From Pricia mediterranea (GTDB lineage Bacteria > Bacteroidota > Bacteroidia > Flavobacteriales > Flavobacteriaceae), in NCBI RefSeq assembly GCF_032248455.1, contig NZ_JAVTTP010000001.1:3284501-3348500 (forward strand): a stretch of 64,000 nt of DNA. Direction: 5' to 3'. Shown piece by piece: positions 1 through 64,000 of this stretch (within the stretch, counting starts at the first letter, position 1; every line of letters starts with the position of its first letter). The notes under the pieces are model-generated. The model had not been told where the DNA came from. It did no database searches and saw only the letters and a list, made by a program, of their open reading frames with translations. Both the position numbers and the translations under genes were made by a program.

Positions 1-87
1 ATACCCATTGCCCATTGTTCTTTAGGCACCCTTTACGATAATGCCTAACTTTTGAGTAACCGATAAATTCAAATTACGTCCGATTAC

Positions 88-1578
88 ATGCGTTTAAACT
101 CCCGAATAATAATCCACATCATGGGGCTGCTGATGCTCTGCAACGGCTGTTTTATGCTATTGGCGGCACTGGTCAGCGGCATCTACGACGACGGGGCGAC
201 CTTGAGCATTTCGTTAGCGGCCATCGTAACAATTTTCGTAGGTATTTCCGCCATGTTCTTTACAAGGGGGCACGAGAAGCAGGTAAAGCGGAAAGAGGGC
301 TATATCATCGTCACTTTCGGATGGTTGGCGCTTACCGTTTCGGGGATGCTGCCCTATCTGTTTTCCGATACCATTCCCAATATCACGAATGCTTTTTTCG
401 AGACGATTTCCGGATATACGACCACAGGCGCATCCATTTTGGACGATATCGAGGTGATGCCCGAAGGCATATTGTTTTGGAGAAGCCTGACCCACTGGAT
501 CGGTGGAATGGGAATCATTGTGCTTGCTATCGCCATCTTGCCTCTATTGGGTATCGGGGGCATGCAGTTGTTCGCGGCCGAGTCCCCGGGACCGAGTCCC
601 GATAAGTTGCATCCCAGGATTACCGATACCGCCAAGCGATTATGGTTGATCTATCTAGGATATACCATAGCCGAAACGGTACTGCTCAAGCTGGCGGGGA
701 TGAACTTTTTCGATGCCATTAACCATTCGTTGGCTACGCTGTCGACCGGTGGTTTTTCGACCAAAAACCTGAGTCTGGCCTACTGGAACGACGAGCCCAT
801 GATACAATATATTACGATTTTGTTCATGTTCTTGGCAGGCTCGAACTTCGTACTTAGTTATTTTGCCTTCAAGGGAAAAATACAACGGATCATCAGGGAC
901 GAGGAATTCAAAATGTACACATCGTTGATCATCTTATTTTCTATAATTGCTGCCCTGGTCATCTATTTTAAGGCCGATGTGCCTGTATCGGACTACCATC
1001 CCCAGGTATTCGGAGTTGCGGAAAGTTCATTTCGGCACAGTCTTTTTCAGGTCGTTTCGGTATTGACCACCACGGGATTCGTAACTGCCGACTTTACGGG
1101 ATGGACTCCCTTTTTAACCGTATTTTTCTTCGGATTGATGTTTTTGGGCGGGTCTGCGGGATCGACATCCGGAGGCATCAAGATAATGCGCCATATCATG
1201 ATCATTAAAAACGGACTGTTGGAATTTCGGCGCAGTTTGCATCCGAACGCGGTGCTCCCCGTACGTTATAACGGAAAATCGGTCAGGGCAAACATTGTTT
1301 ATAATATTGTAGGATTCTTTGTGCTCTACATGTTGCTCTTCCTTATCGGGGCCTTGGTGTTGGGAACGATGGGCATTGACTTCGTGACGGCATTGGGGGG
1401 GGCGGCATCCTCTTTGGGCAACGTAGGACCGGCCTTCGGAAGCCTGTATCCCCTAAGCAATTTCAACGACCTTCCCGATGCGGGAAAGTGGTGGTTGGGC
1501 TTTCTTATGCTCGCCGGAAGACTGGAGCTCTTTACGGTGCTCATCCTATTGACACCCTATTTTTGGAAGCGTACCTGA
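88..1578 (+). CDS. trkH: TrkH/KtrB-type potassium uptake channel subunit
   Basis: This is the membrane subunit of a Trk-type K+ uptake system in the inner membrane. The 496-residue length and many hydrophobic segments fit the family. The four pore loops that build the selectivity filter are visible: TTTGAS near residues 111-116, then STGGFST, LTTTGF and SLGNVGP further on, each with the conserved glycine. TrkH normally works with a cytoplasmic NAD-binding gating subunit (TrkA). That gene is not in the window and could lie just left of base 1, since only 87 bases precede this start. The downstream neighbour is convergent, so the gene ends its own transcription unit. Confidence 0.93.
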   Translation: MRLNSRIIIHIMGLLMLCNGCFMLLAALVSGIYDDGATLSISLAAIVTIFVGISAMFFTRGHEKQVKRKEGYIIVTFGWLALTVSGMLPYLFSDTIPNITNAFFETISGYTTTGASILDDIEVMPEGILFWRSLTHWIGGMGIIVLAIAILPLLGIGGMQLFAAESPGPSPDKLHPRITDTAKRLWLIYLGYTIAETVLLKLAGMNFFDAINHSLATLSTGGFSTKNLSLAYWNDEPMIQYITILFMFLAGSNFVLSYFAFKGKIQRIIRDEEFKMYTSLIILFSIIAALVIYFKADVPVSDYHPQVFGVAESSFRHSLFQVVSVLTTTGFVTADFTGWTPFLTVFFFGLMFLGGSAGSTSGGIKIMRHIMIIKNGLLEFRRSLHPNAVLPVRYNGKSVRANIVYNIVGFFVLYMLLFLIGALVLGTMGIDFVTALGGAASSLGNVGPAFGSLYPLSNFNDLPDAGKWWLGFLMLAGRLELFTVLILLTPYFWKRT

Positions 1579-1603
1579 GACACCCTAAACCTAAAATATC
1601 CCA

Positions 1604-1640
1604 TTAAAAAAACATTCTATTAATAGGGCGCTGCCCTATT
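1604..1640. terminator. Possible terminator between convergent genes
   Basis: An 8-base-pair stem (1622-1629 with 1633-1640, three-base loop) lies between trkH and the convergent symporter gene. On the minus strand it is followed, about ten bases later, by a run of seven T. The T run is too distant for a textbook intrinsic terminator, so this is a weak call. Confidence 0.35.
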
Positions 1641-1646
1641 GAATCT

Positions 1647-1682
1647 GACCAAAAGACGAAAGGAAGAAGGATTAAGGATAGC
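1647..1682 (+). repeat. Dispersed purine-rich repeat, copy 1
   Basis: A roughly 36-base purine-rich stretch with the core AAAGACGAAAGG and the end AAGGATAGC. A closely similar sequence with the same order of blocks is found at 63342-63377. Both copies are in intergenic DNA. The function is unknown. Confidence 0.5.
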
Positions 1683-1804
1683 GAAATGTCCAAGGGTATT
1701 TTGGGCATTGGCCTGGCTTTTGGATGTTCCCGAAAGTATATCCGTCTAAATTCCGTGCCCTTTCCATCATTGTTCCCTTATTTTGGTGGAATTCTTAACG
1801 CTTA

Positions 1805-3283
1805 TCATTCGGAATTTAGCGGTTCACGGATTGACTTGTGGAATACGTTGGCCTTCCGAATAAAAGCCCTGTTTTTCTCAAAATCGTCCGTGGTCAAAAA
1901 GCTGAGTACAACAAATAGCGTCAGCGAACCTGTGATGCCGATCAATGCTTGTTCGGTGGATGCGATTTCCCAGGCGACCGGTAAATCGGTACCCAAGGCC
2001 ACCATAAGATTATAGGAGGAAAAAAGCAGTCCGAATATCATGGATACCGTTGCGGCCTTCGAGGTTCCCCGGGCCCATAGAAATCCTAAAACAAGGGGAA
2101 CGAACGCCCCACTGGTCAAAAAGTCCGATCCGATCCAGGAAATGGTCAAGACGGACTTGATTTCCAAAGCAATGAACAAGGCCAACAACCCCATGACCAC
2201 AGTCGAGCCCCTTGCCACATAGACACCCTGCCTTTCACCGGCCCCGGTATTGATATATTTTTGGTAGATGTCGACCGTCAAGGATAGGGCACCGGTGTTG
2301 ATCAGGGAATCCATGGTGGACATGATGGCCGAGCACAGACCTACGAACAAAAGGGCACTGACGACGGGATTTGAAATATCGTCGATCATATCGGGAACGA
2401 TGCCGCTAGCGGGAACGGTCTCATAAATTGTGGAAGCGAACATACCGGTGTAGGTGACCATCAAATAGAGCGGGATAAAGGCAAAAAAGGCGAACAACAT
2501 CATCTTCTTGGCATCGCTAGCCTGTTTTGCCGCGGAAATCCGTTGCCAGATATTGGCTTGGATCATCCACGAGGTGCCGAAGGTAATGACGTAGGCCAAA
2601 TTGTCGGCCACATTGTTGAAGAAAGAAGTGTAGCCTTCCTTTCCATTTGCCCTCGCGGTGGCTTCCACGGCCTCCCAGCCTCCTGAAAGGTCGTAGGTGA
2701 GATAAAACAGGAAGAGCACGGTAAAGAGAAAAAAGATGAACTGCAGCAGATCGGTGAGAACGACGCCCCTGAAGCCTCCGAAAAGGGAGTAGATAAGTAC
2801 GATAAGGGTGCCCGCTACCGCACCTATCGTGTAACTGGTATCAAAAATGGCCTGGAAGAACCGTCCCACTATAATGACCTGTACTGCTGAGGCCACGACC
2901 ATAAAGATGATGATAAATAGGGTGAGCAACAACGAAACCGTGCTGTTATAGCGCTGTTTCATCAGCTGTGGCTGAGAAATGGTGGCAACATTTCGAATTC
3001 CCTTCGCGAAGAGGTACATCAGGGCGGTGGCGATCAGTACGGGCACCCCGTAGATCCAAAAGGTATTCAATCCGGTTCTGTGTGCCTGATCGACCAGATC
3101 AATGGCCGACCCGCCACCCCACCATGAGGCGATAAAGGTGATGGCCAACAACCAGGCCGGTAATTTTCGTGAGGCCAGAAAGAAGTCCTCGTTATTTTCG
3201 CTCTTCCTGTTCCAAATACCGACGCCGATAATACCGATAACATATAGGGAAAGAAAAATGACGGTAATCGTGGTATTGGTCAT
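1805..3283 (-). CDS. Sodium:solute symporter (SSS family)
   Basis: A 492-residue inner-membrane protein with about 13 hydrophobic segments, starting with a short periplasmic N-terminus and the segment IFLSLYVIGIIGVGIW. The family couples Na+ entry to uptake of sugars, amino acids, organic acids or vitamins. The family pattern of a glycine-rich first helix, SWWGGGSAIDL in the loop after the second helix, and GLCSAIMSTMDSLIN in the eighth-helix region is visible. The latter contains serines and an aspartate usually involved in Na+ binding. The substrate cannot be told from sequence. The gene stands apart from its neighbours: it converges on trkH and has only a short gap upstream of the xseB end. 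Confidence 0.88.
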   Translation of the reverse strand: MTNTTITVIFLSLYVIGIIGVGIWNRKSENNEDFFLASRKLPAWLLAITFIASWWGGGSAIDLVDQAHRTGLNTFWIYGVPVLIATALMYLFAKGIRNVATISQPQLMKQRYNSTVSLLLTLFIIIFMVVASAVQVIIVGRFFQAIFDTSYTIGAVAGTLIVLIYSLFGGFRGVVLTDLLQFIFFLFTVLFLFYLTYDLSGGWEAVEATARANGKEGYTSFFNNVADNLAYVITFGTSWMIQANIWQRISAAKQASDAKKMMLFAFFAFIPLYLMVTYTGMFASTIYETVPASGIVPDMIDDISNPVVSALLFVGLCSAIMSTMDSLINTGALSLTVDIYQKYINTGAGERQGVYVARGSTVVMGLLALFIALEIKSVLTISWIGSDFLTSGAFVPLVLGFLWARGTSKAATVSMIFGLLFSSYNLMVALGTDLPVAWEIASTEQALIGITGSLTLFVVLSFLTTDDFEKNRAFIRKANVFHKSIREPLNSE

Positions 3284-3330
3284 GTACGGTCAATTTTTGA
3301 GGCAAGCCTTGATTTTGAACCCAAGACTTT

Positions 3331-3555
3331 CTATTCTTCGGATTTTTCAGAACCCGATTCAAGCTCCAGTAAAATCTGGTTGACGTCTTCCTCGGTAGTG
3401 GCTAGCTTGTTCTTGCAGATACCGATCAACAGGGCAGCTCGTTTTACTTTTTGGGAAAGTTCGTCCACCGAGATTTCGCCCTGCTCTATTTCGGTAACGA
3501 TCTGTTGCAGTTCGTCGAAGGCTTCGGTGTAATTTGGTTTCTCTTTCTCGCTCAT
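3331..3555 (-). CDS. xseB: Exodeoxyribonuclease VII small subunit
   Basis: A 74-residue protein of the usual XseB length. It has the family signature in which a first helix (YTEAFDELQQIVTEIEQGE) is followed by ISVDEL and a second helix. XseB binds XseA in the cytoplasm, and the complex degrades single-stranded DNA into short oligonucleotides. Its start codon overlaps the xseA stop by four bases (ATGA), which indicates translational coupling and fixes the start. Confidence 0.93.
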   Translation of the reverse strand: MSEKEKPNYTEAFDELQQIVTEIEQGEISVDELSQKVKRAALLIGICKNKLATTEEDVNQILLELESGSEKSEE

Positions 3556-4952
3556 TTTTTATCTATCGTTTTTACTGTACTGGAGACGCTGCCTTGGTAC
3601 AGGGTGGTATCTAACACATCCCCTTGTTTTAATTGCTGTGTAACACGGATCGATTTCCCGTTTAACCGGGTGATGCTGTAGCCTCTTTTGAGTACGTTTT
3701 TGGGATTGAGGATACTGAGGTTCCTTTCCGTGTTTTCTAGGGTGGCCCGGGTGCGCTCAAGCCGTCTTTGAACATTTTTTTCCAATGCAGTGCCGAATCG
3801 CGCAACCTGCTGTTTCCCGGTCGAACAACATTGATAGGTTCCAGTTTTAGTTGCCGCTGCTGCTGCATTCAACTGGAATTTTTGATTACCGAGCAGAAAA
3901 CGGGAAAATTGGGATAGGGATTGCGCCTCCTGCACCACCACGTTCTTCTTTTGATGGAGAACATTCCGGCATACCGACCGCAACAGTTTTACCTCGGATA
4001 CGAATTGGGTTTTCGCGTCCCGAATCAGTCTTTGGCTTTGTTCCCCGATCTTGCTCTCGGCCGTTTGGACGGGTACGGAGAAGTCGTGGAATTTTTGGAT
4101 TAAGAACTCCGCCAGTTTCGTGGGGGTGATGGCATTTTCATGGGCTATCAGCTCCGCGACCGTTTCGTTGGTAGAATGTCCGATCCCGGTAAACACGGGA
4201 ATGGGGAACTCGGCGATTTCACGGGCAAGGTCGTAGTGGTTGTAACAGGATAGTCCGATATCCCCGCCGCCGCCGCGAACAATGGCCACGACGTCAAAAT
4301 GATGAACCACCTTTTCAATGTTTTTCAACTGGGCGATTATCGTTTTGACCGCTTTGTCGCCCTGTAACAGTGAGGGGAAGAGGAGGTGGAAAAAGGTATA
4401 GTTCCACGTCTTCGCCGCCGATTCGAAAACATTGATAAAGTCCGCATAGCCCTTACTGGTCTCCACGGAAATCACGGCGATACGCTGCGGAAGAACGGAA
4501 AGTTCAATTTGTTTATTTTTGGCGAAGATACCCTCGACCTGGAGCTTTTTGATCGTATCCTGCTTTTCCTTTTGAAGGTCCCCGAGGGTAAAGCTGGGGT
4601 CGATATCATGGATATGTAAGGTCAGCCCGTACTTCGGGTCGAACTGTAAACTCGCCAGAAATAAAATTTTAATGCCATCCTTTAGCGGTTCTTTCAAGAC
4701 CTGCCGAAAGTTGGCGTTGGTTCTTTGGAAATCGCTCTTCCACAAGATGGCGCGCATTTCAGCGATGATTTTCCCTCCTTTTTTCTCCACCATTTCGGGA
4801 TAGCAGTGGCCGGAGCGTTGGTAATGGTTCAACTTGTTCATCTCGGCCTTGACCCAAAAGGCGCTTTGGTACCGGTTACCGATCGTTTTTTGTATGCTCT
4901 TCGTCACCTCGAGCAAGGAGAATATTCTTTTGCCGCTTATTTCTTCTGGCAT
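3552..4952 (-). CDS. xseA: Exodeoxyribonuclease VII large subunit
   Basis: The catalytic subunit of exonuclease VII. An OB-fold N-terminal domain (about residues 1-105) precedes the nuclease domain, which contains the family motifs VIRGGGGD-like (IVRGGGGDIGLSCYNHY), FTGIGHSTNE and, near the end, LNPKNVLKRGYSI. I place the start at the ATG at 4952, one base after the upstream peptidase stop. An in-frame ATG 14 codons earlier lies inside the peptidase gene and is less likely. The protein then has 466 residues. About residue 365 a run of five alanines from GCA-type triplets is followed by TGTYQCCSTGKQQ, a local stretch that looks less conserved than its surroundings. Reading resumes normally afterwards. 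Confidence 0.93.
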   Translation of the reverse strand: MPEEISGKRIFSLLEVTKSIQKTIGNRYQSAFWVKAEMNKLNHYQRSGHCYPEMVEKKGGKIIAEMRAILWKSDFQRTNANFRQVLKEPLKDGIKILFLASLQFDPKYGLTLHIHDIDPSFTLGDLQKEKQDTIKKLQVEGIFAKNKQIELSVLPQRIAVISVETSKGYADFINVFESAAKTWNYTFFHLLFPSLLQGDKAVKTIIAQLKNIEKVVHHFDVVAIVRGGGGDIGLSCYNHYDLAREIAEFPIPVFTGIGHSTNETVAELIAHENAITPTKLAEFLIQKFHDFSVPVQTAESKIGEQSQRLIRDAKTQFVSEVKLLRSVCRNVLHQKKNVVVQEAQSLSQFSRFLLGNQKFQLNAAAAATKTGTYQCCSTGKQQVARFGTALEKNVQRRLERTRATLENTERNLSILNPKNVLKRGYSITRLNGKSIRVTQQLKQGDVLDTTLYQGSVSSTVKTIDKK

Positions 4953-4953
4953 T

Positions 4954-6984
4954 TTAGGGGGTGTCCTTATATTTATCGAACCAGGCCAAAACACTTGCTA
5001 TTTTGGCGACCAGGTTACTCGGCCTGTTGGCGATGCCATGCGACGCACCGGGTATTCTGACCATTGCCGTTTCAACGTTTTCGAGCTTTAGGGCGGCATA
5101 AAATTGCTCCGATTCCGCTATGGGCGTTCTAAAATCCTCTTCCCCGGTGAGGAGCATGGTAGGGGTGGTGATATTGGCCACATAGGTCAAGGGAGAGCGC
5201 TTCAGGTAGCTTTCCGGATCTTCCCAGGGTTTTTTCCCGAACCAGTACTTGGAGAAGAACTGCACGCCATCGGCATATAGTACGAAGCTGTACCAGTTGA
5301 TAACGGGCTTGGCTACGACTGCTGCCTTGAACCGGTCGGTCTTACCGACGATCCAAGCGGTCAATACGCCCCCACCACTGCCACCAGTGACGAATAGGTT
5401 TTCTTCGTCTACAAATCCTTTTTTGATTACGGCATCCACCCCCGACATAAGGTCGTCGTAATCGTGATTGGGATAGTCGTGGTGTATCGAATTTCCGAAT
5501 TCGGCGCCATAGCTGGTGCTGCCCCGTGGATTGGCATAGAGCACTACATAGCCCGCAGCGGCATAGGCCTGTATCTCCGCGGAATAAACGGATCCGTAAC
5601 TGGTAAATGGACCCCCGTGGATTTCCAAGATCATCGGGTATTTTTTGTCGGGGTCAAAATTCGGGGGCGTGACGACCCAGCCCTGAATCTTTTTTTGGTC
5701 ATACGAAGATTCCCACCACAGTTCCTCGACCTTCCCGAGATTCCTAAAGGAAAAGAGGTCGTCGTTGAGGGAGGTCAAACGTTTGCTCGATTTTAAGTCC
5801 GCCGCGCCCAAATCGGCAGGATGGTCCGTTCCGCCCAGCGTGTAGGCGAATTGGTTCGTGTTCGATGCGGTAAAGCTGGCCGAATTATACGGTCTTCCCA
5901 GGGAGAGTCCGCCTAAACCTTCCGCGATGTCCGATACCTCGCCCGTCATGGTGATGTAGGCCAATTTGGTGGCTCCCTGATTGTCATACTGAAAATAGAG
6001 TCCCTTTCCGTTATCGCGCCAGGCAATATTTTGCACGTCCCTATCAAAATCCCCGGAAATCAATTCGGAATTGCTGCCGTCGGCGTCCATGATGTAAAGA
6101 TTGGTAATCTGATACCCTTGGTAGGTATCGTCGAAACCCAAATAGGCAATTTTTTGACCGTCGGGCGAGAGTACCGGGTCGTTATCGGGACCGTACCGGT
6201 CCGTCAAGGGTGTGATTTTTCCTTGATCTACCGTTATTTGATGGATTTCGCCATCGAGGGGCTCCATCTCTTCCGGCTCGTGGAAGTTGGCGCTAAAGTA
6301 AAGCAGGGTATTGTCTTTGGACCAGACGGGTGCACCGTGGTCGAAGGCGCTGAAGGTCAACTGCCGAGGCGTACCCCCTTCGACGGAGAGCGTAAACAAC
6401 TGGGTATTGCCACTTTTTAGATAGCCTTGTCCGTCGCCGCGGTAGTTCATATCATCGATGTAGATCGGGGGAGTGTTCCATTCGGCACCTTCGGGCTTGC
6501 TGGGTAGTTTGACGATAGACTCGTGCTTTTTGGGAACGAACATGTTAAAGGCCAAGCTTTGATCGTCGTAAGACCAGGCTACTTGCTTCGGGGTCTCGGG
6601 TGAGTTCGTCAGGGCGATAGATTTTTGGGTGTCCATCCACATCACGTAGAGTTTCGTCTTTCCATCGGCCCTGTTAGATTTATAGATGATTTTTTCCCCG
6701 TCGTGAGACCATCGGGGATATGAGTCGTTGTGGTTTCCGGTGGTCAGGGGGCGATTGTTCGAACCGTCAAAATTCACCATCCAAAGGTTGGAAAGGTTCT
6801 TATCGGTCATGACATCCTTAAAATTACGTACATAAATGATTTTGGAGCCATCCGGCGAAATCTGTGGGTCCGATACAAACTCCATATTAAAGATATCGAG
6901 GAGTTCCAGATTGGTGTGCAATTGACCGTAAACCGCCGTGGTCATGGTCAACACCAAGGTCAAGGTGGTAAGGAAGTATTTCAT
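4954..6984 (-). CDS. S9 family serine peptidase (prolyl oligopeptidase type), secreted
   Basis: A 676-residue protein with a typical signal peptide (first 20 residues, ending VYG-Q). It therefore probably acts in the periplasm or outside the cell. The first half, about residues 25-390, carries TolB/WD40-like propeller repeats such as DPQISPDGSKIIYVRN and DPVLSPDGQKIAYLG. The second half is the alpha/beta-hydrolase peptidase domain with a complete triad: Ser536 in GGSGGG, Asp617 in GEEDFRTP and His649 in PGASHG. The family cleaves short peptides, often dipeptides or N-acyl residues. It is the first gene of a tightly packed unit with xseA and xseB: the stop is one base from the xseA ATG. No functional link to exonuclease VII is known to me. 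Confidence 0.92.
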   Translation of the reverse strand: MKYFLTTLTLVLTMTTAVYGQLHTNLELLDIFNMEFVSDPQISPDGSKIIYVRNFKDVMTDKNLSNLWMVNFDGSNNRPLTTGNHNDSYPRWSHDGEKIIYKSNRADGKTKLYVMWMDTQKSIALTNSPETPKQVAWSYDDQSLAFNMFVPKKHESIVKLPSKPEGAEWNTPPIYIDDMNYRGDGQGYLKSGNTQLFTLSVEGGTPRQLTFSAFDHGAPVWSKDNTLLYFSANFHEPEEMEPLDGEIHQITVDQGKITPLTDRYGPDNDPVLSPDGQKIAYLGFDDTYQGYQITNLYIMDADGSNSELISGDFDRDVQNIAWRDNGKGLYFQYDNQGATKLAYITMTGEVSDIAEGLGGLSLGRPYNSASFTASNTNQFAYTLGGTDHPADLGAADLKSSKRLTSLNDDLFSFRNLGKVEELWWESSYDQKKIQGWVVTPPNFDPDKKYPMILEIHGGPFTSYGSVYSAEIQAYAAAGYVVLYANPRGSTSYGAEFGNSIHHDYPNHDYDDLMSGVDAVIKKGFVDEENLFVTGGSGGGVLTAWIVGKTDRFKAAVVAKPVINWYSFVLYADGVQFFSKYWFGKKPWEDPESYLKRSPLTYVANITTPTMLLTGEEDFRTPIAESEQFYAALKLENVETAMVRIPGASHGIANRPSNLVAKIASVLAWFDKYKDTP

Positions 6985-7063
6985 TTTGTATGGTTTAAGT
7001 GGTTTGTCGACCTATTGGTGAATGGCGTCGCACGTTTTCTATGACGGACGCCCTCCTAAGTAC

Positions 7064-7097
7064 AAAAAAGCCACCTCCGTGGATGTTGAGACGGCTT
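7064..7097 (-). terminator. Intrinsic terminator after the aminotransferase gene
   Basis: Read on the minus strand, the sequence after the aminotransferase stop forms AAGCC paired with GGCTT around an inner CCAC/GTGG pairing, followed directly by six T. This is the expected form of a Rho-independent terminator for the gene ending at 7127. Confidence 0.5.
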
Positions 7098-7126
7098 GTT
7101 CTTTTCAGACGGCATAACGCCAGCGA

Positions 7127-8311
7127 TTAAACGACCTCTTTGATCCGCTTCACGGCTTCCCGAATTTCATCTTCCGAGGCGGCATACGAAATGCGGATGC
7201 AATTGGGACTACCAAAAGCTTCGCCGGTCACGGTGGCAACATTGGCTCTTTCCAGGAGATAAAGGGCAAAGTCCGACGCATTGTCAATAGTCGTGCCCTG
7301 TAATTTCTTCCCGAAAAAATAGGAAACATCTGGAAAAACGTAAAAGGCGCCTTCCGGTACGTTAAGGTTAAAGCCTTCGATTTCGCCCAGGAGTTTTAGA
7401 ATCAGGTCCCGACGCTCGTGGAACTTATCGATCATAAACTGGATTTTGTCCACCGAGGCTTCCAAGGCGGTAATAGCGGCACGTTGTCCGATGGCATTGG
7501 CCCCGCTAGTCATCTGGCCCTGAAATTTGGTACAGGCCTTGGCGATCCACTCGGCGGCACCGATATAACCGATACGCCATCCGGTCATGGCAAAGGCTTT
7601 CGAAACGCCATTTACCGTAATGGTACGGTCGTACATGCCTTCGATGCCGGCAATGCTGACATGCCCGCTCCGGAAATTGATATGTTCGTAGATTTCATCC
7701 GACACGATAAAAATGTCGGGATACTTCCGCAATACCTCCGCCAAGCCTTCCAGTTCGGCCAGGCTGTACACCGAACCGCTGGGATTACAGGGCGAGCTGA
7801 ACCACATCATTTTCGTCTTGGGGGTGATGGCCGCCTCGAGCTGTTCGGGAGTCATCTTGAAGTCCGTTTCGATACTGGCCGGCACCTCTACGGGCACCCC
7901 TTCCGCCAGTTTTACGATGTCGCGGTAGCTGACCCAATAGGGGGCGGGCAGAATGACCTCGTCACCTTGGTTCAACAGACACATGGCCACATTGGCGAGA
8001 GACTGCTTTGCGCCGGTCGAAACCACGATCTGGTTCGGTCCGTATTCGAGATTGTTGTCCCGCTTAAACTTGTTCGAAATCGCTATTTTCAGATCGGCAT
8101 AACCGTCAACGGGGGAGTAGCTGCTATAGTTGTCATCCACGGCCTGTTTTGCCGCTTCCTTGATAAAGTCGGGAATGTTGAAGTCGGGTTCCCCAAGGCT
8201 AAGACCGATTATATCCTTGCCTTCGTTGCGTAATTCCCTGGCCTTGGCAGCCATGGCCAAAGTGGCGGAAGTGGACATGTTGCTTATCCGTTCCGAAAGA
8301 TGTTGGTTCAT
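7127..8311 (-). CDS. Pyridoxal-phosphate aminotransferase, class I/II (aspartate aminotransferase-like)
   Basis: A 394-residue cytoplasmic enzyme of the aspartate aminotransferase subgroup I-gamma type. The PLP lysine is Lys238 in the motif NGVSKAFAMTGWRIGY. Other family marks are SPCNPSGS (substrate and cofactor contact), VSDEIYEH (cofactor aspartate and tyrosine) and the C-terminal CIRISYAASE, whose first arginine binds the substrate alpha-carboxylate. It probably transfers the amino group between aspartate (or another amino acid) and 2-oxoglutarate. The exact substrate is not certain. It is monocistronic, with a terminator-like hairpin downstream and a spacer with tandem repeats upstream. 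Confidence 0.92.
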   Translation of the reverse strand: MNQHLSERISNMSTSATLAMAAKARELRNEGKDIIGLSLGEPDFNIPDFIKEAAKQAVDDNYSSYSPVDGYADLKIAISNKFKRDNNLEYGPNQIVVSTGAKQSLANVAMCLLNQGDEVILPAPYWVSYRDIVKLAEGVPVEVPASIETDFKMTPEQLEAAITPKTKMMWFSSPCNPSGSVYSLAELEGLAEVLRKYPDIFIVSDEIYEHINFRSGHVSIAGIEGMYDRTITVNGVSKAFAMTGWRIGYIGAAEWIAKACTKFQGQMTSGANAIGQRAAITALEASVDKIQFMIDKFHERRDLILKLLGEIEGFNLNVPEGAFYVFPDVSYFFGKKLQGTTIDNASDFALYLLERANVATVTGEAFGSPNCIRISYAASEDEIREAVKRIKEVV

Positions 8312-8438
8312 GTAGTTATGCTATTTAAATTCCTAAAAAAATCCAATGTCAGGTATTCAAAAGAAAAGCTTTGCTCGCCACTGGCCTCAGACCGCTCTAC
8401 AATCGAGACTCACGAATCACCAAACACTAATTCCCTAT

Positions 8439-8480
8439 CGACTAACGTCTCCCGACTAACGTCTCCCGACTAACGTCTCC
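8439..8480. repeat. Three tandem copies of a 14-base unit
   Basis: The unit CGACTAACGTCTCC occurs three times without mismatch in the spacer between the desaturase and aminotransferase genes. The sequence just before it is also rich in similar fragments. Confidence 0.9.
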
Positions 8481-8483
8481 CTT

Positions 8484-9584
8484 CTACGCCTGTAATGCCG
8501 GCCTTTTTCCCAAGTCCCTTAGATGCTTGAAATGTGAAATAATCGCTTCACGAGTGGTTTTGTATTCGTGGTAGGGCAAATTGAACTCCTTCGCCGTTTC
8601 TTTTACGATTTTGGATATCTTAGTGTAATGTACGTGGCTAATGTGCGGAAAAATGTGGTGCTCGACCTGATGGTTCAACCCTCCCGTAAACCAGTTGACA
8701 ATACGATTTTTGGTACCGAAATTTACGGTAGTGAAGAGTTGATGAATGGCCCAAGTGTTTTTCATGGTGCCGCTCTCGTCGGGCAGGGGCGTATCGGCCT
8801 CATCTACGATATGTGCCAGTTGAAAGACAACGCTTAATATAACGCCAGCCACATAATGCATGATAAAGAAGCCTAAAAGTATTTTCCACCAAGCGATGTC
8901 AATAAAGACGAGCGGGAGAACGATCCAAATGGTCAAATACAATATTTTAGTGATAACGAGGGTGCTCCAATTCGTCACCGGGCTCGGTAGTTTTCCATAG
9001 GAAAGCTTCCTTTTCATATACCGGTACATCTGCATAAAATCGGTCGTAATGGCCCAGTTGAAGGTCAGGAGTCCGTACAGGAAAACGGAATAGAAATGTT
9101 GGAATCTGTGGTGGCGTTTCCATTCGGTGTGTTCCGAAAATCGGAGTATACGTCCGGCCTCCATATCTTCGTCATGTTCGTGGATGTTGGTATAGGTATG
9201 GTGCAATACATTGTGCTGCACCTGCCAATTATATACATTTCCGGCCAGGATATAGATGCTGCTGCCCATGAGTTTGTTGACCCATTTTTTGTTGGAATAG
9301 GCACCGTGGTTGCCATCATGCATGACATTCATGCCCACCCCGGCCATACCTACGCCCATGACGATGGTCAAAAGGAGGTTCGCCCAGTTGGGAAGTCCCA
9401 AGGTCAGAATTAGAAAATAAGGGGTCAAGAACAAGGTGAACATGATGATGGTCTTGAGGTACAGGCGCCAATTCCCTGTCTTTTTGATTTTGTTCTCCTT
9501 GAAGTAATCGTTGACACGCCGGTTGAGTGTCCTAAAAAATTTAGCGGAATCTTTGCGTGAAAATCGGATGGTCTTTGAATCCAT
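8484..9584 (-). CDS. Membrane fatty acid desaturase (acyl-lipid/acyl-CoA, front-end type)
   Basis: A 366-residue integral membrane di-iron desaturase. The three histidine boxes are complete: HDGNH at 89-93, HNVLHH at 124-129 and HQVEHH at 305-310. The third box begins with Gln-x-x-His-His in the form HQVEHH, which is typical of linoleoyl-CoA/delta-6-type front-end desaturases, but here there is no fused cytochrome b5 domain. About four membrane segments lie between the boxes. The enzyme puts double bonds into membrane acyl chains, probably as part of cold or fluidity adaptation. Electron donors are not encoded nearby. It is divergent from rsmG. Confidence 0.9.
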   Translation of the reverse strand: MDSKTIRFSRKDSAKFFRTLNRRVNDYFKENKIKKTGNWRLYLKTIIMFTLFLTPYFLILTLGLPNWANLLLTIVMGVGMAGVGMNVMHDGNHGAYSNKKWVNKLMGSSIYILAGNVYNWQVQHNVLHHTYTNIHEHDEDMEAGRILRFSEHTEWKRHHRFQHFYSVFLYGLLTFNWAITTDFMQMYRYMKRKLSYGKLPSPVTNWSTLVITKILYLTIWIVLPLVFIDIAWWKILLGFFIMHYVAGVILSVVFQLAHIVDEADTPLPDESGTMKNTWAIHQLFTTVNFGTKNRIVNWFTGGLNHQVEHHIFPHISHVHYTKISKIVKETAKEFNLPYHEYKTTREAIISHFKHLRDLGKRPALQA

Positions 9585-9661
9585 GGGTGTAATCTTTTGG
9601 TAAATATCGGTAAAAAGACAAAACCTCTGAAGTGGAGAAACCTTTTTATCGGTGAATATGC

Positions 9662-9669
9662 TAATTTTG
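9662..9669 (+). promoter_or_regulatory. Bacteroidota -7 box upstream of rsmG
   Basis: TAATTTTG matches the Bacteroidota -7 consensus TAnnTTTG and lies 39 bases before the chosen rsmG ATG. It also argues against the upstream in-frame ATG at 9652, which would lie before the promoter. Confidence 0.5.
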
Positions 9670-9708
9670 CGGGACCCGTTAGGGGTATTCTATTATGCAA
9701 ATATACGT

Positions 9709-10344
9709 ATGAAAGCAAATTTAGTGTTCAAATATTTTCATAATTTATCGGAAAAGCAGCGGGAGCAGTTTTTGCAACTGGAGGATTTGTACGGGGAATG
9801 GAACCAGAAAATCAACGTGGTTTCCCGAAAGGATATCGACGAACTGTATCTGCGGCATGTATTGCATTCCTTGGGTGTCGCTAAAGTGCAGCAGTTCATG
9901 GCGGGTGCTTCGGTACTCGATGTGGGAACGGGTGGCGGATTCCCGGGGATTCCATTGGCCCTGCTATTTCCGGAGGTGCAGTTTACCCTGGTCGATTCCA
10001 TCGGAAAGAAAATTAAGGTAGTCGATGAGGTCGTGGCGGGCTTGGCCCTTGACAACGTTTCCACCGTTAACGCCCGGGTCGAGTCAATACCTGGGCAGTA
10101 CGATTTTGTCGTCAGTAGGGCGGTGGCGGCCATGCCGACGTTCGTGCACTGGACCAAGGGAAAAATCAAGAAAAAGTCGGTACACGAAAGAAGAAACGGT
10201 ATTCTCTATCTTAAGGGCGGCGATTTAAAGGAAGAACTGAAACCATACAGAACGGCCGAAATCTTTGACCTGACCGATTATTTTGAGGAAGATTTCTTTG
10301 AGACCAAGAAGGTGGTGTACCTGCCACTGAAATTTAAGGGGTAG
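9709..10344 (+). CDS. rsmG: 16S rRNA (guanine(527)-N(7))-methyltransferase RsmG
   Basis: A 211-residue SAM-dependent methyltransferase that modifies G527 of 16S rRNA in the small ribosomal subunit. The family signature is plain: NVVSRKDIDELYLRHVLHSL in the N-terminal part, the SAM loop DVGTGGGFPGIPLA near residues 71-84, and VSRAVAAM further on. I prefer the ATG at 9709 over 9652 because the family begins close to this point and a TAnnTTTG promoter box sits between the two. The gene is also known as gidB. Confidence 0.95.
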   Translation: MKANLVFKYFHNLSEKQREQFLQLEDLYGEWNQKINVVSRKDIDELYLRHVLHSLGVAKVQQFMAGASVLDVGTGGGFPGIPLALLFPEVQFTLVDSIGKKIKVVDEVVAGLALDNVSTVNARVESIPGQYDFVVSRAVAAMPTFVHWTKGKIKKKSVHERRNGILYLKGGDLKEELKPYRTAEIFDLTDYFEEDFFETKKVVYLPLKFKG

Positions 10345-10852
10345 GGGGCGGATCCAAGAGTCTAGAAGTAAAAATCAAGAACCAAGAGCCAAAAATCAAG
10401 AGCCAAGTCCCTTACCCGGACCGTTGGCCCGTGATTGTGAACTTTTTCTAAAAATGGACCAGTTTATGAGTTTAGTGGTTTATACAATGATGAAAAAAAG
10501 TCTGTTGGCCAATAGTAAATGGATTGGACTATTTTTTACAGGATAGAAAAATCTCGGTCCCTGCTCCGGCGGCGCAACGATTTTAGGTGTTCAGCATATG
10601 GTGGAACGAATAGCGACAATTGTTCGCATAGCGCTTCAGAAAAGAGTGGATAGTATTGATAAGCGACCTTTTGATTGTCTTGGATTTGGAGGACGTTTTT
10701 TTCGTTTGCATAGCTTTATTTTTTTGGGATGTTTTAGACCTAAGATATCGAATTTGCCCAAAGTTTACAATAACTTAACGTTAAATTTACATTGATATTG
10801 CGTCCGTCTGGGAGAGAAGCGCATAGACGGTGCTAATTACAAGGGTATTTCA
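10345..10852. other. Intergenic region without a recognisable gene
   Basis: About 500 bases between rsmG and the DinB-like gene. It opens with a degenerate repeat patch (10354-10407). I find no open frame with a recognisable product. A 65-codon frame at 10598-10795 has no family features and is not called. Confidence 0.6.
10354..10407. repeat. Degenerate short repeats (AAGAGYC/AATCAAGA type)
   Basis: Alternating words AAGAGTC, AATCAAGA, ACCAAGAGCC and AATCAAGAGCC follow each other directly after rsmG. The pattern is a decayed tandem repeat, not coding. Confidence 0.7.
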
Positions 10853-10888
10853 CTAAAAAAGTCCCGACCGCATGTGCGGCAAGGACTT
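10853..10888 (-). terminator. Strong intrinsic terminator after the DinB-like gene
   Basis: On the minus strand an outer stem AAGTCC/GGACTT encloses an inner perfect stem CCGCA/TGCGG, and six T follow at once. It lies about 80 bases after the stop of the DinB-like gene at 10968. Confidence 0.75.
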
Positions 10889-10967
10889 CTCATAATTTTT
10901 AAACTTAGGTCAACTTCGTTCGCGAAGCTTCGGTGTCGGGAGAAACTGGGAGTATGGAACTTTTTCC

Positions 10968-11480
10968 CTATTGGCTCCATGGAGGCGTAACCCCGTTTGA
11001 ACGGGCGTAGGCAATCAGTTGACCTTTATGCTCGCCGTTGTGCTCCACGATGGACAACAGGCCCGCTAATTTGCTCATTTTGGCAAACCCGAAATCCACT
11101 TCCTTGGGGAGTTCGTCGCTTTCGACCATCATGACCTTATCGCGTATAAATTCGTTGGACTGTTTCAGGGTGGAGATGATGTTCTCCTTCCCGGTAATCT
11201 TATCCAAATTTGCCATATCTACATCCTCCGGCGTGTCGAACCCCATTTTGGAAGCGAAATAATAGTTGCCCCCGGCAACGTGCAATAAGGCTTCCCCAAT
11301 GGAGCGTACGCCTTCCGCGGGCCGCCAATCGTATTGGTCTTCCGAAAAGGCTTCCGCCAGTTGAACTACTTGGTCTTGATTGTATTCAAGAATTCCCTTG
11401 ATCGTACTTTGGGTCAGGTCGTCCTGGGCCTGGCAAACGACGGTCGCCATCAAAAACAGGGCAAGAGCCAATTTTTTCAT
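10968..11480 (-). CDS. DinB-family metal-binding protein, exported
   Basis: A 170-residue protein with a clear signal peptide (about residues 1-18, cut after VCQA). The mature part is a four-helix DinB/YfiT-like fold. Its metal-binding histidines are probably those in LLHVAGG and in EHNGEHKGQL, the usual triad of this family. DinB-like proteins include thiol-dependent transferases and many members of unknown role. The export signal shows this one works outside the cytoplasm. It stands alone with its own terminator. Confidence 0.85.
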   Translation of the reverse strand: MKKLALALFLMATVVCQAQDDLTQSTIKGILEYNQDQVVQLAEAFSEDQYDWRPAEGVRSIGEALLHVAGGNYYFASKMGFDTPEDVDMANLDKITGKENIISTLKQSNEFIRDKVMMVESDELPKEVDFGFAKMSKLAGLLSIVEHNGEHKGQLIAYARSNGVTPPWSQ

Positions 11481-11609
11481 GATGCTAAGTTTTAACGTTA
11501 TTATTCAATTTTTGTGCAACCTATTATTTTGCACGGAAAAAACACAAAATAAGCCTTAGACGGCATCGAATGGATATAGACAAGACCGCTATCAAGGCAT
11601 TGCCCTACA

Positions 11610-12003
11610 AGATATTAAAAACCAGTGAATTATCTTCCCAAAATTTTGAAATTCTATCTATGAACTTGCGAATTTGTCCGATGGCTACTCGATACCAAAA
11701 ATTGATGGGCTTTTTTGGTTTCAAATGAAAAGGTCGCCCTTACTATAATTCCATTCGGTTTTAGGACCCTAAAATACGCGTCACCAACGTTATAAAAGGT
11801 CGCTATTTGCATTAAATCGAGCATGTAGGTATTGACCAAAAGATCGAACGAATCGTTATCAAAATCCAAGTCCAATGCATTTCCCTCGTTTAACCGGTAA
11901 GCCTCAAATCCTAATCAGTCGAACTTTGTTCTTGCCAAATCCGGCATCTCGGGGGATAGGGCTATCCCAGCATTCCAATACCTCCGTATCTCGCTGGAAC
12001 CAG
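11610..12003 (-). pseudogene. Broken class I SAM-dependent methyltransferase gene
   Basis: The minus strand encodes recognisable methyltransferase pieces: ALSPEMPDLARTKFD (end of motif I/start of motif II region), then LGFEAYRLNEGNALDLDF, FDNDSFDLLVNTYMLDL (motif II) and FRVLKPNGIIVRATFSFETK (motif III). The first piece is separated from the second by an in-frame TGA at 11915-11917, where CGA (Arg) would restore the frame. Near 11710 a run of T appears to shift the frame, with FWYRVAIGQIRKF following in another frame. The N-terminal GxGxG loop is missing, and a TAA lies just upstream. The gene is therefore a multiply damaged remnant. The remaining 12004-12220 holds only short open stretches. 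Confidence 0.7.
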
Positions 12004-12223
12004 TATTTTATTTTCCCAAGGCTATTTGTTCCAGTTGCTCCTTAGAATATTCGAGTTCGACCCATGTATGTTTGCCGTCCTTCGATTATCACTTTTAACG
12101 TTTGATATCCCCGACATACCACTAAGCGTACGGTCACCTATATCAGGTCTAGCCGTTGGGAGAGTTGTTTTGGGGAGATTCCCGTTCATTGGGTTTTCTT
12201 CCTACAAACTTCAGAATTAAGCT

Positions 12224-12231
12224 TATTTTTG
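12224..12231 (+). promoter_or_regulatory. Bacteroidota -7 box upstream of the OsmC gene
   Basis: TATTTTTG fits TAnnTTTG and lies about 80 bases before the OsmC start. No clear -33 element is visible. Confidence 0.35.
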
Positions 12232-12312
12232 GAATTAAACTGTGCCAATCGTATATAAATGATGGGTCCAAGACGGGCTCATCCGAGAACGGCCCACCAT
12301 ATTCAAAAAAAA

Positions 12313-12783
12313 ATGAACAGACAACATAACTACTCGATCCAAATCAAATGGACGGGAAACAGCGGGATCGGTACGGCCCGTCCCGGGGCGTATAAAAGAA
12401 GCCACGCCATTTCGATCGAAGGCAAACCCGATATCCTAGGTTCTTCAGACCCGGCTTTTCGGGGAGACGGGGGCAGGCACAACCCAGAAGAATTGCTGGT
12501 GGCCTCCCTATCTTGCTGCCATATGCTATGGTACTTGCATCTCTGTTCGGAAGCTGACGTTATCGTTACCGATTACACCGATAAAGCCACCGGAACCATG
12601 TTTGAAACCGACAACGGTAGCGGATACTTTGAGAACGTTGTGCTACACCCGACCGTAACGGTTAGCGAAAGTTCCATGACCGAAAAGGCGAATCAATTAC
12701 ACGATAGGGCGAACGAACTTTGTTTTATTGCCAATTCGGTTAATTTCAAAGTGGAGCACAGGGCAACTTGTTTGTCCAAATGA
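12313..12783 (+). CDS. OsmC family protein (peroxiredoxin-like)
   Basis: A 156-residue cytoplasmic protein. The OsmC core is visible: RGDGGRHNPEELLVASLSCC with the first reactive cysteine at the start of the long helix, followed by HMLWYLHLC. The second family cysteine is probably the one in ANELCFIANS. OsmC/Ohr proteins reduce organic hydroperoxides with a cysteine pair, while the YhfA-like branch is less well known. The start is set at 12313 because the conserved domain begins there; an in-frame ATG 18 codons earlier would add a basic, poorly conserved leader. The pruA gene converges on it. Confidence 0.87.
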   Translation: MNRQHNYSIQIKWTGNSGIGTARPGAYKRSHAISIEGKPDILGSSDPAFRGDGGRHNPEELLVASLSCCHMLWYLHLCSEADVIVTDYTDKATGTMFETDNGSGYFENVVLHPTVTVSESSMTEKANQLHDRANELCFIANSVNFKVEHRATCLSK

Positions 12784-12982
12784 CATGGATGTGAAACAAA
12801 GCTTTCAAACAAGGCCCTGCACCTTCCGATTCGGATGACGTTACCTTTCGGTTGGAGCGAACGGACCAAGCTATTGGAAAACGCGTACGACACCGCGAAC
12901 AAAAAAACGTCGCATTGCCTTTCAATTCTAGCAATCGGACCAAGGGAAGTTCCCTTAGCGATTCGGAAATACACGTCAAACC

Positions 12983-14611
12983 CTATCCCAAAAATGGATA
13001 CCGATAATCCTCTGGCGTTACAAAGGTCTCCTTGATCAATCTTGGAGAAACCCAACGCAGAAGGTTCTGCATGGAACCGGCCTTATCGTTGGTTCCGGAT
13101 GCCCGGGCGCCGCCAAAGGGCTGTTGCCCGACTACCGCTCCGGTAGGTTTGTCATTGATATAAAAATTACCGGCACAATTTTGTAAGGCGTGGGTCGCTT
13201 CCTCAATGGCATAACGGTCTCCCGACATCACGGCCCCGGTCAGGGCGTAGGGCGATGTTTCATCGACCAATTTCAGGGTTTTCGACCAGTCCTTGTCCGC
13301 ATACTCATAAATCGTTACTACGGGACCGAACAGCTCGGTTTCCATCGTGGAATAATGGGGGTCGGAGGTTACGATGACCGTAGGCTCGACGAAGTAGCCT
13401 TTTGATTTATCATATTCGCCGCCCGCGACGATTTCGGCGTTTTTGTCCTCTTTCGCCTGATCGATATACTTGGCCAATTTGTCGAAAGAAGCCTCGTGAA
13501 TGACCGCGGTGATAAAGTTGGACATGTCCTCCGGGGAGCCGGGCTTATTAAATGAATTCAGATCTTTTTTGACCAATTCTATAATTTTCTCGGACGTGGA
13601 TTTCGGCAGGTACACCCGGGAGGCGGCACTACATTTCTGTCCCTGAAATTCAAAGGCGCCCCTTGAGATGGCGGTAGCCACTTGCTGTGGTTTGGCCGTC
13701 GGATGGGCCACTATAAAATCTTTTCCACCGGTCTCGCCCACGATCCGTGGATAGCTTTTATAGAGGTCGATATTGTCGCCGATCTGTTTCCACAGGCTTT
13801 TAAAGACGGTGGTGGATCCCGTATAGTGAATGCCGGCGAAATCGGGACTCGCCAAGGCCGTTTCCGTAATCATGGCAGGGTCGCCGTAAACGACATTGAT
13901 AACGCCGTCGGGCAGGCCGGCCTCCTTTAAGACATCTACCACGATTTTGGCGGAAAAGACCTGATGGTCACTAGGCTTCCAGAGCACCACATTGCCCATC
14001 ATCGCCGCGCTTGCAGGTAGATTGGCGGAAATGGCCGTAAAGTTGAAGGGGGTAATGGCATAGACAAAGCCTTCCAAGGGGCGATATTCCACTCGGTTCC
14101 AGACGCCTTCGGACGATTCGGGCTGCTGCCCATAAATTTGGGCCATATATTCGACGTTGAACCTTAAAAAATCAATGGTTTCGCAAGCCGAATCGATTTC
14201 CGCCTGATGGATGGTCTTGGATTGCGCGATCATGGTCGCGGCATTGATTCTGTCACGGTACGGGCCCGCAATCAATTCTGCAGCTTTCAGGAAAATGGCG
14301 GTCCGTTGTTCCCAGGCCATGTTCGCCCAAGCCTCGCGGGCCTCCAGACCGTTCTCAATGGCCTGTTCCACATGCTTTTTTTCCGCGAGATGGTATCGGC
14401 CCACTTCGTTTTTATGGTCGTGCGGTGGGGAAATCGGCCTGGTCCTGCCGGTCCTGATTTCTTTGCTTCCTATATAGAGAGGAATATCAACACTTCCCTT
14501 GAAGTATGAATGATACTGTTTAAGTACTTCTTCGCGCTCTTCGGAGCCGGGAGCGTAACTTTTAATAGGTTCGTTGATTGCGATCGGTACGTGGAAAAAG
14601 CCTTTGCCCAT
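12983..14611 (-). CDS. pruA: L-glutamate gamma-semialdehyde dehydrogenase (P5C dehydrogenase)
   Basis: A 542-residue NAD+-dependent aldehyde dehydrogenase that oxidises glutamate semialdehyde (from pyrroline-5-carboxylate) to glutamate in proline breakdown. The catalytic cysteine is Cys327 in FQGQKCSAASR and the general base is Glu293 in GETGGKDF. The cofactor site WKPSDHQ and the C-terminal QPFGGARASGTNDK are as in monofunctional PruA. The partner proline dehydrogenase is not in this window, so this is not a PutA fusion. A TAnnTTTG box precedes the gene. Confidence 0.95.
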   Translation of the reverse strand: MGKGFFHVPIAINEPIKSYAPGSEEREEVLKQYHSYFKGSVDIPLYIGSKEIRTGRTRPISPPHDHKNEVGRYHLAEKKHVEQAIENGLEAREAWANMAWEQRTAIFLKAAELIAGPYRDRINAATMIAQSKTIHQAEIDSACETIDFLRFNVEYMAQIYGQQPESSEGVWNRVEYRPLEGFVYAITPFNFTAISANLPASAAMMGNVVLWKPSDHQVFSAKIVVDVLKEAGLPDGVINVVYGDPAMITETALASPDFAGIHYTGSTTVFKSLWKQIGDNIDLYKSYPRIVGETGGKDFIVAHPTAKPQQVATAISRGAFEFQGQKCSAASRVYLPKSTSEKIIELVKKDLNSFNKPGSPEDMSNFITAVIHEASFDKLAKYIDQAKEDKNAEIVAGGEYDKSKGYFVEPTVIVTSDPHYSTMETELFGPVVTIYEYADKDWSKTLKLVDETSPYALTGAVMSGDRYAIEEATHALQNCAGNFYINDKPTGAVVGQQPFGGARASGTNDKAGSMQNLLRWVSPRLIKETFVTPEDYRYPFLG

Positions 14612-14644
14612 GGAGGATGATTTTAAGTGTTATTGTTTGTAGGA

Positions 14645-14652
14645 CAAAGGTA
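14645..14652 (-). promoter_or_regulatory. Bacteroidota -7 box upstream of pruA
   Basis: On the minus strand TACCTTTG matches TAnnTTTG and predicts a leader of about 28 bases for pruA. Confidence 0.5.
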
Positions 14653-14720
14653 TAAAAGGGAAAACGGAATTTAAATTATTAATAAGGTATAATTGATTGC
14701 TGACTATCGATTAAGTGTAA

Positions 14721-14768
14721 CAATGCACAAATGAAGCAATGCACTAATGAAGAATTGCACTAATGAAG
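14721..14768. repeat. Three tandem copies of a 16-base unit
   Basis: Units of the form CAATGCACTAATGAAG follow one another three times with one or two changes. They lie in the spacer between apaG and pruA. Confidence 0.9.
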
Positions 14769-14802
14769 CGATCAATGATCAATCAATTAACAATTAAATA
14801 AT

Positions 14803-15189
14803 TCAATTCAGTGCAAAAGGTGCAGAGAATTTAAAGGTGGGGATGTGGACCCGGAATTTTTCGGTCGTTGTGAAGTTGACCATCTGGTAATGGCCCCGCA
14901 TCGCGCCGATCGGCGATGCCAAGAGACAACCGGAGTTGTAGGTGTGCGATTCGCCGGGCTTGATGACCGGTTTTTTGCCGATAACTCCCTCGCCATCGAG
15001 CATTTCAAGCTCTTTCAGCGCGTCATAGATTTTCCAGTGCCTAGAGGTAAGCTGCACCGAATCCCTGCCTTGGTTTTCGATGGTTATCGTATAACCGAAG
15101 GCGAAATGCATTTTGTAGTTCTTAAAGAAGGTGCCTTCAAAACTGGTCTTTACGGAAATCTTGATGCCTTTGGTTACTTGTGTGGTCAT
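14803..15189 (-). CDS. apaG: ApaG domain protein
   Basis: A 128-residue single-domain protein with the ApaG immunoglobulin-like fold. The family pattern FGYTITIENQGRDSVQLTSRHW, then the glycine-rich GEGVIGKKPVIKPGESHTY and the C-terminal GAMRGHYQM, is intact. ApaG is linked to Co2+/Mg2+ resistance and diadenosine tetraphosphate metabolism in enterobacteria, but the biochemical role is unclear. The DUF3667 gene lies only 15 bases upstream on the same strand, so the two may be cotranscribed. Confidence 0.93.
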   Translation of the reverse strand: MTTQVTKGIKISVKTSFEGTFFKNYKMHFAFGYTITIENQGRDSVQLTSRHWKIYDALKELEMLDGEGVIGKKPVIKPGESHTYNSGCLLASPIGAMRGHYQMVNFTTTEKFRVHIPTFKFSAPFALN

Positions 15190-15204
15190 GTGTTCTTCTT
15201 TAGT

Positions 15205-16329
15205 CTAATAGGTAAAGATATTCCCCGTAAATAAGATCAGTACGGCCAATATCGCCAATATAAAGTAAATAGCGTTTAAAAAAAGATATTTGATAATGGT
15301 TTTGAAAACCCCTTCTTCATAGAATCTTCGCATGGCCTTAAACAGGTACACTGAAAAAATTGTCAGAAATACCCAGTTGCTGCCCGTGGTAAAAACAATA
15401 TCGATTAAATAGCTAAGAATTAGCAAGATAAACAATAGTGCCGTGTTGTAAAAGCTAAAAATCAAATGATCGGTGTAAGCACGCTTTTTCCCGATATACG
15501 CCAAGGAGATAAAGAGTGCGAAAACGGGCAAAAAGAAAAATATGGTGAAGGGTAGTTTTGAAATCAGTGAGCTGATAAAACTCCCAGGCCGGCTTTGCAG
15601 CCCCAGCAGGCCATTGGCAATGGTAAAGGTCAATTCGTTTCTCCAGGTTTCTGGCACCCCGTATTTCGTTACGGCATCGTCAAAGCCGGTGATGGAATCC
15701 TTACGCAAAAGAGTGCGAAAAAAATCGTGCTTTTCAAAAATCGTACCTTGCGACGAATCGGTATCCATCTTTTTAAAATATCCGGAGGGGTCCGACAGTA
15801 GGGTCGAATCCCGTTTTCTGATCTTCTGTTGAAACTCATCGAGGGAAAATTCTTGCTTAAGCGAATCGATGTCCCCGGTTATTTCCGCTCCCTCGTCGGT
15901 ATAGTTGCCGAAACGACCATCCAGATTTTCGATGAAGTCATCCTCTTTTTTGGTGCCGTATTTATCCAGTTCCGAAAAATTACCGGTAAAATTGACCATT
16001 AAAAAATAGATAATGGCCAGACTTAGCAAAAATCGGAAGGGATTGGTATAGCGTACGCGCTTCCCGTTGATATAATTCCTCGTAATCTCTCCCGGTCGCA
16101 AGAGCAGTGCGCCCAAAGTATTGAGCAATTTGGAATCGTAGGATATAAGGCTGGTGAAAAATTCAATGATAAAATCCTTTAAGGACAGTTTTTTGATGCT
16201 GTTGGCCTGGGAGCAATTCGGACAAAATCTATCGCTGACATCCAAAGGGTGTCCGCAGTTGAGGCATTCCGTTCCGCGGTATTTGAAACGGTACCTTCCT
16301 TTCTTCCAAGAGTCCGGTACATTGTCCAT
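15205..16329 (-). CDS. DUF3667 membrane protein with N-terminal zinc ribbon
   Basis: A 374-residue protein. The N-terminus has a zinc-ribbon pattern with CxxC pairs at Cys22/Cys25 and Cys36/Cys39. It is followed by the DUF3667 core: SLKDFIIEFF, LLRPGEITRNYINGKR and RYTNPFRFLLSLAI. A first membrane segment follows at about 103-117, then a long charged periplasmic or cytoplasmic stretch of about 150 residues, then three to four C-terminal membrane segments. The function of DUF3667 is unknown. The family is common in Bacteroidota. The gene is 18 bases from the upstream T9SS plug gene, which suggests one transcription unit of plug, DUF3667 and apaG. Confidence 0.85.
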   Translation of the reverse strand: MDNVPDSWKKGRYRFKYRGTECLNCGHPLDVSDRFCPNCSQANSIKKLSLKDFIIEFFTSLISYDSKLLNTLGALLLRPGEITRNYINGKRVRYTNPFRFLLSLAIIYFLMVNFTGNFSELDKYGTKKEDDFIENLDGRFGNYTDEGAEITGDIDSLKQEFSLDEFQQKIRKRDSTLLSDPSGYFKKMDTDSSQGTIFEKHDFFRTLLRKDSITGFDDAVTKYGVPETWRNELTFTIANGLLGLQSRPGSFISSLISKLPFTIFFFLPVFALFISLAYIGKKRAYTDHLIFSFYNTALLFILLILSYLIDIVFTTGSNWVFLTIFSVYLFKAMRRFYEEGVFKTIIKYLFLNAIYFILAILAVLILFTGNIFTY

Positions 16330-16347
16330 TTAGGTGGAATATAGGTT

Positions 16348-17592
16348 TTAGTTGCTTATATCACGCGAATTCGCAGTCCCCACCCCGATAATACTATCGT
16401 AAAGGTCCCCGAAATTGCGATAGTACACTAAAATCAGGTAGTTGTTCTCGGTGAAGTGGAAGTTGCCACTGACCGCGTTCATGTCGATGACGCCATCCTC
16501 CCGTTTGATGACGTACTTGTAATTGTAGAACCCCTGCTTTACTTTGATACTGCCTTCCATAAGACCGCTATCCTTATTATAGGTCATTCTGTTCTCGTCG
16601 GTCAGGGCATTGTTGTTGAACTTGCCAAATATATAAACATCGTCCAGGCCAAGGAGCTCTTCGTAGGGCAACGAAAAGTGCACGTTGGTGTATTCGGCCT
16701 CCCGCGAATTATCTTCCCCTTGCAAGGTGCGTACGACAAAATCACCGTTGATATCGGGGTAGTAGGTGTACTCGCGATCGAAGCGATAATTATCGGTAAA
16801 AAGGTAGTGTTCGTAGAGGTCGGCCACCTCGATACGTGCTATTTGGGAGGTAGGGGCCCGTAGATCGCTAGTATCGAAGTTGAGATATTCGTTACCTCCG
16901 AAAAAACTGGTCTCCGCATCGTATTTGTAGACCAGTTCGCTGCCCAGGGTGTACTGGGGAGGGATGTCGTAAAGTGCCGTTTCCCACTGATGGTTCTGGA
17001 GAATGGCCACCTTGACCTCTTTCTTGGGGTTGACCAGTTGAAAATTGCCCTGCATGATGCTGAACTGTACCACTTGCTTTTCGTTCAAAAAGTTGAAGTC
17101 GCGGGAGCGTTTGATCGTGGCGGCCACGCTGACGGCATCGGAATAGACCACGAACCTCCGCGAAAATTGCAGTTCGTAGCTGTCGTTATAGATTTCGAGC
17201 AGGTAATTGCCGCTTAGCTTCAGGCTTAGGTTTTGGTTCGGTATCCTGAGTTGGTAGTTCGAATAGGGTTGCAGGGTGTTATAACTGTTTTCATAATCGC
17301 TGATGCGCTGGTTGTCCACCCCGTCGAGATACTGCGATTTCAAAAGCTGCGAGGGCGTCCAGTCGTAATCGCAATGGACTATCTTATAGTAGTAATCCTG
17401 TTCGTTGGCCAGAGTATCGTCGAATTCCAGCTTGAGGGTCTCCCCGAGCATGATTACCGGGAACTGATTTTCGGAAGGGCCGTGGAATAGGATGGTCTTG
17501 ATATTTTGGGGGGGATTGACCTCATGTTGTACCTGTGAAAATAACGAAGTCGCAAAAAGGAAAACTAGGATCTGTTGAAGCTTTTGACGCAT
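16348..17592 (-). CDS. T9SS plug-like protein (DUF5103)
   Basis: A 414-residue protein from the ATG at 17592, with a signal peptide ending SLFSQ. The sequence matches the DUF5103 family, whose N-terminal domain has been renamed after the plug protein that closes the periplasmic side of the type IX translocon. Typical parts are NIKTILFHGP near the start, YYYKIVHCDYDWTPSQLLKSQYLDG, YNTLQPYSNYQLRIPN, and the C-terminal GFYNYKYV. If the assignment is right it acts in the periplasm or outer membrane with the Sov/SprA channel. An upstream in-frame ATG would add 15 residues before a normal signal peptide and is rejected. Confidence 0.85.
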   Translation of the reverse strand: MRQKLQQILVFLFATSLFSQVQHEVNPPQNIKTILFHGPSENQFPVIMLGETLKLEFDDTLANEQDYYYKIVHCDYDWTPSQLLKSQYLDGVDNQRISDYENSYNTLQPYSNYQLRIPNQNLSLKLSGNYLLEIYNDSYELQFSRRFVVYSDAVSVAATIKRSRDFNFLNEKQVVQFSIMQGNFQLVNPKKEVKVAILQNHQWETALYDIPPQYTLGSELVYKYDAETSFFGGNEYLNFDTSDLRAPTSQIARIEVADLYEHYLFTDNYRFDREYTYYPDINGDFVVRTLQGEDNSREAEYTNVHFSLPYEELLGLDDVYIFGKFNNNALTDENRMTYNKDSGLMEGSIKVKQGFYNYKYVIKREDGVIDMNAVSGNFHFTENNYLILVYYRNFGDLYDSIIGVGTANSRDISN

Positions 17593-17702
17593 GGGTCCGC
17601 TATATTTTCGGTAAAGGTAAACAAAAAGCATTTCCATGAAATTCAGATCGGCGAACGGCCCAAATTTATGGGCAATTATTATGAAAACTTTCTTTTAAGT
17701 AG

Positions 17703-17710
17703 TATTTTTG
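17703..17710 (+). promoter_or_regulatory. Possible -7 box for the nqr operon
   Basis: TATTTTTG fits TAnnTTTG. If used, it gives a leader of about 240 bases before nqrA, which is long. A nearer start site is possible, so confidence is low. Confidence 0.35.
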
Positions 17711-17840
17711 ACGCGAATTTTATGGAGTCCGGACTTTAGGATTCCTTAACATAGAATTTGTTTGATTTTTGTTTGGAACCTTGTCTTGGATGTTGGACTG
17801 GTTTTCCTGATCGGATGAAGCTTTTTTTTACCAAAGCAGA

Positions 17841-17876
17841 TGGCTACCTTAGTAAAAAACACCTAAGGCCCTGCCA
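17841..17876 (+). promoter_or_regulatory. Stem-loop in the nqrA leader
   Basis: TGGC/GCCA and CCTTAG/CTAAGG pair in two segments of 4 and 6 base pairs, with a small internal loop and a ten-base A-rich terminal loop. No T run follows, so it is not a terminator. It may be a structured part of the nqr leader. Confidence 0.35.
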
Positions 17877-17959
17877 TCAAGACGGGGATCGGTTGCGAAA
17901 ACAGCTCTTTTTAAGACGGGCGAAATAAATCTCAACAAGTTTAAAAGGTCGACTACACT

Positions 17960-19312
17960 ATGTCAAAAGACATCAAAATAAACAAAGGCCTGGACATCAA
18001 GCTTGTCGGTGCCGCGGAGCAAACCACCTCAAAAGCCGTTCTTAGCAATGTATATGCCATTAATTTGGACGATTTTCACGGGATAACGCCGAAAATGTTG
18101 CTGAAGGAAGGCGAGGAAATCAAAGCGGGCGAAGCGCTGTTCTACAATAAAAACAACGAGGACATGCTCTTTGTGTCCCCCGTAAGCGGTGAGCTTATCG
18201 AAATAGAGCGGGGTGCCAGAAGACGTATTCTGACCTTGAGAATTTTGGCGGACAAGGAGCAGGAAACGATTGCAAACGTAATCCTGGACGTGGAAAAGGC
18301 TTCCAAGGAAGATATTAAGGCCTACTTGCTCAAATCAGGATGTTGGCCCTTTATCGTACAACGTCCCTATTCCGTCATTGCCGATCCCGATGCCAACCCG
18401 AAAGCGATTTTCGTCTCAGGTCTTGTTACTGCGCCTCTGGCGGCGGACCCCGACTATGTGCTGCAGGGGAAGGAAAAGGAATTACAGGCCGCCATTACGG
18501 CCTTGGGCAAGTTGACGCCCGGCAAGGTGCACGTTTCGGTCGAAAAATCGTCAAAGTCCCCTTTAGCGGAACTGACCGGTATCGAACTGCATAAGGTCTC
18601 AGGTCCGCATCCGGCTGGTTTGGTCGGTACCCAAATCAATAAGATAGACCCCATCAACAAAGGGGAAACGGTATGGACTATATCTCCCCAAGATCTTGTA
18701 ATTATAGGGGAAATGCTATTGACCGGGAAGTTCAATCCCCAGCGCACCGTTGCCTTGGTCGGTTCCTCTGTTAAAAAACCTCAGTATTATACCACGAAGA
18801 TCGGTACCGAGATATCTACCTTTCTCTACGCCAGCGGAGTGAAAGAAGAGCGGTTCCGGGTCATCAACGGCGATGTGCTTACGGGCAGCAAAACCAGGCA
18901 AGATGGCCATTTGGGCTTTTACAACAATACCGTGAGCTGTATTCCCGAGGGCGACGATTACGAGTTCTTCGGATGGAACAAGCCCGTATTCGATAAGGTT
19001 TCCACGACCAGGGCCTTGACCTTTTCATGGTTGCAGCCCGATAAGAAGTACGATCTGGATACCAATACCAATGGGGAGCACAGGGCCTTCGTGGTCACCG
19101 GCATTTACGAAAAGGTCTTCCCGATGGATATCTATCCCCTGCAATTGCTCAAGGCTTGCATGGTTCAAGACCTTGACGAAATGGAACAATTGGGACTCTA
19201 TGAAGTGGCTCCAGAAGATTTTTCACTGACGGAATTCATTTGTATCTCAAAACAGCCCCACCAGCAGATCATTCGTGAAGGATTGGATCTGCTACAAAAA
19301 GAAATAGGATAA
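17960..19312 (+). CDS. nqrA: Na+-translocating NADH:quinone reductase subunit A
   Basis: A 450-residue peripheral subunit on the cytoplasmic side of the Na+-NQR complex, involved in quinone binding. Family marks include the opening INKGLDIKLVGAAEQ, KAGEALFYNKN with a barrel-sandwich hybrid fold, and the C-terminal PLQLLKACMVQDLDEMEQLG and DFSLTEFICISK. It is the first gene of nqrABCDEF; nqrB follows after only three bases. The complex oxidises NADH, reduces quinone and pumps Na+ out, the common respiratory entry point in marine Flavobacteriia. Confidence 0.97.
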   Translation: MSKDIKINKGLDIKLVGAAEQTTSKAVLSNVYAINLDDFHGITPKMLLKEGEEIKAGEALFYNKNNEDMLFVSPVSGELIEIERGARRRILTLRILADKEQETIANVILDVEKASKEDIKAYLLKSGCWPFIVQRPYSVIADPDANPKAIFVSGLVTAPLAADPDYVLQGKEKELQAAITALGKLTPGKVHVSVEKSSKSPLAELTGIELHKVSGPHPAGLVGTQINKIDPINKGETVWTISPQDLVIIGEMLLTGKFNPQRTVALVGSSVKKPQYYTTKIGTEISTFLYASGVKEERFRVINGDVLTGSKTRQDGHLGFYNNTVSCIPEGDDYEFFGWNKPVFDKVSTTRALTFSWLQPDKKYDLDTNTNGEHRAFVVTGIYEKVFPMDIYPLQLLKACMVQDLDEMEQLGLYEVAPEDFSLTEFICISKQPHQQIIREGLDLLQKEIG

Positions 19313-19315
19313 ACT

Positions 19316-20593
19316 ATGAGTGATAAAAGACTGACTTTTAAGAAGAGGCTGCACATTATCAAGCACCATTTTCGGGGCAAGAAAATGGCACCGGCCTTCA
19401 ATGCGCTGCATACGTTTTTATATACGCCAGACGAGACCACGCACAACGGAAGCCATATTCGTGCTGCCGACGACCTAAAGCGTACGATGAACACTGTAAT
19501 CCTGGCGCTGGTCCCGGTGCTGCTGTTCTCGATGTTCAACGCCGGTTACCAGCACTACGCGGCCATTGACGCGGCGAACGGGGTGGCCCGGGAGGTCTCC
19601 GTATTCGGTAATTTTTTAACCTGGGAGAACTTTTGGATCGGCATCATTAAAGTGCTGCCGCTAGTAATAGTTTCGTATGGGGTCGGTTTATTGGTGGAGT
19701 TTATCTTTGCCGTGCTCAGGGGCCATGAGGTAGAGGAAGGCTATTTGGTCACCGGAATGTTGGTGCCTTTGATCGTTCCCATCGATACGCCGCTCTGGAT
19801 GTTGGCCGTTTCGGTAGTATTCGGTGTAATTATCGGAAAAGAGGTGTTCGGGGGTACGGGAATGAATATATTGAACCCGGCCCTTACCATCCGTGCCTTT
19901 TTATTCTTCGCTTATCCTACCTGGATGAGCGGTGACAAGGTATGGGTCTATGAGGCCGTTGATCGCGCCGGGGGTCCCGATGCCATTTCCGGTGAAACCG
20001 TACTGGGCTATCTGGCACAGGGTCAAGAATATTCTTATTCGGTAGCCGATATGTTCTGGGGATTTATTCCCGGTTCGGTGGGGGAGACCCCGACATTTTT
20101 GATACTGCTCGGCGGAATATTCCTGATTTTCAGTAAAATCGCCAGTTGGCGGATCATGCTCAGTGCCATCATCGGTTCTTTGGTGATGGGCCTGATGTTC
20201 AACGGCGTCGTGGAAATGGGATGGATCGGCGAGACCAGTAAATTTTACGGGTTGATGAGCTTCGATTTCTGGAAGCATTTGATCGTAGGCGGACTGGCCT
20301 TTGGAATCGTTTATATGGCGACCGATCCGGTGACGGGAGCGCAGACCAATGTTGGAAAATGGTGGTACGGCTTTTTTATCGGGTTTATGTCCGTCATGAT
20401 CAGGGTCTTTAACCCCGCATATCCCGAGGGTGTATTTTTGGCCATCCTATTGATGAACGTGTTTGCACCGACCATTGATCATTATGTCATTAAGGGGAAC
20501 GTAAAAAGAAGATTGAAACGAATGAAGAACGCCACCATCCTTCCGAAGGATTCCGAAGGTGAGGCAAAGGAACTTCAAGTAGAAACTGCATAG
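19316..20593 (+). CDS. nqrB: Na+-translocating NADH:quinone reductase subunit B
   Basis: A 425-residue membrane subunit. It has the covalent FMN attachment motif GSVGETP; by analogy with the Vibrio enzyme the flavin is bound to Thr258. The binding of riboflavin and Na+ also involves this subunit. About ten membrane segments are visible. Conserved stretches include NILNPALTIRAFLFFAYP and MATDPVTGAQTNVGKWWYG. It overlaps no neighbour but is separated by only 2-3 bases from nqrA and nqrC. Confidence 0.97.
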   Translation: MSDKRLTFKKRLHIIKHHFRGKKMAPAFNALHTFLYTPDETTHNGSHIRAADDLKRTMNTVILALVPVLLFSMFNAGYQHYAAIDAANGVAREVSVFGNFLTWENFWIGIIKVLPLVIVSYGVGLLVEFIFAVLRGHEVEEGYLVTGMLVPLIVPIDTPLWMLAVSVVFGVIIGKEVFGGTGMNILNPALTIRAFLFFAYPTWMSGDKVWVYEAVDRAGGPDAISGETVLGYLAQGQEYSYSVADMFWGFIPGSVGETPTFLILLGGIFLIFSKIASWRIMLSAIIGSLVMGLMFNGVVEMGWIGETSKFYGLMSFDFWKHLIVGGLAFGIVYMATDPVTGAQTNVGKWWYGFFIGFMSVMIRVFNPAYPEGVFLAILLMNVFAPTIDHYVIKGNVKRRLKRMKNATILPKDSEGEAKELQVETA

Positions 20594-20595
20594 CT

Positions 20596-21345
20596 ATGGC
20601 ATTCAATACGGATAAAAATCTCTATACGGTAATCTTTGCGGCCATGATGGTGGTCGTGGTCGGCTCTTTGCTGGCCTTTATGGCATCGAGTCTGGAAAGC
20701 CGCATCAAGGAGAACGAACGCTTTGAGAAACAACAGAACATTTTATACGCCATGGGCGTGAACGAAAATGTCGATAAGGGTGGGGTCGAGTTCGTTCCCA
20801 CCGATATTGTGGAGGGCGAATTCGAAAAATATATCGTCGATCAATTGGTCATTAAAGGCGATAGTATTTTAGAGGATAACGAGGCTTATCTTATCGACAT
20901 GAAGCGGCAACTGGCGCGAATTTCGAAGGGCGAGACCCCTCGACTGCCTTTGTTTGTCGGTGAAAAGGACGGTGAACAACTCTATATCATCCCTATGTAC
21001 GGCAAAGGCCTTTGGGATGCCATCTGGGGCTTTATCGCACTGGACAAGAACATGGTGGTTCAAGGCGTATTCTTCGACCACAAGGGGGAAACTCCCGGGC
21101 TGGGCGCCAACATCAACCAACGCTATTTTATGGATGATTTTACCGGCGAGACCATCATGCAGGATACCCGCTATGCCGGTATCAGTGTTGCCAAGGGCAA
21201 CAACGATCCCTTGAACGAACGTAAAGACGACAATAAGGTCGATGCCCTGGCCGGAGCCACGATTACGGGCGACGGCGTTTCGGCTATGATCAAACAAAGC
21301 GTCGACCTTTACAAGGATTATTTGGACGGAATAAGAGAAAACTAG
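20596..21345 (+). CDS. nqrC: Na+-translocating NADH:quinone reductase subunit C
   Basis: A 249-residue subunit with one N-terminal membrane helix (about 11-31) and a periplasmic FMN-binding domain. The flavin acceptor motif AGATIT near residues 219-224 gives Thr222 as the FMN ester site. The usual GLWDAIWGFIALD and HKGETPGLGA motifs are intact. ApbE, encoded at the end of this operon, is the enzyme that attaches FMN here. Confidence 0.97.
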   Translation: MAFNTDKNLYTVIFAAMMVVVVGSLLAFMASSLESRIKENERFEKQQNILYAMGVNENVDKGGVEFVPTDIVEGEFEKYIVDQLVIKGDSILEDNEAYLIDMKRQLARISKGETPRLPLFVGEKDGEQLYIIPMYGKGLWDAIWGFIALDKNMVVQGVFFDHKGETPGLGANINQRYFMDDFTGETIMQDTRYAGISVAKGNNDPLNERKDDNKVDALAGATITGDGVSAMIKQSVDLYKDYLDGIREN

Positions 21346-21378
21346 TCGAACAAACTAGACCTAACAAAAAATGTAATT

Positions 21379-22026
21379 ATGGCACTGTTGACAAAAAAAG
21401 ATGCTAATCTCATCATCGATCCGTTGACGGACAACAACCCCATTACCATTCAGGTGTTGGGCATTTGCTCCGCCCTTGCGATCACCGCCGAGCTCAAGGC
21501 TTCGGTGGTCATGGCGATAGCCGTTATTTTCGTGATGGGGGTGGGCAACGTGGTCATTTCGTTGATGCGGAACATCATTCCCGCAAAAATCAAGATTATC
21601 GTACAGCTGATCGTAGTGGCCACCTTGGTCATCGTCGTCGATCAGGTGCTCAAGGCCTTCGCCTATGAATTGAGCAAGACATTGTCGGTGTTCGTAGGCC
21701 TTATCATTACCAATTGTATTATTATGGGCCGATTTGAGGCATTCGCCTTAGGCAACGGGTTGTGGAGGTCTTTTCTCGATGGCATCGGAAATGCCTTGGG
21801 GTATGGGGTCATTCTTGTTATCGTGGGGTTTATACGGGAACTTTTGGGGTCGGGTACCCTCTTTGGTTATCCGGTTTTAGGGGATCCGATCGCCAAGACG
21901 GGATTATACGCCACGGGTTATGAGAACAATGGTTTTATGATTATTCCGCCGGCGGCCCTGATTGTGGTAGGCATCATTATTTGGGTACAACGTACACAGA
22001 ACCCGGCATTGGTAGAAGAGGGTTGA
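21379..22026 (+). CDS. nqrD: Na+-translocating NADH:quinone reductase subunit D
   Basis: A 215-residue integral membrane subunit with six helices, forming with NqrE the inverted pair that holds an intramembrane [2Fe-2S] centre. The family marks NNPITIQVLGICSALAIT and FVGLIITNCIIMGRFEAFA carry the two conserved cysteines (in GIC and NC). The length is normal. The gene begins 33 bases after nqrC. Confidence 0.97.
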   Translation: MALLTKKDANLIIDPLTDNNPITIQVLGICSALAITAELKASVVMAIAVIFVMGVGNVVISLMRNIIPAKIKIIVQLIVVATLVIVVDQVLKAFAYELSKTLSVFVGLIITNCIIMGRFEAFALGNGLWRSFLDGIGNALGYGVILVIVGFIRELLGSGTLFGYPVLGDPIAKTGLYATGYENNGFMIIPPAALIVVGIIIWVQRTQNPALVEEG

Positions 22027-22068
22027 TAGTATCAAAGACAAAACAAGTTCAGTATCTAAAAAGTTATT

Positions 22069-22872
22069 ATGTTAGAGCATATCGAATTATTCTTTAGGTC
22101 CATCTTTATCGACAACATGGTGTTCGCCGTGTTCTTGGGGATGTGTTCCTATCTCGCGGTCTCCAAAAAGGTGGCTACAGCGGTGGGTCTGGGAGCGGCC
22201 GTCATTTTCGTATTGGGCGTCACCGTACCCTTGAACTGGCTGTTGGATCAGTACCTATTGCGCGACGGGGCGTTGGCCTGGTTGGGGCCGGAATATGCGG
22301 ACTACAACCTTGGATTTTTATCCTTTATCCTGTTTATCGCCACCATCGCGACCATGGTACAGCTGGTAGAGATCGTAGTGGAGAAATTTTCTCCGGCACT
22401 CTACAACTCCTTGGGGATATTCCTGCCCTTGATTGCCGTGAACTGTGCTATTTTAGGAGGCTCGCTCTTTATGCAGTCCCGCGACATACAGACCTTCGGT
22501 CTCGCCGTCAATTATGGGATTAGTTCGGGCATCGGCTGGTTCCTGGCCATTCTGACCATCGCCGCAATTCGGGAAAAGATACGCTATTCCAATGTCCCGC
22601 CCCCTTTGCGCGGTCTGGGCATCACCTTTATTATAACGGGACTGATGGGTATTGGTTTCCAGAGTTTCGGAGGAATGTTGACCGGGGGTGACGAAGTTCC
22701 ACCTGCAGAAGAGACTACGGTCGAGGTACCTGTAAAAAGTGAGGGGACCAACACGGAACAAACAGTGGAACGTACGGCCGTAACCGGGGCCGATTCCGAG
22801 AAGAAGGAAATAGAAAACGAGCTTTCCAAAAAGGACAAGGAAATCTCCTATACAGAAGCAATAAACCGATAA
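22069..22872 (+). CDS. nqrE: Na+-translocating NADH:quinone reductase subunit E with long C-terminal tail
   Basis: The first 205 residues form the NqrE membrane domain, with VFAVFLGMCSYLAVSKKV and GIFLPLIAVNCAILGGSLF carrying the cysteines of the intramembrane iron-sulfur site. The protein then continues for about 60 hydrophilic residues, rich in Glu, Lys, Thr and Val and ending KDKEISYTEAINR. Classical NqrE proteins have about 200 residues and lack such a tail. There is no frameshift, and nqrF starts three bases after the stop, so the tail is a real part of the gene. Its role is unknown. Confidence 0.95.
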   Translation: MLEHIELFFRSIFIDNMVFAVFLGMCSYLAVSKKVATAVGLGAAVIFVLGVTVPLNWLLDQYLLRDGALAWLGPEYADYNLGFLSFILFIATIATMVQLVEIVVEKFSPALYNSLGIFLPLIAVNCAILGGSLFMQSRDIQTFGLAVNYGISSGIGWFLAILTIAAIREKIRYSNVPPPLRGLGITFIITGLMGIGFQSFGGMLTGGDEVPPAEETTVEVPVKSEGTNTEQTVERTAVTGADSEKKEIENELSKKDKEISYTEAINR

Positions 22873-22875
22873 GAG

Positions 22876-24183
22876 ATGATTCTAGCTACTAGCACGGGCG
22901 GCACCATACTGATCACCGTAGTCGCCTTTCTGATACTGACCATGTTGTTGGTCGCTTTGTTACTGTTCACCAAAGAAAAGCTTTCGCCTTCCGGCCCCGT
23001 TACCTTGACCATCAACGGGGAAAAAAAGATGGAAGTGGAATCCGGAAGTTCCCTGTTGACCACCCTGGGAAACAAAAAGGTCTTTTTGCCCTCTGCCTGT
23101 GGTGGTGGGGGAACCTGTATTCAGTGCGAATGCCACGTGCTTTCAGGAGGTGGTGAAGCCCTGCCCACGGAGACCCCGCACTTTTCCAAGAGGGAACTTG
23201 CCGAAGGGGCCCGGTTGGCCTGCCAGGTGAAGGTGAAACAGGACATGGATATTACGATACCCGAAGAGGTATTCGGAATCAAAAAATGGCCCGCCAAAGT
23301 GGTGCGTAACTACAATGTAGCCTCTTTTATCAAGGAATTCGTGGTCGAGATCCAAGAAGATATGGGCTATAAGGCCGGGGGCTATATCCAGATCGAAATT
23401 CCGCCCTGTGAAATCAAATATGAGGATATCGATATTACCGCCCACCCCGAAGAGCATGAAAAACCGGACAAATTCCAGGAAGAGTGGGACAAGTTCAATC
23501 TATGGCCCTTGGTCATGAAGAATCCCGAGTTGGAAGAGCGTGCCTATTCCATGGCATCCTATCCTGCAGAAGGTAAGGAGATCATGTTGAACGTACGGAT
23601 TGCGACCCCGCCCTGGGACCGCTCCAAGAATGGCTGGATGGACGTGAATCCCGGAATTGCCTCATCCTATATATTTTCCTTGAAAGAAGGTGACGATGTG
23701 ACCATATCGGGGCCTTTTGGCGAGTTCTTTATCAACGAATCCGATTCTGAAATGCTCTATGTCGGAGGTGGTGCGGGAATGGCGCCCATGCGGTCGCATC
23801 TCTACCACCTGTTCAAGACCTTAAAGACGAATCGAAAGGTCTCGTACTGGTACGGGGGCCGTTCGAAGCGGGAACTGTTCTATATCGATCACTTCAAGCA
23901 GTTGGAGAAAGATTTTCCGAACTTTAAGTTTTATATGGCCCTGTCGGAACCTGCGGAGGAAGATGATTGGAAGGTCAAGGAGGATATCGATGCACCGGGA
24001 GACGGTTTTGTCGGATTTATCCACAACTGCGTTATCGACAATTACTTGAGCAAGCACGACGCGCCAGAGGACATCGAGCTTTACTTCTGTGGTCCTCCCT
24101 TGATGAACAAAGCGGTGCAAAAAATGGGAGAGGATTACGGTATTCCCGATGAGCATATCCGATTCGATGATTTCGGAGGATAA
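22876..24183 (+). CDS. nqrF: Na+-translocating NADH:quinone reductase subunit F
   Basis: The 435-residue NADH-oxidising subunit. An N-terminal membrane anchor (about 9-31) precedes a ferredoxin-type [2Fe-2S] domain with Cys75, Cys81, Cys84 and Cys116. An FAD domain with RAYSMASYP and a C-terminal NADH-binding part with VGGGAGMAPMRSHLYHL and YFCGPPLMNKAV follow. It accepts electrons from NADH and passes them via FAD and the iron-sulfur centre to the membrane subunits. An intrinsic terminator lies directly after the gene. Confidence 0.97.
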   Translation: MILATSTGGTILITVVAFLILTMLLVALLLFTKEKLSPSGPVTLTINGEKKMEVESGSSLLTTLGNKKVFLPSACGGGGTCIQCECHVLSGGGEALPTETPHFSKRELAEGARLACQVKVKQDMDITIPEEVFGIKKWPAKVVRNYNVASFIKEFVVEIQEDMGYKAGGYIQIEIPPCEIKYEDIDITAHPEEHEKPDKFQEEWDKFNLWPLVMKNPELEERAYSMASYPAEGKEIMLNVRIATPPWDRSKNGWMDVNPGIASSYIFSLKEGDDVTISGPFGEFFINESDSEMLYVGGGAGMAPMRSHLYHLFKTLKTNRKVSYWYGGRSKRELFYIDHFKQLEKDFPNFKFYMALSEPAEEDDWKVKEDIDAPGDGFVGFIHNCVIDNYLSKHDAPEDIELYFCGPPLMNKAVQKMGEDYGIPDEHIRFDDFGG

Positions 24184-24202
24184 ATAATTTGAAACTATAA
24201 CT

Positions 24203-24233
24203 AAAACCGATGTTCCCACATCGGTTTTTTTTT
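24203..24233 (+). terminator. Intrinsic terminator after nqrF
   Basis: A stem ACCGATG-type arm (24206-24212) pairs with CATCGGT, extended by AAA/TTT pairs, with a six-base loop and a run of nine T. It separates nqrA-F from the small gene and apbE; read-through is still possible. Confidence 0.8.
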
Positions 24234-24254
24234 GATAAAAAAATATGGGTGACC

Positions 24255-24614
24255 ATGGGTAAAGCCCTTACGGAGCAGGAACTGCACAACTTGGCGATGA
24301 ACATTGTCGGAAAACAACTGGAAGCCGAAGGTTACGAATTTATGGGGGTGAACAGTAAACCGAAGAAGAATCCGCAGTTTGTATGCCTGAAAGACAAGCA
24401 ACTGCATTTTATCGTGGTACGGCAGGTGTCCTACCCCGATGATCCCAAGACGTATGACGCGGAGCTCATGCAGAAAATTAAAGACCACGCGGAGAATTTC
24501 GAGGCCAAATCATACTATGCGGGCGTCGGCCTTTCGAATGCCCAGGACCAAAAACTGCCGGTGTACCTGAACGAAGATTATATCGTGGACTACGACGGCT
24601 TGATCGAAGTCTAA
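24255..24614 (+). CDS. Small conserved protein of the nqr locus
   Basis: A 119-residue soluble protein starting at the ATG at 24255 (MGKALTEQELHNLAMN). It has a mixed alpha/beta pattern: helix (ELHNLAMNIVGKQLEAEG), strand (FVCLKDKQLHFIVVRQ), helix (AELMQKIKDHAENF) and strand-rich end (LPVYLNEDYIVDYDG). From memory, this kind of gene follows nqrF in many Flavobacteriaceae and is often labelled NQR subunit F by position. It has no flavin, iron-sulfur or membrane features of NqrF, so that label would be wrong. Its position between nqrF and apbE suggests a role in assembly or maturation of Na+-NQR, which is inference. Confidence 0.75.
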   Translation: MGKALTEQELHNLAMNIVGKQLEAEGYEFMGVNSKPKKNPQFVCLKDKQLHFIVVRQVSYPDDPKTYDAELMQKIKDHAENFEAKSYYAGVGLSNAQDQKLPVYLNEDYIVDYDGLIEV

Positions 24615-24623
24615 TCCTTGAAA

Positions 24624-25628
24624 ATGAAATACACGTATTTAGCCCTCCTTGCCGTACTACTTTTTTCATGTTCGGAAGGTTCGAAAACCCATAAGAACCA
24701 AAATGTGGGCAGTGCTTTGGGTACTTCCTACAGTTTGATCTACCTCTCCGATGAACCTTTGAATCTAAAGCAAGAAATAGATTCGGTATTTGAGGCGGTC
24801 AACCGATCTCTATCTACCTATATTCCGGACTCCGATATCTCCAAAATTAATCGTGGCGACACTACCGTGACGATCGATGCCTTGTTTCGCGATGTGTTTG
24901 AGCTCTCCAAGGAGATCCATCGGAAAACGGACGGCTACTTCGATCCGACAGTAGGCACATTGGTCGATGCCTGGGGGTTCGGTCCCGGGCCTCAAATGGA
25001 CCTTGACAGTACCCGAGTCGATAGCTTGCTGCAATTCGTGGGTTTCGATAAGGTGAACCGGACCGAAAGAAATACCATAACAAAGGCGAATCCCGATATC
25101 CATTTTGATTTCAATGCGATTGCCAAAGGCTATGCCGTCGATCGATTGGCACAGCTTATGGACGCGCATAAGATTCAAAACTATTTGTTGGAAGTCGGGG
25201 GCGAGCTCGTCGCGAAGGGCACGAATACGATAAAGGAAAAGCCTTGGGTCGTAGGAATTGACGATCCCCAGATGGGCGAGACCCGGGAACTTAAGATTTT
25301 GGTCCATCTCAAGGATAGGGCTTTGGCGTCATCCGGAAACTACAGAAAATTCCGGACCGATTCGGTTACGGGAAATACGTATGTTCATACTATCGACCCA
25401 AAAACGGGATTTACCAAAAATGCCAATATTTTAGGAGCTACTACTATCGCAGATACCTGTGCCAAGGCCGACGCCTATGCCACCGCCTTTATGGCTATGG
25501 ATCTGGACAAGACCATCGCATTATTGGCGGATCTCCCCGAACTGGAAGCCTATATCATCTATGTAGATAAGAACGGAGATACCCAGGAATTCATGACCGA
25601 AGGATTCAAGACGATGATTGTGGAATAA
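24624..25628 (+). CDS. apbE: FAD:protein FMN transferase, lipoprotein
   Basis: A 334-residue periplasmic lipoprotein (lipobox LLFSC, Cys18-19 region) of the ApbE family. It transfers FMN from FAD to a threonine of target proteins, above all NqrB and NqrC. Family marks are NVGSALGTSYSLIY near the start, FDPTVGTLVDAWGFGP, DFNAIAKGYAVDRLA, LLEVGGELVAKG and HTIDPKTGF, followed by DTCAKADAYATAFM with the metal-binding aspartate. The ATG at 24624 is chosen over an in-frame TTG two codons earlier. The small gene before it ends nine bases upstream. Confidence 0.95.
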   Translation: MKYTYLALLAVLLFSCSEGSKTHKNQNVGSALGTSYSLIYLSDEPLNLKQEIDSVFEAVNRSLSTYIPDSDISKINRGDTTVTIDALFRDVFELSKEIHRKTDGYFDPTVGTLVDAWGFGPGPQMDLDSTRVDSLLQFVGFDKVNRTERNTITKANPDIHFDFNAIAKGYAVDRLAQLMDAHKIQNYLLEVGGELVAKGTNTIKEKPWVVGIDDPQMGETRELKILVHLKDRALASSGNYRKFRTDSVTGNTYVHTIDPKTGFTKNANILGATTIADTCAKADAYATAFMAMDLDKTIALLADLPELEAYIIYVDKNGDTQEFMTEGFKTMIVE

Positions 25629-25724
25629 CCCATTTGCCCGATAGTCGAGATTTGAATGCGTTGGGACTTGCCTCGATATGTCAAAGTCGTTTACTTGCGA
25701 AAGGTGGGCTTGCCACGCGGTTGT

Positions 25725-26489
25725 TTACTTTCGTACGAGAGGAATGATTTCCCCTAGGGCAAGACGGTACCGGTCCACTTCCGAGGCCGACAATGACGTG
25801 GTATAGTCCACTTCTTCCACGGTGAAACCGATGCTTCTGAGCTTGTCAAAATAGTCCCTTCCGTAAATGCGTACGTGATCGTACTGTCCGAAAATCCCGG
25901 CGCGTTCTTTTTTGTCGGTAATGGAATCGTCTTCAAAGGTGTTATCCCGTTTTAGGTCTTGGGGAACCTGAAAGATACCCCATCCCCCTTTTTTGAGCAC
26001 CCGGTACATTTCGGACATGGCCTGGGTGTCATCGGGAATATGTTCGAGAACATGGTTGCACAAGAGAACGTCAAAGCTATTGTCCTCGAATGGCAGGTCG
26101 CAGATATCGGCCTTGATATCCGCTAGAGGAGAATGGAGATCGGTAGTGGTATAATCTAAGTTCTCGAGCTTGCGGAAACGTTTATAAAAGGCCTGCTCGG
26201 GGGCGAAATGCAGTACCTTTAGGGGGGCGTCAAAGAAATCGGTCTCCCGGTCGAGATACAGCCACAGCAACCGATGCCGTTCGAGCGATAGGGTAGAGGG
26301 GGAGAGCACGTTTTCACGGGGATGCTCGTAGCCATAGGGAAAAAAAGCCTTGAAGCGCTTGCCGTCGATAGGATCTTCGTAGCGATTCCCGCGCATCCAA
26401 AGGGCCAGTAGGGGACGGGCCAGATAGCTAAGTTGTATCAGTATGGGTCTGGGAAAGACATTCAGGAAGAATTTGAAGATCCGTTTCAT
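25725..26489 (-). CDS. Class I SAM-dependent methyltransferase
   Basis: A 254-residue protein with a C-terminal Rossmann methyltransferase domain. Motifs in order are VLHFAPEQAFYKRFRKL (motif I, atypical since it lacks the GxGxG loop), LDYTTTDLHSPLADIKADI (motif II with the SAM-ribose acidic residue), LPFEDNSFDVLLCNHVLEH and EMYRVLKKGGWGIFQVPQ. An N-terminal hydrophobic stretch with ILIQLSYLARPLLALW may associate with a membrane. The substrate is unknown. It lies 9 bases downstream of map and is probably cotranscribed with it. Confidence 0.85.
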   Translation of the reverse strand: MKRIFKFFLNVFPRPILIQLSYLARPLLALWMRGNRYEDPIDGKRFKAFFPYGYEHPRENVLSPSTLSLERHRLLWLYLDRETDFFDAPLKVLHFAPEQAFYKRFRKLENLDYTTTDLHSPLADIKADICDLPFEDNSFDVLLCNHVLEHIPDDTQAMSEMYRVLKKGGWGIFQVPQDLKRDNTFEDDSITDKKERAGIFGQYDHVRIYGRDYFDKLRSIGFTVEEVDYTTSLSASEVDRYRLALGEIIPLVRK

Positions 26490-26498
26490 GGGATACGT

Positions 26499-27317
26499 TC
26501 AAATAACCAACTTCGATTGTCGGAATTCATCCTCCTCGTCACTGTTGATACCCAAGGCCTCATAAATGTACTGGAACGTGGAAAGCAGTTCCGGTTTGCC
26601 ATCGACGATGGCTACATTGTGCTCGAAGTGGGCACTGGGCTGCCCGTCGGCGGTAAGGATGGTCCATCCGTCCTTCAGCTGCTTGATGCGTCGGGTACCG
26701 CGGTTGATCATGGGTTCTATGGCCACGACCATGCCTTCCTTGAACTTTTTGCCCCGGCCACGGCGGCCATAATTCGGCATTTCGGGCGATTCGTGTAGCT
26801 CTTTCCCCAGGCCGTGGCCCACTAGTTCGCGCACCACGCCGTACCCGTGGCTTTCACAATAGTTTTGAATGGCGTAGGCCACATCGCCGACGCGTTTGCC
26901 CACTTTGAATTCACGGATACCGATATAGAGTGATTCTTTGGTGACCCGCAGCAGTTTTTCGGTTTCGGGGTCGATTGCCCCGATAGCAAAAGTATAGGCG
27001 TGATCGCCGTAATATCCGTTTTTTAGGGCACCGCAGTCCACCGAGAGAATATCGCCTTCCTTGAGCGGTTCCTTGTTGGGAATACCGTGTACCACTTGGG
27101 CATTGGGACTCATGTTCAGGGTGTTCGGGAAATCGTACATGCCCAAGAATCCCGGTTCCGCACCCTGTTCGCGAATGAACTCTTCCGCAAGCTTATCCAA
27201 ATATAGCGCGTTTACTCCGGGTTTGATTTCCGATGCCAGCATGCCCAAGGTCTTGGAGACGACCAGGGCACTCTCGCGCATCACTTCTATTTCTTCAGGT
27301 GTTTTTATTTTGATCAT
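26499..27317 (-). CDS. map: Methionine aminopeptidase, type I
   Basis: A 272-residue cytoplasmic enzyme that removes the initiator methionine from new proteins. The metal-binding residues are recognisable: Asp94 in SVDCGA, Asp105 in GDHAYTF, the histidine in VGHGLGKELHE, and glutamates in VVAIEPMI and in the C-terminal FEHNVAI. His78 in VVHGIP is the conserved active-site histidine. It heads a two-gene unit with the methyltransferase. A TATCTTTG box directly precedes the start. Confidence 0.96.
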   Translation of the reverse strand: MIKIKTPEEIEVMRESALVVSKTLGMLASEIKPGVNALYLDKLAEEFIREQGAEPGFLGMYDFPNTLNMSPNAQVVHGIPNKEPLKEGDILSVDCGALKNGYYGDHAYTFAIGAIDPETEKLLRVTKESLYIGIREFKVGKRVGDVAYAIQNYCESHGYGVVRELVGHGLGKELHESPEMPNYGRRGRGKKFKEGMVVAIEPMINRGTRRIKQLKDGWTILTADGQPSAHFEHNVAIVDGKPELLSTFQYIYEALGINSDEEDEFRQSKLVI

Positions 27318-27323
27318 AGGCTA

Positions 27324-27331
27324 CAAAGATA
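27324..27331 (-). promoter_or_regulatory. Bacteroidota -7 box directly before map
   Basis: Minus-strand TATCTTTG matches TAnnTTTG and ends only six bases before the map ATG (start at 27317). A transcript starting there would have almost no leader. Confidence 0.5.
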
Positions 27332-27340
27332 GGAATTGGG

Positions 27341-27391
27341 CTCGTCTTGAGTTTACATCCCGCAGGTAAAAAATCAATTTAAGACGAGTTC
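27341..27391. repeat. Inverted-repeat element, copy B
   Basis: CTCGTCTT (27341-27348) pairs with AAGACGAG (27381-27388) across 32 bases. The outer flank shares the 14-base word AAGACGAGTTCGTT (27381-27394) with the similar element at 57701-57753. It starts 7 bases after the stop of the thioredoxin-like gene. Confidence 0.6.
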
Positions 27392-27397
27392 GTTGTC

Positions 27398-27901
27398 TCA
27401 ATTATGATAGGCGTGTTCGTAGGGCTCCCCCGAAAGTATCCGGACCATATCATCCTCTAGGGATTGGATCGGGTATTCGACGATACGACCGAGCTCTTGC
27501 CCGTCCCTATAAAAAATAAATGTGGGAACCCGGAGAATGTCGAAGTCTCTTTCAGGCGTGGTCGGGGCCGTTTTTTCCCGGTCCAGGGCCACTAACTCGA
27601 TGCTCTCGACGGGATAGTCCGTTGCTTCCATAATTTGATGGAATCGGGGGACCTCCCGTTGGCTGTCGGCGCACCACGTTCCCATGAACAGTTTGATGCT
27701 CACACCGGAAAGCAGGGCTTCGAGCTCTTCCACCTTTTTATCTTTTAAGGTATATGGTTCGTTTTCATTTGCGAACCATCGGGCGTACGGCGCTTCATGT
27801 AGATCGGACAGATCAATCTCCCCAAGCAGCATTTCTTCCTGTTCTTGGGTGCTGTCGGAACAGGTACTGAACAGGAAGAGAAAAGCCATTAATTTATGCA
27901 T
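27398..27901 (-). CDS. Thioredoxin-fold lipoprotein with WCADS active site
   Basis: A 167-residue protein. The N-terminus has a lipobox (FLFSTC, Cys14) and so is probably anchored in the envelope. The thioredoxin motif is TWCADSQREVPRF, with Cys77 but Ser80 where CxxC proteins have the second cysteine. The cis-proline motif RVPTFIFYRDGQE is present. A monothiol site suggests that it does not act as a classical disulfide reductase; binding or isomerase-like roles remain possible. It lies 44 bases downstream of gpmI on the same strand. Confidence 0.85.
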   Translation of the reverse strand: MHKLMAFLFLFSTCSDSTQEQEEMLLGEIDLSDLHEAPYARWFANENEPYTLKDKKVEELEALLSGVSIKLFMGTWCADSQREVPRFHQIMEATDYPVESIELVALDREKTAPTTPERDFDILRVPTFIFYRDGQELGRIVEYPIQSLEDDMVRILSGEPYEHAYHN

Positions 27902-27945
27902 GCAGATACGTTTTCAGGTGTAAAATAGTTAGGGCCTACGATGGA

Positions 27946-29469
27946 TTAAACCAATGCCTCCCGGTCCATGAGCTCGGGTTTTTCGATACCCATCATCTTG
28001 AGGATGGTCGGTGCGATATCGCCTAACACCCCATCCTTGATTTCCTTGATATCGTCATCGACCAAGATCAGGGGTACGGGATTGGTGGTGTGGGCCGTAT
28101 TCGGACTCCCATCGGGATTGACCATGGTATCACAATTGCCGTGGTCGGCGATCACTATGGTCGAATATCCGTTTTCCTTGCCCGCCGTGATAACGGCCTT
28201 GGCACAGGCATCGACCGTTTCACAGGCTTTGATGGCCGCCTCCATAACGCCGGTGTGCCCGACCATATCGGGGTTTGCAAAATTGAGGCATACGAAATCC
28301 ACCTCGCCCTTTTGAAGTTCTGGGATAATCGCATCCCTAATTTCATAGGCGCTCATCTCAGGTTGCAGGTCATAGGTCGCCACTTTCGGTGAGGGGCAGA
28401 GCAAGCGCTCCTCGCCCTCAAAGGGCACTTCCCTTCCACCGTTAAAGAAGAAAGTAACATGCGGATACTTTTCGGTCTCGGCAATACGGATCTGTTTTTT
28501 TCCGGCTTTTTCGAGCACCTCACCCAAGGTTTCCTTGATGTTTTCTTTGTCATACACTACGTGAATGCCTTCAAAGGCCTCGTCGTAGTTCGTCATGGTG
28601 ACATAGTATAGGTCGAGTTTATGCATGTTCTTTTCGTGCATGTTCATTTGGGTCAGCACTTGGGTCAGTTGTCTTCCGCGGTCCGTACGGAAATTAAAGA
28701 AAATCACAACATCGTCGTCCTTGATCTGGGCGACGGGCTTCCCCTCGGCGTCCGTCATCACGATCGGTCTGATAAATTCGTCGGTTACGTCCGCGTCGTA
28801 ACTTTTCTGTACGGCATCCGCAATGTTGGAGGTTTTTTCACCTTCGCCATTGACCAGGGCATCATAGGCCATTTTTACACGTTCCCAGCGTTGATCACGA
28901 TCCATTGCGTAATAGCGTCCGGTTACCGTAGCGAGTTTGGTATTTTTGTCCGAAGCGAAGACGTTCAGGTCCACCAAGAAGCCCTTCCCACTTTTTGGAT
29001 CTACGTCACGGCCGTCGGTAAAGGCATGTACGAACATATTTTGAACCCCGTAATCGTTCCCCGCTTTGATCAGGCCCTTGACGTGCGAGATGTGGCTGTG
29101 AACGCCGCCGTCACTTAACAGGCCCAAAAAATGTACGTTTTTGTTGTTTTTTTTGGCGTATTCAAAGGCATCCCTTAAGACCTTTTCATCCTTGAGCGTA
29201 TTTTCCTCGACGGCCAAATTGATCTTTGCCAGATCCTGATAGACGATCCGTCCCGCACCGAGGTTCATGTGGCCAACTTCACTATTGCCCATTTGGCCTT
29301 CCGGAAGCCCCACGTTCATGCCGTCGGTCAACAGATTGGCGTTGGGATATTTTTTGTAGAGCGAATCGACAAATGGCGTGTCGGCGTTGGCTATAGCGGA
29401 AATTTTGGGATCGGGGGATTTGCCCCAACCGTCCAAAATCATGAGTATTACTTTTTTGTTCATTTTCAT
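27946..29469 (-). CDS. gpmI: 2,3-bisphosphoglycerate-independent phosphoglycerate mutase
   Basis: A two-domain manganese enzyme of glycolysis and gluconeogenesis that converts 3- and 2-phosphoglycerate. The phosphatase-type metal site begins with LMILDGWG, and the phosphoserine loop is GNSEVGHMNLG. VHAFTDGRDVDPKSG, FFNFRTDRGRQL and the C-terminal IADHGNCDTM and TAHTTNPVPLI complete the signature. I set the start at the ATG at 29469 (a second ATG, two codons on, is equally possible). The longer frame from a TTG at 29487 would overlap the TATTTTTG promoter box and is rejected. The protein has 507 residues. Confidence 0.95.
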   Translation of the reverse strand: MKMNKKVILMILDGWGKSPDPKISAIANADTPFVDSLYKKYPNANLLTDGMNVGLPEGQMGNSEVGHMNLGAGRIVYQDLAKINLAVEENTLKDEKVLRDAFEYAKKNNKNVHFLGLLSDGGVHSHISHVKGLIKAGNDYGVQNMFVHAFTDGRDVDPKSGKGFLVDLNVFASDKNTKLATVTGRYYAMDRDQRWERVKMAYDALVNGEGEKTSNIADAVQKSYDADVTDEFIRPIVMTDAEGKPVAQIKDDDVVIFFNFRTDRGRQLTQVLTQMNMHEKNMHKLDLYYVTMTNYDEAFEGIHVVYDKENIKETLGEVLEKAGKKQIRIAETEKYPHVTFFFNGGREVPFEGEERLLCPSPKVATYDLQPEMSAYEIRDAIIPELQKGEVDFVCLNFANPDMVGHTGVMEAAIKACETVDACAKAVITAGKENGYSTIVIADHGNCDTMVNPDGSPNTAHTTNPVPLILVDDDIKEIKDGVLGDIAPTILKMMGIEKPELMDREALV

Positions 29470-29484
29470 GTGTTTATCGATTGC

Positions 29485-29492
29485 CAAAAATA
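29485..29492 (-). promoter_or_regulatory. Bacteroidota -7 box before gpmI
   Basis: Minus-strand TATTTTTG matches TAnnTTTG and lies 16-23 bases before the ATG at 29469. It decides the start of gpmI. Confidence 0.45.
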
Positions 29493-29679
29493 AAGCGATT
29501 CTATTAGTATAACCAGTATTTCAGGCAGTTTTTGGGGGCTGCTGCCCTTTGAAATGTTAAAATAATGTTATAAGCCGCACAACGGTGAAACATTTTTGGG
29601 ATGCTTTCGTCTATTTTATATAGGATTTCGTAAGGATTCCTAATTAAAATCAAGTATTCATCAATCTAAATCATTCATC

Positions 29680-30072
29680 ATGAGAAAAACGATGTTAACC
29701 GTTGCTGCGGCCTGTATGGTCGCCGTGACCGGCCTTAGTGCCAAGGAAATTTCAAAAGAGGGTCACCAACCGATCGGTACCGAAATCGCAAATGTCGATA
29801 TCAGTTCGTTCTGTATGGCCATTGTAGAAGGAGACTATGTAACCGTTAAGCGCATGATCGAGCTTGGCGAGGACGTCAACCGCAAGTCATTGGGCATGAC
29901 CCCTGCCATGTTCGCCGCACGGTACAACAAGGTAGATATTCTCGAACTGCTGATCGAGAAAGGTGCCGATCTCAACATCAGGAGTAACAACGGTTTTTCG
30001 GTTAAGAAATATGCCGAACTTTCCAACGCCGTCGATGCCCTTGTCATTTTAGATACCGCACTGGGCAGCTGA
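29680..30072 (+). CDS. Small exported ankyrin-repeat protein
   Basis: A 130-residue protein with a signal peptide (residues 1-21, cut near LSA-KE). The mature part has two to three ankyrin repeats: CMAIVEGDYVTVKRMIELGEDVN, GMTPAMFAARYNKVDILELLIEKG and the degenerate NGFSVKKYAEL. It is probably a small protein-binding module in the periplasm. The partner is unknown. It is monocistronic with an intrinsic terminator. Confidence 0.88.
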   Translation: MRKTMLTVAAACMVAVTGLSAKEISKEGHQPIGTEIANVDISSFCMAIVEGDYVTVKRMIELGEDVNRKSLGMTPAMFAARYNKVDILELLIEKGADLNIRSNNGFSVKKYAELSNAVDALVILDTALGS

Positions 30073-30107
30073 AATCTGAGGCACGACTATTTATTCAGTG
30101 GAAAAGG

Positions 30108-30147
30108 AACCCGATTGTGTAGCTACAGGCTGCCGATCGGGTTTTTT
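30108..30147 (+). terminator. Intrinsic terminator after the ankyrin gene
   Basis: AACCCGAT (30108-30115) pairs with ATCGGGTT (30136-30143). An inner TGTAGCTACA can fold too. Six T follow. Its last bases coincide with the end of the convergent small gene. Confidence 0.8.
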
Positions 30148-30313
30148 AGAATTCAAATCCGTTCAAGGCGCGATGCATAAACGCATAGACCGCCATAAGA
30201 AGCATCAGGGCGCAGAATACCGAGTACACTTTTAGGAGTACCACGATAAATTGGGGTTTGCAATCCTCGAATGCGGCGTTGTAAAGATGTCGAAAATGGG
30301 TAAGCGTTTCCAT
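30146..30313 (-). CDS. Small membrane protein, 55 residues
   Basis: A short protein from the ATG at 30313 (METLTHFRHLYNAAF). It has one hydrophobic segment (FIVVLLKVYSVFCALMLLMAVYAFMHRA) near the C-terminus and a polar N-terminus. The layout, with a F-x-R tail after the helix, resembles a small family of uncharacterised Flavobacteriaceae proteins (I recall DUF6747, but cannot verify it). A longer frame starting at 30391 has no support. The function is unknown. Confidence 0.65.
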   Translation of the reverse strand: METLTHFRHLYNAAFEDCKPQFIVVLLKVYSVFCALMLLMAVYAFMHRALNGFEF

Positions 30314-30437
30314 ATAGTTGTCTTTTTGGACATAGCTATAGGATAAGGAGAAGCTACATAAGATTTGATCGGGGTCGGTGCAAATGTACAAAAAGCATTG
30401 CGCTTCGACGGGGCCGGTCGACGAATATAATTACGCT

Positions 30438-31229
30438 TTAACGTTCCACTTTTAGCACCCCTTCCCCGATTCGGTATTTCTCTATGGACTCCCGAATCCG
30501 CTCGATGCGGTTGCCGGGGTCGGGGTGGGTACTCTGAAATTCCGGTACCCGGTCCCCACCGCCGGAGGCGGCGTCCAGAATTTCCATGACCTTGATCATT
30601 TCTTCGGGGTCGTAGCCGGATTGCATCATAAAGAGCACCCCGAGGTCGTCGCTTTCAAGTTCGTCACCGCGTCCGTTTTTTAAAAGGGTATTTTGACCGA
30701 TTCCGGCCACGACCCCGCCCATATCGGCCCCGACCGACGCTCCCGTGGAAACGGTCTGCCAAAACTCGCTGTCCGCAATACGTTCGGCGGAGTGTCTGCC
30801 GATGACATGTCCGATTTCATGGCCCAGCACCCCGGCCAATTGCGCCTCGTTCAGCTCCTTGAACAGGGCGTAGGTGATGAAGACCGGACCGCCCGGTAGC
30901 GCGAAAGCATTGACGGTCTGCTCGTCGGCGAGTAGGTGGAAGTCGTATTGATAGGGGGTTTCCCTGGCGATACTGTTCTGTACCAGTTTGTTGCCGATCT
31001 TGTCGATGTAGCCCTGTAGTTCTTCATCGGGGTAAAGGCCCCCGTACTGCTGGGCGATTTCCGGGGTACTTTGAAGGCCGATAGCGATTTCTTGGTCGGC
31101 ATCCATAGTGATGGTCTGGGAGCGTCCGGTATAGGGATTTTCCTCTTTGTTGCTACAGCGTTGTACGTAGGCGAAGGCCACGATGGCCAGGCCGATCAAT
31201 ATCCGAATTTTCCAGTTCCCCCTGCGCAT
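30438..31229 (-). CDS. M48 family zinc metallopeptidase
   Basis: A 263-residue envelope peptidase. An N-terminal hydrophobic segment (about 9-24) ends in RCSNK and could be a lipobox-like signal, although the position is not typical. The zinc motif HEIGH is at 137-141 (VLGHEIGHVIGRHSAER) and the third ligand is probably the glutamate in ELESDDLG. Members of this branch (BepA/YcaL/LoiP-like) degrade misfolded outer-membrane or periplasmic proteins. The C-terminal FQSTHPDPGNRIERIRE is also typical. Confidence 0.92.
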   Translation of the reverse strand: MRRGNWKIRILIGLAIVAFAYVQRCSNKEENPYTGRSQTITMDADQEIAIGLQSTPEIAQQYGGLYPDEELQGYIDKIGNKLVQNSIARETPYQYDFHLLADEQTVNAFALPGGPVFITYALFKELNEAQLAGVLGHEIGHVIGRHSAERIADSEFWQTVSTGASVGADMGGVVAGIGQNTLLKNGRGDELESDDLGVLFMMQSGYDPEEMIKVMEILDAASGGGDRVPEFQSTHPDPGNRIERIRESIEKYRIGEGVLKVER

Positions 31230-31430
31230 GGCATCTTGTGTTTAAAGGCAGTTAAGATACAAAAGCCCTAGAATTCCAACGGGTCTGGCAAAGAGAAATA
31301 ATAATTTTGAAGAACGAATTTTTCTCGACTGTATTTGTTGTTTGATATTACACTAGGTGCAGCACGCATTTTCCTACACAAGGCAGGGTTGGAATGGAGA
31401 AAAGTGAAAGATGAACGCTGCACACGACAT

Positions 31431-32165
31431 TTATAGTAAGTCGGTGTTGATGTCCAGAATATTATCTTGGATGTAGTTTCTCAAAAAACCTTCGGTGAAG
31501 TGGTCGCTCCCGATAAACTCCTCATTTTCTAGAAGCAGCATAATATTCTTTCTGCGGAATTCCTCCAGCATGGGGATGGAGATGGGGGCGTAGGTATAGT
31601 GCCAGGGTTCGTATTTAAAACCGCGGCGTCCGGGGGTGTCGGTATAGACCAGATGGAAATCGTAGGACTTGGAGTTTTCATCCATCCATTTTTTGAAATC
31701 CGCATAGGGTTCGCCCTCGGCAAATTTAGAGGGGACCAACACATCGCCTTCGACCTTGCGGTAGCCATCGACGATATCGATATCGGTACCCCAATGGTGC
31801 CGGCTCGTACCGGGGACGGTGGAGTATTCGACGATCTTGTCTATAGCCGCCAGGGGCTCCATGCCCTGGTCGTCGGTATAGCGAAGGAATTTACGTTCAA
31901 ATATGGAGCGCTGCCGTTCGAAACTGCGGTAGCTCGATACCGGCTTTAGGTCGATTCCGTCGCTGTAGGCCGCCTTTTTCATGGCGACGAATGCATCGTG
32001 GGCCGCTTTTTTCAACTGAAACCCGTCGCCGAACAGTTCGATATCGGCCTTGCCCATCAATTCCAAGATGGAGTAGTCGTAGGCTTGGGAAATAGCCAGC
32101 TGCGGCAGGGCGGTCAAGGCCAGCCCGGTAAGGCCGGTTTTCTGCAGGAAGGATCGTCTTTGCAT
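31431..32165 (-). CDS. M15 family D-alanyl-D-alanine carboxypeptidase-like protein
   Basis: A 244-residue protein with a Tat-like signal (RRSFLQKTGLTGLAL) at residues 3-17. The M15B/VanY zinc site is complete: His123 and Asp130 in SRHHWGTDID and His189 in EPWHYTY, with Glu186 as the catalytic base. YRSFERQRSIFERKF is the usual substrate-binding region. It probably trims the last D-alanine of peptidoglycan peptides in the periplasm. The twin arginines suggest export in folded form with bound zinc; an ordinary Sec signal is also possible. Confidence 0.92.
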   Translation of the reverse strand: MQRRSFLQKTGLTGLALTALPQLAISQAYDYSILELMGKADIELFGDGFQLKKAAHDAFVAMKKAAYSDGIDLKPVSSYRSFERQRSIFERKFLRYTDDQGMEPLAAIDKIVEYSTVPGTSRHHWGTDIDIVDGYRKVEGDVLVPSKFAEGEPYADFKKWMDENSKSYDFHLVYTDTPGRRGFKYEPWHYTYAPISIPMLEEFRRKNIMLLLENEEFIGSDHFTEGFLRNYIQDNILDINTDLL

Positions 32166-32332
32166 GGTAGAAGCATTTTTAATCGTCAGGTTTGTCTATT
32201 GTATTAACGGGTAGGGAGTTGCTGTTCGTATGTTTGGCCCATTCAAATTGACGCTCACAGTTTTCACAACTATTAAATTTGAATCAAAATTACGAAGATT
32301 TTAACGGACCTGTAACCGATGGCTATTAGGAT

Positions 32333-33484
32333 CTAGTCATTGGCTAAATATAGAAATCCTTGAAAGGTAAGTCCGACATCTTCCATGGAGACGATGTAGA
32401 AATAGACCCCGGAGGGGAGGCCTTCGTCTCGGGCGATGACGAAATTATCGACATTTGAAAACCCGTTGAATTCATTGGTGTAGTTGACTTGGTCGAATAC
32501 CTTGGAGCCGTTGCGATCGTAGATCTTCATGTGGTTGTTGGGGGACTGGTCCAGTTGGGGGATTTCCAAAAAATCGTTGACGTTGTCGCCGTTCGGGGTG
32601 ACAAGGTAATCGTCAAGCTCCAAGTAATCCCGTGGTTCTGCGGATGCTGCAAAGGTGATCGCCGCATAATCATTGGGAACAAAACTGTCGGAAACCGCGA
32701 CCCCTTGGAAAAGGTCTCCCACAGAAGCGGGGCCACCGAGGTGTTCCCATGTATTGCTTGCTTTGCTCCAACCGACCAATACAACTTCGGAAATGTCTTC
32801 GGTCAGGCTGCCGATAGCGCTGCGTTCGTTCCAGCTGAGCTCCACAGTAGAAGGTTCCGACCCCTCCAACACCCAGAATTCGAGGGTGCTGACACTGCTG
32901 ACATCGACGGGCCGGGCGCTGGTGCTGAACGAGGTGTCGAAGGTGCTGGGGGTATTCGGGTTTTCGAAGAAATAGGCGCAGCGGGCAACGGGATTGACGT
33001 TTTGGGATTTTAATATTAAGGGACGAAAATAGGTGTCATCGCCCACGGGAAACGTAAAACTCTGCTTGTCGGATACGCTGGCATAGCCGTTCACCTTACT
33101 GATATCACTAGCCCCGGAATGAAACCCATTCTTGGGGAAGTTTAGGCTGATATTGGGATTGGATTTTGGGGAGGAAACATCGCCCGTCACGAAGTTGGCA
33201 TTGTTGAGGATGTTCACCGTATTGTTTAAAGTAACCCCTTTCTGGGTCACGAATTCCGCATCAAAAAAGGATGGATTAAGCGCTCCGGAAACCGTAATCT
33301 CCGAATTTCCGTAGAATCCGACCAGTCCCATGTTTTCATCAAAAAGCCCGTCGTTGACCAAGTCGGTATGGAAGCCCATCTGCCCGTTTTCATGAATCCG
33401 TAGGTTGCCGGTATTCTGCAGGGCGGTCTGGGCCCGGAGGCCCGCGCCGAAAAGAAGGAATAGGATGATAATTTTTTCTTTCAT
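32333..33484 (-). CDS. T9SS cargo protein with gliding-motility C-terminal domain
   Basis: A 383-residue secreted protein: signal peptide at 1-18 (ending GLRAQ), then a beta-rich region without a familiar domain. The last 85 residues contain LVTPNGDNVNDFLEIP and MKIYDRNGSKVFDQVNYTNEFNG, plus LPSGVYFYIVSME, which is the type B (CHU_C) sorting domain of the type IX secretion system. The N-terminal part has the pattern often seen before such domains (NTGNLRIHENGQMGFHTDL). It is downstream of the repeat-rich surface protein on the same strand and may be its partner. Confidence 0.88.
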   Translation of the reverse strand: MKEKIIILFLLFGAGLRAQTALQNTGNLRIHENGQMGFHTDLVNDGLFDENMGLVGFYGNSEITVSGALNPSFFDAEFVTQKGVTLNNTVNILNNANFVTGDVSSPKSNPNISLNFPKNGFHSGASDISKVNGYASVSDKQSFTFPVGDDTYFRPLILKSQNVNPVARCAYFFENPNTPSTFDTSFSTSARPVDVSSVSTLEFWVLEGSEPSTVELSWNERSAIGSLTEDISEVVLVGWSKASNTWEHLGGPASVGDLFQGVAVSDSFVPNDYAAITFAASAEPRDYLELDDYLVTPNGDNVNDFLEIPQLDQSPNNHMKIYDRNGSKVFDQVNYTNEFNGFSNVDNFVIARDEGLPSGVYFYIVSMEDVGLTFQGFLYLAND

Positions 33485-33498
33485 TGATTACTATTAAC

Positions 33499-33572
33499 TG
33501 TCTGGTCGAGCCTCTCTACTACGCTGGAGACAGCGATTGTCCGGTCGAGCCTCTCGACTTCGCTCGAGACAG
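33499..33572. repeat. Two copies of a 35-base element, period 39
   Basis: The copies at 33499-33533 and 33538-33572 differ at 4 of 35 positions. Each has GGTCGAGCCTCTC and ends GAGACAG. The second copy can form the hairpin TCTCGA-CTTCGC-TCGAGA, which is only partly kept in the first copy. They lie in the spacer between the CHU_C protein and the long repeat protein. Confidence 0.8.
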
Positions 33573-33621
33573 GCAGCAGTCGAGACCTACTTGCTTGCAG
33601 TATGGTGCGCCATCATTCCAG

Positions 33622-36600
33622 TTACTCCATTTTTTCTAACAAAGTTTTAATCTCGTCCAAATCCCTACGTAGCATTTGGACTTCCTCCGACAATGTTTCT
33701 TTTTCGGATTGTAACTGTTCGATTTTCTTCTCCTGTTCGATAGTATGGAGGAAGAGTTCCTCGATTTTTTCGAGATTTTGCAGGTTCGATTCGCTCAGGT
33801 TCCAAAACCCGTCTTCCTTGACCTCCGTGGCGGATTTGACGCCAGGGAGGTGGTGGTGTTTTCTAACGAAGGCTTCGATGTCTTTTAGGGATTTGAAGGC
33901 GTAGTCCGTCTTGATTTCGGAGTTGCCTAAAAAGTACTTCTGGAAGACGTAGTCGGGATGGGTTGGACTACCGCCAACACTCACACTTCCAGCCTCAACA
34001 TTTCCCGTGACACTTAGACTGCCCGTGGCGGTAATATCACCATCAGCTGATATACTTCCGCCATTAATATCACCAATTGTGTTTATGTCTTGTCCACCAA
34101 AATTCGGGGTGATTTTGGCTCCGCTTATTCCTCCGACAATATGAATATCTAGAATGCTTGCATCTGCGATTTTATCGATTGTCACTGCATCGTCTTTTAA
34201 TTCCGATTCGCCTACAGAGTCGTTAATTAATTCCCCTGAACCTACTGCATCAGTATCGATATCCCCTTGAGTTATTGAATTTTCAGCAATTATTCCGTCC
34301 GGTCCACCTGATATTTCAGTTACTGACAAATTATAATTGGTACCTGTATTACTGATGTTAATCGATCCATCACTCGAGGTTAAGGTTGTTGTTCCGCCGG
34401 CATCGGCCGCGGGGGCCCACGCGCTGCCGTTCCATTTGAGGACCTGCTCGTTCTCGGCACCCATATCGGCAAGGTCCTCTGCAAGGATGGTCGCGTTATC
34501 TATCTTGGCGGAGGTCACGGCGTTCGCGGCGATGACCGTGGCCGATGTGGGGCCCGTCACCTCCCCGGCCAGGTCGTCCGCGTTGAAGACGGAGCCGTCC
34601 AGTGTGATCCCCGCGCCGCCCGTGTAGGTCGTCCCCCCGGCATCGGCCGCGGGGGCCCACGCGCTTCCGTTCCACTTGAGGACCTGCTCGTTCTCGGCAC
34701 CCATATCGGCAAGGTCCTCTGCAAGGATGGTCGCGTTATCTATCTTGGCGGAGGTCACGGCGTTCGCGGCGATGACCGTGGCCGATGTGGGGCCCGTCAC
34801 CTCCCCGGCCAGGTCGTCCGCGTTGAAGACGGAGCCGTCCAGTGTGATCCCCGCGCCGCCCGTGTAGGTCGTCCCCCCGGCATCGGCCGCGGGGGCCCAC
34901 GCGCTTCCGTTCCACTTGAGGACCTGCTCGTTCTCGGCACCCATATCGGCAAGGTCCTCTGCAAGGATGGTCGCGTTATCTATCTTGGCGGAGGTCACGG
35001 CGTTCGCGGCGATGACCGTGGCCGATGTGGGGCCCGTCACCTCCCCGGCCAGGTCGTCAGCGTTGAAGACGGAGCCGTCCAGTGTGATCCCCGCGCCGCC
35101 CGTGTAGGTCGTCCCCCCGGCATCGGCCGCGGGGGCCCACGCGCTGCCGTTCCATTTGAGGACCTGCTCGTTCTCGGCACCCATATCGGCAAGGTCCTCT
35201 GCAAGGATGGTCGCGTTATCTATCTTGGCGGAGGTCACGGCGTTCGCGGCGATGACCGTGGCCGATGTGGGGCCCGTCACCTCCCCGGCCAGGTCGTCCG
35301 CGTTGAAGACGGAGCCGTCCAGTGTGATCCCCGCGCCGCCCGTGTAGGTCGTCCCCCCGGCATCGGCCGCGGGGGCCCACGCGCTTCCGTTCCACTTGAG
35401 GACCTGCTCGTTCTCGGCACCCATATCGGCAAGGTCCTCTGCAAGGATGGTCGCGTTATCTATCTTGGCGGAGGTCACGGCGTTCGCGGCGATGACCGTG
35501 GCCGATGTGGGGCCCGTCACCTCCCCGGCCAGGTCGTCCGCGTTGAAGACGGAGCCGTCCAGTGTGATCCCCGCGCCGCCCGTGTAGGTCGTCCCCCCGG
35601 CATCGGCCGCGGGGGCCCACGCGCTGCCGTTCCACTTGAGGACCTGCTCGTTCTCGGCACCCATATCGGCAAGGTCCTCTGCAAGGATGGTCGCGTTATC
35701 TATCTTGGCGGAGGTCACGGCGTTCGCGGCGATGACCGTGGCCGATGTGGGGCCCGTCACCTCCCCGGCCAGGTCGTCCGCGTTGAAGACGGAGCCGTCC
35801 AGTGTGATCCCCGCGCCGCCCGTGTAGGTCGTCCCCCCGGCATCGGCCGCGGGGGCCCACGCGCTGCCGTTCCATTTGAGAACCTGGCCATCGGTCGCGC
35901 CCATTTGGTTAAGTTTTTCTAGAGTTATTGCATCCTCTACAATTGTTAATTCTCCTAAATTGTTAATTGTCGCATCACCACTCATGGTTACCGGTTGGGC
36001 AGCGTTGGAGGTATCTCCAACCAAAATGTTACCGTTATTGAGATCTGCTCCGCCGGAAGCGATTGCACCATCCACATAGGATTTGGTAGCTGCATCCTGG
36101 TCTTCCACAGGATTTCCTATATTTTTAATCAATGCCGTGCCCCCATTATTGCCTTGTGTCAAAACCTGGTTCAGATTTTGGTTGCTTCCCCCTCCGGTAG
36201 GTCCCAGATTATCCAATTCATCCTTTAGCTCTTGAACAGCTGCTTGTACATCGTTACTATTTAATGTCAAATAAGGAGCGAATGGCACTTCGGCAGCAGT
36301 TTGGTTATCTTCTCCATCACCACCCACCGCAGTTAGCTCATAAGGATCAGTTGCACTTCCTGTTCCTGTTACGGTAATGCTTGCTGTCGAGGCTATCAAG
36401 GTCGGATCTCCCTCGCCGCTACCGCCTACCGCCGTAAGTTGATAGGGGTCGTCCGACGTTCCGGTACCGGATACAGTTACCGTGGTTGTCGAGGCAATGG
36501 TGGTCGGATCTCCGTTACCACCCCCGCCTCCACCTACCGCAGTGAGTTCGTAGGGATCATCGGAGCTTCCGGTGCCTGACACGGTAACTGTAGTGGTTGA

Positions 36601-37422
36601 TGCAATCGAGGTAGGGTCACCCGCGGAACTTTCAAGCAATGGGCCAAAATTCACTGAATTACCATCCTCAATTTCGAGAACACTTCCCGTAAGGTCCAGA
36701 GTTTGGTCATCGGTGCCCCCATCACTTAAAATAGGCGACAGATCGATCGTGTTTCCCCGATCGATCTGGATGGTGGTACCCGACAGGCCCAAGGTCTGGA
36801 TTTCGTTAGTCGGACTCGAATCTTCATCTTGTGTATTTGCCGTGGTATTCGCCTCCACCGCCAACCGCAGTTCCCCGATATCCGAATTGCGGATAAAGCC
36901 GGTGGTGTTGTTGAAATCGGACAGGTCGAGAAGGTTGTTGTTGAAATCCGCCAGATCGATGCTGTCGTTGTCGATGGCGAAAGGACCTACGGAGTTTTGG
37001 GCTAACTTGGTCCGGTCCACTGAGTTGTTCTGGAGCTTGCCCCTTCCGATGGATCCGTTTTGTATATCCACCCCATTGATGCTTCCATTGATGATCTGTT
37101 GGGTGCCGATGCTGTTCTCGGGCACCGTTCCTGTACCGCCGCCCCCGCAGAGGTTGATCCAGGCCGAGCCATCGTAGTAAAAAATACAGTCCGCCGAGGT
37201 ATTATAGACCAGGGCCCCGCGGTTGGGAACTATATTGGCCATCTGTACCGAGTCCACCCGCGTGATGACCAGCACCCGTTCCGAACTTTCGAGCTCCAGC
37301 ACCGAAGCCGGATCGATGGTCTCGGGGTTATCGCCGATCTTTACCTGGGCCAAGGCAAAATTTCCGATAAGTAGGGCGATAAAAAGCCCGCAATATGTAG
37401 TTCGTGTTCTCATACGGCACAT
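33622..37422 (-). CDS. Large secreted repeat protein with tail-fibre-like C-terminus
   Basis: A 1266-residue protein with a signal peptide (about 1-25, ending FALAQ). Order of parts: a beta-rich head with NTSADCIFYYDGSAWINLC; a zone of short repeats of the NGSIGRGKLQNNSVDRTKLAQN type; three repeats of about 31 residues starting GDPTxIAST and ending LTAVGG; a linker with KNIGNPVEDQDAATKSYVDGAI; six 80-residue repeats; then a C-terminal domain with HPDYVFQKYF and KHHHLPGVKSA, and a coiled coil of about 55 residues. This C-terminus is common on Bacteroidota surface proteins and resembles phage tail-fibre endings, but the autoproteolytic S74 residues are not evident. It is probably a trimeric fibre on the cell surface. 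The binding target is unknown. Confidence 0.85.
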   Translation of the reverse strand: MCRMRTRTTYCGLFIALLIGNFALAQVKIGDNPETIDPASVLELESSERVLVITRVDSVQMANIVPNRGALVYNTSADCIFYYDGSAWINLCGGGGTGTVPENSIGTQQIINGSINGVDIQNGSIGRGKLQNNSVDRTKLAQNSVGPFAIDNDSIDLADFNNNLLDLSDFNNTTGFIRNSDIGELRLAVEANTTANTQDEDSSPTNEIQTLGLSGTTIQIDRGNTIDLSPILSDGGTDDQTLDLTGSVLEIEDGNSVNFGPLLESSAGDPTSIASTTTVTVSGTGSSDDPYELTAVGGGGGGNGDPTTIASTTTVTVSGTGTSDDPYQLTAVGGSGEGDPTLIASTASITVTGTGSATDPYELTAVGGDGEDNQTAAEVPFAPYLTLNSNDVQAAVQELKDELDNLGPTGGGSNQNLNQVLTQGNNGGTALIKNIGNPVEDQDAATKSYVDGAIASGGADLNNGNILVGDTSNAAQPVTMSGDATINNLGELTIVEDAITLEKLNQMGATDGQVLKWNGSAWAPAADAGGTTYTGGAGITLDGSVFNADDLAGEVTGPTSATVIAANAVTSAKIDNATILAEDLADMGAENEQVLKWNGSAWAPAADAGGTTYTGGAGITLDGSVFNADDLAGEVTGPTSATVIAANAVTSAKIDNATILAEDLADMGAENEQVLKWNGSAWAPAADAGGTTYTGGAGITLDGSVFNADDLAGEVTGPTSATVIAANAVTSAKIDNATILAEDLADMGAENEQVLKWNGSAWAPAADAGGTTYTGGAGITLDGSVFNADDLAGEVTGPTSATVIAANAVTSAKIDNATILAEDLADMGAENEQVLKWNGSAWAPAADAGGTTYTGGAGITLDGSVFNADDLAGEVTGPTSATVIAANAVTSAKIDNATILAEDLADMGAENEQVLKWNGSAWAPAADAGGTTYTGGAGITLDGSVFNADDLAGEVTGPTSATVIAANAVTSAKIDNATILAEDLADMGAENEQVLKWNGSAWAPAADAGGTTTLTSSDGSINISNTGTNYNLSVTEISGGPDGIIAENSITQGDIDTDAVGSGELINDSVGESELKDDAVTIDKIADASILDIHIVGGISGAKITPNFGGQDINTIGDINGGSISADGDITATGSLSVTGNVEAGSVSVGGSPTHPDYVFQKYFLGNSEIKTDYAFKSLKDIEAFVRKHHHLPGVKSATEVKEDGFWNLSESNLQNLEKIEELFLHTIEQEKKIEQLQSEKETLSEEVQMLRRDLDEIKTLLEKME
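34398..35880. repeat. Six 240-base tandem repeats plus a partial seventh
   Basis: The array has a period of exactly 240 bases, so the reading frame is kept. Lines at 34631, 34871, 35111, 35351 and 35591 are almost the same. I see only three variable sites: G/T and T/C in the stretch GCG-CTKCCGTTCCAYTTGAG, and one A in place of C near 35059 (AGGTCGTCAGCG). All are silent. I count 164 G+C in the unit 34631-34870 (about 68%), which is above the surrounding gene. Confidence 0.97.
36318..36635 (-). repeat. Three imperfect repeats of about 31-35 codons
   Basis: Within the large surface protein, three units begin GDPTxIAST and end in LTAVGG, separated by Gly-rich linkers of different length. At the DNA level they differ much more than the 240-base units, so they are an older expansion. 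Limits are approximate. Confidence 0.75.
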
Positions 37423-37436
37423 AAATAGAAGTACAA

Positions 37437-37444
37437 CAAAAATA
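37437..37444 (-). promoter_or_regulatory. Bacteroidota -7 box before the large repeat protein
   Basis: Minus-strand TATTTTTG matches TAnnTTTG and predicts a leader of about ten bases for the gene starting at 37422. Confidence 0.45.
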
Positions 37445-37707
37445 AAAGTATTCGCCCTATTACCTAATTAACAGGATGAAATGCACTATTGCCAAGGTGA
37501 ATGGACAGTATGCAGGGGTCGACGCGGACACGCCCCTACATGAGACCCTCCGCAAATTAACAAAAGTTTATCCGTCGTCGTTTTTTTTAAACCTAAACTT
37601 GTATTTTCTTTATCTGCTCGATTTTTAACAATTTTGTATTTCCACGGGGTTAAGGTACCTTGTCACGGACATCCAAAAGCTCAATGATTTTCTTTTAAAA
37701 CAACCTG

Positions 37708-38451
37708 ATGAAGCGTATCCCTACCCTTATCTTTCTTCTTTTTGCCGTTGCCACCGTATTTGCACAAGACGATGGGCGCGAGATATTGCGTGGTGCCGTG
37801 CTCTACCGCAACGTACCGGTACCCAATCAGAACGTAATCAATATCGATACCGAAAATGCGGTCATCTCGAACGATAACGGGGAGTTTGCGATTCGGGTCA
37901 AGGTGGGAGACCAGCTGGCCTTCTCCGCAGTCAATTATCAGTTGGAAGTCGTGGAGATTACCGACGCCATTCTGGCCAATGAACGCTTGGTGGTCGAGGT
38001 GAACGAAAAGGTGACGGAGCTCGACGAGGTGGTCGTCAGTCCCGAGAATCGGGAAAAATTCCTCGATGTGCAGAATGAACGTTTTGGGGAGGTGGAATAC
38101 GAGATCGACCGTTCGACGGAGGTAGAAAATATCGCCCAGGGACAAATGGTCAAGGGCATGAAAGACGGGATCAACTTCGTCAATATTTTCAAGGCCTTGG
38201 CCAAAGCCGGCAAGAAGGATGATACGGAACGACGTCCCCGACTTAAAATGAGCGAGGTACTACGGCAGGTGTATGAGGACGAATTCTTCGTGGTGGACCT
38301 GAAATTGCCGCAGGATAAGATCGACGACTTTCTCTATTACGTGGATGAGACCCACCCCGATTATTCCCTCTTGTTAAAGGATAACGAATTCCAGCTTTTG
38401 GACTTTTTGGTGGACGAGAGCAAGGCCTACCGGGAACAGATGGAGGAATGA
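37708..38451 (+). CDS. Secreted protein with carboxypeptidase-regulatory-like domain (paralogue 1)
   Basis: A 247-residue protein with a signal peptide ending VFAQ. Residues 25-110 form a CarboxypepD_reg-like beta-sandwich: EILRGAVLYRNVPVPNQNVINI, SNDNGEFAIRVKVGD and the end ELDEVVVSP, as in TonB-dependent receptor plugs, but there is no receptor barrel. The C-terminal part is helical, with a lysine-rich patch and LPQDKIDDFLYYVDET. The next gene encodes a similar protein with the same order of parts. The function is unknown. A role at the cell surface is likely. Confidence 0.8.
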   Translation: MKRIPTLIFLLFAVATVFAQDDGREILRGAVLYRNVPVPNQNVINIDTENAVISNDNGEFAIRVKVGDQLAFSAVNYQLEVVEITDAILANERLVVEVNEKVTELDEVVVSPENREKFLDVQNERFGEVEYEIDRSTEVENIAQGQMVKGMKDGINFVNIFKALAKAGKKDDTERRPRLKMSEVLRQVYEDEFFVVDLKLPQDKIDDFLYYVDETHPDYSLLLKDNEFQLLDFLVDESKAYREQMEE

Positions 38452-38546
38452 GTTTATAGGTTTATGAGCGGGTGGTTTACGTGCTGTGAATTTATGGGTC
38501 CGGTAGTTTGTCGGGGGCGCTGTTTATAAGTTGAGAAATTCAGGGT

Positions 38547-39377
38547 ATGATGGAGGGTACGGACCATTGCTTTGGGGATAAGGTTGCCGAACTGAAATCC
38601 CCTGTATCACTTCTTGCCGCTTTTGTAATCTGTTTTCTGTTCTTCATGGCTTCGGCGCAGGGGCAGGAGGTATTTTCCGACAAGCTCGATGGCCGGGTCT
38701 ATAGCGACGATGGAGACGTGGCCGCCACCCATGTGCTCAATATCACCTCTCAAAGGGCCACGATTACCGATAGCAACGGCTATTTTACCATTCCTGTCCG
38801 ACTGAACGATACCTTGGTGTTTTCCGCCGTACAGTACAAACGCAAGGAACTGCCGGTCACTTTGAGCGTGCTCGAGAGTAAATTATTGCTGGTCCCCCTC
38901 GAAGAAGCACGCACCGAACTCGATGAGGTGGTGGTAACCCCATATAACCTTTCCGGCGATGTAAAGCGAGATCTGGCCCGGATGGATATCGGACCTGTTG
39001 TGACCGCTTCGACATTGGGACTCCCCAATGCCTACGTCAAACCTATCAGCAAGGCGGAAAGGGAGCTATATGCCGCGACCGCCAACCCGTTTATGAGTTT
39101 GGATCCCTTGATCAACACGATTACAGGTCGTAAGAAGATGTTGAAAAAACGGGTCGCACGCAATGAAAAATACGCCCGTACCGAACGGGTCCGCCAATTC
39201 TATGTCGATTCGCTCTACACGACCGCGTTAAAGATTCCCCCGGATAAAGTCGATGATTTTCTGTATTTCTGTGAAGTGGACCCCGCTTTTCAGTCCCTCG
39301 TAGATACCCATGACCGCTTGGCGATTTGGGAGTTTATGCGAAAGAAAAGTTTGGCGTACCTCAAGCGGAACGATTGA
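38547..39377 (+). CDS. Secreted protein with carboxypeptidase-regulatory-like domain (paralogue 2)
   Basis: A 276-residue relative of the preceding gene product. It has the same layout: signal peptide (a long n-region, then hydrophobic LLAAFVICFLFFMASAQG), a beta-sandwich with DSNGYFTIPVRLND and TELDEVVVTPYNL, and a C-terminal helical region with IPPDKVDDFLYFCEVD in the position of the sister's LPQDKIDDFLYYVDE. The two genes are probably a tandem duplication with strong divergence. A start downstream of 38547 is possible but no better ATG precedes the hydrophobic core. Confidence 0.78.
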   Translation: MMEGTDHCFGDKVAELKSPVSLLAAFVICFLFFMASAQGQEVFSDKLDGRVYSDDGDVAATHVLNITSQRATITDSNGYFTIPVRLNDTLVFSAVQYKRKELPVTLSVLESKLLLVPLEEARTELDEVVVTPYNLSGDVKRDLARMDIGPVVTASTLGLPNAYVKPISKAERELYAATANPFMSLDPLINTITGRKKMLKKRVARNEKYARTERVRQFYVDSLYTTALKIPPDKVDDFLYFCEVDPAFQSLVDTHDRLAIWEFMRKKSLAYLKRND

Positions 39378-39389
39378 AAATTGAATCTT

Positions 39390-40262
39390 TCAATAAAAAA
39401 CGATCGTCTTGTTATCGTACACCATGGTCTTCCGCTGTACGTGCAATTGCACGGCCCGGGCCAATACGATTTTTTCCAGGTCGCGGCCTTTTGTGACCAG
39501 GTCGGCGATACGGTGGGCGTGGGTAACGGGGGTGACATCTTGGGCGATGATGGGACCTTCATCGAGGTCTTCGGTGACGTAGTGGCTGGTCGCGCCAATG
39601 ATCTTGACCCCTCTTTTGAACGCGGCGTGATAGGGCCTGGCCCCGGCGAAGGCAGGTAAAAAGGAGTGGTGGATGTTGATGATTTTGTTCGGGTATTGGT
39701 CGATAATCTTGGCACTGACAATCTGCATATAACGCGCAAGCACTATGAAGTCCACCTCATGCGATTTCAGCAGCCTCAGCTGTTGGTCCTCCGCCTCGCT
39801 TTTGGTGCCTTTGGTCACGGAAATGTGGTAGTAGGGAATATCGAACTGCTCCGCAATCGGGCGCAGGTCATCGTGATTACTGATAACAAAGGGAATCTCG
39901 ACTTGCAGCTCTCCCGAACTGTAGCGGCTTAGCAGGTCGTACAGGCAATGGTTGTATTTCGATACGAAGAGCGCCATTTTAGGAAGTTTGCCTTCCCGGT
40001 GCATGCTCCATTGCATGGTATAGCGACGGGCTAGCTTCTCTTCGAACTCCTCCTCGAATACGGAAGCCTTAAATCCGTCCACGTCAAAATTACTTTCCAA
40101 GCGCATAAAGAACACATTGGCCTGCGGGTCGACGTGCTGGTCGAGATAGATGATGTTGCCGCCATTGTCGTGTACGAATCCGGTGACGGCGCTGATAATG
40201 CCCGTCTGATCGGGACAATGAATGAGGATGGTCGTTTTCAAGGAATGGGTTTTATCCTCCAA
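39390..40262 (-). CDS. purU: Formyltetrahydrofolate deformylase
   Basis: A 290-residue cytoplasmic enzyme that hydrolyses 10-formyl-tetrahydrofolate to formate and tetrahydrofolate, balancing one-carbon pools and feeding PurT. An ACT domain (LIHCPDQTGIISAVTGFVHDNGGNI, about residues 12-90) precedes the formyltransferase-like domain with NIHHSFLPAFAGARPYHAA and the catalytic aspartate in EDLDEGPII. The usual SNHDD motif follows the ACT domain. It starts two bases after the stop of the upstream hypothetical gene, so both are in one unit. Confidence 0.96.
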   Translation of the reverse strand: MEDKTHSLKTTILIHCPDQTGIISAVTGFVHDNGGNIIYLDQHVDPQANVFFMRLESNFDVDGFKASVFEEEFEEKLARRYTMQWSMHREGKLPKMALFVSKYNHCLYDLLSRYSSGELQVEIPFVISNHDDLRPIAEQFDIPYYHISVTKGTKSEAEDQQLRLLKSHEVDFIVLARYMQIVSAKIIDQYPNKIINIHHSFLPAFAGARPYHAAFKRGVKIIGATSHYVTEDLDEGPIIAQDVTPVTHAHRIADLVTKGRDLEKIVLARAVQLHVQRKTMVYDNKTIVFY

Positions 40263-40264
40263 AT

Positions 40265-40660
40265 TTACTCCCCCGAAAGCGATTTACGCCATTTTTTAAA
40301 GGATTTTCGGAAGCTTTTGATTTCCTGGCGTAGCAGATCCAGATATTCGACTTCCTTGACACCATCTTTTTCAAGGCCCCGGCAGTAAGAATTGATGTTT
40401 CGGGTCATGATATGGATATAGGTGGCGATCTTCATGCGTTCGGCACGGCAGTCCGTACGCTCGGCAAGGGCGATTTGCTCAGGGATCAGGGTGGCGTCGG
40501 TCAGCAGCGAATCGGCAATACTGTCCCTATGACTGTTCGACTGGTAAAGCTTCAACAAGTTTTGGTTGACCGCCACGTAAGAGGCGATGGCCCTGCTGAT
40601 ACTGCAAAGTTCCAGTGCCTTTTTATAGACGTGCAACGAACCGGAATTACTATAGGTCAT
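40265..40660 (-). CDS. Hypothetical helical protein upstream of purU
   Basis: A 131-residue, all-helical soluble protein from the ATG at 40660 (MTYSNSGSLHVYKKAL). Four amphipathic helices are likely, with SLHVYKKALELCSISRAIASYV first and a very basic end (KSFRKSFKKWRKS). The outline resembles four-helix bundle proteins related to the 23S rRNA intervening-sequence family, though the resemblance is weak. It heads the purU unit and is divergent from the Lrp-type regulator. Confidence 0.65.
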   Translation of the reverse strand: MTYSNSGSLHVYKKALELCSISRAIASYVAVNQNLLKLYQSNSHRDSIADSLLTDATLIPEQIALAERTDCRAERMKIATYIHIMTRNINSYCRGLEKDGVKEVEYLDLLRQEIKSFRKSFKKWRKSLSGE

Positions 40661-40693
40661 GTTTAAAGTAACGTAACGAACCCCACCAAGGTT

Positions 40694-40796
40694 CATGGAT
40701 ATATAATATCATTTATTTGTGGATATAAAGATACATAGGGATTTCATAATATCTCTTGTGATTCAAAAGCAAAATTGTATTTTTACTGTGGATATT
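40694..40796. promoter_or_regulatory. Repeated GGATAT words between divergent genes
   Basis: CATGGATATA (40694-40703), TGTGGATATA (40718-40727) and TGTGGATATT (40787-40796) lie in the AT-rich spacer between the purU unit and the Lrp-type gene. Repeats of this kind would suit autoregulation by an Lrp octamer, but this is inferred from position only. Confidence 0.35.
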
Positions 40797-40818
40797 AATT
40801 TTTAAAACGCCATATACC

Positions 40819-41268
40819 TTGGATTCAACTATTGATGATTTAAACTGGAAAATATTGGAATGTCTGCAGGCAAATGCCCGTGAAAGTTTTGCGAGCATCG
40901 GCCGGAAAGTAGGCCTGACGCCGCCGGCCGTAGCGGAGCGGGTAAAAAAGATGGAAGATCTCGGCATCATCGAAGGTTATAAGGCCAAAGTGTCGCACGC
41001 CAAGACGGGGTATCACCTCAAGGCGATCATAACCCTACGGGCCTTCATGGGCAAGCTAAAGCCATTTTTGGCCCTAGTGACGACTTTGAGCGAGGTGGTG
41101 AACTGTTATCGTATCACCGGAAACGAAAACATCGTGATGGAAGTAGTGCTCAAAGACCAATTTCATCTTGAGGAGTTTATCGACAAGCTCATCCAATACG
41201 GGGAGACCCGAACCCATATTATATTATCTAACGTCGTAACGAGTGCCCCGATCGGAGGGGCCGCCTAA
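40819..41268 (+). CDS. Lrp/AsnC family transcriptional regulator
   Basis: A 149-residue regulator. The N-terminal helix-turn-helix is LDDLNWKI-like (IDDLNWKILECLQANARESFASIGRKVGLTPPAVAERVKKMEDLGII, given here in parts: NARESFASIGRKVG and TPPAVAERVKKM) and the C-terminal RAM domain follows with IVMEVVLKDQFHLEEFIDKL. It starts with TTG at 40819. No in-frame ATG or GTG exists before the domain, so this unusual start codon is real if the gene is active. The effector is unknown; amino acids are usual. It is divergent from the purU unit. Confidence 0.9.
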   Translation: MDSTIDDLNWKILECLQANARESFASIGRKVGLTPPAVAERVKKMEDLGIIEGYKAKVSHAKTGYHLKAIITLRAFMGKLKPFLALVTTLSEVVNCYRITGNENIVMEVVLKDQFHLEEFIDKLIQYGETRTHIILSNVVTSAPIGGAA

Positions 41269-41588
41269 GAGGAATCTTCTTAGGAGCGAAGCTTTAAGAC
41301 CGCTATGCTAATCCGTTTCAAACCTCAATCCGACCTACGACTTAAAGACTTGGGACTAAAGAAAATTGGAGAAAACTATTTGTCTGTAAAAATCGAAGGT
41401 CCTACGTCCTAAGTCCCACAGTCTCAGGCCTAGTAATACGGGCAAGCATTAAGAATAATAAGGATGAAATACGTTCTTTTATCGTCGAACAGAGCTTTTG
41501 ATATACCGATATAGGTCGGTTCGCGGGGAGTTCACTATATTTAAATGCGATTAGTCGGGAATGGAACCTCCCGCGTCGTGAACGCGCT
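41269..41588. other. Intergenic region with decayed repeats
   Basis: About 320 bases. It contains mirrored words such as GACTTGGGACT and AGTCCCACAGTC, which can pair imperfectly, and a CTAAGTCC-rich patch. I see no coding frame or clear promoter before the following T9SS gene. Confidence 0.5.
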
Positions 41589-43661
41589 ATGAAAATCGGA
41601 ATTCTAGTTACCACAATATTCACAGTGGGCAGCCACGCCCTTTTCGGCCAGATCCTTGTCGACGACACCAATTATACCGTAGCGCAATTGGTAAGCGATG
41701 TACTGATCAACAGTAACTGTGCGGAAACCTCGAACTACACCAGCTTCACGGGAACGCAGCAAAATATCAACGGCATCGGCTATTTTAATGCCAACAACAC
41801 GGATTTCCCATTTGAGGAAGGGATTGTATTGTCCACCGGGCGCGCCCGAGACGCCAGGGGTCCCAATACCGACATCAATGATTCCGGGACCGAATCATGG
41901 CCGGGCGACGAAGACTTGATGACGATTACCAAAACAGGCAACCTGTTCAATGCGACCTTTATCCAGTTCGATTTTGTACCCCTGACCAACAATATCAGCT
42001 TTAATTTTTTGTTTGCCTCGGAAGAATACCAGGAAAACTACCAGTGTATCTATTCCGATGTTTTTGCCTTTATTTTGACCGATGCCCAGGGTGTTTCGAC
42101 CAATCTGGCCCTGGTGCCCGGTACGGACCAGCCGGTCCGGGCTACGACCATCCGTCCCGGGGTTGCGGAGCAGTGTGCGGCCCGGAACCTGGATTTTTTC
42201 GGACAGATAAACGGAGATATGGATGCCATCTCCTTTGAGGGGCAGACCGAGAGCCTGAAAGCGGAGTCACGGGTAACGCCCGGGGAAACTTATACCATAA
42301 AGCTCGTGATATCCGACAATCAGGATCCGCAGGTCGATTCCGCCGTATTTTTGGAAGCTGGCAGTTTTTCCGTAGGATTCGATTTGGGAGAAGACCGGAC
42401 GGTCGACAACGGCAATCCCGCATGTATCGACGAACCTATTCCCTTGGATGCTACCATAGAGGGCGTGCAGCGGTACCGCTGGTATAAAGACGGCAGCGAG
42501 ATCGCGGCCTGGACCGATACCCCTAAGGTCGCTCTTACGGAAAGCGGAACCTATCGGGTGGATCTAATTTTTTCGGCTTCCTGTGTTTCCTCCGGGGGCC
42601 TGCAGGTAGATTTTATCGCACCTCCCGAAATAGGGGAACGGCCGGCAGATCTGACCGGATGCGATATCGACGGCGATGGCTCGGAAATCTTTGATCTGTC
42701 CGCCAACGGAGCAATTATGATGGGGGCCCAAGATCCGGCCATCTATGCGGTTACTTATTTCAAATCGGATGCCGATGCCCGGGCCTATGCCCATCCCATT
42801 GAAAATCCGGATACCTACGAAACAAGACAAAGTGAAACCATTTACGCCCGGCTTTCGTCGGGAAACAGTTGTTACGAAATTACCGCCTTTGTCCTGAACC
42901 TTCAAGCGCTGGATTTCGAAGCGTCGCTTCCGACCTCCCACGTACTGTGTTTGGACAACAACGACGGACTATTGGGATTACCACCCGTGTTGGACACGGG
43001 CCTGTCCCCCTCGGAATACAACTTTACTTGGTATGCCAATGAGATTTCCGAAGACAATAGGATAGCCGGTGCCACAGGTCCCTCGCTTAGCGTTTCCAGC
43101 TTGGGCACCTATCACGTGCGGTTGCAGAACTTGGAAGTCGGTTGCCAGTTTTTCCTCACCACCGAAGTGCTGCCCTCGCGACAGCCTGACATCTTCGAGG
43201 TCAGGTCGGTATCCGATACGTTCGCGAACAACAATACCGTGGAAATTACGGCCGAGGGAGAGGGCACCTATTTGTATGCCGTTGACGACAGCGAATTCGC
43301 TGCCTCGAACCGTTTTGAAAACCTCGGTGCCGAGGAGCATACCGCCTATATTACGGACAGCGAGAATTGCAGCGTACTTTCCAAGAAATTTACCATCGTA
43401 GATTTCCCCAGATTCTTTACCCCCAACGGCGACGGCATCAACGACGTATGGCGCATTGTGGGATTTCCTGAGATAGAACAGGCCGAAATCACGATTTTCG
43501 ACCAATACGGTACGATGCTATACCAGTTTAACGATAGATCGGGTTGGGACGGTACCGCCCACGATCGAAACATGCCCGCCAATGATTATTGGTTTAAGAT
43601 CACCTATGTCAAAGACAATGTCCACAAAGAATTCAAGAGCCACTTTACGTTAAAGCGATAA
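41589..43661 (+). CDS. Choice-of-anchor L protein with T9SS C-terminal domain
   Basis: A 690-residue secreted protein. The signal peptide ends near ALFGQ. Residues 25-260 form the choice-of-anchor L domain, recognisable by GIVLSTGRARDARGPN, FDFVPLTNNISFNFLFASEEY, YSDVFAFILTD and SFEGQTESLKA. Two or three beta-sandwich segments follow. The last 85 residues are the CHU_C/gliding-motility type B sorting domain: FPRFFTPNGDGINDVWRIVG, ITIFDQYGTMLYQF and AND-YWFKITY. The protein is therefore exported by T9SS and displayed or released at the surface. Its ligand is unknown. Confidence 0.92.
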   Translation: MKIGILVTTIFTVGSHALFGQILVDDTNYTVAQLVSDVLINSNCAETSNYTSFTGTQQNINGIGYFNANNTDFPFEEGIVLSTGRARDARGPNTDINDSGTESWPGDEDLMTITKTGNLFNATFIQFDFVPLTNNISFNFLFASEEYQENYQCIYSDVFAFILTDAQGVSTNLALVPGTDQPVRATTIRPGVAEQCAARNLDFFGQINGDMDAISFEGQTESLKAESRVTPGETYTIKLVISDNQDPQVDSAVFLEAGSFSVGFDLGEDRTVDNGNPACIDEPIPLDATIEGVQRYRWYKDGSEIAAWTDTPKVALTESGTYRVDLIFSASCVSSGGLQVDFIAPPEIGERPADLTGCDIDGDGSEIFDLSANGAIMMGAQDPAIYAVTYFKSDADARAYAHPIENPDTYETRQSETIYARLSSGNSCYEITAFVLNLQALDFEASLPTSHVLCLDNNDGLLGLPPVLDTGLSPSEYNFTWYANEISEDNRIAGATGPSLSVSSLGTYHVRLQNLEVGCQFFLTTEVLPSRQPDIFEVRSVSDTFANNNTVEITAEGEGTYLYAVDDSEFAASNRFENLGAEEHTAYITDSENCSVLSKKFTIVDFPRFFTPNGDGINDVWRIVGFPEIEQAEITIFDQYGTMLYQFNDRSGWDGTAHDRNMPANDYWFKITYVKDNVHKEFKSHFTLKR

Positions 43662-43773
43662 TCGAAGCCCTACTACAATCGTGTTCCGGGTGGGCCGGAC
43701 CTGTCCTTGAACAGCGACGAAGTGGTAATTAAACCTTCACCCTTTCATGACGGGTCGACTTGGTTTTGTATCT

Positions 43774-43781
43774 TATCTTTG
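43774..43781 (+). promoter_or_regulatory. Bacteroidota -7 box before the hydrolase-fold gene
   Basis: TATCTTTG matches TAnnTTTG. It lies inside a longer in-frame extension that begins at 43707 and so supports the ATG at 43824 as the true start. Confidence 0.5.
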
Positions 43782-43823
43782 TATTTTGTTCTGTTGGCTA
43801 GGTTTTTGATGACAATAAAGGCT

Positions 43824-45236
43824 ATGAAACAACTCTTTACCATGATTGCGCTGGGCATAATGTGCTACGCTCCGGCCCAACAGATATCCCTAAGAAAGGG
43901 TACGGTTGTAGATTCCCTTCCCGTTTCCGTAAGCGATACGATTTCAGAGACCTTTTCGTTGTACCTTCCCAAAAAATTCGAGGTATCCTCCGTCTGGCCC
44001 GTTCTCTTTGTCTTCGATATGCAAGGCCGGGGGCAGCAAGCCCTGAAAATGGCGGCCTCAGCCGCGGAAGAGCAGGGCTACATCTTGGCGGCCTCCGATC
44101 ACTTGCGCGATACGCTGCCGATTTCCGATAATATTTTGATTGCGAACCGAATGATCAATGCGGTGGTCGGCTTTCTTCCCATCCATAAAGACCGGATCTA
44201 TGTCGGTGGCTTTGCAGGAGGCGGCCGTTTCTCAACGCTTGTGCCATCCTTTATCAAAGGGGTTCAGGGTGTTTTGGTCAGCGGTGCGACGGTAGCGAAC
44301 ACGGACCTGCTGGCGTCAAAAAATCCCTTTCACCTGATCGGTATCGTCGGCAATGCGGATTACAATTATCCCGAAATGATGGAGATGGAAGAACTGCTGA
44401 ACCGCATGAAATTTCCGAATCAATTGCTACTGTTCGAAGGGGGACATCAATGGCCCGAAACCGAAGTGCTGTCCAATGCCTTGGAAATCTTCACTTTATC
44501 CGCCATGGCCAAGGGGCGCATCCCCAGAGACGAGGCCTTTATCAGGGCCAAATATGATGAAGACCTGACCCAGGCCAATATATGGTTCACCGCCAACAAG
44601 CCCTTATTGGCCAATAACCGGCTTGACGAAATGCTGGAAATCTACGCTCCATTTTATGATACCGATGCGATTAGAGACAGTCAAAAGACCTTAAAAAAAA
44701 GCAAGATTTTTAAGACCCGCAACCGCCATCAGAACGATTTATTGTTCCAGGAGCGTCTGATTAAAGAAGACTATGTGTACTATCTCGAGGAAGACATCCT
44801 GACCTATAACTATAACAACCTTGGATGGTGGAAGTACCAAATGGAAGAATTGGAGAAATTCAATTCAAGCAAGGACGAATTGCGGCAATTAACGGGAAAG
44901 CGTTTGGAGGGATATATCAACGCCCTGGTCGCCGATAATATTGACATCGTAAAAGCGGGGGATCCGGTGGATGAAGAGGCCCTAAATTTTCTGTGGATGT
45001 TGAACACCGTAATCGATCCCAGGGATTATGGGAGCTATCTTAAGATCATTTCGTACAACGCCAAGGTCAACGACAATGGTACGGCCCTTTTTTATTTGGA
45101 AGAACTTCTTAAAAACGGATATGCCGACAAGGACGAACTCTACGCGCTGGAAGATACCGCCCTGTTGCGGCTGACCCCAGAATTTAATGATATCGTGGGG
45201 AAGTATTTGAAGGAAGCACGCTATGATTGGGATTAG
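43824..45236 (+). CDS. Exported alpha/beta-hydrolase-fold protein lacking the nucleophile serine
   Basis: A 470-residue protein with a signal peptide (MKQLFTMIALGIMCYAPAQ). Residues 20-230 have the fold of PHB-depolymerase/esterase-like proteins: VWPVLFVFDMQGRG, then the nucleophile elbow in VGGFAGGGRFSTLVP, where family members usually read GFSGG. Ala therefore stands in place of Ser. IGIVGNADYNY and FEGGHQWPETEVL hold the expected Asp and His positions. The C-terminal half is helical and could be TPR-like. The protein is probably not an ordinary esterase; it may bind a ligand. Confidence 0.75.
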   Translation: MKQLFTMIALGIMCYAPAQQISLRKGTVVDSLPVSVSDTISETFSLYLPKKFEVSSVWPVLFVFDMQGRGQQALKMAASAAEEQGYILAASDHLRDTLPISDNILIANRMINAVVGFLPIHKDRIYVGGFAGGGRFSTLVPSFIKGVQGVLVSGATVANTDLLASKNPFHLIGIVGNADYNYPEMMEMEELLNRMKFPNQLLLFEGGHQWPETEVLSNALEIFTLSAMAKGRIPRDEAFIRAKYDEDLTQANIWFTANKPLLANNRLDEMLEIYAPFYDTDAIRDSQKTLKKSKIFKTRNRHQNDLLFQERLIKEDYVYYLEEDILTYNYNNLGWWKYQMEELEKFNSSKDELRQLTGKRLEGYINALVADNIDIVKAGDPVDEEALNFLWMLNTVIDPRDYGSYLKIISYNAKVNDNGTALFYLEELLKNGYADKDELYALEDTALLRLTPEFNDIVGKYLKEARYDWD

Positions 45237-45352
45237 GGCCAACTTGTTCATATCTTTCCAAGTTAAATCGTGGCTGCCCCGCACGGGTGTCGTCGGTCAC
45301 CTCCGAATAAATCTATCAAAGTTGGGAGGTACCGCATAAACAAAAATTAAAA

Positions 45353-46009
45353 ATGATGAAGTCAGTTATAGGGATGCTTGTGATAACGACCTTGTTATTC
45401 ACCGCCTGCAAAGAGAATAAAAAGTATCACGATACGGCCAAGCAAGAAGCTCCGACCGCTTCGAGCGATGCCGTGGCCGACATCCTCGAATTCCAAAAAG
45501 AACTCAACGATGAGTTCAAGGATCCCGAGACCTCGCCCTTGCCCGACCGCTACCGAATGGATTTCGAAACCTTGGATTTTTTTGCGCCCGATACCACCTA
45601 TGTGGTGCTCGCCAAATTGGTGCGCACCCCGGAAGCCCTGCCCTTTATGATGCCGACCACCACCGGCAGAAAATCGGAGGAAGCCGTTTTTGGCATCGCC
45701 CATTTCACCCTCAACGGCGAAAAGCGACAATTGGAAATCTACCAGAACCAAGAACTGATGGAGCAGGAAGAATACCGCGACTATCTCTTTTTGCCGTTTA
45801 CCGATAAGACCAACGGAGAGGAAACCTATAGCGGCGGACGCTATATCGATCTGGAGATTCCCGATGGCGACAGTATCCAAATCGATTTTAATACAGCCTA
45901 CAACCCCTATTGCGCCTATAATCCCAAGTATTCCTGCCCTATCGTACCCGATGTTAACGCATTGGATACCGAGGTGCGGGCCGGCGTTCGAGCCTTTGAT
46001 CCAAAATAA
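45353..46009 (+). CDS. DUF1684 lipoprotein
   Basis: A 218-residue lipoprotein (LLFTAC, Cys19). The DUF1684 signature is complete: FQKELNDEFKDPETSPLP near the start, LFLPFTDKTNGEETYSGGRY, IQIDFNTAYNPYCAYNPKYSC and LDTEVRAGVRAF. The family is widespread but has no confirmed function. The start may be the first or second of two adjacent ATG codons. It lies 116 bases after the hydrolase-fold gene, in the same direction. Confidence 0.9.
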   Translation: MMKSVIGMLVITTLLFTACKENKKYHDTAKQEAPTASSDAVADILEFQKELNDEFKDPETSPLPDRYRMDFETLDFFAPDTTYVVLAKLVRTPEALPFMMPTTTGRKSEEAVFGIAHFTLNGEKRQLEIYQNQELMEQEEYRDYLFLPFTDKTNGEETYSGGRYIDLEIPDGDSIQIDFNTAYNPYCAYNPKYSCPIVPDVNALDTEVRAGVRAFDPK

Positions 46010-46075
46010 AAACGACTCTTCCGGTATAAAACAGCAAAAAGATCCGCTTCGAAGATCCCGGCACACCGCTGCATA

Positions 46076-47128
46076 TTAGAAGGAGTAAATTGCAGCTAGC
46101 AAAATACTCGACAAGCTTTTAGAAGGGTCTGCCCCATGGTCTAAAAAAGGGGTGTCGTTATGCCAGGAATCCAACCTTATTTCCGGTTTCACTATAAAAT
46201 TATCGATGGTATAGCTTCCGGTCAAGGTTGCTGCGAAGACGCTGGGATCATCGCTATCGCCATTGACATGGGTCGAGAAATACTCTCCCCTAAGCCCGAT
46301 CGCGAAGTGTTCTGAGGCGGTAAACTGCGGATAAAGTGCAGCTCCCGTAAAGCTGTCGCCATCATTATTTTCGTAGGCTGCATTGAGTCCCAAATACAGG
46401 CGGTCAGAGAGGTCGAACCCCCCGGTATAATCGAGCTCGAACCCCAAGCCTTCACCACCGTCATAGTAAAAATTCAGGAATTGGTCTGAATAGCCTACCT
46501 GTGCCCCGACGGAATACGCTCCGCCCAAATTAGTATCCGTGTCGGTTACGTTCATTATGGCGATCATCAGGCTTAGATCGCTTGAAAAGGCAAAGTCGGC
46601 TTTAAGGCCGACGTGCGAAAACGGACCGTTGGAGAATAAGTACGAGGTACTGTAATTGAAATTCCCTTCGGGTGCGATTACTTCATAGCCCAAATAGGTG
46701 TTGAAACGGCCAAGGGTCAGCCGGGTATTTTCCGATACATTGACGAAAACATACAGTTGGTTGAGATTGTTGCCCGCCACCGCGTCATCTCCACGCGGAC
46801 CAAATACGACGTCGGCGACGGCACCCACACGTTGGTTCTCATAAGTAAACAATAGATTTGCCATACCAAGGGCAAATCCCGTCTGATCGGCGAAAGAAGT
46901 GGCAGGTGCGGGAACGGGACTCACGACATTCCCTTCCACATCGGTCTCGGATCTGTCCGTAGTACTTAGATTCGTTCTGTAATAAGCATCCACGGATCCA
47001 CTAAATGAAAATTTTGGTTTCGTTTCGTTGTCCTCTGTACTTTGGGCAAAAAGTGGGGCGGTCGAAAAAAGGATTAATCCCAATAAAAAGAGATTTTTTA
47101 CGTAATTTGTACGTGTAATTACTTTCAT
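46076..47128 (-). CDS. Outer-membrane beta-barrel porin of the P-II/Amt unit
   Basis: A 350-residue outer-membrane protein. The signal peptide ends APLFAQ. The mature part begins FSFSGSVDAYYRTNLST and consists of alternating beta strands, ending with ILLAAIYSF, whose terminal phenylalanine is the normal BAM signal. It belongs to the bbp2/OmpL-like porin type (GRFNTYLGYEVIAPEGNFNY is characteristic). It follows amt on the same strand after 117 bases, with two palindromic structures in the gap, and is probably an entry port for small nitrogen compounds, which is inference. Confidence 0.85.
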   Translation of the reverse strand: MKVITRTNYVKNLFLLGLILFSTAPLFAQSTEDNETKPKFSFSGSVDAYYRTNLSTTDRSETDVEGNVVSPVPAPATSFADQTGFALGMANLLFTYENQRVGAVADVVFGPRGDDAVAGNNLNQLYVFVNVSENTRLTLGRFNTYLGYEVIAPEGNFNYSTSYLFSNGPFSHVGLKADFAFSSDLSLMIAIMNVTDTDTNLGGAYSVGAQVGYSDQFLNFYYDGGEGLGFELDYTGGFDLSDRLYLGLNAAYENNDGDSFTGAALYPQFTASEHFAIGLRGEYFSTHVNGDSDDPSVFAATLTGSYTIDNFIVKPEIRLDSWHNDTPFLDHGADPSKSLSSILLAAIYSF

Positions 47129-47145
47129 AGATTTTGATTTTAATT

Positions 47146-47163
47146 GTCCACCGATCGGTGGAC
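47146..47163. promoter_or_regulatory. Perfect 18-base palindrome before the porin gene
   Basis: GTCCACCGATCGGTGGAC is identical to its own reverse complement, with no central spacer. It ends 17 bases before the porin ATG (47128). A loopless palindrome fits a protein-binding operator better than an RNA hairpin. Confidence 0.6.
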
Positions 47164-47202
47164 GGTTGTTTTCTACGTGATCGAAATTCGAAAGTGTTAT
47201 AG

Positions 47203-47230
47203 AGCGGGGCGTTCTGCAAAACGTCCCGCT
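47203..47230. promoter_or_regulatory. Stem-loop between amt and the porin gene
   Basis: AGCGGGGCGTT (47203-47213) pairs with AACGTCCCGCT (47220-47230) around a 6-base loop, with one G-T wobble. No T run follows on either strand. It may slow read-through or protect the amt mRNA end. Confidence 0.5.
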
Positions 47231-47245
47231 TGCTATTTGTTAGGG

Positions 47246-48478
47246 TTATTCATTTATAAAGTCGGGATAGGCATCCATGCCGTGCTCGTGTATATCGAGT
47301 CCCTCTACCTCCTCTTCCGCAGGCACCCTCAAGCCTATTGTGACCTTTAATCCACCTAGGATAAGGAAGGATGATACGAGGCAGAAACCACCAATGATGA
47401 GTATGCCGTTCAATTGTGCCAAAAATTGGGAACCACCTGCTAAAGAACCGAGAATGCCCACGGCCAAGGTGCCCCAGATACCACAAATGAGATGTACGGT
47501 AACAGCCCCAACTGGATCGTCTAGTTTTATCCTATCGATGAAAGAGACACCTAGTACGATAATTAGGCCGGCCAAAAACCCGATGACGATGGCTTCGTTG
47601 GGCGACATCAGATCAGCTCCGGCGGTAATGCCTACCAAGCCTCCCAAGATACCATTGAGGAACATGGTCAGGTCGAGATTTCTATACATAAGAAAATTCA
47701 AAAGTACAGCTCCGATTCCTCCAGCGGCCGCGGCCAGGCTTGTGTTGACCAAGACCAAGGAAGTCAATTCGGGATCCGCGGAGAGTACCGACCCGCCGTT
47801 GAACCCGAACCAGCCCAGCCATAATATCAGTACGCCGGCGGTCGCCATAGGGATGCTATGACCGGGAATAGCATTTGGCTTGCCGTTTTTCCCGAATTTC
47901 CCGATACGCGAACCGGTCAGAAAGATGGCCACCAAGGCGGCCCAGCCACCGACGGAGTGAACGACTGTCGAGCCCGCAAAGTCATAGAATCCCCATGAAT
48001 CCAAGAAGCCCCCGCCCCATTTCCAAGCTCCTACGATAGGGTAGACCAGGCCGATGTAGAAAATCACGAAAATCATAAAGGCGCTAATTTTTATCCGTTC
48101 CGCTACGGCGCCCGAGACAATCGTCGCAGCCGTAGCGGCGAACATTCCTTGAAATAGAAAGTCCGTCCACCAGGTATACCCACCATCGGCGTATTGGGGC
48201 GTCATCCCATTTTCAGGGGCTGATATCCCAAAGCCGCCAAAGTCTAAAATACCTGCCGAACCCTCTTCGAAACCCGGGTACATGAGATTAAATCCCCATG
48301 CATAGTATAAAAGTAATCCTGAGGTAATAATGAATATGTTCTTAAACAAAATGTTGATTGTATTTTTTTGTCGGGTCAGCCCGATTTCCAAAAAGGCGAA
48401 TCCGGTATGCATGAAAAACACCAAAGCGGTGGCTATCATCATCCAAATATTGTTTGCTGTAAATAATCCTGTATCCAT
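47246..48478 (-). CDS. amt: Ammonium transporter
   Basis: A 410-residue inner-membrane channel with eleven membrane segments, conducting ammonium. The twin pore histidines are in STVVHSVGGWAAL and in AVTVHLICGIWG. The family opening NNIWMMIATALVFFMHTGFAFLE-type helix (in parts: ALVFFMHTGFAFLEIG) and SVLSADPEL are also visible. The protein lacks a cleaved signal. The P-II gene stands immediately before it; P-II proteins usually plug Amt when the cell is nitrogen-rich. The usual order glnK-amt is kept here. Confidence 0.96.
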   Translation of the reverse strand: MDTGLFTANNIWMMIATALVFFMHTGFAFLEIGLTRQKNTINILFKNIFIITSGLLLYYAWGFNLMYPGFEEGSAGILDFGGFGISAPENGMTPQYADGGYTWWTDFLFQGMFAATAATIVSGAVAERIKISAFMIFVIFYIGLVYPIVGAWKWGGGFLDSWGFYDFAGSTVVHSVGGWAALVAIFLTGSRIGKFGKNGKPNAIPGHSIPMATAGVLILWLGWFGFNGGSVLSADPELTSLVLVNTSLAAAAGGIGAVLLNFLMYRNLDLTMFLNGILGGLVGITAGADLMSPNEAIVIGFLAGLIIVLGVSFIDRIKLDDPVGAVTVHLICGIWGTLAVGILGSLAGGSQFLAQLNGILIIGGFCLVSSFLILGGLKVTIGLRVPAEEEVEGLDIHEHGMDAYPDFINE

Positions 48479-48554
48479 TTTCTAAAATTTAGTAGGTTGG
48501 TGTTTGTGTTAAATGAACTTCGTTTGAACTGGCTATTAGGTTCTCAGCGGAATT

Positions 48555-48893
48555 TTAGTTGATCCCTGATCGACCGGTTTCCTTGGTGCGTATTCTGTAC
48601 GCCTCAAGCACTTCGGACACGAATATTTTGCCGTCGCCTACATTGCCGGTATAGGCAACTTCCAAAATGGTATCGACGGTTCTTTGTAGGAAGTCGTCAG
48701 ATACTACTATAGATAGATAACGTCTTTGAATGTCACTCGTACTATAAGAAATACCTCTGTAAACATGCCCTTGTTTTTCGTTGCCCACTCCGGTTACATC
48801 CCAGTAACTGAAGAAGTTTACCTCTATTCGATGCAGCGCCTTTTTAACCTCATCAAACTTGGATTTCCTAATAATTGCCTCGACTTTTTTCAT
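48555..48893 (-). CDS. P-II family nitrogen regulator
   Basis: A 112-residue signalling protein that binds ATP/ADP and 2-oxoglutarate and controls Amt by contact. Family marks are MKKVEAIIRKSKFDEVKKAL, the T-loop GNEKQGHVYRGISYS and VAYTGNVGDGKIFV with EAYRIRTKETG at the C-terminal end. The T-loop is one residue shorter than in E. coli GlnB, so the tyrosine at the uridylylation position is Tyr50. The following IRR pattern (DIQRRYLSIVV) differs from the usual KVKIEIVV. It is the first gene of the P-II, amt, porin set. Confidence 0.92.
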   Translation of the reverse strand: MKKVEAIIRKSKFDEVKKALHRIEVNFFSYWDVTGVGNEKQGHVYRGISYSTSDIQRRYLSIVVSDDFLQRTVDTILEVAYTGNVGDGKIFVSEVLEAYRIRTKETGRSGIN

Positions 48894-48917
48894 ATTTTTA
48901 GATTATGTTAACAAGAC

Positions 48918-48925
48918 CAAATGTA
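48918..48925 (-). promoter_or_regulatory. Bacteroidota -7 box before the P-II gene
   Basis: Minus-strand TACATTTG matches TAnnTTTG, giving a leader of about 18 bases. About 20-35 bases further upstream lies the dyad CCCTG-N5-CAGGG (48944-48958). Confidence 0.5.
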
Positions 48926-48943
48926 AAAGAAAAACTTTTTAAT

Positions 48944-48958
48944 CCCTGTGATTCAGGG
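48944..48958. promoter_or_regulatory. Dyad CCCTG-N5-CAGGG upstream of the P-II promoter
   Basis: The perfect 5-base arms lie about 19 to 33 bases upstream of the -7 box, where a -33 element or an activator site would be. It is a candidate operator for nitrogen control of the P-II/Amt/porin genes. Confidence 0.45.
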
Positions 48959-49244
48959 GGTTTCGAGGTCATTTTTATGCATGGAGTAAATTTGCCCCTA
49001 TGATTTTAGGGGTATAGTTTTTTTGGCAGACCGTAATTATCATATTAATTATTCCATTTTTTGGAAATTGAGGAAATTGAGGAAATTGAGGAAATTGAGG
49101 ATTCTGAGGAATTTGAGGAATTTGAGAATTGGCGGAAGCTGCAAGTTTAGAGGAGGGATGTGTGGCAAAGGGGAGTGAGGCGAACCCAGTTTGCTTATAA
49201 ATAATATTTTGAATATTGAGCCGCGGTCGTACGGTACGTTTATT
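48959..49244. other. Spacer between the P-II gene and fluC
   Basis: AT-rich DNA followed by a nine-base tandem repeat (49063-49125) and then about 120 bases of G-rich sequence. No coding frame is visible. Confidence 0.55.
49063..49125. repeat. Seven tandem copies of a nine-base unit
   Basis: Four perfect GGAAATTGA units are followed by GGATTCTGA and two GGAATTTGA. The region can be read as alternating purine and T blocks. Confidence 0.9.
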
Positions 49245-49616
49245 TCAGAACAATTTCGCCAGCCAAAGTCCGCCTGCCACAGCCGCGATGCCGACCACGA
49301 TACTGGCGATTAAGTAGAATGAAAAGTGGAAAAGCTCGCCCGCTGTTAGCAGAGCGTGTTTTTCGAACGCGAAAGTGGAAAATGTGGTGAAGCCCCCGCA
49401 GAACCCGGCGGCCAGAAGCAAGGTTTGATTCTCGGAGAGATACTGGCCTTTGACGGAGAATCCCAATATGAGGCCGATGAGCAGTGAACCTAGAACATTC
49501 ACTATAAAAGTGCCGAGGAAAAAATGGCTGAAATAGGTGTTGAAATGTCTTGCGATGAGGTGCCGCAACACACTACCTATTCCGCCACCGAGAAAAACGA
49601 GCAACCATTGTTTCAT
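49245..49616 (-). CDS. crcB: Fluoride efflux channel FluC (CrcB)
   Basis: A 123-residue inner-membrane protein with four helices. Signature parts are LGGGIGSVLRHLIARHF, GTFIVNVLGSLLIGL and GFCGGFTTFSTFAFE, including the phenylalanine box and the central Na+-binding glycine-threonine pattern. As an antiparallel dimer it lets toxic fluoride leave the cell. I see no fluoride-riboswitch-like leader in the 106 bases upstream. Confidence 0.93.
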   Translation of the reverse strand: MKQWLLVFLGGGIGSVLRHLIARHFNTYFSHFFLGTFIVNVLGSLLIGLILGFSVKGQYLSENQTLLLAAGFCGGFTTFSTFAFEKHALLTAGELFHFSFYLIASIVVGIAAVAGGLWLAKLF

Positions 49617-49722
49617 GGTTGCAAATTATAAAATAAAAACGGTACATTATCGATGTGGTCCGGATGGTTACACGGTCGCGGTCGTTCTCCGGCAGAGTAG
49701 CAGCGGATTTTAAATTAGTCTC

Positions 49723-49902
49723 TTAAACCGCTTTCTTAAATTTAGAAGAAGGGTTCCGCAACGGATAGACCTTGGAGGATCCCGATTGAGAGACCTTTCC
49801 GTCTATTTTTTTGCGGTTGTTTGAAATGCCCGAAAGACTGAATACCATAATGATGGCATTGGCTCCAATTAAGATAAGAAGTATGGTAAAAAAACTCAAC
49901 AT
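49723..49902 (-). CDS. Small membrane protein, 59 residues
   Basis: An uninterrupted frame from the ATG at 49902: a hydrophobic N-terminal helix (FFTILLILIGANAIIMVFSL, residues 4-23) followed by a polar, basic tail (NNRKKIDGKVSQ and PSSKFKKAV). This layout, a signal anchor with a positively charged cytoplasmic tail, looks like a real microprotein. A longer overlapping frame at 49742-49930 in another phase is not credible. I do not recognise a family. Confidence 0.55.
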   Translation of the reverse strand: MLSFFTILLILIGANAIIMVFSLSGISNNRKKIDGKVSQSGSSKVYPLRNPSSKFKKAV

Positions 49903-50012
49903 GTGTTTGCCCCTTTATAATGTAACGCAAAACTACGCCATTTGGTATGATATACGGAAAAAACTTTCATTTTGACGTCATAGAATGTAATTTTTTCCTC
50001 GAGCGATTTTCT

Positions 50013-50201
50013 TTAATATTTGAGCATGTACCTCAAAATGAAAAGAACAAGAACAAAAGCTATGAAGACGACGGCGACCCATCTTGCGCCTTTGTAGTTT
50101 TTAGCATGCAATTTTTTATCCTTTTTATAGGTAAAAATGATAAGGATGATAAATGCGATCGCAAAAAGTACGGCAAAAACAATTTGTCCGGTGCTGAACA
50201 T
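50013..50201 (-). CDS. Small two-helix membrane protein, 62 residues
   Basis: Two hydrophobic helices (IVFAVLFAIAFIILIIF and WVAVVFIAFVLVLFILRY) are joined by a lysine-rich turn, TYKKDKKLHAKNYKGAR. The ATG at 50201 is the only start. The gene follows ilvE by 33 bases on the same strand and may belong to that unit. The arrangement suggests an inner-membrane hairpin. The function is unknown. Confidence 0.7.
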   Translation of the reverse strand: MFSTGQIVFAVLFAIAFIILIIFTYKKDKKLHAKNYKGARWVAVVFIAFVLVLFILRYMLKY

Positions 50202-50234
50202 ACCAACTGGGGTTTTAAGGAAGAAGCATTGCTT

Positions 50235-51299
50235 TTAAATCCCGTACCGCCATCCGAAGGGATCTTCGGCACGGTTATACTGGATATCGACAATACGTTT
50301 TTTGAGACGGGAGGCATACGAATTTTCAAGCTCGGGCAAGTCGTAATCCTTTCCGCGATAACCAAAAGTGGCAATGGGTGATATTACCGCCGCCGTCCCG
50401 GCACCGAACATTTCTTTTAAGCTACCGTCTTGAGCCGCTTCGACTACCTCGCCGACGGTTATTTTACGTACTTCGGTCTTGATATTTTCGCGCTCTGAAA
50501 TTTGTAGGATACTCTTGCGGGTGATACCGTCCAAAATCCGGTCACTGGTGGGGGCGGTGACCAAGGTATCGCCAAGACGTACAAAAATGTTCATCGCTCC
50601 GGCTTCTTCGATGAATTCATGCTTATGGTCGTCGGTCCAAATAACCTGGTGGTATCCTTTTTTTGCGGCCAGTTGGGTGGGGTAGAACTGCCCCGCATAA
50701 TTTCCTCCTGCCTTCGCAAAACCGGTACCTCCGTCCGCCGAGCGTGAATATTTCTCTTCGATCAGCACCTTGACCTTTCCGGAAAAATAGGCGCCTGAGG
50801 GGGCGAGGCAAATCAAGAATTTGTACGCGTCGGCAGGCGAGGCGTGAAAACCCTTTCCCGAGGCAAACATAAACGGCCTGATGTAGAGGGCGCTTCCATC
50901 GGTACTGGGAATCCAGGCTTTCTCGAGCCCGATCAGGGTCTCGAGTCCCTCCATAAAATACGCTTGTGGAATTTCGGGCATGGCCATCCGCTCGGCGGAA
51001 ATATTGAACCGCCTGTGGTTATCGTGTGGTCGGAAGAGCCAGACTTGTTCGTCGGCATCCTTATACGCCTTCATTCCCTCGAAAATGGATTGTCCATAGT
51101 GGAAGATCTTAGCCGACGGATCTAAACTGATCGGACCATAGGGCATAATCTTGGGAGTTTCCCAGTTTCCGTTCTTATAGTCGCAGACCAGCATATGATC
51201 GGAAAATATACTGCCGAAGCTCAGATCGTCGAAATCGACCTGATCGATTTTGGAATGCTTGGTTTTTTCGATATTGATCTGTTGCGCTAGCGTCTCCAT
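50235..51299 (-). CDS. ilvE: Branched-chain amino acid aminotransferase
   Basis: A 354-residue PLP enzyme of fold type IV that transfers amino groups between glutamate and the keto acids of leucine, isoleucine and valine. Family signatures are FHYGQSIFEGMKAYK, RPFMFASG, GTGFAKAGGNYA with the PLP lysine Lys196, EEAGAMNIFV, and FGAGTAAVISPI. The start is the ATG at 51299 (METLAQQ). An open frame continues 53 codons upstream but has a non-conserved basic sequence and would run into the divergent gene. Confidence 0.96.
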   Translation of the reverse strand: METLAQQINIEKTKHSKIDQVDFDDLSFGSIFSDHMLVCDYKNGNWETPKIMPYGPISLDPSAKIFHYGQSIFEGMKAYKDADEQVWLFRPHDNHRRFNISAERMAMPEIPQAYFMEGLETLIGLEKAWIPSTDGSALYIRPFMFASGKGFHASPADAYKFLICLAPSGAYFSGKVKVLIEEKYSRSADGGTGFAKAGGNYAGQFYPTQLAAKKGYHQVIWTDDHKHEFIEEAGAMNIFVRLGDTLVTAPTSDRILDGITRKSILQISERENIKTEVRKITVGEVVEAAQDGSLKEMFGAGTAAVISPIATFGYRGKDYDLPELENSYASRLKKRIVDIQYNRAEDPFGWRYGI

Positions 51300-51405
51300 A
51301 CGTTTTTGTTTTAAAGGATTAAAATTACGCATTCTAAGCAATCCGCTCTTCTTTTTTCGTTCGAAAATGCCGATTTTTGTAGCAGAGCGGAAAGTTTTAT
51401 AGGAT

Positions 51406-51936
51406 ATGAATAAAATTAACATTTCAATTCTCTTTTTGATATTGGTTTTCGCCTGCAAGGACGGTCAGACTCCCGCGGAAGCTGTAAAGCAAACCACGTT
51501 AGAGGTCTCCGAGCGTCCTAAGACCGGGGTCGACTACCTCGCCTTTGGAGAACCTTTCGATGACGAGGCGGTTATTTCCCACACGGCGTTATCGGAAAAA
51601 TACGCCGGGATGGCCGTTGCTGACACTGTTCGAACCAAGTTCAGGGCCACCGTAACCGATGTCTGTAAGGCCAAAGGGTGCTGGATGAGGCTGCAATTAG
51701 GAGAAGGTCGGGAAGCGATGGTCAGGTTCAAGGACTACGGCTTTTTCGTGCCCAAGGATATCGAAGGCCGGGAAGTTGTTGTAAACGGACAGGCTTTTGT
51801 AACGCAGATGAGCGTTGAAGATCAAAAGCACTATGCAAGGGACGGCGGGCTGTCCGAGGCCGAAATCGCCAAAATCACCGGCCCTAAAAAGACCTTCGGA
51901 TTTGAGGCGGACGGAGTCTTATTGGCGAAAGAATAA
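51406..51936 (+). CDS. DUF4920 lipoprotein
   Basis: A 176-residue lipoprotein (LVFAC, Cys17). The DUF4920 domain covers about residues 45-170, with FRATVTDVCKAKGCWMRL, the paired cysteines of which may bind a metal, and VVVNGQAFVTQMSVEDQKHY. The family is small, periplasmic and uncharacterised. It is divergent from ilvE and 43 bases before mnmD, so the two could be cotranscribed. Confidence 0.87.
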   Translation: MNKINISILFLILVFACKDGQTPAEAVKQTTLEVSERPKTGVDYLAFGEPFDDEAVISHTALSEKYAGMAVADTVRTKFRATVTDVCKAKGCWMRLQLGEGREAMVRFKDYGFFVPKDIEGREVVVNGQAFVTQMSVEDQKHYARDGGLSEAEIAKITGPKKTFGFEADGVLLAKE

Positions 51937-51979
51937 CGCTATACTCTCATAACCCCATAAACTAATAAACTACGTAGTA

Positions 51980-52642
51980 GTGCACCGCAAAATCATCACC
52001 ACCGGCGACGGCTCGACGACCATTCAGATCGAAGATTGGAACGAGCAATACCACTCCAAACACGGGGCGGTACGCGAAGCCTACCACGTTTTTATAGAGA
52101 ACGGACTATTCCAACTTCCCGACGCTAAGATTGCCGTCCTTGAAATTGGGTTCGGTACCGGCCTGAATGCCTTAATTACTTTTTTGGAGGCCCGAAAGCG
52201 TGGTATCGAGGTACATTACACCGGGGTGGAGGCCTATCCCATTGCCGATCACGAGCTAGATCAGTTGAACTATGTATCCGAATTGGACGCTGGGGCCTAT
52301 GCTTCGGATTTTTTAAGGATGCACCGCGCCCCGTGGGAGGAGGATGTCTATATCTCAAAGGATTTTATCCTACAAAAACAACAAAAGGATTTTTCCCGCA
52401 TCGAGGAAAGCGACCGTTATGACCTGGTCTATTTTGATGCCTTCGGTGCCCGGGTACAGCCTGAGCTCTGGACGGAAGCCATCTTCTCAAAAATGTACAA
52501 CGCCCTAAAAAAGAGCGGAGTGCTGACGACCTATGCCGCCAAAGGAAGCGTGCGCCGTGCCATGCAAGCCGTGGGGTTTTCGGTCGATCGGTTGCCGGGC
52601 CCCCCAGGAAAACGCGAAATGCTCCGGGCGAAAAAGGACTGA
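51980..52642 (+). CDS. mnmD: tRNA 5-methylaminomethyl-2-thiouridine methyltransferase (MnmD)
   Basis: A 220-residue SAM-dependent methyltransferase that carries out the last step of mnm5s2U34 formation in tRNA. In enterobacteria this activity is the N-terminal domain of MnmC; here it is free-standing and lacks the FAD-dependent domain. Visible motifs are YHSKHGAVREAYHVF, LEIGFGTGLNALITFLEA (SAM loop), YDLVYFDAFG and TYAAKGSVRRAM followed by GPPGKREML. It begins with GTG at 51980; TAG codons lie just upstream and no ATG is better. Confidence 0.93.
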   Translation: MHRKIITTGDGSTTIQIEDWNEQYHSKHGAVREAYHVFIENGLFQLPDAKIAVLEIGFGTGLNALITFLEARKRGIEVHYTGVEAYPIADHELDQLNYVSELDAGAYASDFLRMHRAPWEEDVYISKDFILQKQQKDFSRIEESDRYDLVYFDAFGARVQPELWTEAIFSKMYNALKKSGVLTTYAAKGSVRRAMQAVGFSVDRLPGPPGKREMLRAKKD

Positions 52643-52909
52643 TTCCATCGTGAAAGAGCGTACTGACTTCAGTCCGATAATCCTCATTGCACGACCATTT
52701 TTACCTCCCATGCAAGAGGGTCGGGTGCCCAGGAAACAATCTCGGAGTCCCGAACCATGAGGTGGGGAGTGCAGTCCAACAGGTAGGGACTTACGTAGAA
52801 AGTAGGAATTGTAGGTAAAATAGTTGTGATTTTCACCCACGTTTAACACAAGCTTAATCAATACTGTTAAACATGAATTAAATGCCAATTGCATGGGGTT
52901 CAGAAGACC

Positions 52910-52917
52910 TATCTTTG
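52910..52917 (+). promoter_or_regulatory. Promoter ending almost at the start codon of the epimerase gene
   Basis: TATCTTTG (52910-52917) fits TAnnTTTG, and a TTG word lies about 18 bases upstream (52889-52891). The ATG of the next gene is at 52922, so the predicted RNA start coincides with the start codon within a base or two. Confidence 0.55.
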
Positions 52918-52921
52918 AACT

Positions 52922-53902
52922 ATGAGAATCTTGATTACAGGCGCAACCGGACTGATCGGCAGTGAAATCGTAAGGCACTGCCAAGATCGGAATATCGCCA
53001 TCAATTATTTGACTACCAGCAAAGATAAGATCGTTACCAAATCGGACTATCACGGCTTCTATTGGAATCCCGATACGGGGGTCATCGATGAGAAATGCTT
53101 CGAAGGGGTGACTGCAATTATCAACTTGGCAGGAGCCAGCATTTCGAAAAGATGGACGACCCGTCGCAAAAAAATAATATTGTCAAGCAGGGTCAATACC
53201 CTTCGCACGTTACATAGGGCCCTTAAAAAGCAGAAGACCTTAAATCCAAGAATCTATAAGAGCATCACTTCTTTTGTATCGGCCTCGGCCATCGGGATAT
53301 ATCCCAATTCCCTTTCCAATTATTATACGGAGGAGGAGAAAGATATAGATAATAGTTTTTTGGGAGAGGTCGTAGAGGTTTGGGAAAAAGAGGCCGATGC
53401 TTTTAAGGACTTTGATTTCAGTGTGGCCAAGGTCAGGGTCGGATTGGTGATGTCATCCGAAGGCGGCGCTTTGCCGCAAATGGCGAAACCGGTCAAAAAT
53501 TACGTGGGCGCCGCTTTCGGCAGTGGAGAACAATGGCAATCGTGGGTACACATTGGTGACCTAGCCCGTATATTCCTCTTTACGGTGGAGAATCATCTCT
53601 CTGGCGTGTTCAATGGGGTGGCCCCGAATCCCGTTACCAACCAGCGTTTGGTCAAAGAAATTGCCAAGGCGGTCGACAAACCCCTTATCCTTCCGAATAT
53701 CCCAAAATTTGCGATGAAGACCCTCTTGGGTGAGATGGCCTATTTGCTCTTTGCCAGTCAAAGAGTCAGTTCCAAAAAAATAGAGGAAGAAGGTTTCCTC
53801 TTCGACTATCCGAATGTGTGCGTTGCCTTGGAGCAGATATATGGGTCGGGCGAGCGTGAAAATGCTTCGGAGATAAGCTACAACAAGGAATTTAGCTCCT
53901 AA
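52922..53902 (+). CDS. TIGR01777-type NAD-dependent epimerase/SulA-like protein
   Basis: A 326-residue Rossmann protein of the extended short-chain dehydrogenase type. The nucleotide loop is ILITGATGLIGSEIVRHC at residues 3-20. A diagnostic FVSASAIGIYPN contains the position of the active-site region, and INLAGASISKRWTTRRKK plus the C-terminal AFGSGEQWQSWVHIGDLARIF follow, as in the YfcH/TIGR01777 branch. That branch has no proven reaction. It is preceded by a consensus promoter with nearly no leader. Confidence 0.9.
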   Translation: MRILITGATGLIGSEIVRHCQDRNIAINYLTTSKDKIVTKSDYHGFYWNPDTGVIDEKCFEGVTAIINLAGASISKRWTTRRKKIILSSRVNTLRTLHRALKKQKTLNPRIYKSITSFVSASAIGIYPNSLSNYYTEEEKDIDNSFLGEVVEVWEKEADAFKDFDFSVAKVRVGLVMSSEGGALPQMAKPVKNYVGAAFGSGEQWQSWVHIGDLARIFLFTVENHLSGVFNGVAPNPVTNQRLVKEIAKAVDKPLILPNIPKFAMKTLLGEMAYLLFASQRVSSKKIEEEGFLFDYPNVCVALEQIYGSGERENASEISYNKEFSS

Positions 53903-53983
53903 TCAAGCTACGATTAACTGGGCCGGGCACCCGATACTGATTCTCGAGGATGACCTACCGAACATAAAGAAATCCGATGCGTC

Positions 53984-55447
53984 CTAGCCGAGCGACCAAC
54001 CATCACTATAGTCGCGTTTTACAAAGGCATTGGCTTCTTCCAGGTTCGTGACCCGCATGTTCTCGGCATCCCAGAGCATCTCTATGTTTCTGCCGGGATA
54101 CTCGAAGTAGGTCTTGCCCTCGTCGTTCACAGCTTCCTTTCGGATATCGACCCCGCGAATGGCCAGATTGGCGATCAATAAGGTCTCGGTAAGCGGACCT
54201 GAAATTTCGAAGGGGGCGCTTAGTTCCTTTTCGCCATACCCGGCAATGGCGGCCTCTACCCATTGGGCGTAGTGGCCGGAGGATCCTCCGGGAACCCTTT
54301 CGAACTCCTGAGGTACGTTGACTTCGTCGGTCTTGGAGGTTGGCAACAATCGCGGGTTCTCGCCATAGGTACTGCACATCATTTTTCCCTTTGAACCGAT
54401 CATCAGCACCCCGTTTCCACCATCGCCGAATACCTCATTGGGCCCCAGTTCTTCCGGACGGGTGGGCTGAATGCCCCCATCCATCCAATGCAGCACCACG
54501 TCTTCATCGGTTTTTTCGGTCTTGGGGAAGGTCATCGTCACGTGGCTCGAAGGCGGACAGCTTTCGGGGAAATAACCGCGTTGGAATTCATCGACATAAA
54601 CGCTACCGACACTACACTGCACATCTTTCGGATACTTTAGGTCGAGCACCCGGTACGGCGCTTCTACCAAATGACAGCCCATGTCCCCGAGCGCACCGGT
54701 TCCATAGTCCCACCATCCCCGCCAATTAAAGGGTACGAGTCCGCTTACGAATTCCTTGTGCGGGGCGGTACCCAACCAGAGGTCCCAATCCAGTTCCTTG
54801 GGCACGGGTGCCGTGGTGTCCGGCCACGGAATTCCTTGGGGCCATACCGGTCGGTTGGTCCAACAATACACCGTATGTACCTTGCCTATAATATCTGCAT
54901 TGTACCATTCCCGCAAGGTGCGTACCCCATCGGAAGAGGCACCCTGATTGCCCATTTGACTGACAACTTTGTATTTTTTAGCGGCCTCGGTCAATTTTCG
55001 GGCTTCGTAGATGTCGTGGGTCAAAGGTTTTTGCACATACACGTGTTTCCCCAGTTCCATCGCGGCCAGGGCGGCAACCGCGTGGGTGTGATCGGGTGTG
55101 GATACGGAGACGGCATCGAAGTTGTTGGCCTCCTTATCCAACAGCTCACGCCAGTCTTTATAATATTTAGCCTTGGGAAATCGGGCGATGGAATCCGCCG
55201 CCCTACGGTCATCGACATCGCACAGAAAGGCGATATCCGCTTTTCCCGAATCGGCAAAACTACCGATATCACTTTTTCCCTTGCCGCCGACCCCTATTCC
55301 GGCGACGACCAGTTTATCGCTCGGGGCAACGAAGCCCGGACCGCCCAGTACGTGGCGGGGCACTATACTAATTCCGGCAGTGGCTATGGCCGTATCCCTA
55401 ATGAATTTTCTTCGGGAACTAGGTGTTGAATTATTGGCTTTTTTCAT
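53984..55447 (-). CDS. Gfo/Idh/MocA family oxidoreductase with Tat signal
   Basis: A 487-residue protein. The twin-arginine signal SSRRKFIRDTAIATAGISIV (residues 10-29) sends it to the periplasm in folded form, typical for members with a bound nicotinamide cofactor. The Rossmann domain begins KLVVAGIGVGGKGKSDI, with VSTPDHTHAVAALAAMELGKH and KPLTHDIYEARKL as the family signature containing the catalytic lysine. The C-terminal domain has GALGDMGCHLVEAPYR. Such enzymes act on sugars or polyols; the substrate is unknown. Bacteroidota and Planctomycetota often carry many of these genes. Confidence 0.92.
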   Translation of the reverse strand: MKKANNSTPSSRRKFIRDTAIATAGISIVPRHVLGGPGFVAPSDKLVVAGIGVGGKGKSDIGSFADSGKADIAFLCDVDDRRAADSIARFPKAKYYKDWRELLDKEANNFDAVSVSTPDHTHAVAALAAMELGKHVYVQKPLTHDIYEARKLTEAAKKYKVVSQMGNQGASSDGVRTLREWYNADIIGKVHTVYCWTNRPVWPQGIPWPDTTAPVPKELDWDLWLGTAPHKEFVSGLVPFNWRGWWDYGTGALGDMGCHLVEAPYRVLDLKYPKDVQCSVGSVYVDEFQRGYFPESCPPSSHVTMTFPKTEKTDEDVVLHWMDGGIQPTRPEELGPNEVFGDGGNGVLMIGSKGKMMCSTYGENPRLLPTSKTDEVNVPQEFERVPGGSSGHYAQWVEAAIAGYGEKELSAPFEISGPLTETLLIANLAIRGVDIRKEAVNDEGKTYFEYPGRNIEMLWDAENMRVTNLEEANAFVKRDYSDGWSLG

Positions 55448-55782
55448 GGTGGTACTTACTTTTTGGGATAAAACCGGTCCCTCTTTAGGAGAATATTGCC
55501 GATACGTCGAACGCAGGGGAAGAATGGCTATCCATTATTTTCAAATAAATCTCCCAATAAAGGTATCTACTAATTCCCGGAAATACAATTTTAAGGTGGT
55601 TTTATCAGTCAAGTTTGGCCTATATGCCACTAGTCGTAAACTAAAATTCATTCCTAAAACTGTAGCGGAAGCTATGGAAACACCCTTCGTCTTGCTTTTG
55701 CTCAATCCCTTGCTATTCAATAGGATGAATCGATTATTGATAGCGTAGTGTATTTAAAAAATCGGTCGGTCAAAACTTTCTA

Positions 55783-55798
55783 TGACATTTTGACATTT
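55783..55798 (+). promoter_or_regulatory. Direct repeat upstream of the grpE promoter
   Basis: Two adjacent TGACATTT words lie just upstream of the promoter, overlapping the predicted -33 element (TTTTG at 55788-55792). This is a candidate site for heat-shock control. Confidence 0.4.
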
Positions 55799-55813
55799 TC
55801 GTTGAATTGGCAG

Positions 55814-55821
55814 TACTTTTG
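55814..55821 (+). promoter_or_regulatory. Bacteroidota -7 box before grpE
   Basis: TACTTTTG matches TAnnTTTG; TTTTG lies 21 bases upstream. The predicted leader is about 28 bases. Confidence 0.6.
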
Positions 55822-55856
55822 CCACCCTAAATCCGAGAATTAAAAATGATGCAGAA

Positions 55857-56465
55857 ATGAGTGATAAAGATATAACGGAAGAAACCGAAAGACAGCCGGA
55901 AGAAGGGTTTTTGGATGCCGATATGGATAAAGAAAACGAAATAGATGTCGAAGCTCTCGAAGGGGAAGGGGAGGCACGGCAGGAAGAAGCAGCTGGGTCG
56001 GCAGGAGAAGAATTGACCGAAGAAGAGCGCTTGCGAGAGGATCTGGCCAAGGAAAAGGACAAGTTCATGCGTCTGTTTGCGGAATTTGAAAATTATAAAC
56101 GGCGTACCTCGAAAGAGCGAATGGATATGTTCAAGACAGCAGGTCAGGAAATCATGCTTTCCCTCTTGCCAGTTCTTGACGATTTCGACCGCGCCTTAAA
56201 GGAGTTGGCCAAATCGGAAGACAAGGAAATGTTCGAAGGGGTTGAGCTGATTCGGGTAAAACTGCGGGAAACGCTCAGGTCAAAAGGACTCGAGGAAGTG
56301 AAAGTGGAACAGGGTGATTCGTTTGACGCCGAGGTACACGATGCTATTACACAGATACCGGCTCCCAACAAGAAACTCAAAGGAAGGATTGTAGATGTAG
56401 TCCAGCGTGGCTTTAAATTGGGCGATCGTATCATCCGGCATCCAAAAGTGGTGGTGGGAAAATAA
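55857..56465 (+). CDS. grpE: Nucleotide exchange factor GrpE
   Basis: A 202-residue cytoplasmic cochaperone that releases ADP from DnaK. A long acidic N-terminal region (about residues 1-60, rich in Glu) leads into the coiled coil with KEKDKFMRLFAEFENYKRR. The C-terminal beta domain contains the family signature FDAEVHDAITQIPAPNKKLKGRIVDVVQRGFKL in parts (EVHDAITQI and VQRGFKLGDRIIRHPKV). dnaJ follows after about 100 bases; dnaK is not in the window. Confidence 0.96.
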   Translation: MSDKDITEETERQPEEGFLDADMDKENEIDVEALEGEGEARQEEAAGSAGEELTEEERLREDLAKEKDKFMRLFAEFENYKRRTSKERMDMFKTAGQEIMLSLLPVLDDFDRALKELAKSEDKEMFEGVELIRVKLRETLRSKGLEEVKVEQGDSFDAEVHDAITQIPAPNKKLKGRIVDVVQRGFKLGDRIIRHPKVVVGK

Positions 56466-56567
56466 ACGCTTTTTCAACCTACCAATTTACTGTGGCCGGT
56501 TTGGGAAGATCAGAATCTTTTGAAGCACGGCGGCAGAGAAACGAACGGCAGCAACGAAACCATAAGA

Positions 56568-57689
56568 ATGAAGGAAGATTATTACGAGATACTCGGCATT
56601 ACCAAAAACGCCACCGCGGCGGAGATAAAAAAGGCCTATCGCAAAATGGCCTTAAAGCATCACCCGGATAAAAACCCCGGTGATACCAAGGCCGAAGAAC
56701 TATTTAAAAAGTCGGCGGAGGCCTACGAAGTATTGAGCAACCCCGATAAGAAGGCGCGCTACGATCAATTCGGACATGCCGCGTTCGAGGGCGGCGGATT
56801 TGGTGGCGGAGGTATGAACATGGACGATATTTTCAGCCAGTTCGGAGACATTTTTGGAAGTGCTTTCGGCGGTGGCGGAGGTAGTTTCAGTGGTTTCGGA
56901 GGCTTCGGTGGAGGACAGCGAAGGGTCAAAGGGAGCAACTTGAGGATACGTGTAAAGCTTTCTTTGAAAGAAATTGCCCAGGGCGTCGAGAAAAAAGTCA
57001 AGGTCCGAAGAAAAATGCAGGCCGAAGGGGTGACCTACACCACGTGTAGTACCTGCAACGGCCGCGGACAGGTGACCAAGGTGACGAATACGATTTTAGG
57101 AAGAATGCAGACGGCCACCGCTTGTAGTACCTGCGGTGGAAGCGGACAGGTCATCGATAAGAAACCTGCGGGCGCCGATGCCCAGGGCCTGGAGATTTCC
57201 GAGGAAACCGTGTCCATCAAAATACCCGCAGGCGTTGAGGAAGGCATGCAGCTGAAAGTGCCCGGAAAGGGTAACGATGCCCCTGGTAACGGGGTGCCCG
57301 GTGACCTTTTGGTAGCCATAGAAGCCGAGCCGCACCCTACCTTGAAACGAGAGGGCGATAACCTGCACTATGACCTGTATGTCAGTATTTCAGATGCCGT
57401 GCTGGGCACCTCGAAAGAAATCGATGCAGTTGACGGTAAGGTGCGCATTAAGCTCGAACCTGGCATTCAATCCGGTAAAATCCTGCGATTGCGCGGCAAG
57501 GGTATCTCCAGTATCAACGGATATGGCACCGGTGACCTGTTGGTGCACGTCAATGTATGGACCCCAAAAGAGCTGAACAAAGAGCAAAAAGATTTTTTTG
57601 AAAACATGAAAGGGAACGAGAACTTCGAACCCAAACCGGAGAAATCGGATAAATCGTTTTTTGAAAAAGTCAAGGATATGTTCTCTTGA
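56568..57689 (+). CDS. dnaJ: Chaperone DnaJ with a reduced zinc-finger domain
   Basis: A 373-residue DnaK cochaperone from the ATG at 56568. The J domain has HPD at residues 32-34. A Gly/Phe-rich linker (about 73-118) follows. The zinc region has only two CxxCxGxG motifs, Cys160/Cys163 (CSTCNGRG) and Cys186/Cys189 (CSTCGGSG), where classical DnaJ has four. The two remaining motifs correspond to zinc site II. The first motif is replaced by KVRRKMQAEGVTY and the fourth by KKPAGADAQG. The C-terminal client domains (IKIPAGVEEGMQLKVPGKGN) are normal. An in-frame ATG at 56520 would add 16 unrelated residues. Confidence 0.95.
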   Translation: MKEDYYEILGITKNATAAEIKKAYRKMALKHHPDKNPGDTKAEELFKKSAEAYEVLSNPDKKARYDQFGHAAFEGGGFGGGGMNMDDIFSQFGDIFGSAFGGGGGSFSGFGGFGGGQRRVKGSNLRIRVKLSLKEIAQGVEKKVKVRRKMQAEGVTYTTCSTCNGRGQVTKVTNTILGRMQTATACSTCGGSGQVIDKKPAGADAQGLEISEETVSIKIPAGVEEGMQLKVPGKGNDAPGNGVPGDLLVAIEAEPHPTLKREGDNLHYDLYVSISDAVLGTSKEIDAVDGKVRIKLEPGIQSGKILRLRGKGISSINGYGTGDLLVHVNVWTPKELNKEQKDFFENMKGNENFEPKPEKSDKSFFEKVKDMFS

Positions 57690-57700
57690 ATCAAGAAGTT

Positions 57701-57753
57701 GAACTCATCTTGGGTTGGTGTCTGTAGGTAGAAGAGGAATCCAAGACGAGTTC
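57701..57753. repeat. Inverted-repeat element, copy A
   Basis: GAACTCATCTTGG (57701-57713) pairs with CCAAGACGAGTTC (57741-57753) with one mismatch across 27 bases. It starts 11 bases after the dnaJ stop. It shares AAGACGAGTTCGTT (57743-57756) with the element at 27341-27391. Confidence 0.65.
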
Positions 57754-57799
57754 GTTAGGTAGAATTTTTAATTAAACTTTTATTTCTAAATAAAAACCG

Positions 57800-57807
57800 T
57801 ATATTTG
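57800..57807 (+). promoter_or_regulatory. -7 box of a possible small RNA
   Basis: TATATTTG matches TAnnTTTG. It is followed within 85 bases by an intrinsic terminator, with no coding frame between. Confidence 0.45.
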
Positions 57808-57812
57808 AAATA

Positions 57813-57892
57813 GATATTGGGAAACCAATATTAATTTTCTTTTTCATAGCAATTTTTTCCCATCCTTGAATCCGTTTAAGGGTGGGTTTTTG
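57813..57892 (+). ncRNA. Candidate small RNA between dnaJ and the ABC exporter genes
   Basis: A short non-coding segment that has its own TAnnTTTG box (57800-57807), a compact hairpin ATATTGG-GAAA-CCAATAT with a GAAA tetraloop (about 57814-57831) and a terminal hairpin with a T run (57859-57892). The next gene has its own promoter box after the terminator. The predicted RNA would be about 80 bases. I do not recognise a known family. It might also be an attenuator-like leader. Confidence 0.35.
57859..57892 (+). terminator. Intrinsic terminator before the ABC exporter genes
   Basis: CCCATCCTT pairs with AAGGGTGGG (one T-G wobble) around a ten-base loop, followed by five T. It closes the dnaJ/small RNA region. 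Confidence 0.7.
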
Positions 57893-57903
57893 TTTTAATG
57901 CCA

Positions 57904-57911
57904 TATCTTTG
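57904..57911 (+). promoter_or_regulatory. -7 box before the ABC exporter genes
   Basis: TATCTTTG matches TAnnTTTG and lies 14 bases before the ATG at 57926. Confidence 0.5.
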
Positions 57912-57925
57912 AAAAAATTGCTTGC

Positions 57926-58861
57926 ATGAACAACATTTTGGTCACGAAAGAGGTCACCAAACGTTATGGCGGTCATACGGCCCTTGATAAGGTTTCCCTT
58001 GAAATTCCCAAAAACAGTATCTACGGACTATTAGGCCCCAATGGGGCCGGAAAGACCACCCTTATACGAATTATCAATCAGATTACTTTTCCTGACCAAG
58101 GGAAGGTCTATTTTGACGGCCAACCTTTAAAACCCCGACACATTGCCCAAATCGGATATTTGCCCGAAGAAAGGGGACTCTACAAATCGATGAAGGTCGG
58201 GGAACAGGCCCTGTATTTGGCGCAGTTGAAAGGGCTGTCGAAGTCCGAAGCAAAAAAACGGTTGAAATTTTGGTTCGAACGTTTGGAGATAGGGGACTGG
58301 TGGAACAAGAAAATTCAGGAGCTTTCGAAAGGCATGGCCCAGAAAATCCAGTTTATAGTAACCGTGCTACACGAGCCCAAACTGCTCATTTTCGACGAAC
58401 CCTTTAGCGGTTTCGATCCCATCAATGCCAATATCATCAAAGACGAGATACTGCAGCTCAAGGAAAAGGGCACCTCGATTATATTCTCGACCCATAGAAT
58501 GGAATCCGTCGAAGAACTTTGCGAGCATATCGCCTTGATCCACCGCTCGGAAAAAATATTGGACGGAAAGCTATCCGCCATCAAGAAGGCATACAAGAAC
58601 AATATCTTCAACGTTGGTCTCGAGACCGATAATGGCGATATAATCTTAAAGGAACTGGCGGAAAATTTCGATATCAGCTCGTCAAAATACGATGTAGGGG
58701 AGCGGCAGCTCGATTTTAGGTTGCAACTTCCGAACGGGGACTCCGGTTCGGTGTTAAACTATCTTTCCTCGAAGGCGAACATCAACCATTTTGTAGAAAC
58801 GATTCCCTCGGCCAACGAAATATTTATTCGAACGGTACAAAGCAAAGGCATCCATGAATAA
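57926..58861 (+). CDS. ABC exporter ATP-binding protein (NatA-like)
   Basis: A 311-residue cytoplasmic ATPase. Walker A is GPNGAGKTT (37-45), the signature is ELSKGMAQKIQ and Walker B LLIFDEPFSGFDP, with the switch histidine in FSTHRM. After the ATPase core an extra C-terminal domain of about 90 residues (from about 215) is present, as in NatA/CcmA-like exporters. The next gene, which overlaps by eight bases, encodes the membrane partner. The pair probably exports Na+, drugs or lipids; the substrate is unknown. Confidence 0.93.
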   Translation: MNNILVTKEVTKRYGGHTALDKVSLEIPKNSIYGLLGPNGAGKTTLIRIINQITFPDQGKVYFDGQPLKPRHIAQIGYLPEERGLYKSMKVGEQALYLAQLKGLSKSEAKKRLKFWFERLEIGDWWNKKIQELSKGMAQKIQFIVTVLHEPKLLIFDEPFSGFDPINANIIKDEILQLKEKGTSIIFSTHRMESVEELCEHIALIHRSEKILDGKLSAIKKAYKNNIFNVGLETDNGDIILKELAENFDISSSKYDVGERQLDFRLQLPNGDSGSVLNYLSSKANINHFVETIPSANEIFIRTVQSKGIHE

Positions 58862-60182
58862 ACTGCCACTTATTATAAAGAGGGAGTATTTGGCCAAGGT
58901 GCGGAACAAATCATTCGTGATCATGACCTTTCTGAGTCCCATCTTAATGGTCGCCATGGTGGTATTGATCGCCTATTTGACCAAATTGAACGATTCCGAT
59001 AAGAGGGTCATCGGATTGCTGAACGAAAGCGACTATTTTGCCCATGAATTTTTAATGGCAGAGGATCTATCCTATGTGAATTTTAGCGACGTGTCTTTAC
59101 AAGCCGCCAAAGATTCTACGGCCAAGAACGATTATTACGCGCTGCTTTACATCCCTTCGGGAAAAAACCTGGAAGAAGTGGCGGAAAATTCGTTTCTGTA
59201 CACCAAAGATGCCCCGAACACCGCCGTACTCGATAAGCTCGATGCGATTTTTCAGCAAAGACTGAGACAGGAACGCTTGCAAGAGATAGGGGTTTCTACC
59301 GCGGAATTCGAAGCTATCGATAAGCCGTTCGAAATTAACACGGCTACTTTCGCCGGAGACCTTAACCTTAAGGGCATTACCGAGATTAAGGCCTTTATCG
59401 GCGGCGCCTTTGGTTATTTGATCATGATGTTCATCATCATCTACGGTGGGTTCGTGATGCGCAGCGTCATCGAGGAAAAGACCAGCCGTATCATCGAGGT
59501 CATCATCTCTTCGGTCAAACCCTTCGAGTTGATGTTGGGCAAGATTATCGGCACTTCCTTAGCGGGAATCACCCAGTTCGCGATCTGGATCGTATCTGGG
59601 GGGGTGCTATTGATCCTGGCCTTTGCCATCTTCGACATCGATCCCTCTGTCATGGGCAGCGGGGCCGCGGCAGGTACCAATCTGGCACCGCCGGTACCGA
59701 CCACCGATCAGACCTTACAGTTATACGCGCAGGAGCTTTTTAAGATTCCATGGGTTATGTTGATCGTATTTTTCTTGATCTATTTCATCTTGGGGTATTT
59801 GATCTACAGCTCGATTTACGCTGCTATCGGCGCGGCAGTTGATAACGAGACCGACACCCAGCAGTTTATCTTTCCTATTATTCTTCCTTTGATGTTGGCC
59901 ATATACGTGGGCTTCTTTTCGGTTTTCAGCAATCCACATGGGCCCATTGCCGTGGGATTTTCGCTGTTTCCGTTGACCTCGCCCATTGTGATGCTGATGC
60001 GGTTACCGGGCGGTATCGGTGAAGGCGGAGTGCCTATTTGGGAACTTGTGACCTCCATTCTCTTACTGGTCGTTACTTTTATCGGCATCGTATGGCTTGC
60101 GGCAAAAATCTACAGGGTGGGAATATTGATGTACGGAAAAAAGCCAACCTATAAAGAATTGTTCAGGTGGTTAAAATATTGA
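58854..60182 (+). CDS. ABC exporter permease (NatB-like, ABC-2 type)
   Basis: A 442-residue membrane protein. One N-terminal helix (FVIMTFLSPILMVAMVVLIAYL) is followed by a large extracytoplasmic domain of about 135 residues and five further helices, with the conserved segment EEKTSRIIEVIISSVKPFELM before the second set. This is the NatB architecture. Its start overlaps the ATPase gene (ATGAATAA) and its end overlaps the mscS start, so translation is coupled. Confidence 0.92.
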   Translation: MNKLPLIIKREYLAKVRNKSFVIMTFLSPILMVAMVVLIAYLTKLNDSDKRVIGLLNESDYFAHEFLMAEDLSYVNFSDVSLQAAKDSTAKNDYYALLYIPSGKNLEEVAENSFLYTKDAPNTAVLDKLDAIFQQRLRQERLQEIGVSTAEFEAIDKPFEINTATFAGDLNLKGITEIKAFIGGAFGYLIMMFIIIYGGFVMRSVIEEKTSRIIEVIISSVKPFELMLGKIIGTSLAGITQFAIWIVSGGVLLILAFAIFDIDPSVMGSGAAAGTNLAPPVPTTDQTLQLYAQELFKIPWVMLIVFFLIYFILGYLIYSSIYAAIGAAVDNETDTQQFIFPIILPLMLAIYVGFFSVFSNPHGPIAVGFSLFPLTSPIVMLMRLPGGIGEGGVPIWELVTSILLLVVTFIGIVWLAAKIYRVGILMYGKKPTYKELFRWLKY

Positions 60183-61120
60183 TATTATTACAAAAGGATG
60201 TAAGTAAGATAGAAGAGATTCTCGAGGAGGATATCTGGGGCTCCATCAAGCATTTTTTGCAGTTAGGTTTTTCCTTCGGCGAGGGTGACAACAAGATACA
60301 GGTTACCATAGGCTTGCTGTTGGTATTGGCATTGGCCTTCATGGTTTCGACTCTTTTGATGAAATGGCTTCGGAACTTTTTGACCCGAAACATGGAGGGG
60401 GAACATAAGTTAAAGTTCTTCAGTGTATTTAAGTTCATCAGGTACCTAGTCTATATCACTGTAGTCTTGATTACTATGAGTGCGGCAGGTGTCGACATTA
60501 CCCTGTTGCTCACCGCCTCGGCCGCTCTGTTCGTGGGATTGGGGCTTGCGCTTCAAAATGTTTTTCAGGATGTCATCGGGGGTATTTTTATTATTACCGA
60601 TAAATCGTTGCACGTGGGCGATGTCGTCGAAGTTGAGGGCAAGGTAGGCAAGGTTTTTCAAATTAAGTTGAGAACGACACGGGCCCTCACCCGTGACGAT
60701 AAGGTTATCGTTATTCCCAACCACCATTTTATAAACAACGTTATCTATAACTATACGCAGAACCATAAAATGACCCGGGAAAAGGTAAGCATACGTATTG
60801 CTTACGGCGACGATGTCCAGTTGGTGGTACAAATTTTGGAGAAAGCTGCAAATGACCATCAAGAAATATTGAAAAGTCCCGAACCCTTCGTGCGACTCGA
60901 AGATTTTGCGGAATGGGCCATGCTTCTTACCCTTAACTTCTTTATTGACGACAGTTTTGCGGACCCGGGTATTAAGAGCGACCTGCGCTATAAAATCGAA
61001 GCCGGGCTTAGGGATAACGGTATTACCATCCCTGTACCCAGAACAAACGTAAAGCTGTATCCTTCGGAGTCGTACACCGTAGTGCGAACGGATAAACCCA
61101 AAGATGAAAATGAAACTTAG
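60167..61120 (+). CDS. MscS-type mechanosensitive channel
   Basis: A 317-residue inner-membrane channel. Three helices are visible; the pore helix is the glycine/alanine-rich part ASAALFVGLGLALQNVFQDVIGGIF, given here only in part: LFVGLGLALQNVFQD. The cytoplasmic beta and alpha/beta domains follow with VGDVVEVEGKVGKVFQIKLRTT and VIPNHHFINNVIYNYT, typical for small MscS proteins. It opens under membrane tension and releases solutes after osmotic downshift. The start is GTG at 60167 overlapping the permease; a later TTG is possible. Confidence 0.92.
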   Translation: MVKILILLQKDVSKIEEILEEDIWGSIKHFLQLGFSFGEGDNKIQVTIGLLLVLALAFMVSTLLMKWLRNFLTRNMEGEHKLKFFSVFKFIRYLVYITVVLITMSAAGVDITLLLTASAALFVGLGLALQNVFQDVIGGIFIITDKSLHVGDVVEVEGKVGKVFQIKLRTTRALTRDDKVIVIPNHHFINNVIYNYTQNHKMTREKVSIRIAYGDDVQLVVQILEKAANDHQEILKSPEPFVRLEDFAEWAMLLTLNFFIDDSFADPGIKSDLRYKIEAGLRDNGITIPVPRTNVKLYPSESYTVVRTDKPKDENET

Positions 61121-61991
61121 AAACACCATGTGGTCGGGTTTGGCGACTTTTTTGTGCGTTGCCACTTGGGGCTTCGCCCAGACCCCGGATATTGCGAGAA
61201 TTGAATATATGACGATGCCCAGAAACGATCAGGGCGCCAAATTATCACGAATTAAACTAGTGGCCAACCTGCCCATTATCCTAAAAGATTCAAGCAGCAT
61301 TATAGTCGGAGGCGAATACAACCGGTTGTCATATGGACTACGACGTGAAGGTATTTCCGAACAGGTCGAGGGCTTGCGGCATTTGCACGTGGCCGACTTC
61401 AACTTGGCCTACGTGTATCGCTACAATAAGTTTTGGCGTATTATCGGGTTGGTCACCCCGCGCTTGTCCTCCACTTTGGGCGAACCGATCGAAAAAGGGG
61501 ATATTTCGTTCAATGCGACGGCCGGGGTATTGCGGGAACGGAAAGATGTCGATAAACCTACTATTTTGGTGTTGGGCATCGCCTATAATTCAACAGTCGC
61601 CCTCAGGGTTCCGTTGCCCATCGTATATTTCGAGAAACGCTTTCATAAGCACTGGACCTATGTGCTCGGAGCCCCCAAAACGGCCATCAAGTACCATTTC
61701 AACGAAAAACACCAATTGCAGTCAGAATTCATCCTCGACGGCTACTATGTAAATCTGCAGAGCTCCATCCTACTTCCCGGAGGACTGGGGGCGACATCGA
61801 TTTCATCCTCCGCGGCATTGACTACCCTTGGATATCAGTACGCTATTAAAAAATCGACTTTCCTGTATATTTACGGGGGACATACCCTTTTTCAAAAGGG
61901 CGTTTTAAGAAATTCCGATCGAGATGATATCTTTACCTTGAACGATGGGCCCAGTTTTTATATGAGGGCCGGATTTCGAATAGGACTTTAA
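61104..61991 (+). CDS. DUF6268 outer-membrane beta-barrel protein
   Basis: A 295-residue outer-membrane protein. The signal peptide ends near GFAQ. The mature part is made of alternating strands such as LVANLPIILKDSSSIIVGGE, FWRIIGLVTPRLSSTL and FYMRAGFRIGL, with a C-terminal aromatic-hydrophobic strand. The DUF6268 family is defined mostly in Bacteroidota and has no known function. The ATG at 61104 overlaps the end of the mscS gene by 17 bases. Confidence 0.85.
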   Translation: MKMKLRNTMWSGLATFLCVATWGFAQTPDIARIEYMTMPRNDQGAKLSRIKLVANLPIILKDSSSIIVGGEYNRLSYGLRREGISEQVEGLRHLHVADFNLAYVYRYNKFWRIIGLVTPRLSSTLGEPIEKGDISFNATAGVLRERKDVDKPTILVLGIAYNSTVALRVPLPIVYFEKRFHKHWTYVLGAPKTAIKYHFNEKHQLQSEFILDGYYVNLQSSILLPGGLGATSISSSAALTTLGYQYAIKKSTFLYIYGGHTLFQKGVLRNSDRDDIFTLNDGPSFYMRAGFRIGL

Positions 61992-62053
61992 TCTATTATT
62001 TCTAAAATTCCAAATCTAAACCCTAGCATCCCATAGCTACAAAAACGAAAACA

Positions 62054-63217
62054 ATGCCAAAAATACTGATTATAGAAGACGAGTCCGCCATTAGGAGGGT
62101 GTTGGTCAAGATACTTTCAGAAGAGAACGAGTCGTATCAGCTGGAGGAAGCGGAAGATGGCCTCAAGGGCATGGAAGCGATCAAGAACAACGATTACGAT
62201 TTGGTGCTTTGCGACATAAAAATGCCGAAAATGGATGGGGTCGAAGTCCTGGAGGCCGCCTTAAAAATTAAGCCGGAGATACCCTTTATCATGATTTCGG
62301 GGCACGGTGATCTAGACACCGCGGTGAACACCATGAGGTTGGGCGCCTTCGACTACATTTCGAAACCGCCCGATCTGAACCGGTTGCTGACCACGGTGCG
62401 CAATGCGTTGGACCGGCAGGAGTTGGTGGTCGAGAACAAAAAATTGCGGAAGAAGGTCGGCAAGAACTACGAAATGGTCGGGGAGAGCGAGGCGATATCC
62501 GCGATCAAGGAAATGATCGAAAAAGTCGCACCGACCGAAGCCCGCGTGCTGATTACCGGCGCCAATGGTACCGGGAAAGAATTGGTCGCGCACTGGTTGC
62601 ACGAAAAAAGCGAACGTAGCGAAGGGCCCTTTGTCGAGGTAAACTGCGCCGCAATCCCATCTGAGCTGATTGAAAGTGAACTTTTCGGCCACGTTAAAGG
62701 TGCGTTCACTTCCGCCGTGCGCGATCGTGCCGGCAAATTCGAGGCCGCGAACAAGGGCACGATCTTTCTCGACGAAATCGGCGATATGAGCCTTTCGGCC
62801 CAAGCGAAGGTGCTGCGGGCCCTTCAGGAGAACAAGATCTCAAGGGTCGGTACGGACAAGGATATCAAGGTCAACGTTCGCGTGCTAGCCGCTACCAACA
62901 AAGACCTTAAAAAGGAAATCGAGGAAGGCAACTTTCGGGAAGATCTTTACCATCGTCTGGCGGTTATCTTGATGCACGTGCCTCCCCTAAACGATAGACC
63001 GGAGGATATTCCGGTCCTAATCGAACATTTTTCAAAAAAGATTACTTCCGAGCAGGGTATCGCCGCCAAAACCTTCTCGAAAAAGGCGGTCAAACTGTTG
63101 AAGGGTTACGATTGGACGGGGAATGTCCGTGAACTTCGGAACGTGGTCGAACGCCTGATCATTCTCGGCGGAAAAGAGGTGTCGGAAGAAGACGTAAAGC
63201 TCTTTGCCAGCAAATAG
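62054..63217 (+). CDS. Sigma-54-type response regulator without a DNA-binding domain
   Basis: A 387-residue protein with a receiver domain (residues 3-120, phosphorylation site Asp54 in LVLCDIKMPKMDG) and a sigma-54 AAA+ domain (about 140-365). The Walker A region reads GANGTGKE instead of GESGTGKE, and Walker B is TIFLDEIGDM. The loop that touches sigma-54 is GAFTSA (216-221) instead of GAFTGA. The protein ends soon after VRELRNVVERLIILGG, and no Fis-like helix-turn-helix follows. It cannot bind specific DNA in the usual way. The sensor kinase is not adjacent. Confidence 0.92.
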   Translation: MPKILIIEDESAIRRVLVKILSEENESYQLEEAEDGLKGMEAIKNNDYDLVLCDIKMPKMDGVEVLEAALKIKPEIPFIMISGHGDLDTAVNTMRLGAFDYISKPPDLNRLLTTVRNALDRQELVVENKKLRKKVGKNYEMVGESEAISAIKEMIEKVAPTEARVLITGANGTGKELVAHWLHEKSERSEGPFVEVNCAAIPSELIESELFGHVKGAFTSAVRDRAGKFEAANKGTIFLDEIGDMSLSAQAKVLRALQENKISRVGTDKDIKVNVRVLAATNKDLKKEIEEGNFREDLYHRLAVILMHVPPLNDRPEDIPVLIEHFSKKITSEQGIAAKTFSKKAVKLLKGYDWTGNVRELRNVVERLIILGGKEVSEEDVKLFASK

Positions 63218-63525
63218 GGAGAGAGAGAGTAAGAAAGTGACCGTGGCCTGCGTCTTTTGTAGAGGTTCGGATCATTTGCTCAAAGGCTTGCTTTTGGTTC
63301 TGTCCTTGTTGCGATGAAACAAAACGGATGTAATTTGCTTAGACTGAAAGACGAAAGGGAGAAAGAACAAGGATAGCTCAGGGTGAAAGAGTGGTTTTAG
63401 GCTTGGACTTCTTTTTTGGATATTTCATTAGTCTTTTTTTCTTGCTCTTTCCGTCCTTTTTCCATCGGCGGGGCTTTCTAGTAATCGAAACGATCTAAAA
63501 CTACCACAAATTCCAGGGTAGAACC
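63218..63525. other. Intergenic region with a dispersed repeat
   Basis: The region after the response-regulator gene begins with a short GA run and contains the second copy of the purine-rich repeat (63342-63377). No coding frame is evident. Confidence 0.55.
63342..63377 (+). repeat. Dispersed purine-rich repeat, copy 2
   Basis: Similar to 1647-1682: AAAGACGAAAGG, then AGAA and AAGGATAGC in the same order and spacing, with about seven changes. Confidence 0.5.
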
Positions 63526-64000
63526 TTACTTCTTCCCCTGGCAGTCCCCCAGTTGTTCCAAGGCATTCCATGTAATTTCCTCAGTTCTCAAATTGTAGTA
63601 CTTCTTTCCTTCGGAAAGGCCCTCCCGCAAGAGCTGCTGTTGGCAATGTTCGTAAATTCGCGTGGCGAAGGCACGGGCATCTTGACAGTCCACCGTGCGG
63701 ATTACCTGCTGCAACGATTTCCTGTATTTTGTGAGGGACGAGTCAATCTTCTGTTTTAAGAGCGTCATACCGTATTGACCCTCCAGATTTATGGTGCTTC
63801 CCATATATTCGGTGCCCTCCTGAGGCTTAACGCTGACTGTGGATTTGTCGTGTTTTTCGCTGTTATGCAAGATTTTGATGCCTTCCTCAAGATTTTGAAT
63901 GCCCTGTTTGAGCAGCATCCGGATATCGCTCAGGGAAGCCGATTTCGTAGCGTCCTTCAAGAGAACGCTCGCCTCGTCGATATATTCCGAAGCCTCGGGG
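63526..64000 (-). CDS. Hypothetical protein, N-terminal part cut by the window edge
   Basis: The minus-strand frame is open from the window edge to 63526, so the gene starts outside. The visible 157 codons encode a helical, soluble protein: SLSDIRMLLKQGIQNLEEGIKI, then SLTKYRKSLQQVIRTV, ending QLGDCQGKK. I do not recognise a family; the helices could form a coiled coil. Confidence 0.65.
   Translation of the reverse strand, partial: PEASEYIDEASVLLKDATKSASLSDIRMLLKQGIQNLEEGIKILHNSEKHDKSTVSVKPQEGTEYMGSTINLEGQYGMTLLKQKIDSSLTKYRKSLQQVIRTVDCQDARAFATRIYEHCQQQLLREGLSEGKKYYNLRTEEITWNALEQLGDCQGKK

Follow-up and report, generated by a model that had tools for sequence, protein, structure and literature searches.

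The DNA analysed here (the window, 64,000 nucleotides) derives from a source genome of 4.57 Mb and contains, in this order, grpE, dnaJ, the element under study (sRNA1), an ABC exporter ATPase gene and a permease gene; the identities of dnaJ and of the exporter ATPase and permease were borne out by Pfam, and feature positions are collected in Table 1. A promoter box, a hairpin with a GAAA loop, a terminator and a second box had been proposed in the original prediction, and direct reading located each of them where it had been placed. The second box was also visible at three loci of the same genus (L002, L003 and L004), and the core between the two stem-loops (57833-57858), which the original prediction does not mention, was the most conserved feature of the element.

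Table 1. Features of the sRNA1 locus (window positions) and of sRNA2 in the same genome (contig positions).
Feature	Position	Strand	Remark
dnaJ	56520-57689	+	likely start ATG 56568; Pfam DnaJ, DnaJ_C, DnaJ_CXXCXGXG
Promoter -7 box TATATTTG (TAnnTTTG type)	57800-57807	+	read directly
sRNA1, predicted transcript, ~83 nt	57813-57895	+	start placed from the box
5' hairpin GATATTGG-GAAA-CCAATATT, 8 bp	57813-57832	+	letters variable, pairing conserved
Unpaired core AATTTTCTTTTTCATAGCAATTTTTT, predicted pairing region	57833-57858	+	
Terminator stem-loop CCCATCCTTGAA-TCCG-TTTAAGGGTGGG	57859-57886	+	
Terminator U tract TTTTTGTTTT	57887-57896	+	
Second box TATCTTTG, ahead of exporter gene	57904-57911	+	
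ABC exporter ATPase, ATG at 57926	57926-58861	+	Pfam ABC_tran
sRNA2, own genome	G000:C1, ~724838-724898	-	GCUAUGAAAAAG within stem-loop

Taken singly, the promoter box and the terminator were close to chance level. The box TATATTTG occurred 4 times in the 64-kb window (2.37 expected), and the interval 56400-59200 held 6 terminator-like sites (4.0 in shuffles) and 3 sigma-70-type promoter-like sites (3.0 in shuffles), so that neither promoter box nor terminator is significant on its own. Folding of the 5' hairpin stretch (57813-57845) gave a z value of -3.15 with 1/200 shuffles equally good, and the whole of 57813-57895 folded into two stem-loops with an unpaired core at a minimum free energy of -26.2 kcal/mol (z -4.88, equalled by 0/200 shuffles). 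The conservation of the element across relatives lifts it far beyond chance. The absence of a coding frame, which had also been claimed, held for the plus strand, where no ORF of at least 60 aa runs across the element, but on the minus strand a 73-aa ORF (57755-57976) overlaps it. The minus-strand peptide (ATGAAAAAG..) was rejected because its stops differ among relatives, as judged by eye, so that the frame is not kept, and because the G.U and A.C counts given below favour the plus strand.

For comparison with relatives, 57690-57925 was used as BLAST query against 60 related genomes with E values up to 1. Matches were obtained in 60/60 genomes, many of them by chance; the best 30 loci had E values from 6e-120 to 8e-6, and in all of these the 17-mer TTTTTCATAGCAATTTT was present without change (32 sites), with dnaJ motifs in each. 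The layout recurring in relatives consisted of a TAnnTTTG-like box, a 5' hairpin with changing letters, a constant unpaired core and a terminator hairpin. A scan with the core pattern gave at least 118 stretches in named genomes, and the matches listed include Arenibacter, Maribacter, Muricauda, Winogradskyella, Polaribacter, Tenacibaculum, Aquimarina, Myroides and several Flavobacterium species; across the family the pattern was found in 255/299 genomes, with 0 matches for the reversed control. A set of 113 sites was compiled from 80 core-pattern loci among the matches listed (named genomes) together with the best 30 BLAST loci. At 103/113 of these listed sites a TAnnTTTG box lay 24-48 nt 5' of the core (shuffles: mean 4.8, maximum 11).

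Conserved base pairing in relatives had been set beforehand as a check on the original prediction. Alignment A1 yielded no consensus structure, with two 5'-hairpin types out of register, and alignment A2 recovered the terminator helix alone; both were discarded. Alignment A3 (MAFFT, 14 sequences of one hairpin type) was analysed with a two-helix structure named from the fold of one of its rows, and 98.2% of cells were paired, a value reached by 0/500 shuffles. A structure model, R2, was built from A3; it matched the window at 57811-57897 (69.5 bits, E 5.9e-11) and its matches totalled 42, from 35 sources that include the window, with a weak opposite-strand match in L020 among the 42. In the R2 alignment 97.9% of 763 cells were paired, 18/20 pairs had double changes and double-change cells numbered 151 (32.9 in shuffles); since this alignment was fitted to the structure, A3 is the cleaner test of covariation. 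Both stems covaried, helix 1 (the 5' hairpin) with double changes in 9/9 pairs and 96.4% of cells paired, helix 2 (the terminator) with double changes in 9/11 pairs and 99.3% of cells paired. G.U combinations occupied 67 of the 763 cells and A.C combinations 5, and because the 67 G.U cells would be mismatches on the opposite strand, the RNA is assigned to the plus strand, so that the covarying pairs lie on the transcribed strand. At the sequence level the conserved box and the paired terminator helix together give the element a promoter and an intrinsic terminator of its own. The proposal of a small RNA is thus strongly supported by covariation, strand asymmetry, the conserved box and family-wide conservation, and judged from these features a conserved sRNA gene at 57813-57895 is as good as certain.

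When R2 was run across the phylum, with stricter filters under which weak matches are lost, 22/395 genomes matched, all of them in the family of the window, and 0/354 outside it. Within the family 19/41 genomes had no match, all 19 belonging to one genus (g146), of which 4/23 genomes matched; in the non-matching genomes of this genus sRNA1 is absent or altered. Multiple copies were observed in several places: two genomes (G258 and G477) had 7 and 8 copies, tandem copies numbered four in L139 and two in L140, and L028 and L029 had 2 copies each. The multiplied copies were identical in the core and different in the hairpins.

To look for candidate partners, the own genome was scanned for the core's reverse complement, allowing at most 3 mismatches. 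This gave 93 places compared with 100 for the reversed control, i.e. no excess. One of these matches falls in a second short unit, here called sRNA2, that is divergent from htpG (HSP90 by Pfam); most of the other own-genome candidates examined were not start codons of long ORFs and were dropped. Pfam identity of HtpG and of RecA (see below) was established at one locus each (RecA: L200). Among 30 htpG loci of relatives, an sRNA2 unit was found within 600 nt in 7 (by seed or neighbour motif). To avoid a choice based on the seed, sRNA2 was then sought by a second motif, TTTATTGGTTAGGTTG, which had 69 matches in 67/299 family genomes (reversed control 4). Of these stretches, 39/69 contained an HtpG motif, which in every case lay on the opposite strand; among those with a promoter-like TTAAAC box, a split that was picked after the sequences had been seen, the count was 34/48. 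Compared by eye, 66/67 genomes with the sRNA2 motif also carry the sRNA1 core, G683 having the motif without the core. Conversely, 189/255 sRNA1 genomes are without the exact sRNA2 motif, and taken with the 7/30 htpG loci this means that sRNA2 cannot be the sole partner.

Pairing of the 69 motif loci with the sRNA1 core was compared with that of shuffles. In 52/69 at most 5/100 shuffles were equally good, and for the TTAAAC-boxed loci 44/48 had 0 equally good shuffles; 17/69 paired no better than shuffles, 4 of these being boxed (L468, L491, L512 and L517). For the sRNA1-sRNA2 pair of the own genome, a duplex of 12 bp was calculated at -14.0 kcal/mol, against opening costs of 1.69 and 2.32 kcal/mol. 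The sRNA2 seed was enclosed by at least 5 pairs in 46/54 predicted folds, and at least 8/12 seed bases were unpaired in only 28/54 windows around sRNA2. GCTATG was conserved in 45/54 seed-bearing windows. Of 72 seed differences in the 54 windows, 20 retain pairing by G.U and 52 lose it; at seed positions 3-10 the figures were 8 retained and 10 lost, or 7 and 6 in the 45 boxed windows. As the core is nearly invariant, compensatory change across the sRNA1-sRNA2 pair cannot be shown. We consider base pairing between sRNA1 and sRNA2 likely.

A further partner, a leader divergent from recA, arose from a search for a start-like word in 149 genomes. It bears a promoter-like CGCAACCTTTTT..GCATCTA, and homology to one such leader was detected in 10/60 relatives (0 in the genus of the window). 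When paired with the core region, 14/15 recA-divergent leaders beat 200/200 shuffles, and for the leader L172 10/200 shuffles paired equally well; this test is less independent than the one for sRNA2, because the seed had served to find several of the leaders and was part of the homology query. Of the 15 leaders, 11 had a peptide with the ending CKADGG or CKSDGG. Peptides of ~30 aa ending NCKADGG or in close variants were seen at L200, L175, L179, L349-L353, L357 and L447, and a Pfam search with one recA-divergent peptide sequence gave no match. The core of sRNA1 is thus a conserved unpaired seed with complementarity to conserved RNAs encoded elsewhere.

Two readings draw on the gene neighbourhood. 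sRNA1 might mainly derive from the 3' part of the dnaJ mRNA by cleavage of the operon transcript, with the terminator belonging to dnaJ. Among the sites listed, 101/113 had dnaJ upstream in the same orientation, no more than 700 nt away, with the core 49-325 nt 3' of it, and the scan found no plus-strand terminator-like site between dnaJ and the element; read-through from dnaJ would tie sRNA1 to heat shock. Against this, sRNA1 has the box of its own conserved at 103/113 listed sites, and copies apart from dnaJ exist (12/81 sites among the matches listed). The 12 listed sites without dnaJ were from Tenacibaculum (6), Polaribacter (4), Flavicella (1) and a MAG contig (1), which has 131 bases upstream only. 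We therefore hold an origin mainly from dnaJ mRNA to be very unlikely; both routes, own promoter and dnaJ read-through, may be active. The link to heat shock put forward originally is supported at the level of gene order only, and the box itself is of the sigma-A type, as TAnnTTTG is assigned in Flavobacterium psychrophilum in the part of PMC9723704 available. The same part of that study places the grpE-dnaJ and htpG promoters of F. psychrophilum in one sigma-54-type cluster, so that the neighbours of sRNA1 and sRNA2 share one stress regulon in that species. The other reading from context makes the element a leader or attenuator belonging to the ABC exporter and draws on an exporter match downstream of the element at 74/89 evaluable dnaJ-linked sites among those listed. 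A separate box (TATCTTTG) lies between element and exporter, core and exporter match are between 90 and 742 nt apart among the sites listed, and the RNA persists at 15/89 evaluable listed sites (12 loci) with no exporter match; with such variable distance and exporter-less sites, no constant transcriptional link to the exporter was found. The attenuator offered as an option in the original prediction is thereby rendered extremely improbable.

Two further readings concern the action of the core. It could be an anti-start sequence repressing many mRNAs that start with UUGCUAUGAAAAA (MKK.., secreted and outer-membrane proteins). The word TTGCTATGAAAAA, not preceded by A, had 101 matches in 69/149 family genomes, compared with ~70 for the reversed word (both counted by eye) and with 30 matches in 27 of the 149 genomes for a permuted word, and 39/95 classified sites were at ORF starts (6/30 for the permuted control). 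However, TTGCTATGAAAAA is common beyond the family too (116/395 phylum genomes, family included), where R2 found no sRNA1 in any of the 354 genomes, and outside the family 8/20 classified sites were at starts, an equal share in a small sample. The equal share leaves a broad start-codon regulon unsupported, the longer word had no excess over its control in the own genome, as given above, and we regard this reading as unlikely. Alternatively, sRNA1 could act by protein binding, the U-rich core being the protein site and the pairing matches secondary. The core is rich in U, stays unpaired and hardly varies, and some genomes have several sRNA1 copies; protein-titrating RNAs occur in several copies. 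Since sRNA2 and the recA-divergent leaders complement the core far better than shuffles do, a result not expected from protein binding by itself, this explanation appears distinctly unlikely.

We therefore favour the reading that sRNA1 is a stand-alone, trans-acting sRNA that pairs through its core with sRNA2 and the recA-divergent leader, which we consider probable. Transcription of sRNA1 would start at a sigma-A-type promoter of its own and stop at the intrinsic terminator, and the core, 5'-CUUUUUCAUAGCAAUUUU-3', would pair in trans with RNAs bearing UUGCUAUGAAAAAG, some with GGGA ahead. One putative conserved partner would be sRNA2, the short unit with a terminator that many genomes carry in divergent orientation to htpG; the other would be the recA-divergent leader, mostly ahead of a 30-aa peptide gene. 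sRNA2 is predicted to be, most likely, a sponge or antagonist of sRNA1, and sRNA1 is predicted to block start regions, for example that of the recA-divergent leader. SroC with GcvB is an example of a sponge or antagonist RNA for a base-pairing sRNA, and the likeness lies in a second RNA that bears the complement of the first one's seed; unlike SroC and GcvB, sRNA1 and sRNA2 both have, by sequence, the look of separate units ending in a terminator, near two chaperone genes. Together they suggest an undescribed RNA control circuit. That this circuit is chaperone-linked, with sRNA1, sRNA2 and the recA leader with its 30-aa peptide coupling folding-stress and DNA-damage outputs through pairing at start regions in bacteria without Shine-Dalgarno sequences, is a tentative and rather doubtful extension. 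Shine-Dalgarno sequences are absent in F. psychrophilum according to the available part of PMC9723704, and sRNA1 offers a ready system in which to test regulation by base pairing at start codons lacking them.

With regard to known RNAs, Rfam 15 (4227 models) gave no match at the gathering cut-off in the window or in five loci that contain sRNA2 or sites related to it, and a permissive search of the window returned matches to unrelated families only, far below their cut-offs. Flavo-1, a computed RNA motif described as widespread in Flavobacteriaceae in the accessible part of PMC9723704, was thus, like the other Rfam 15 families, without a gathering-score match in the window. A literature search, over article listings and text passages of PMC9723704 and PMC5395568, returned no paper describing sRNA1. 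In the available parts of these two studies, few conserved sRNAs are described in flavobacteria; RNA candidates are listed in the supplements of both, those from F. columnare in that of PMC5395568. Rfp18 of Flavobacterium psychrophilum, whose deletion lowers two metalloprotease mRNAs, resembles sRNA1 as a conserved flavobacterial sRNA with a predicted base-pairing action (PMC9723704, available part); compared by description, the two would differ in that Rfp18 is reported with three stem-loops, pairing by the third, and with conservation in the genus, and that sRNA1 consists of two stems around an unpaired core and is conserved family-wide. Flavobacteria are a major bacterial group in the sea, in freshwater and in soil, and the R2 model allows detection of sRNA1 in new genomes.

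Several further observations were made at the partner and neighbouring sites. A small ORF beginning at the seed of sRNA2 was considered and rejected, as many homologs stop at or soon after MKK and no common frame was recognized by eye; TTTATTGGTTAGGTTG read in one frame gives YWLGC, with an immediate stop in several loci (L466-L495). Directly 3' of dnaJ lies an imperfect inverted repeat, AACTCATCTTGG..CCAAGACGAGTT (window 57702-57752), and the region containing it (57690-57780) folds with -23.3 kcal/mol (z -2.67). Just 5' of the sRNA2 promoter box an inverted repeat TTTGTTTAA..TTAAACA was noticed by eye at L141, L142 and L148, which by its sequence looks like a possible operator for a dimeric regulator. 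At L122 (G014:C12, ~62000) a second sRNA2-like unit, consisting of seed, TTTAGGTTGG and terminator, lies ~35 kb from the htpG-linked sRNA2 of the same genome. At L075 (~1501; G033) TTGCTATGAAAAAG stands directly 5' of a terminator-like hairpin, behind genes that we take, from the way they read, to encode a peroxiredoxin and a thioredoxin.
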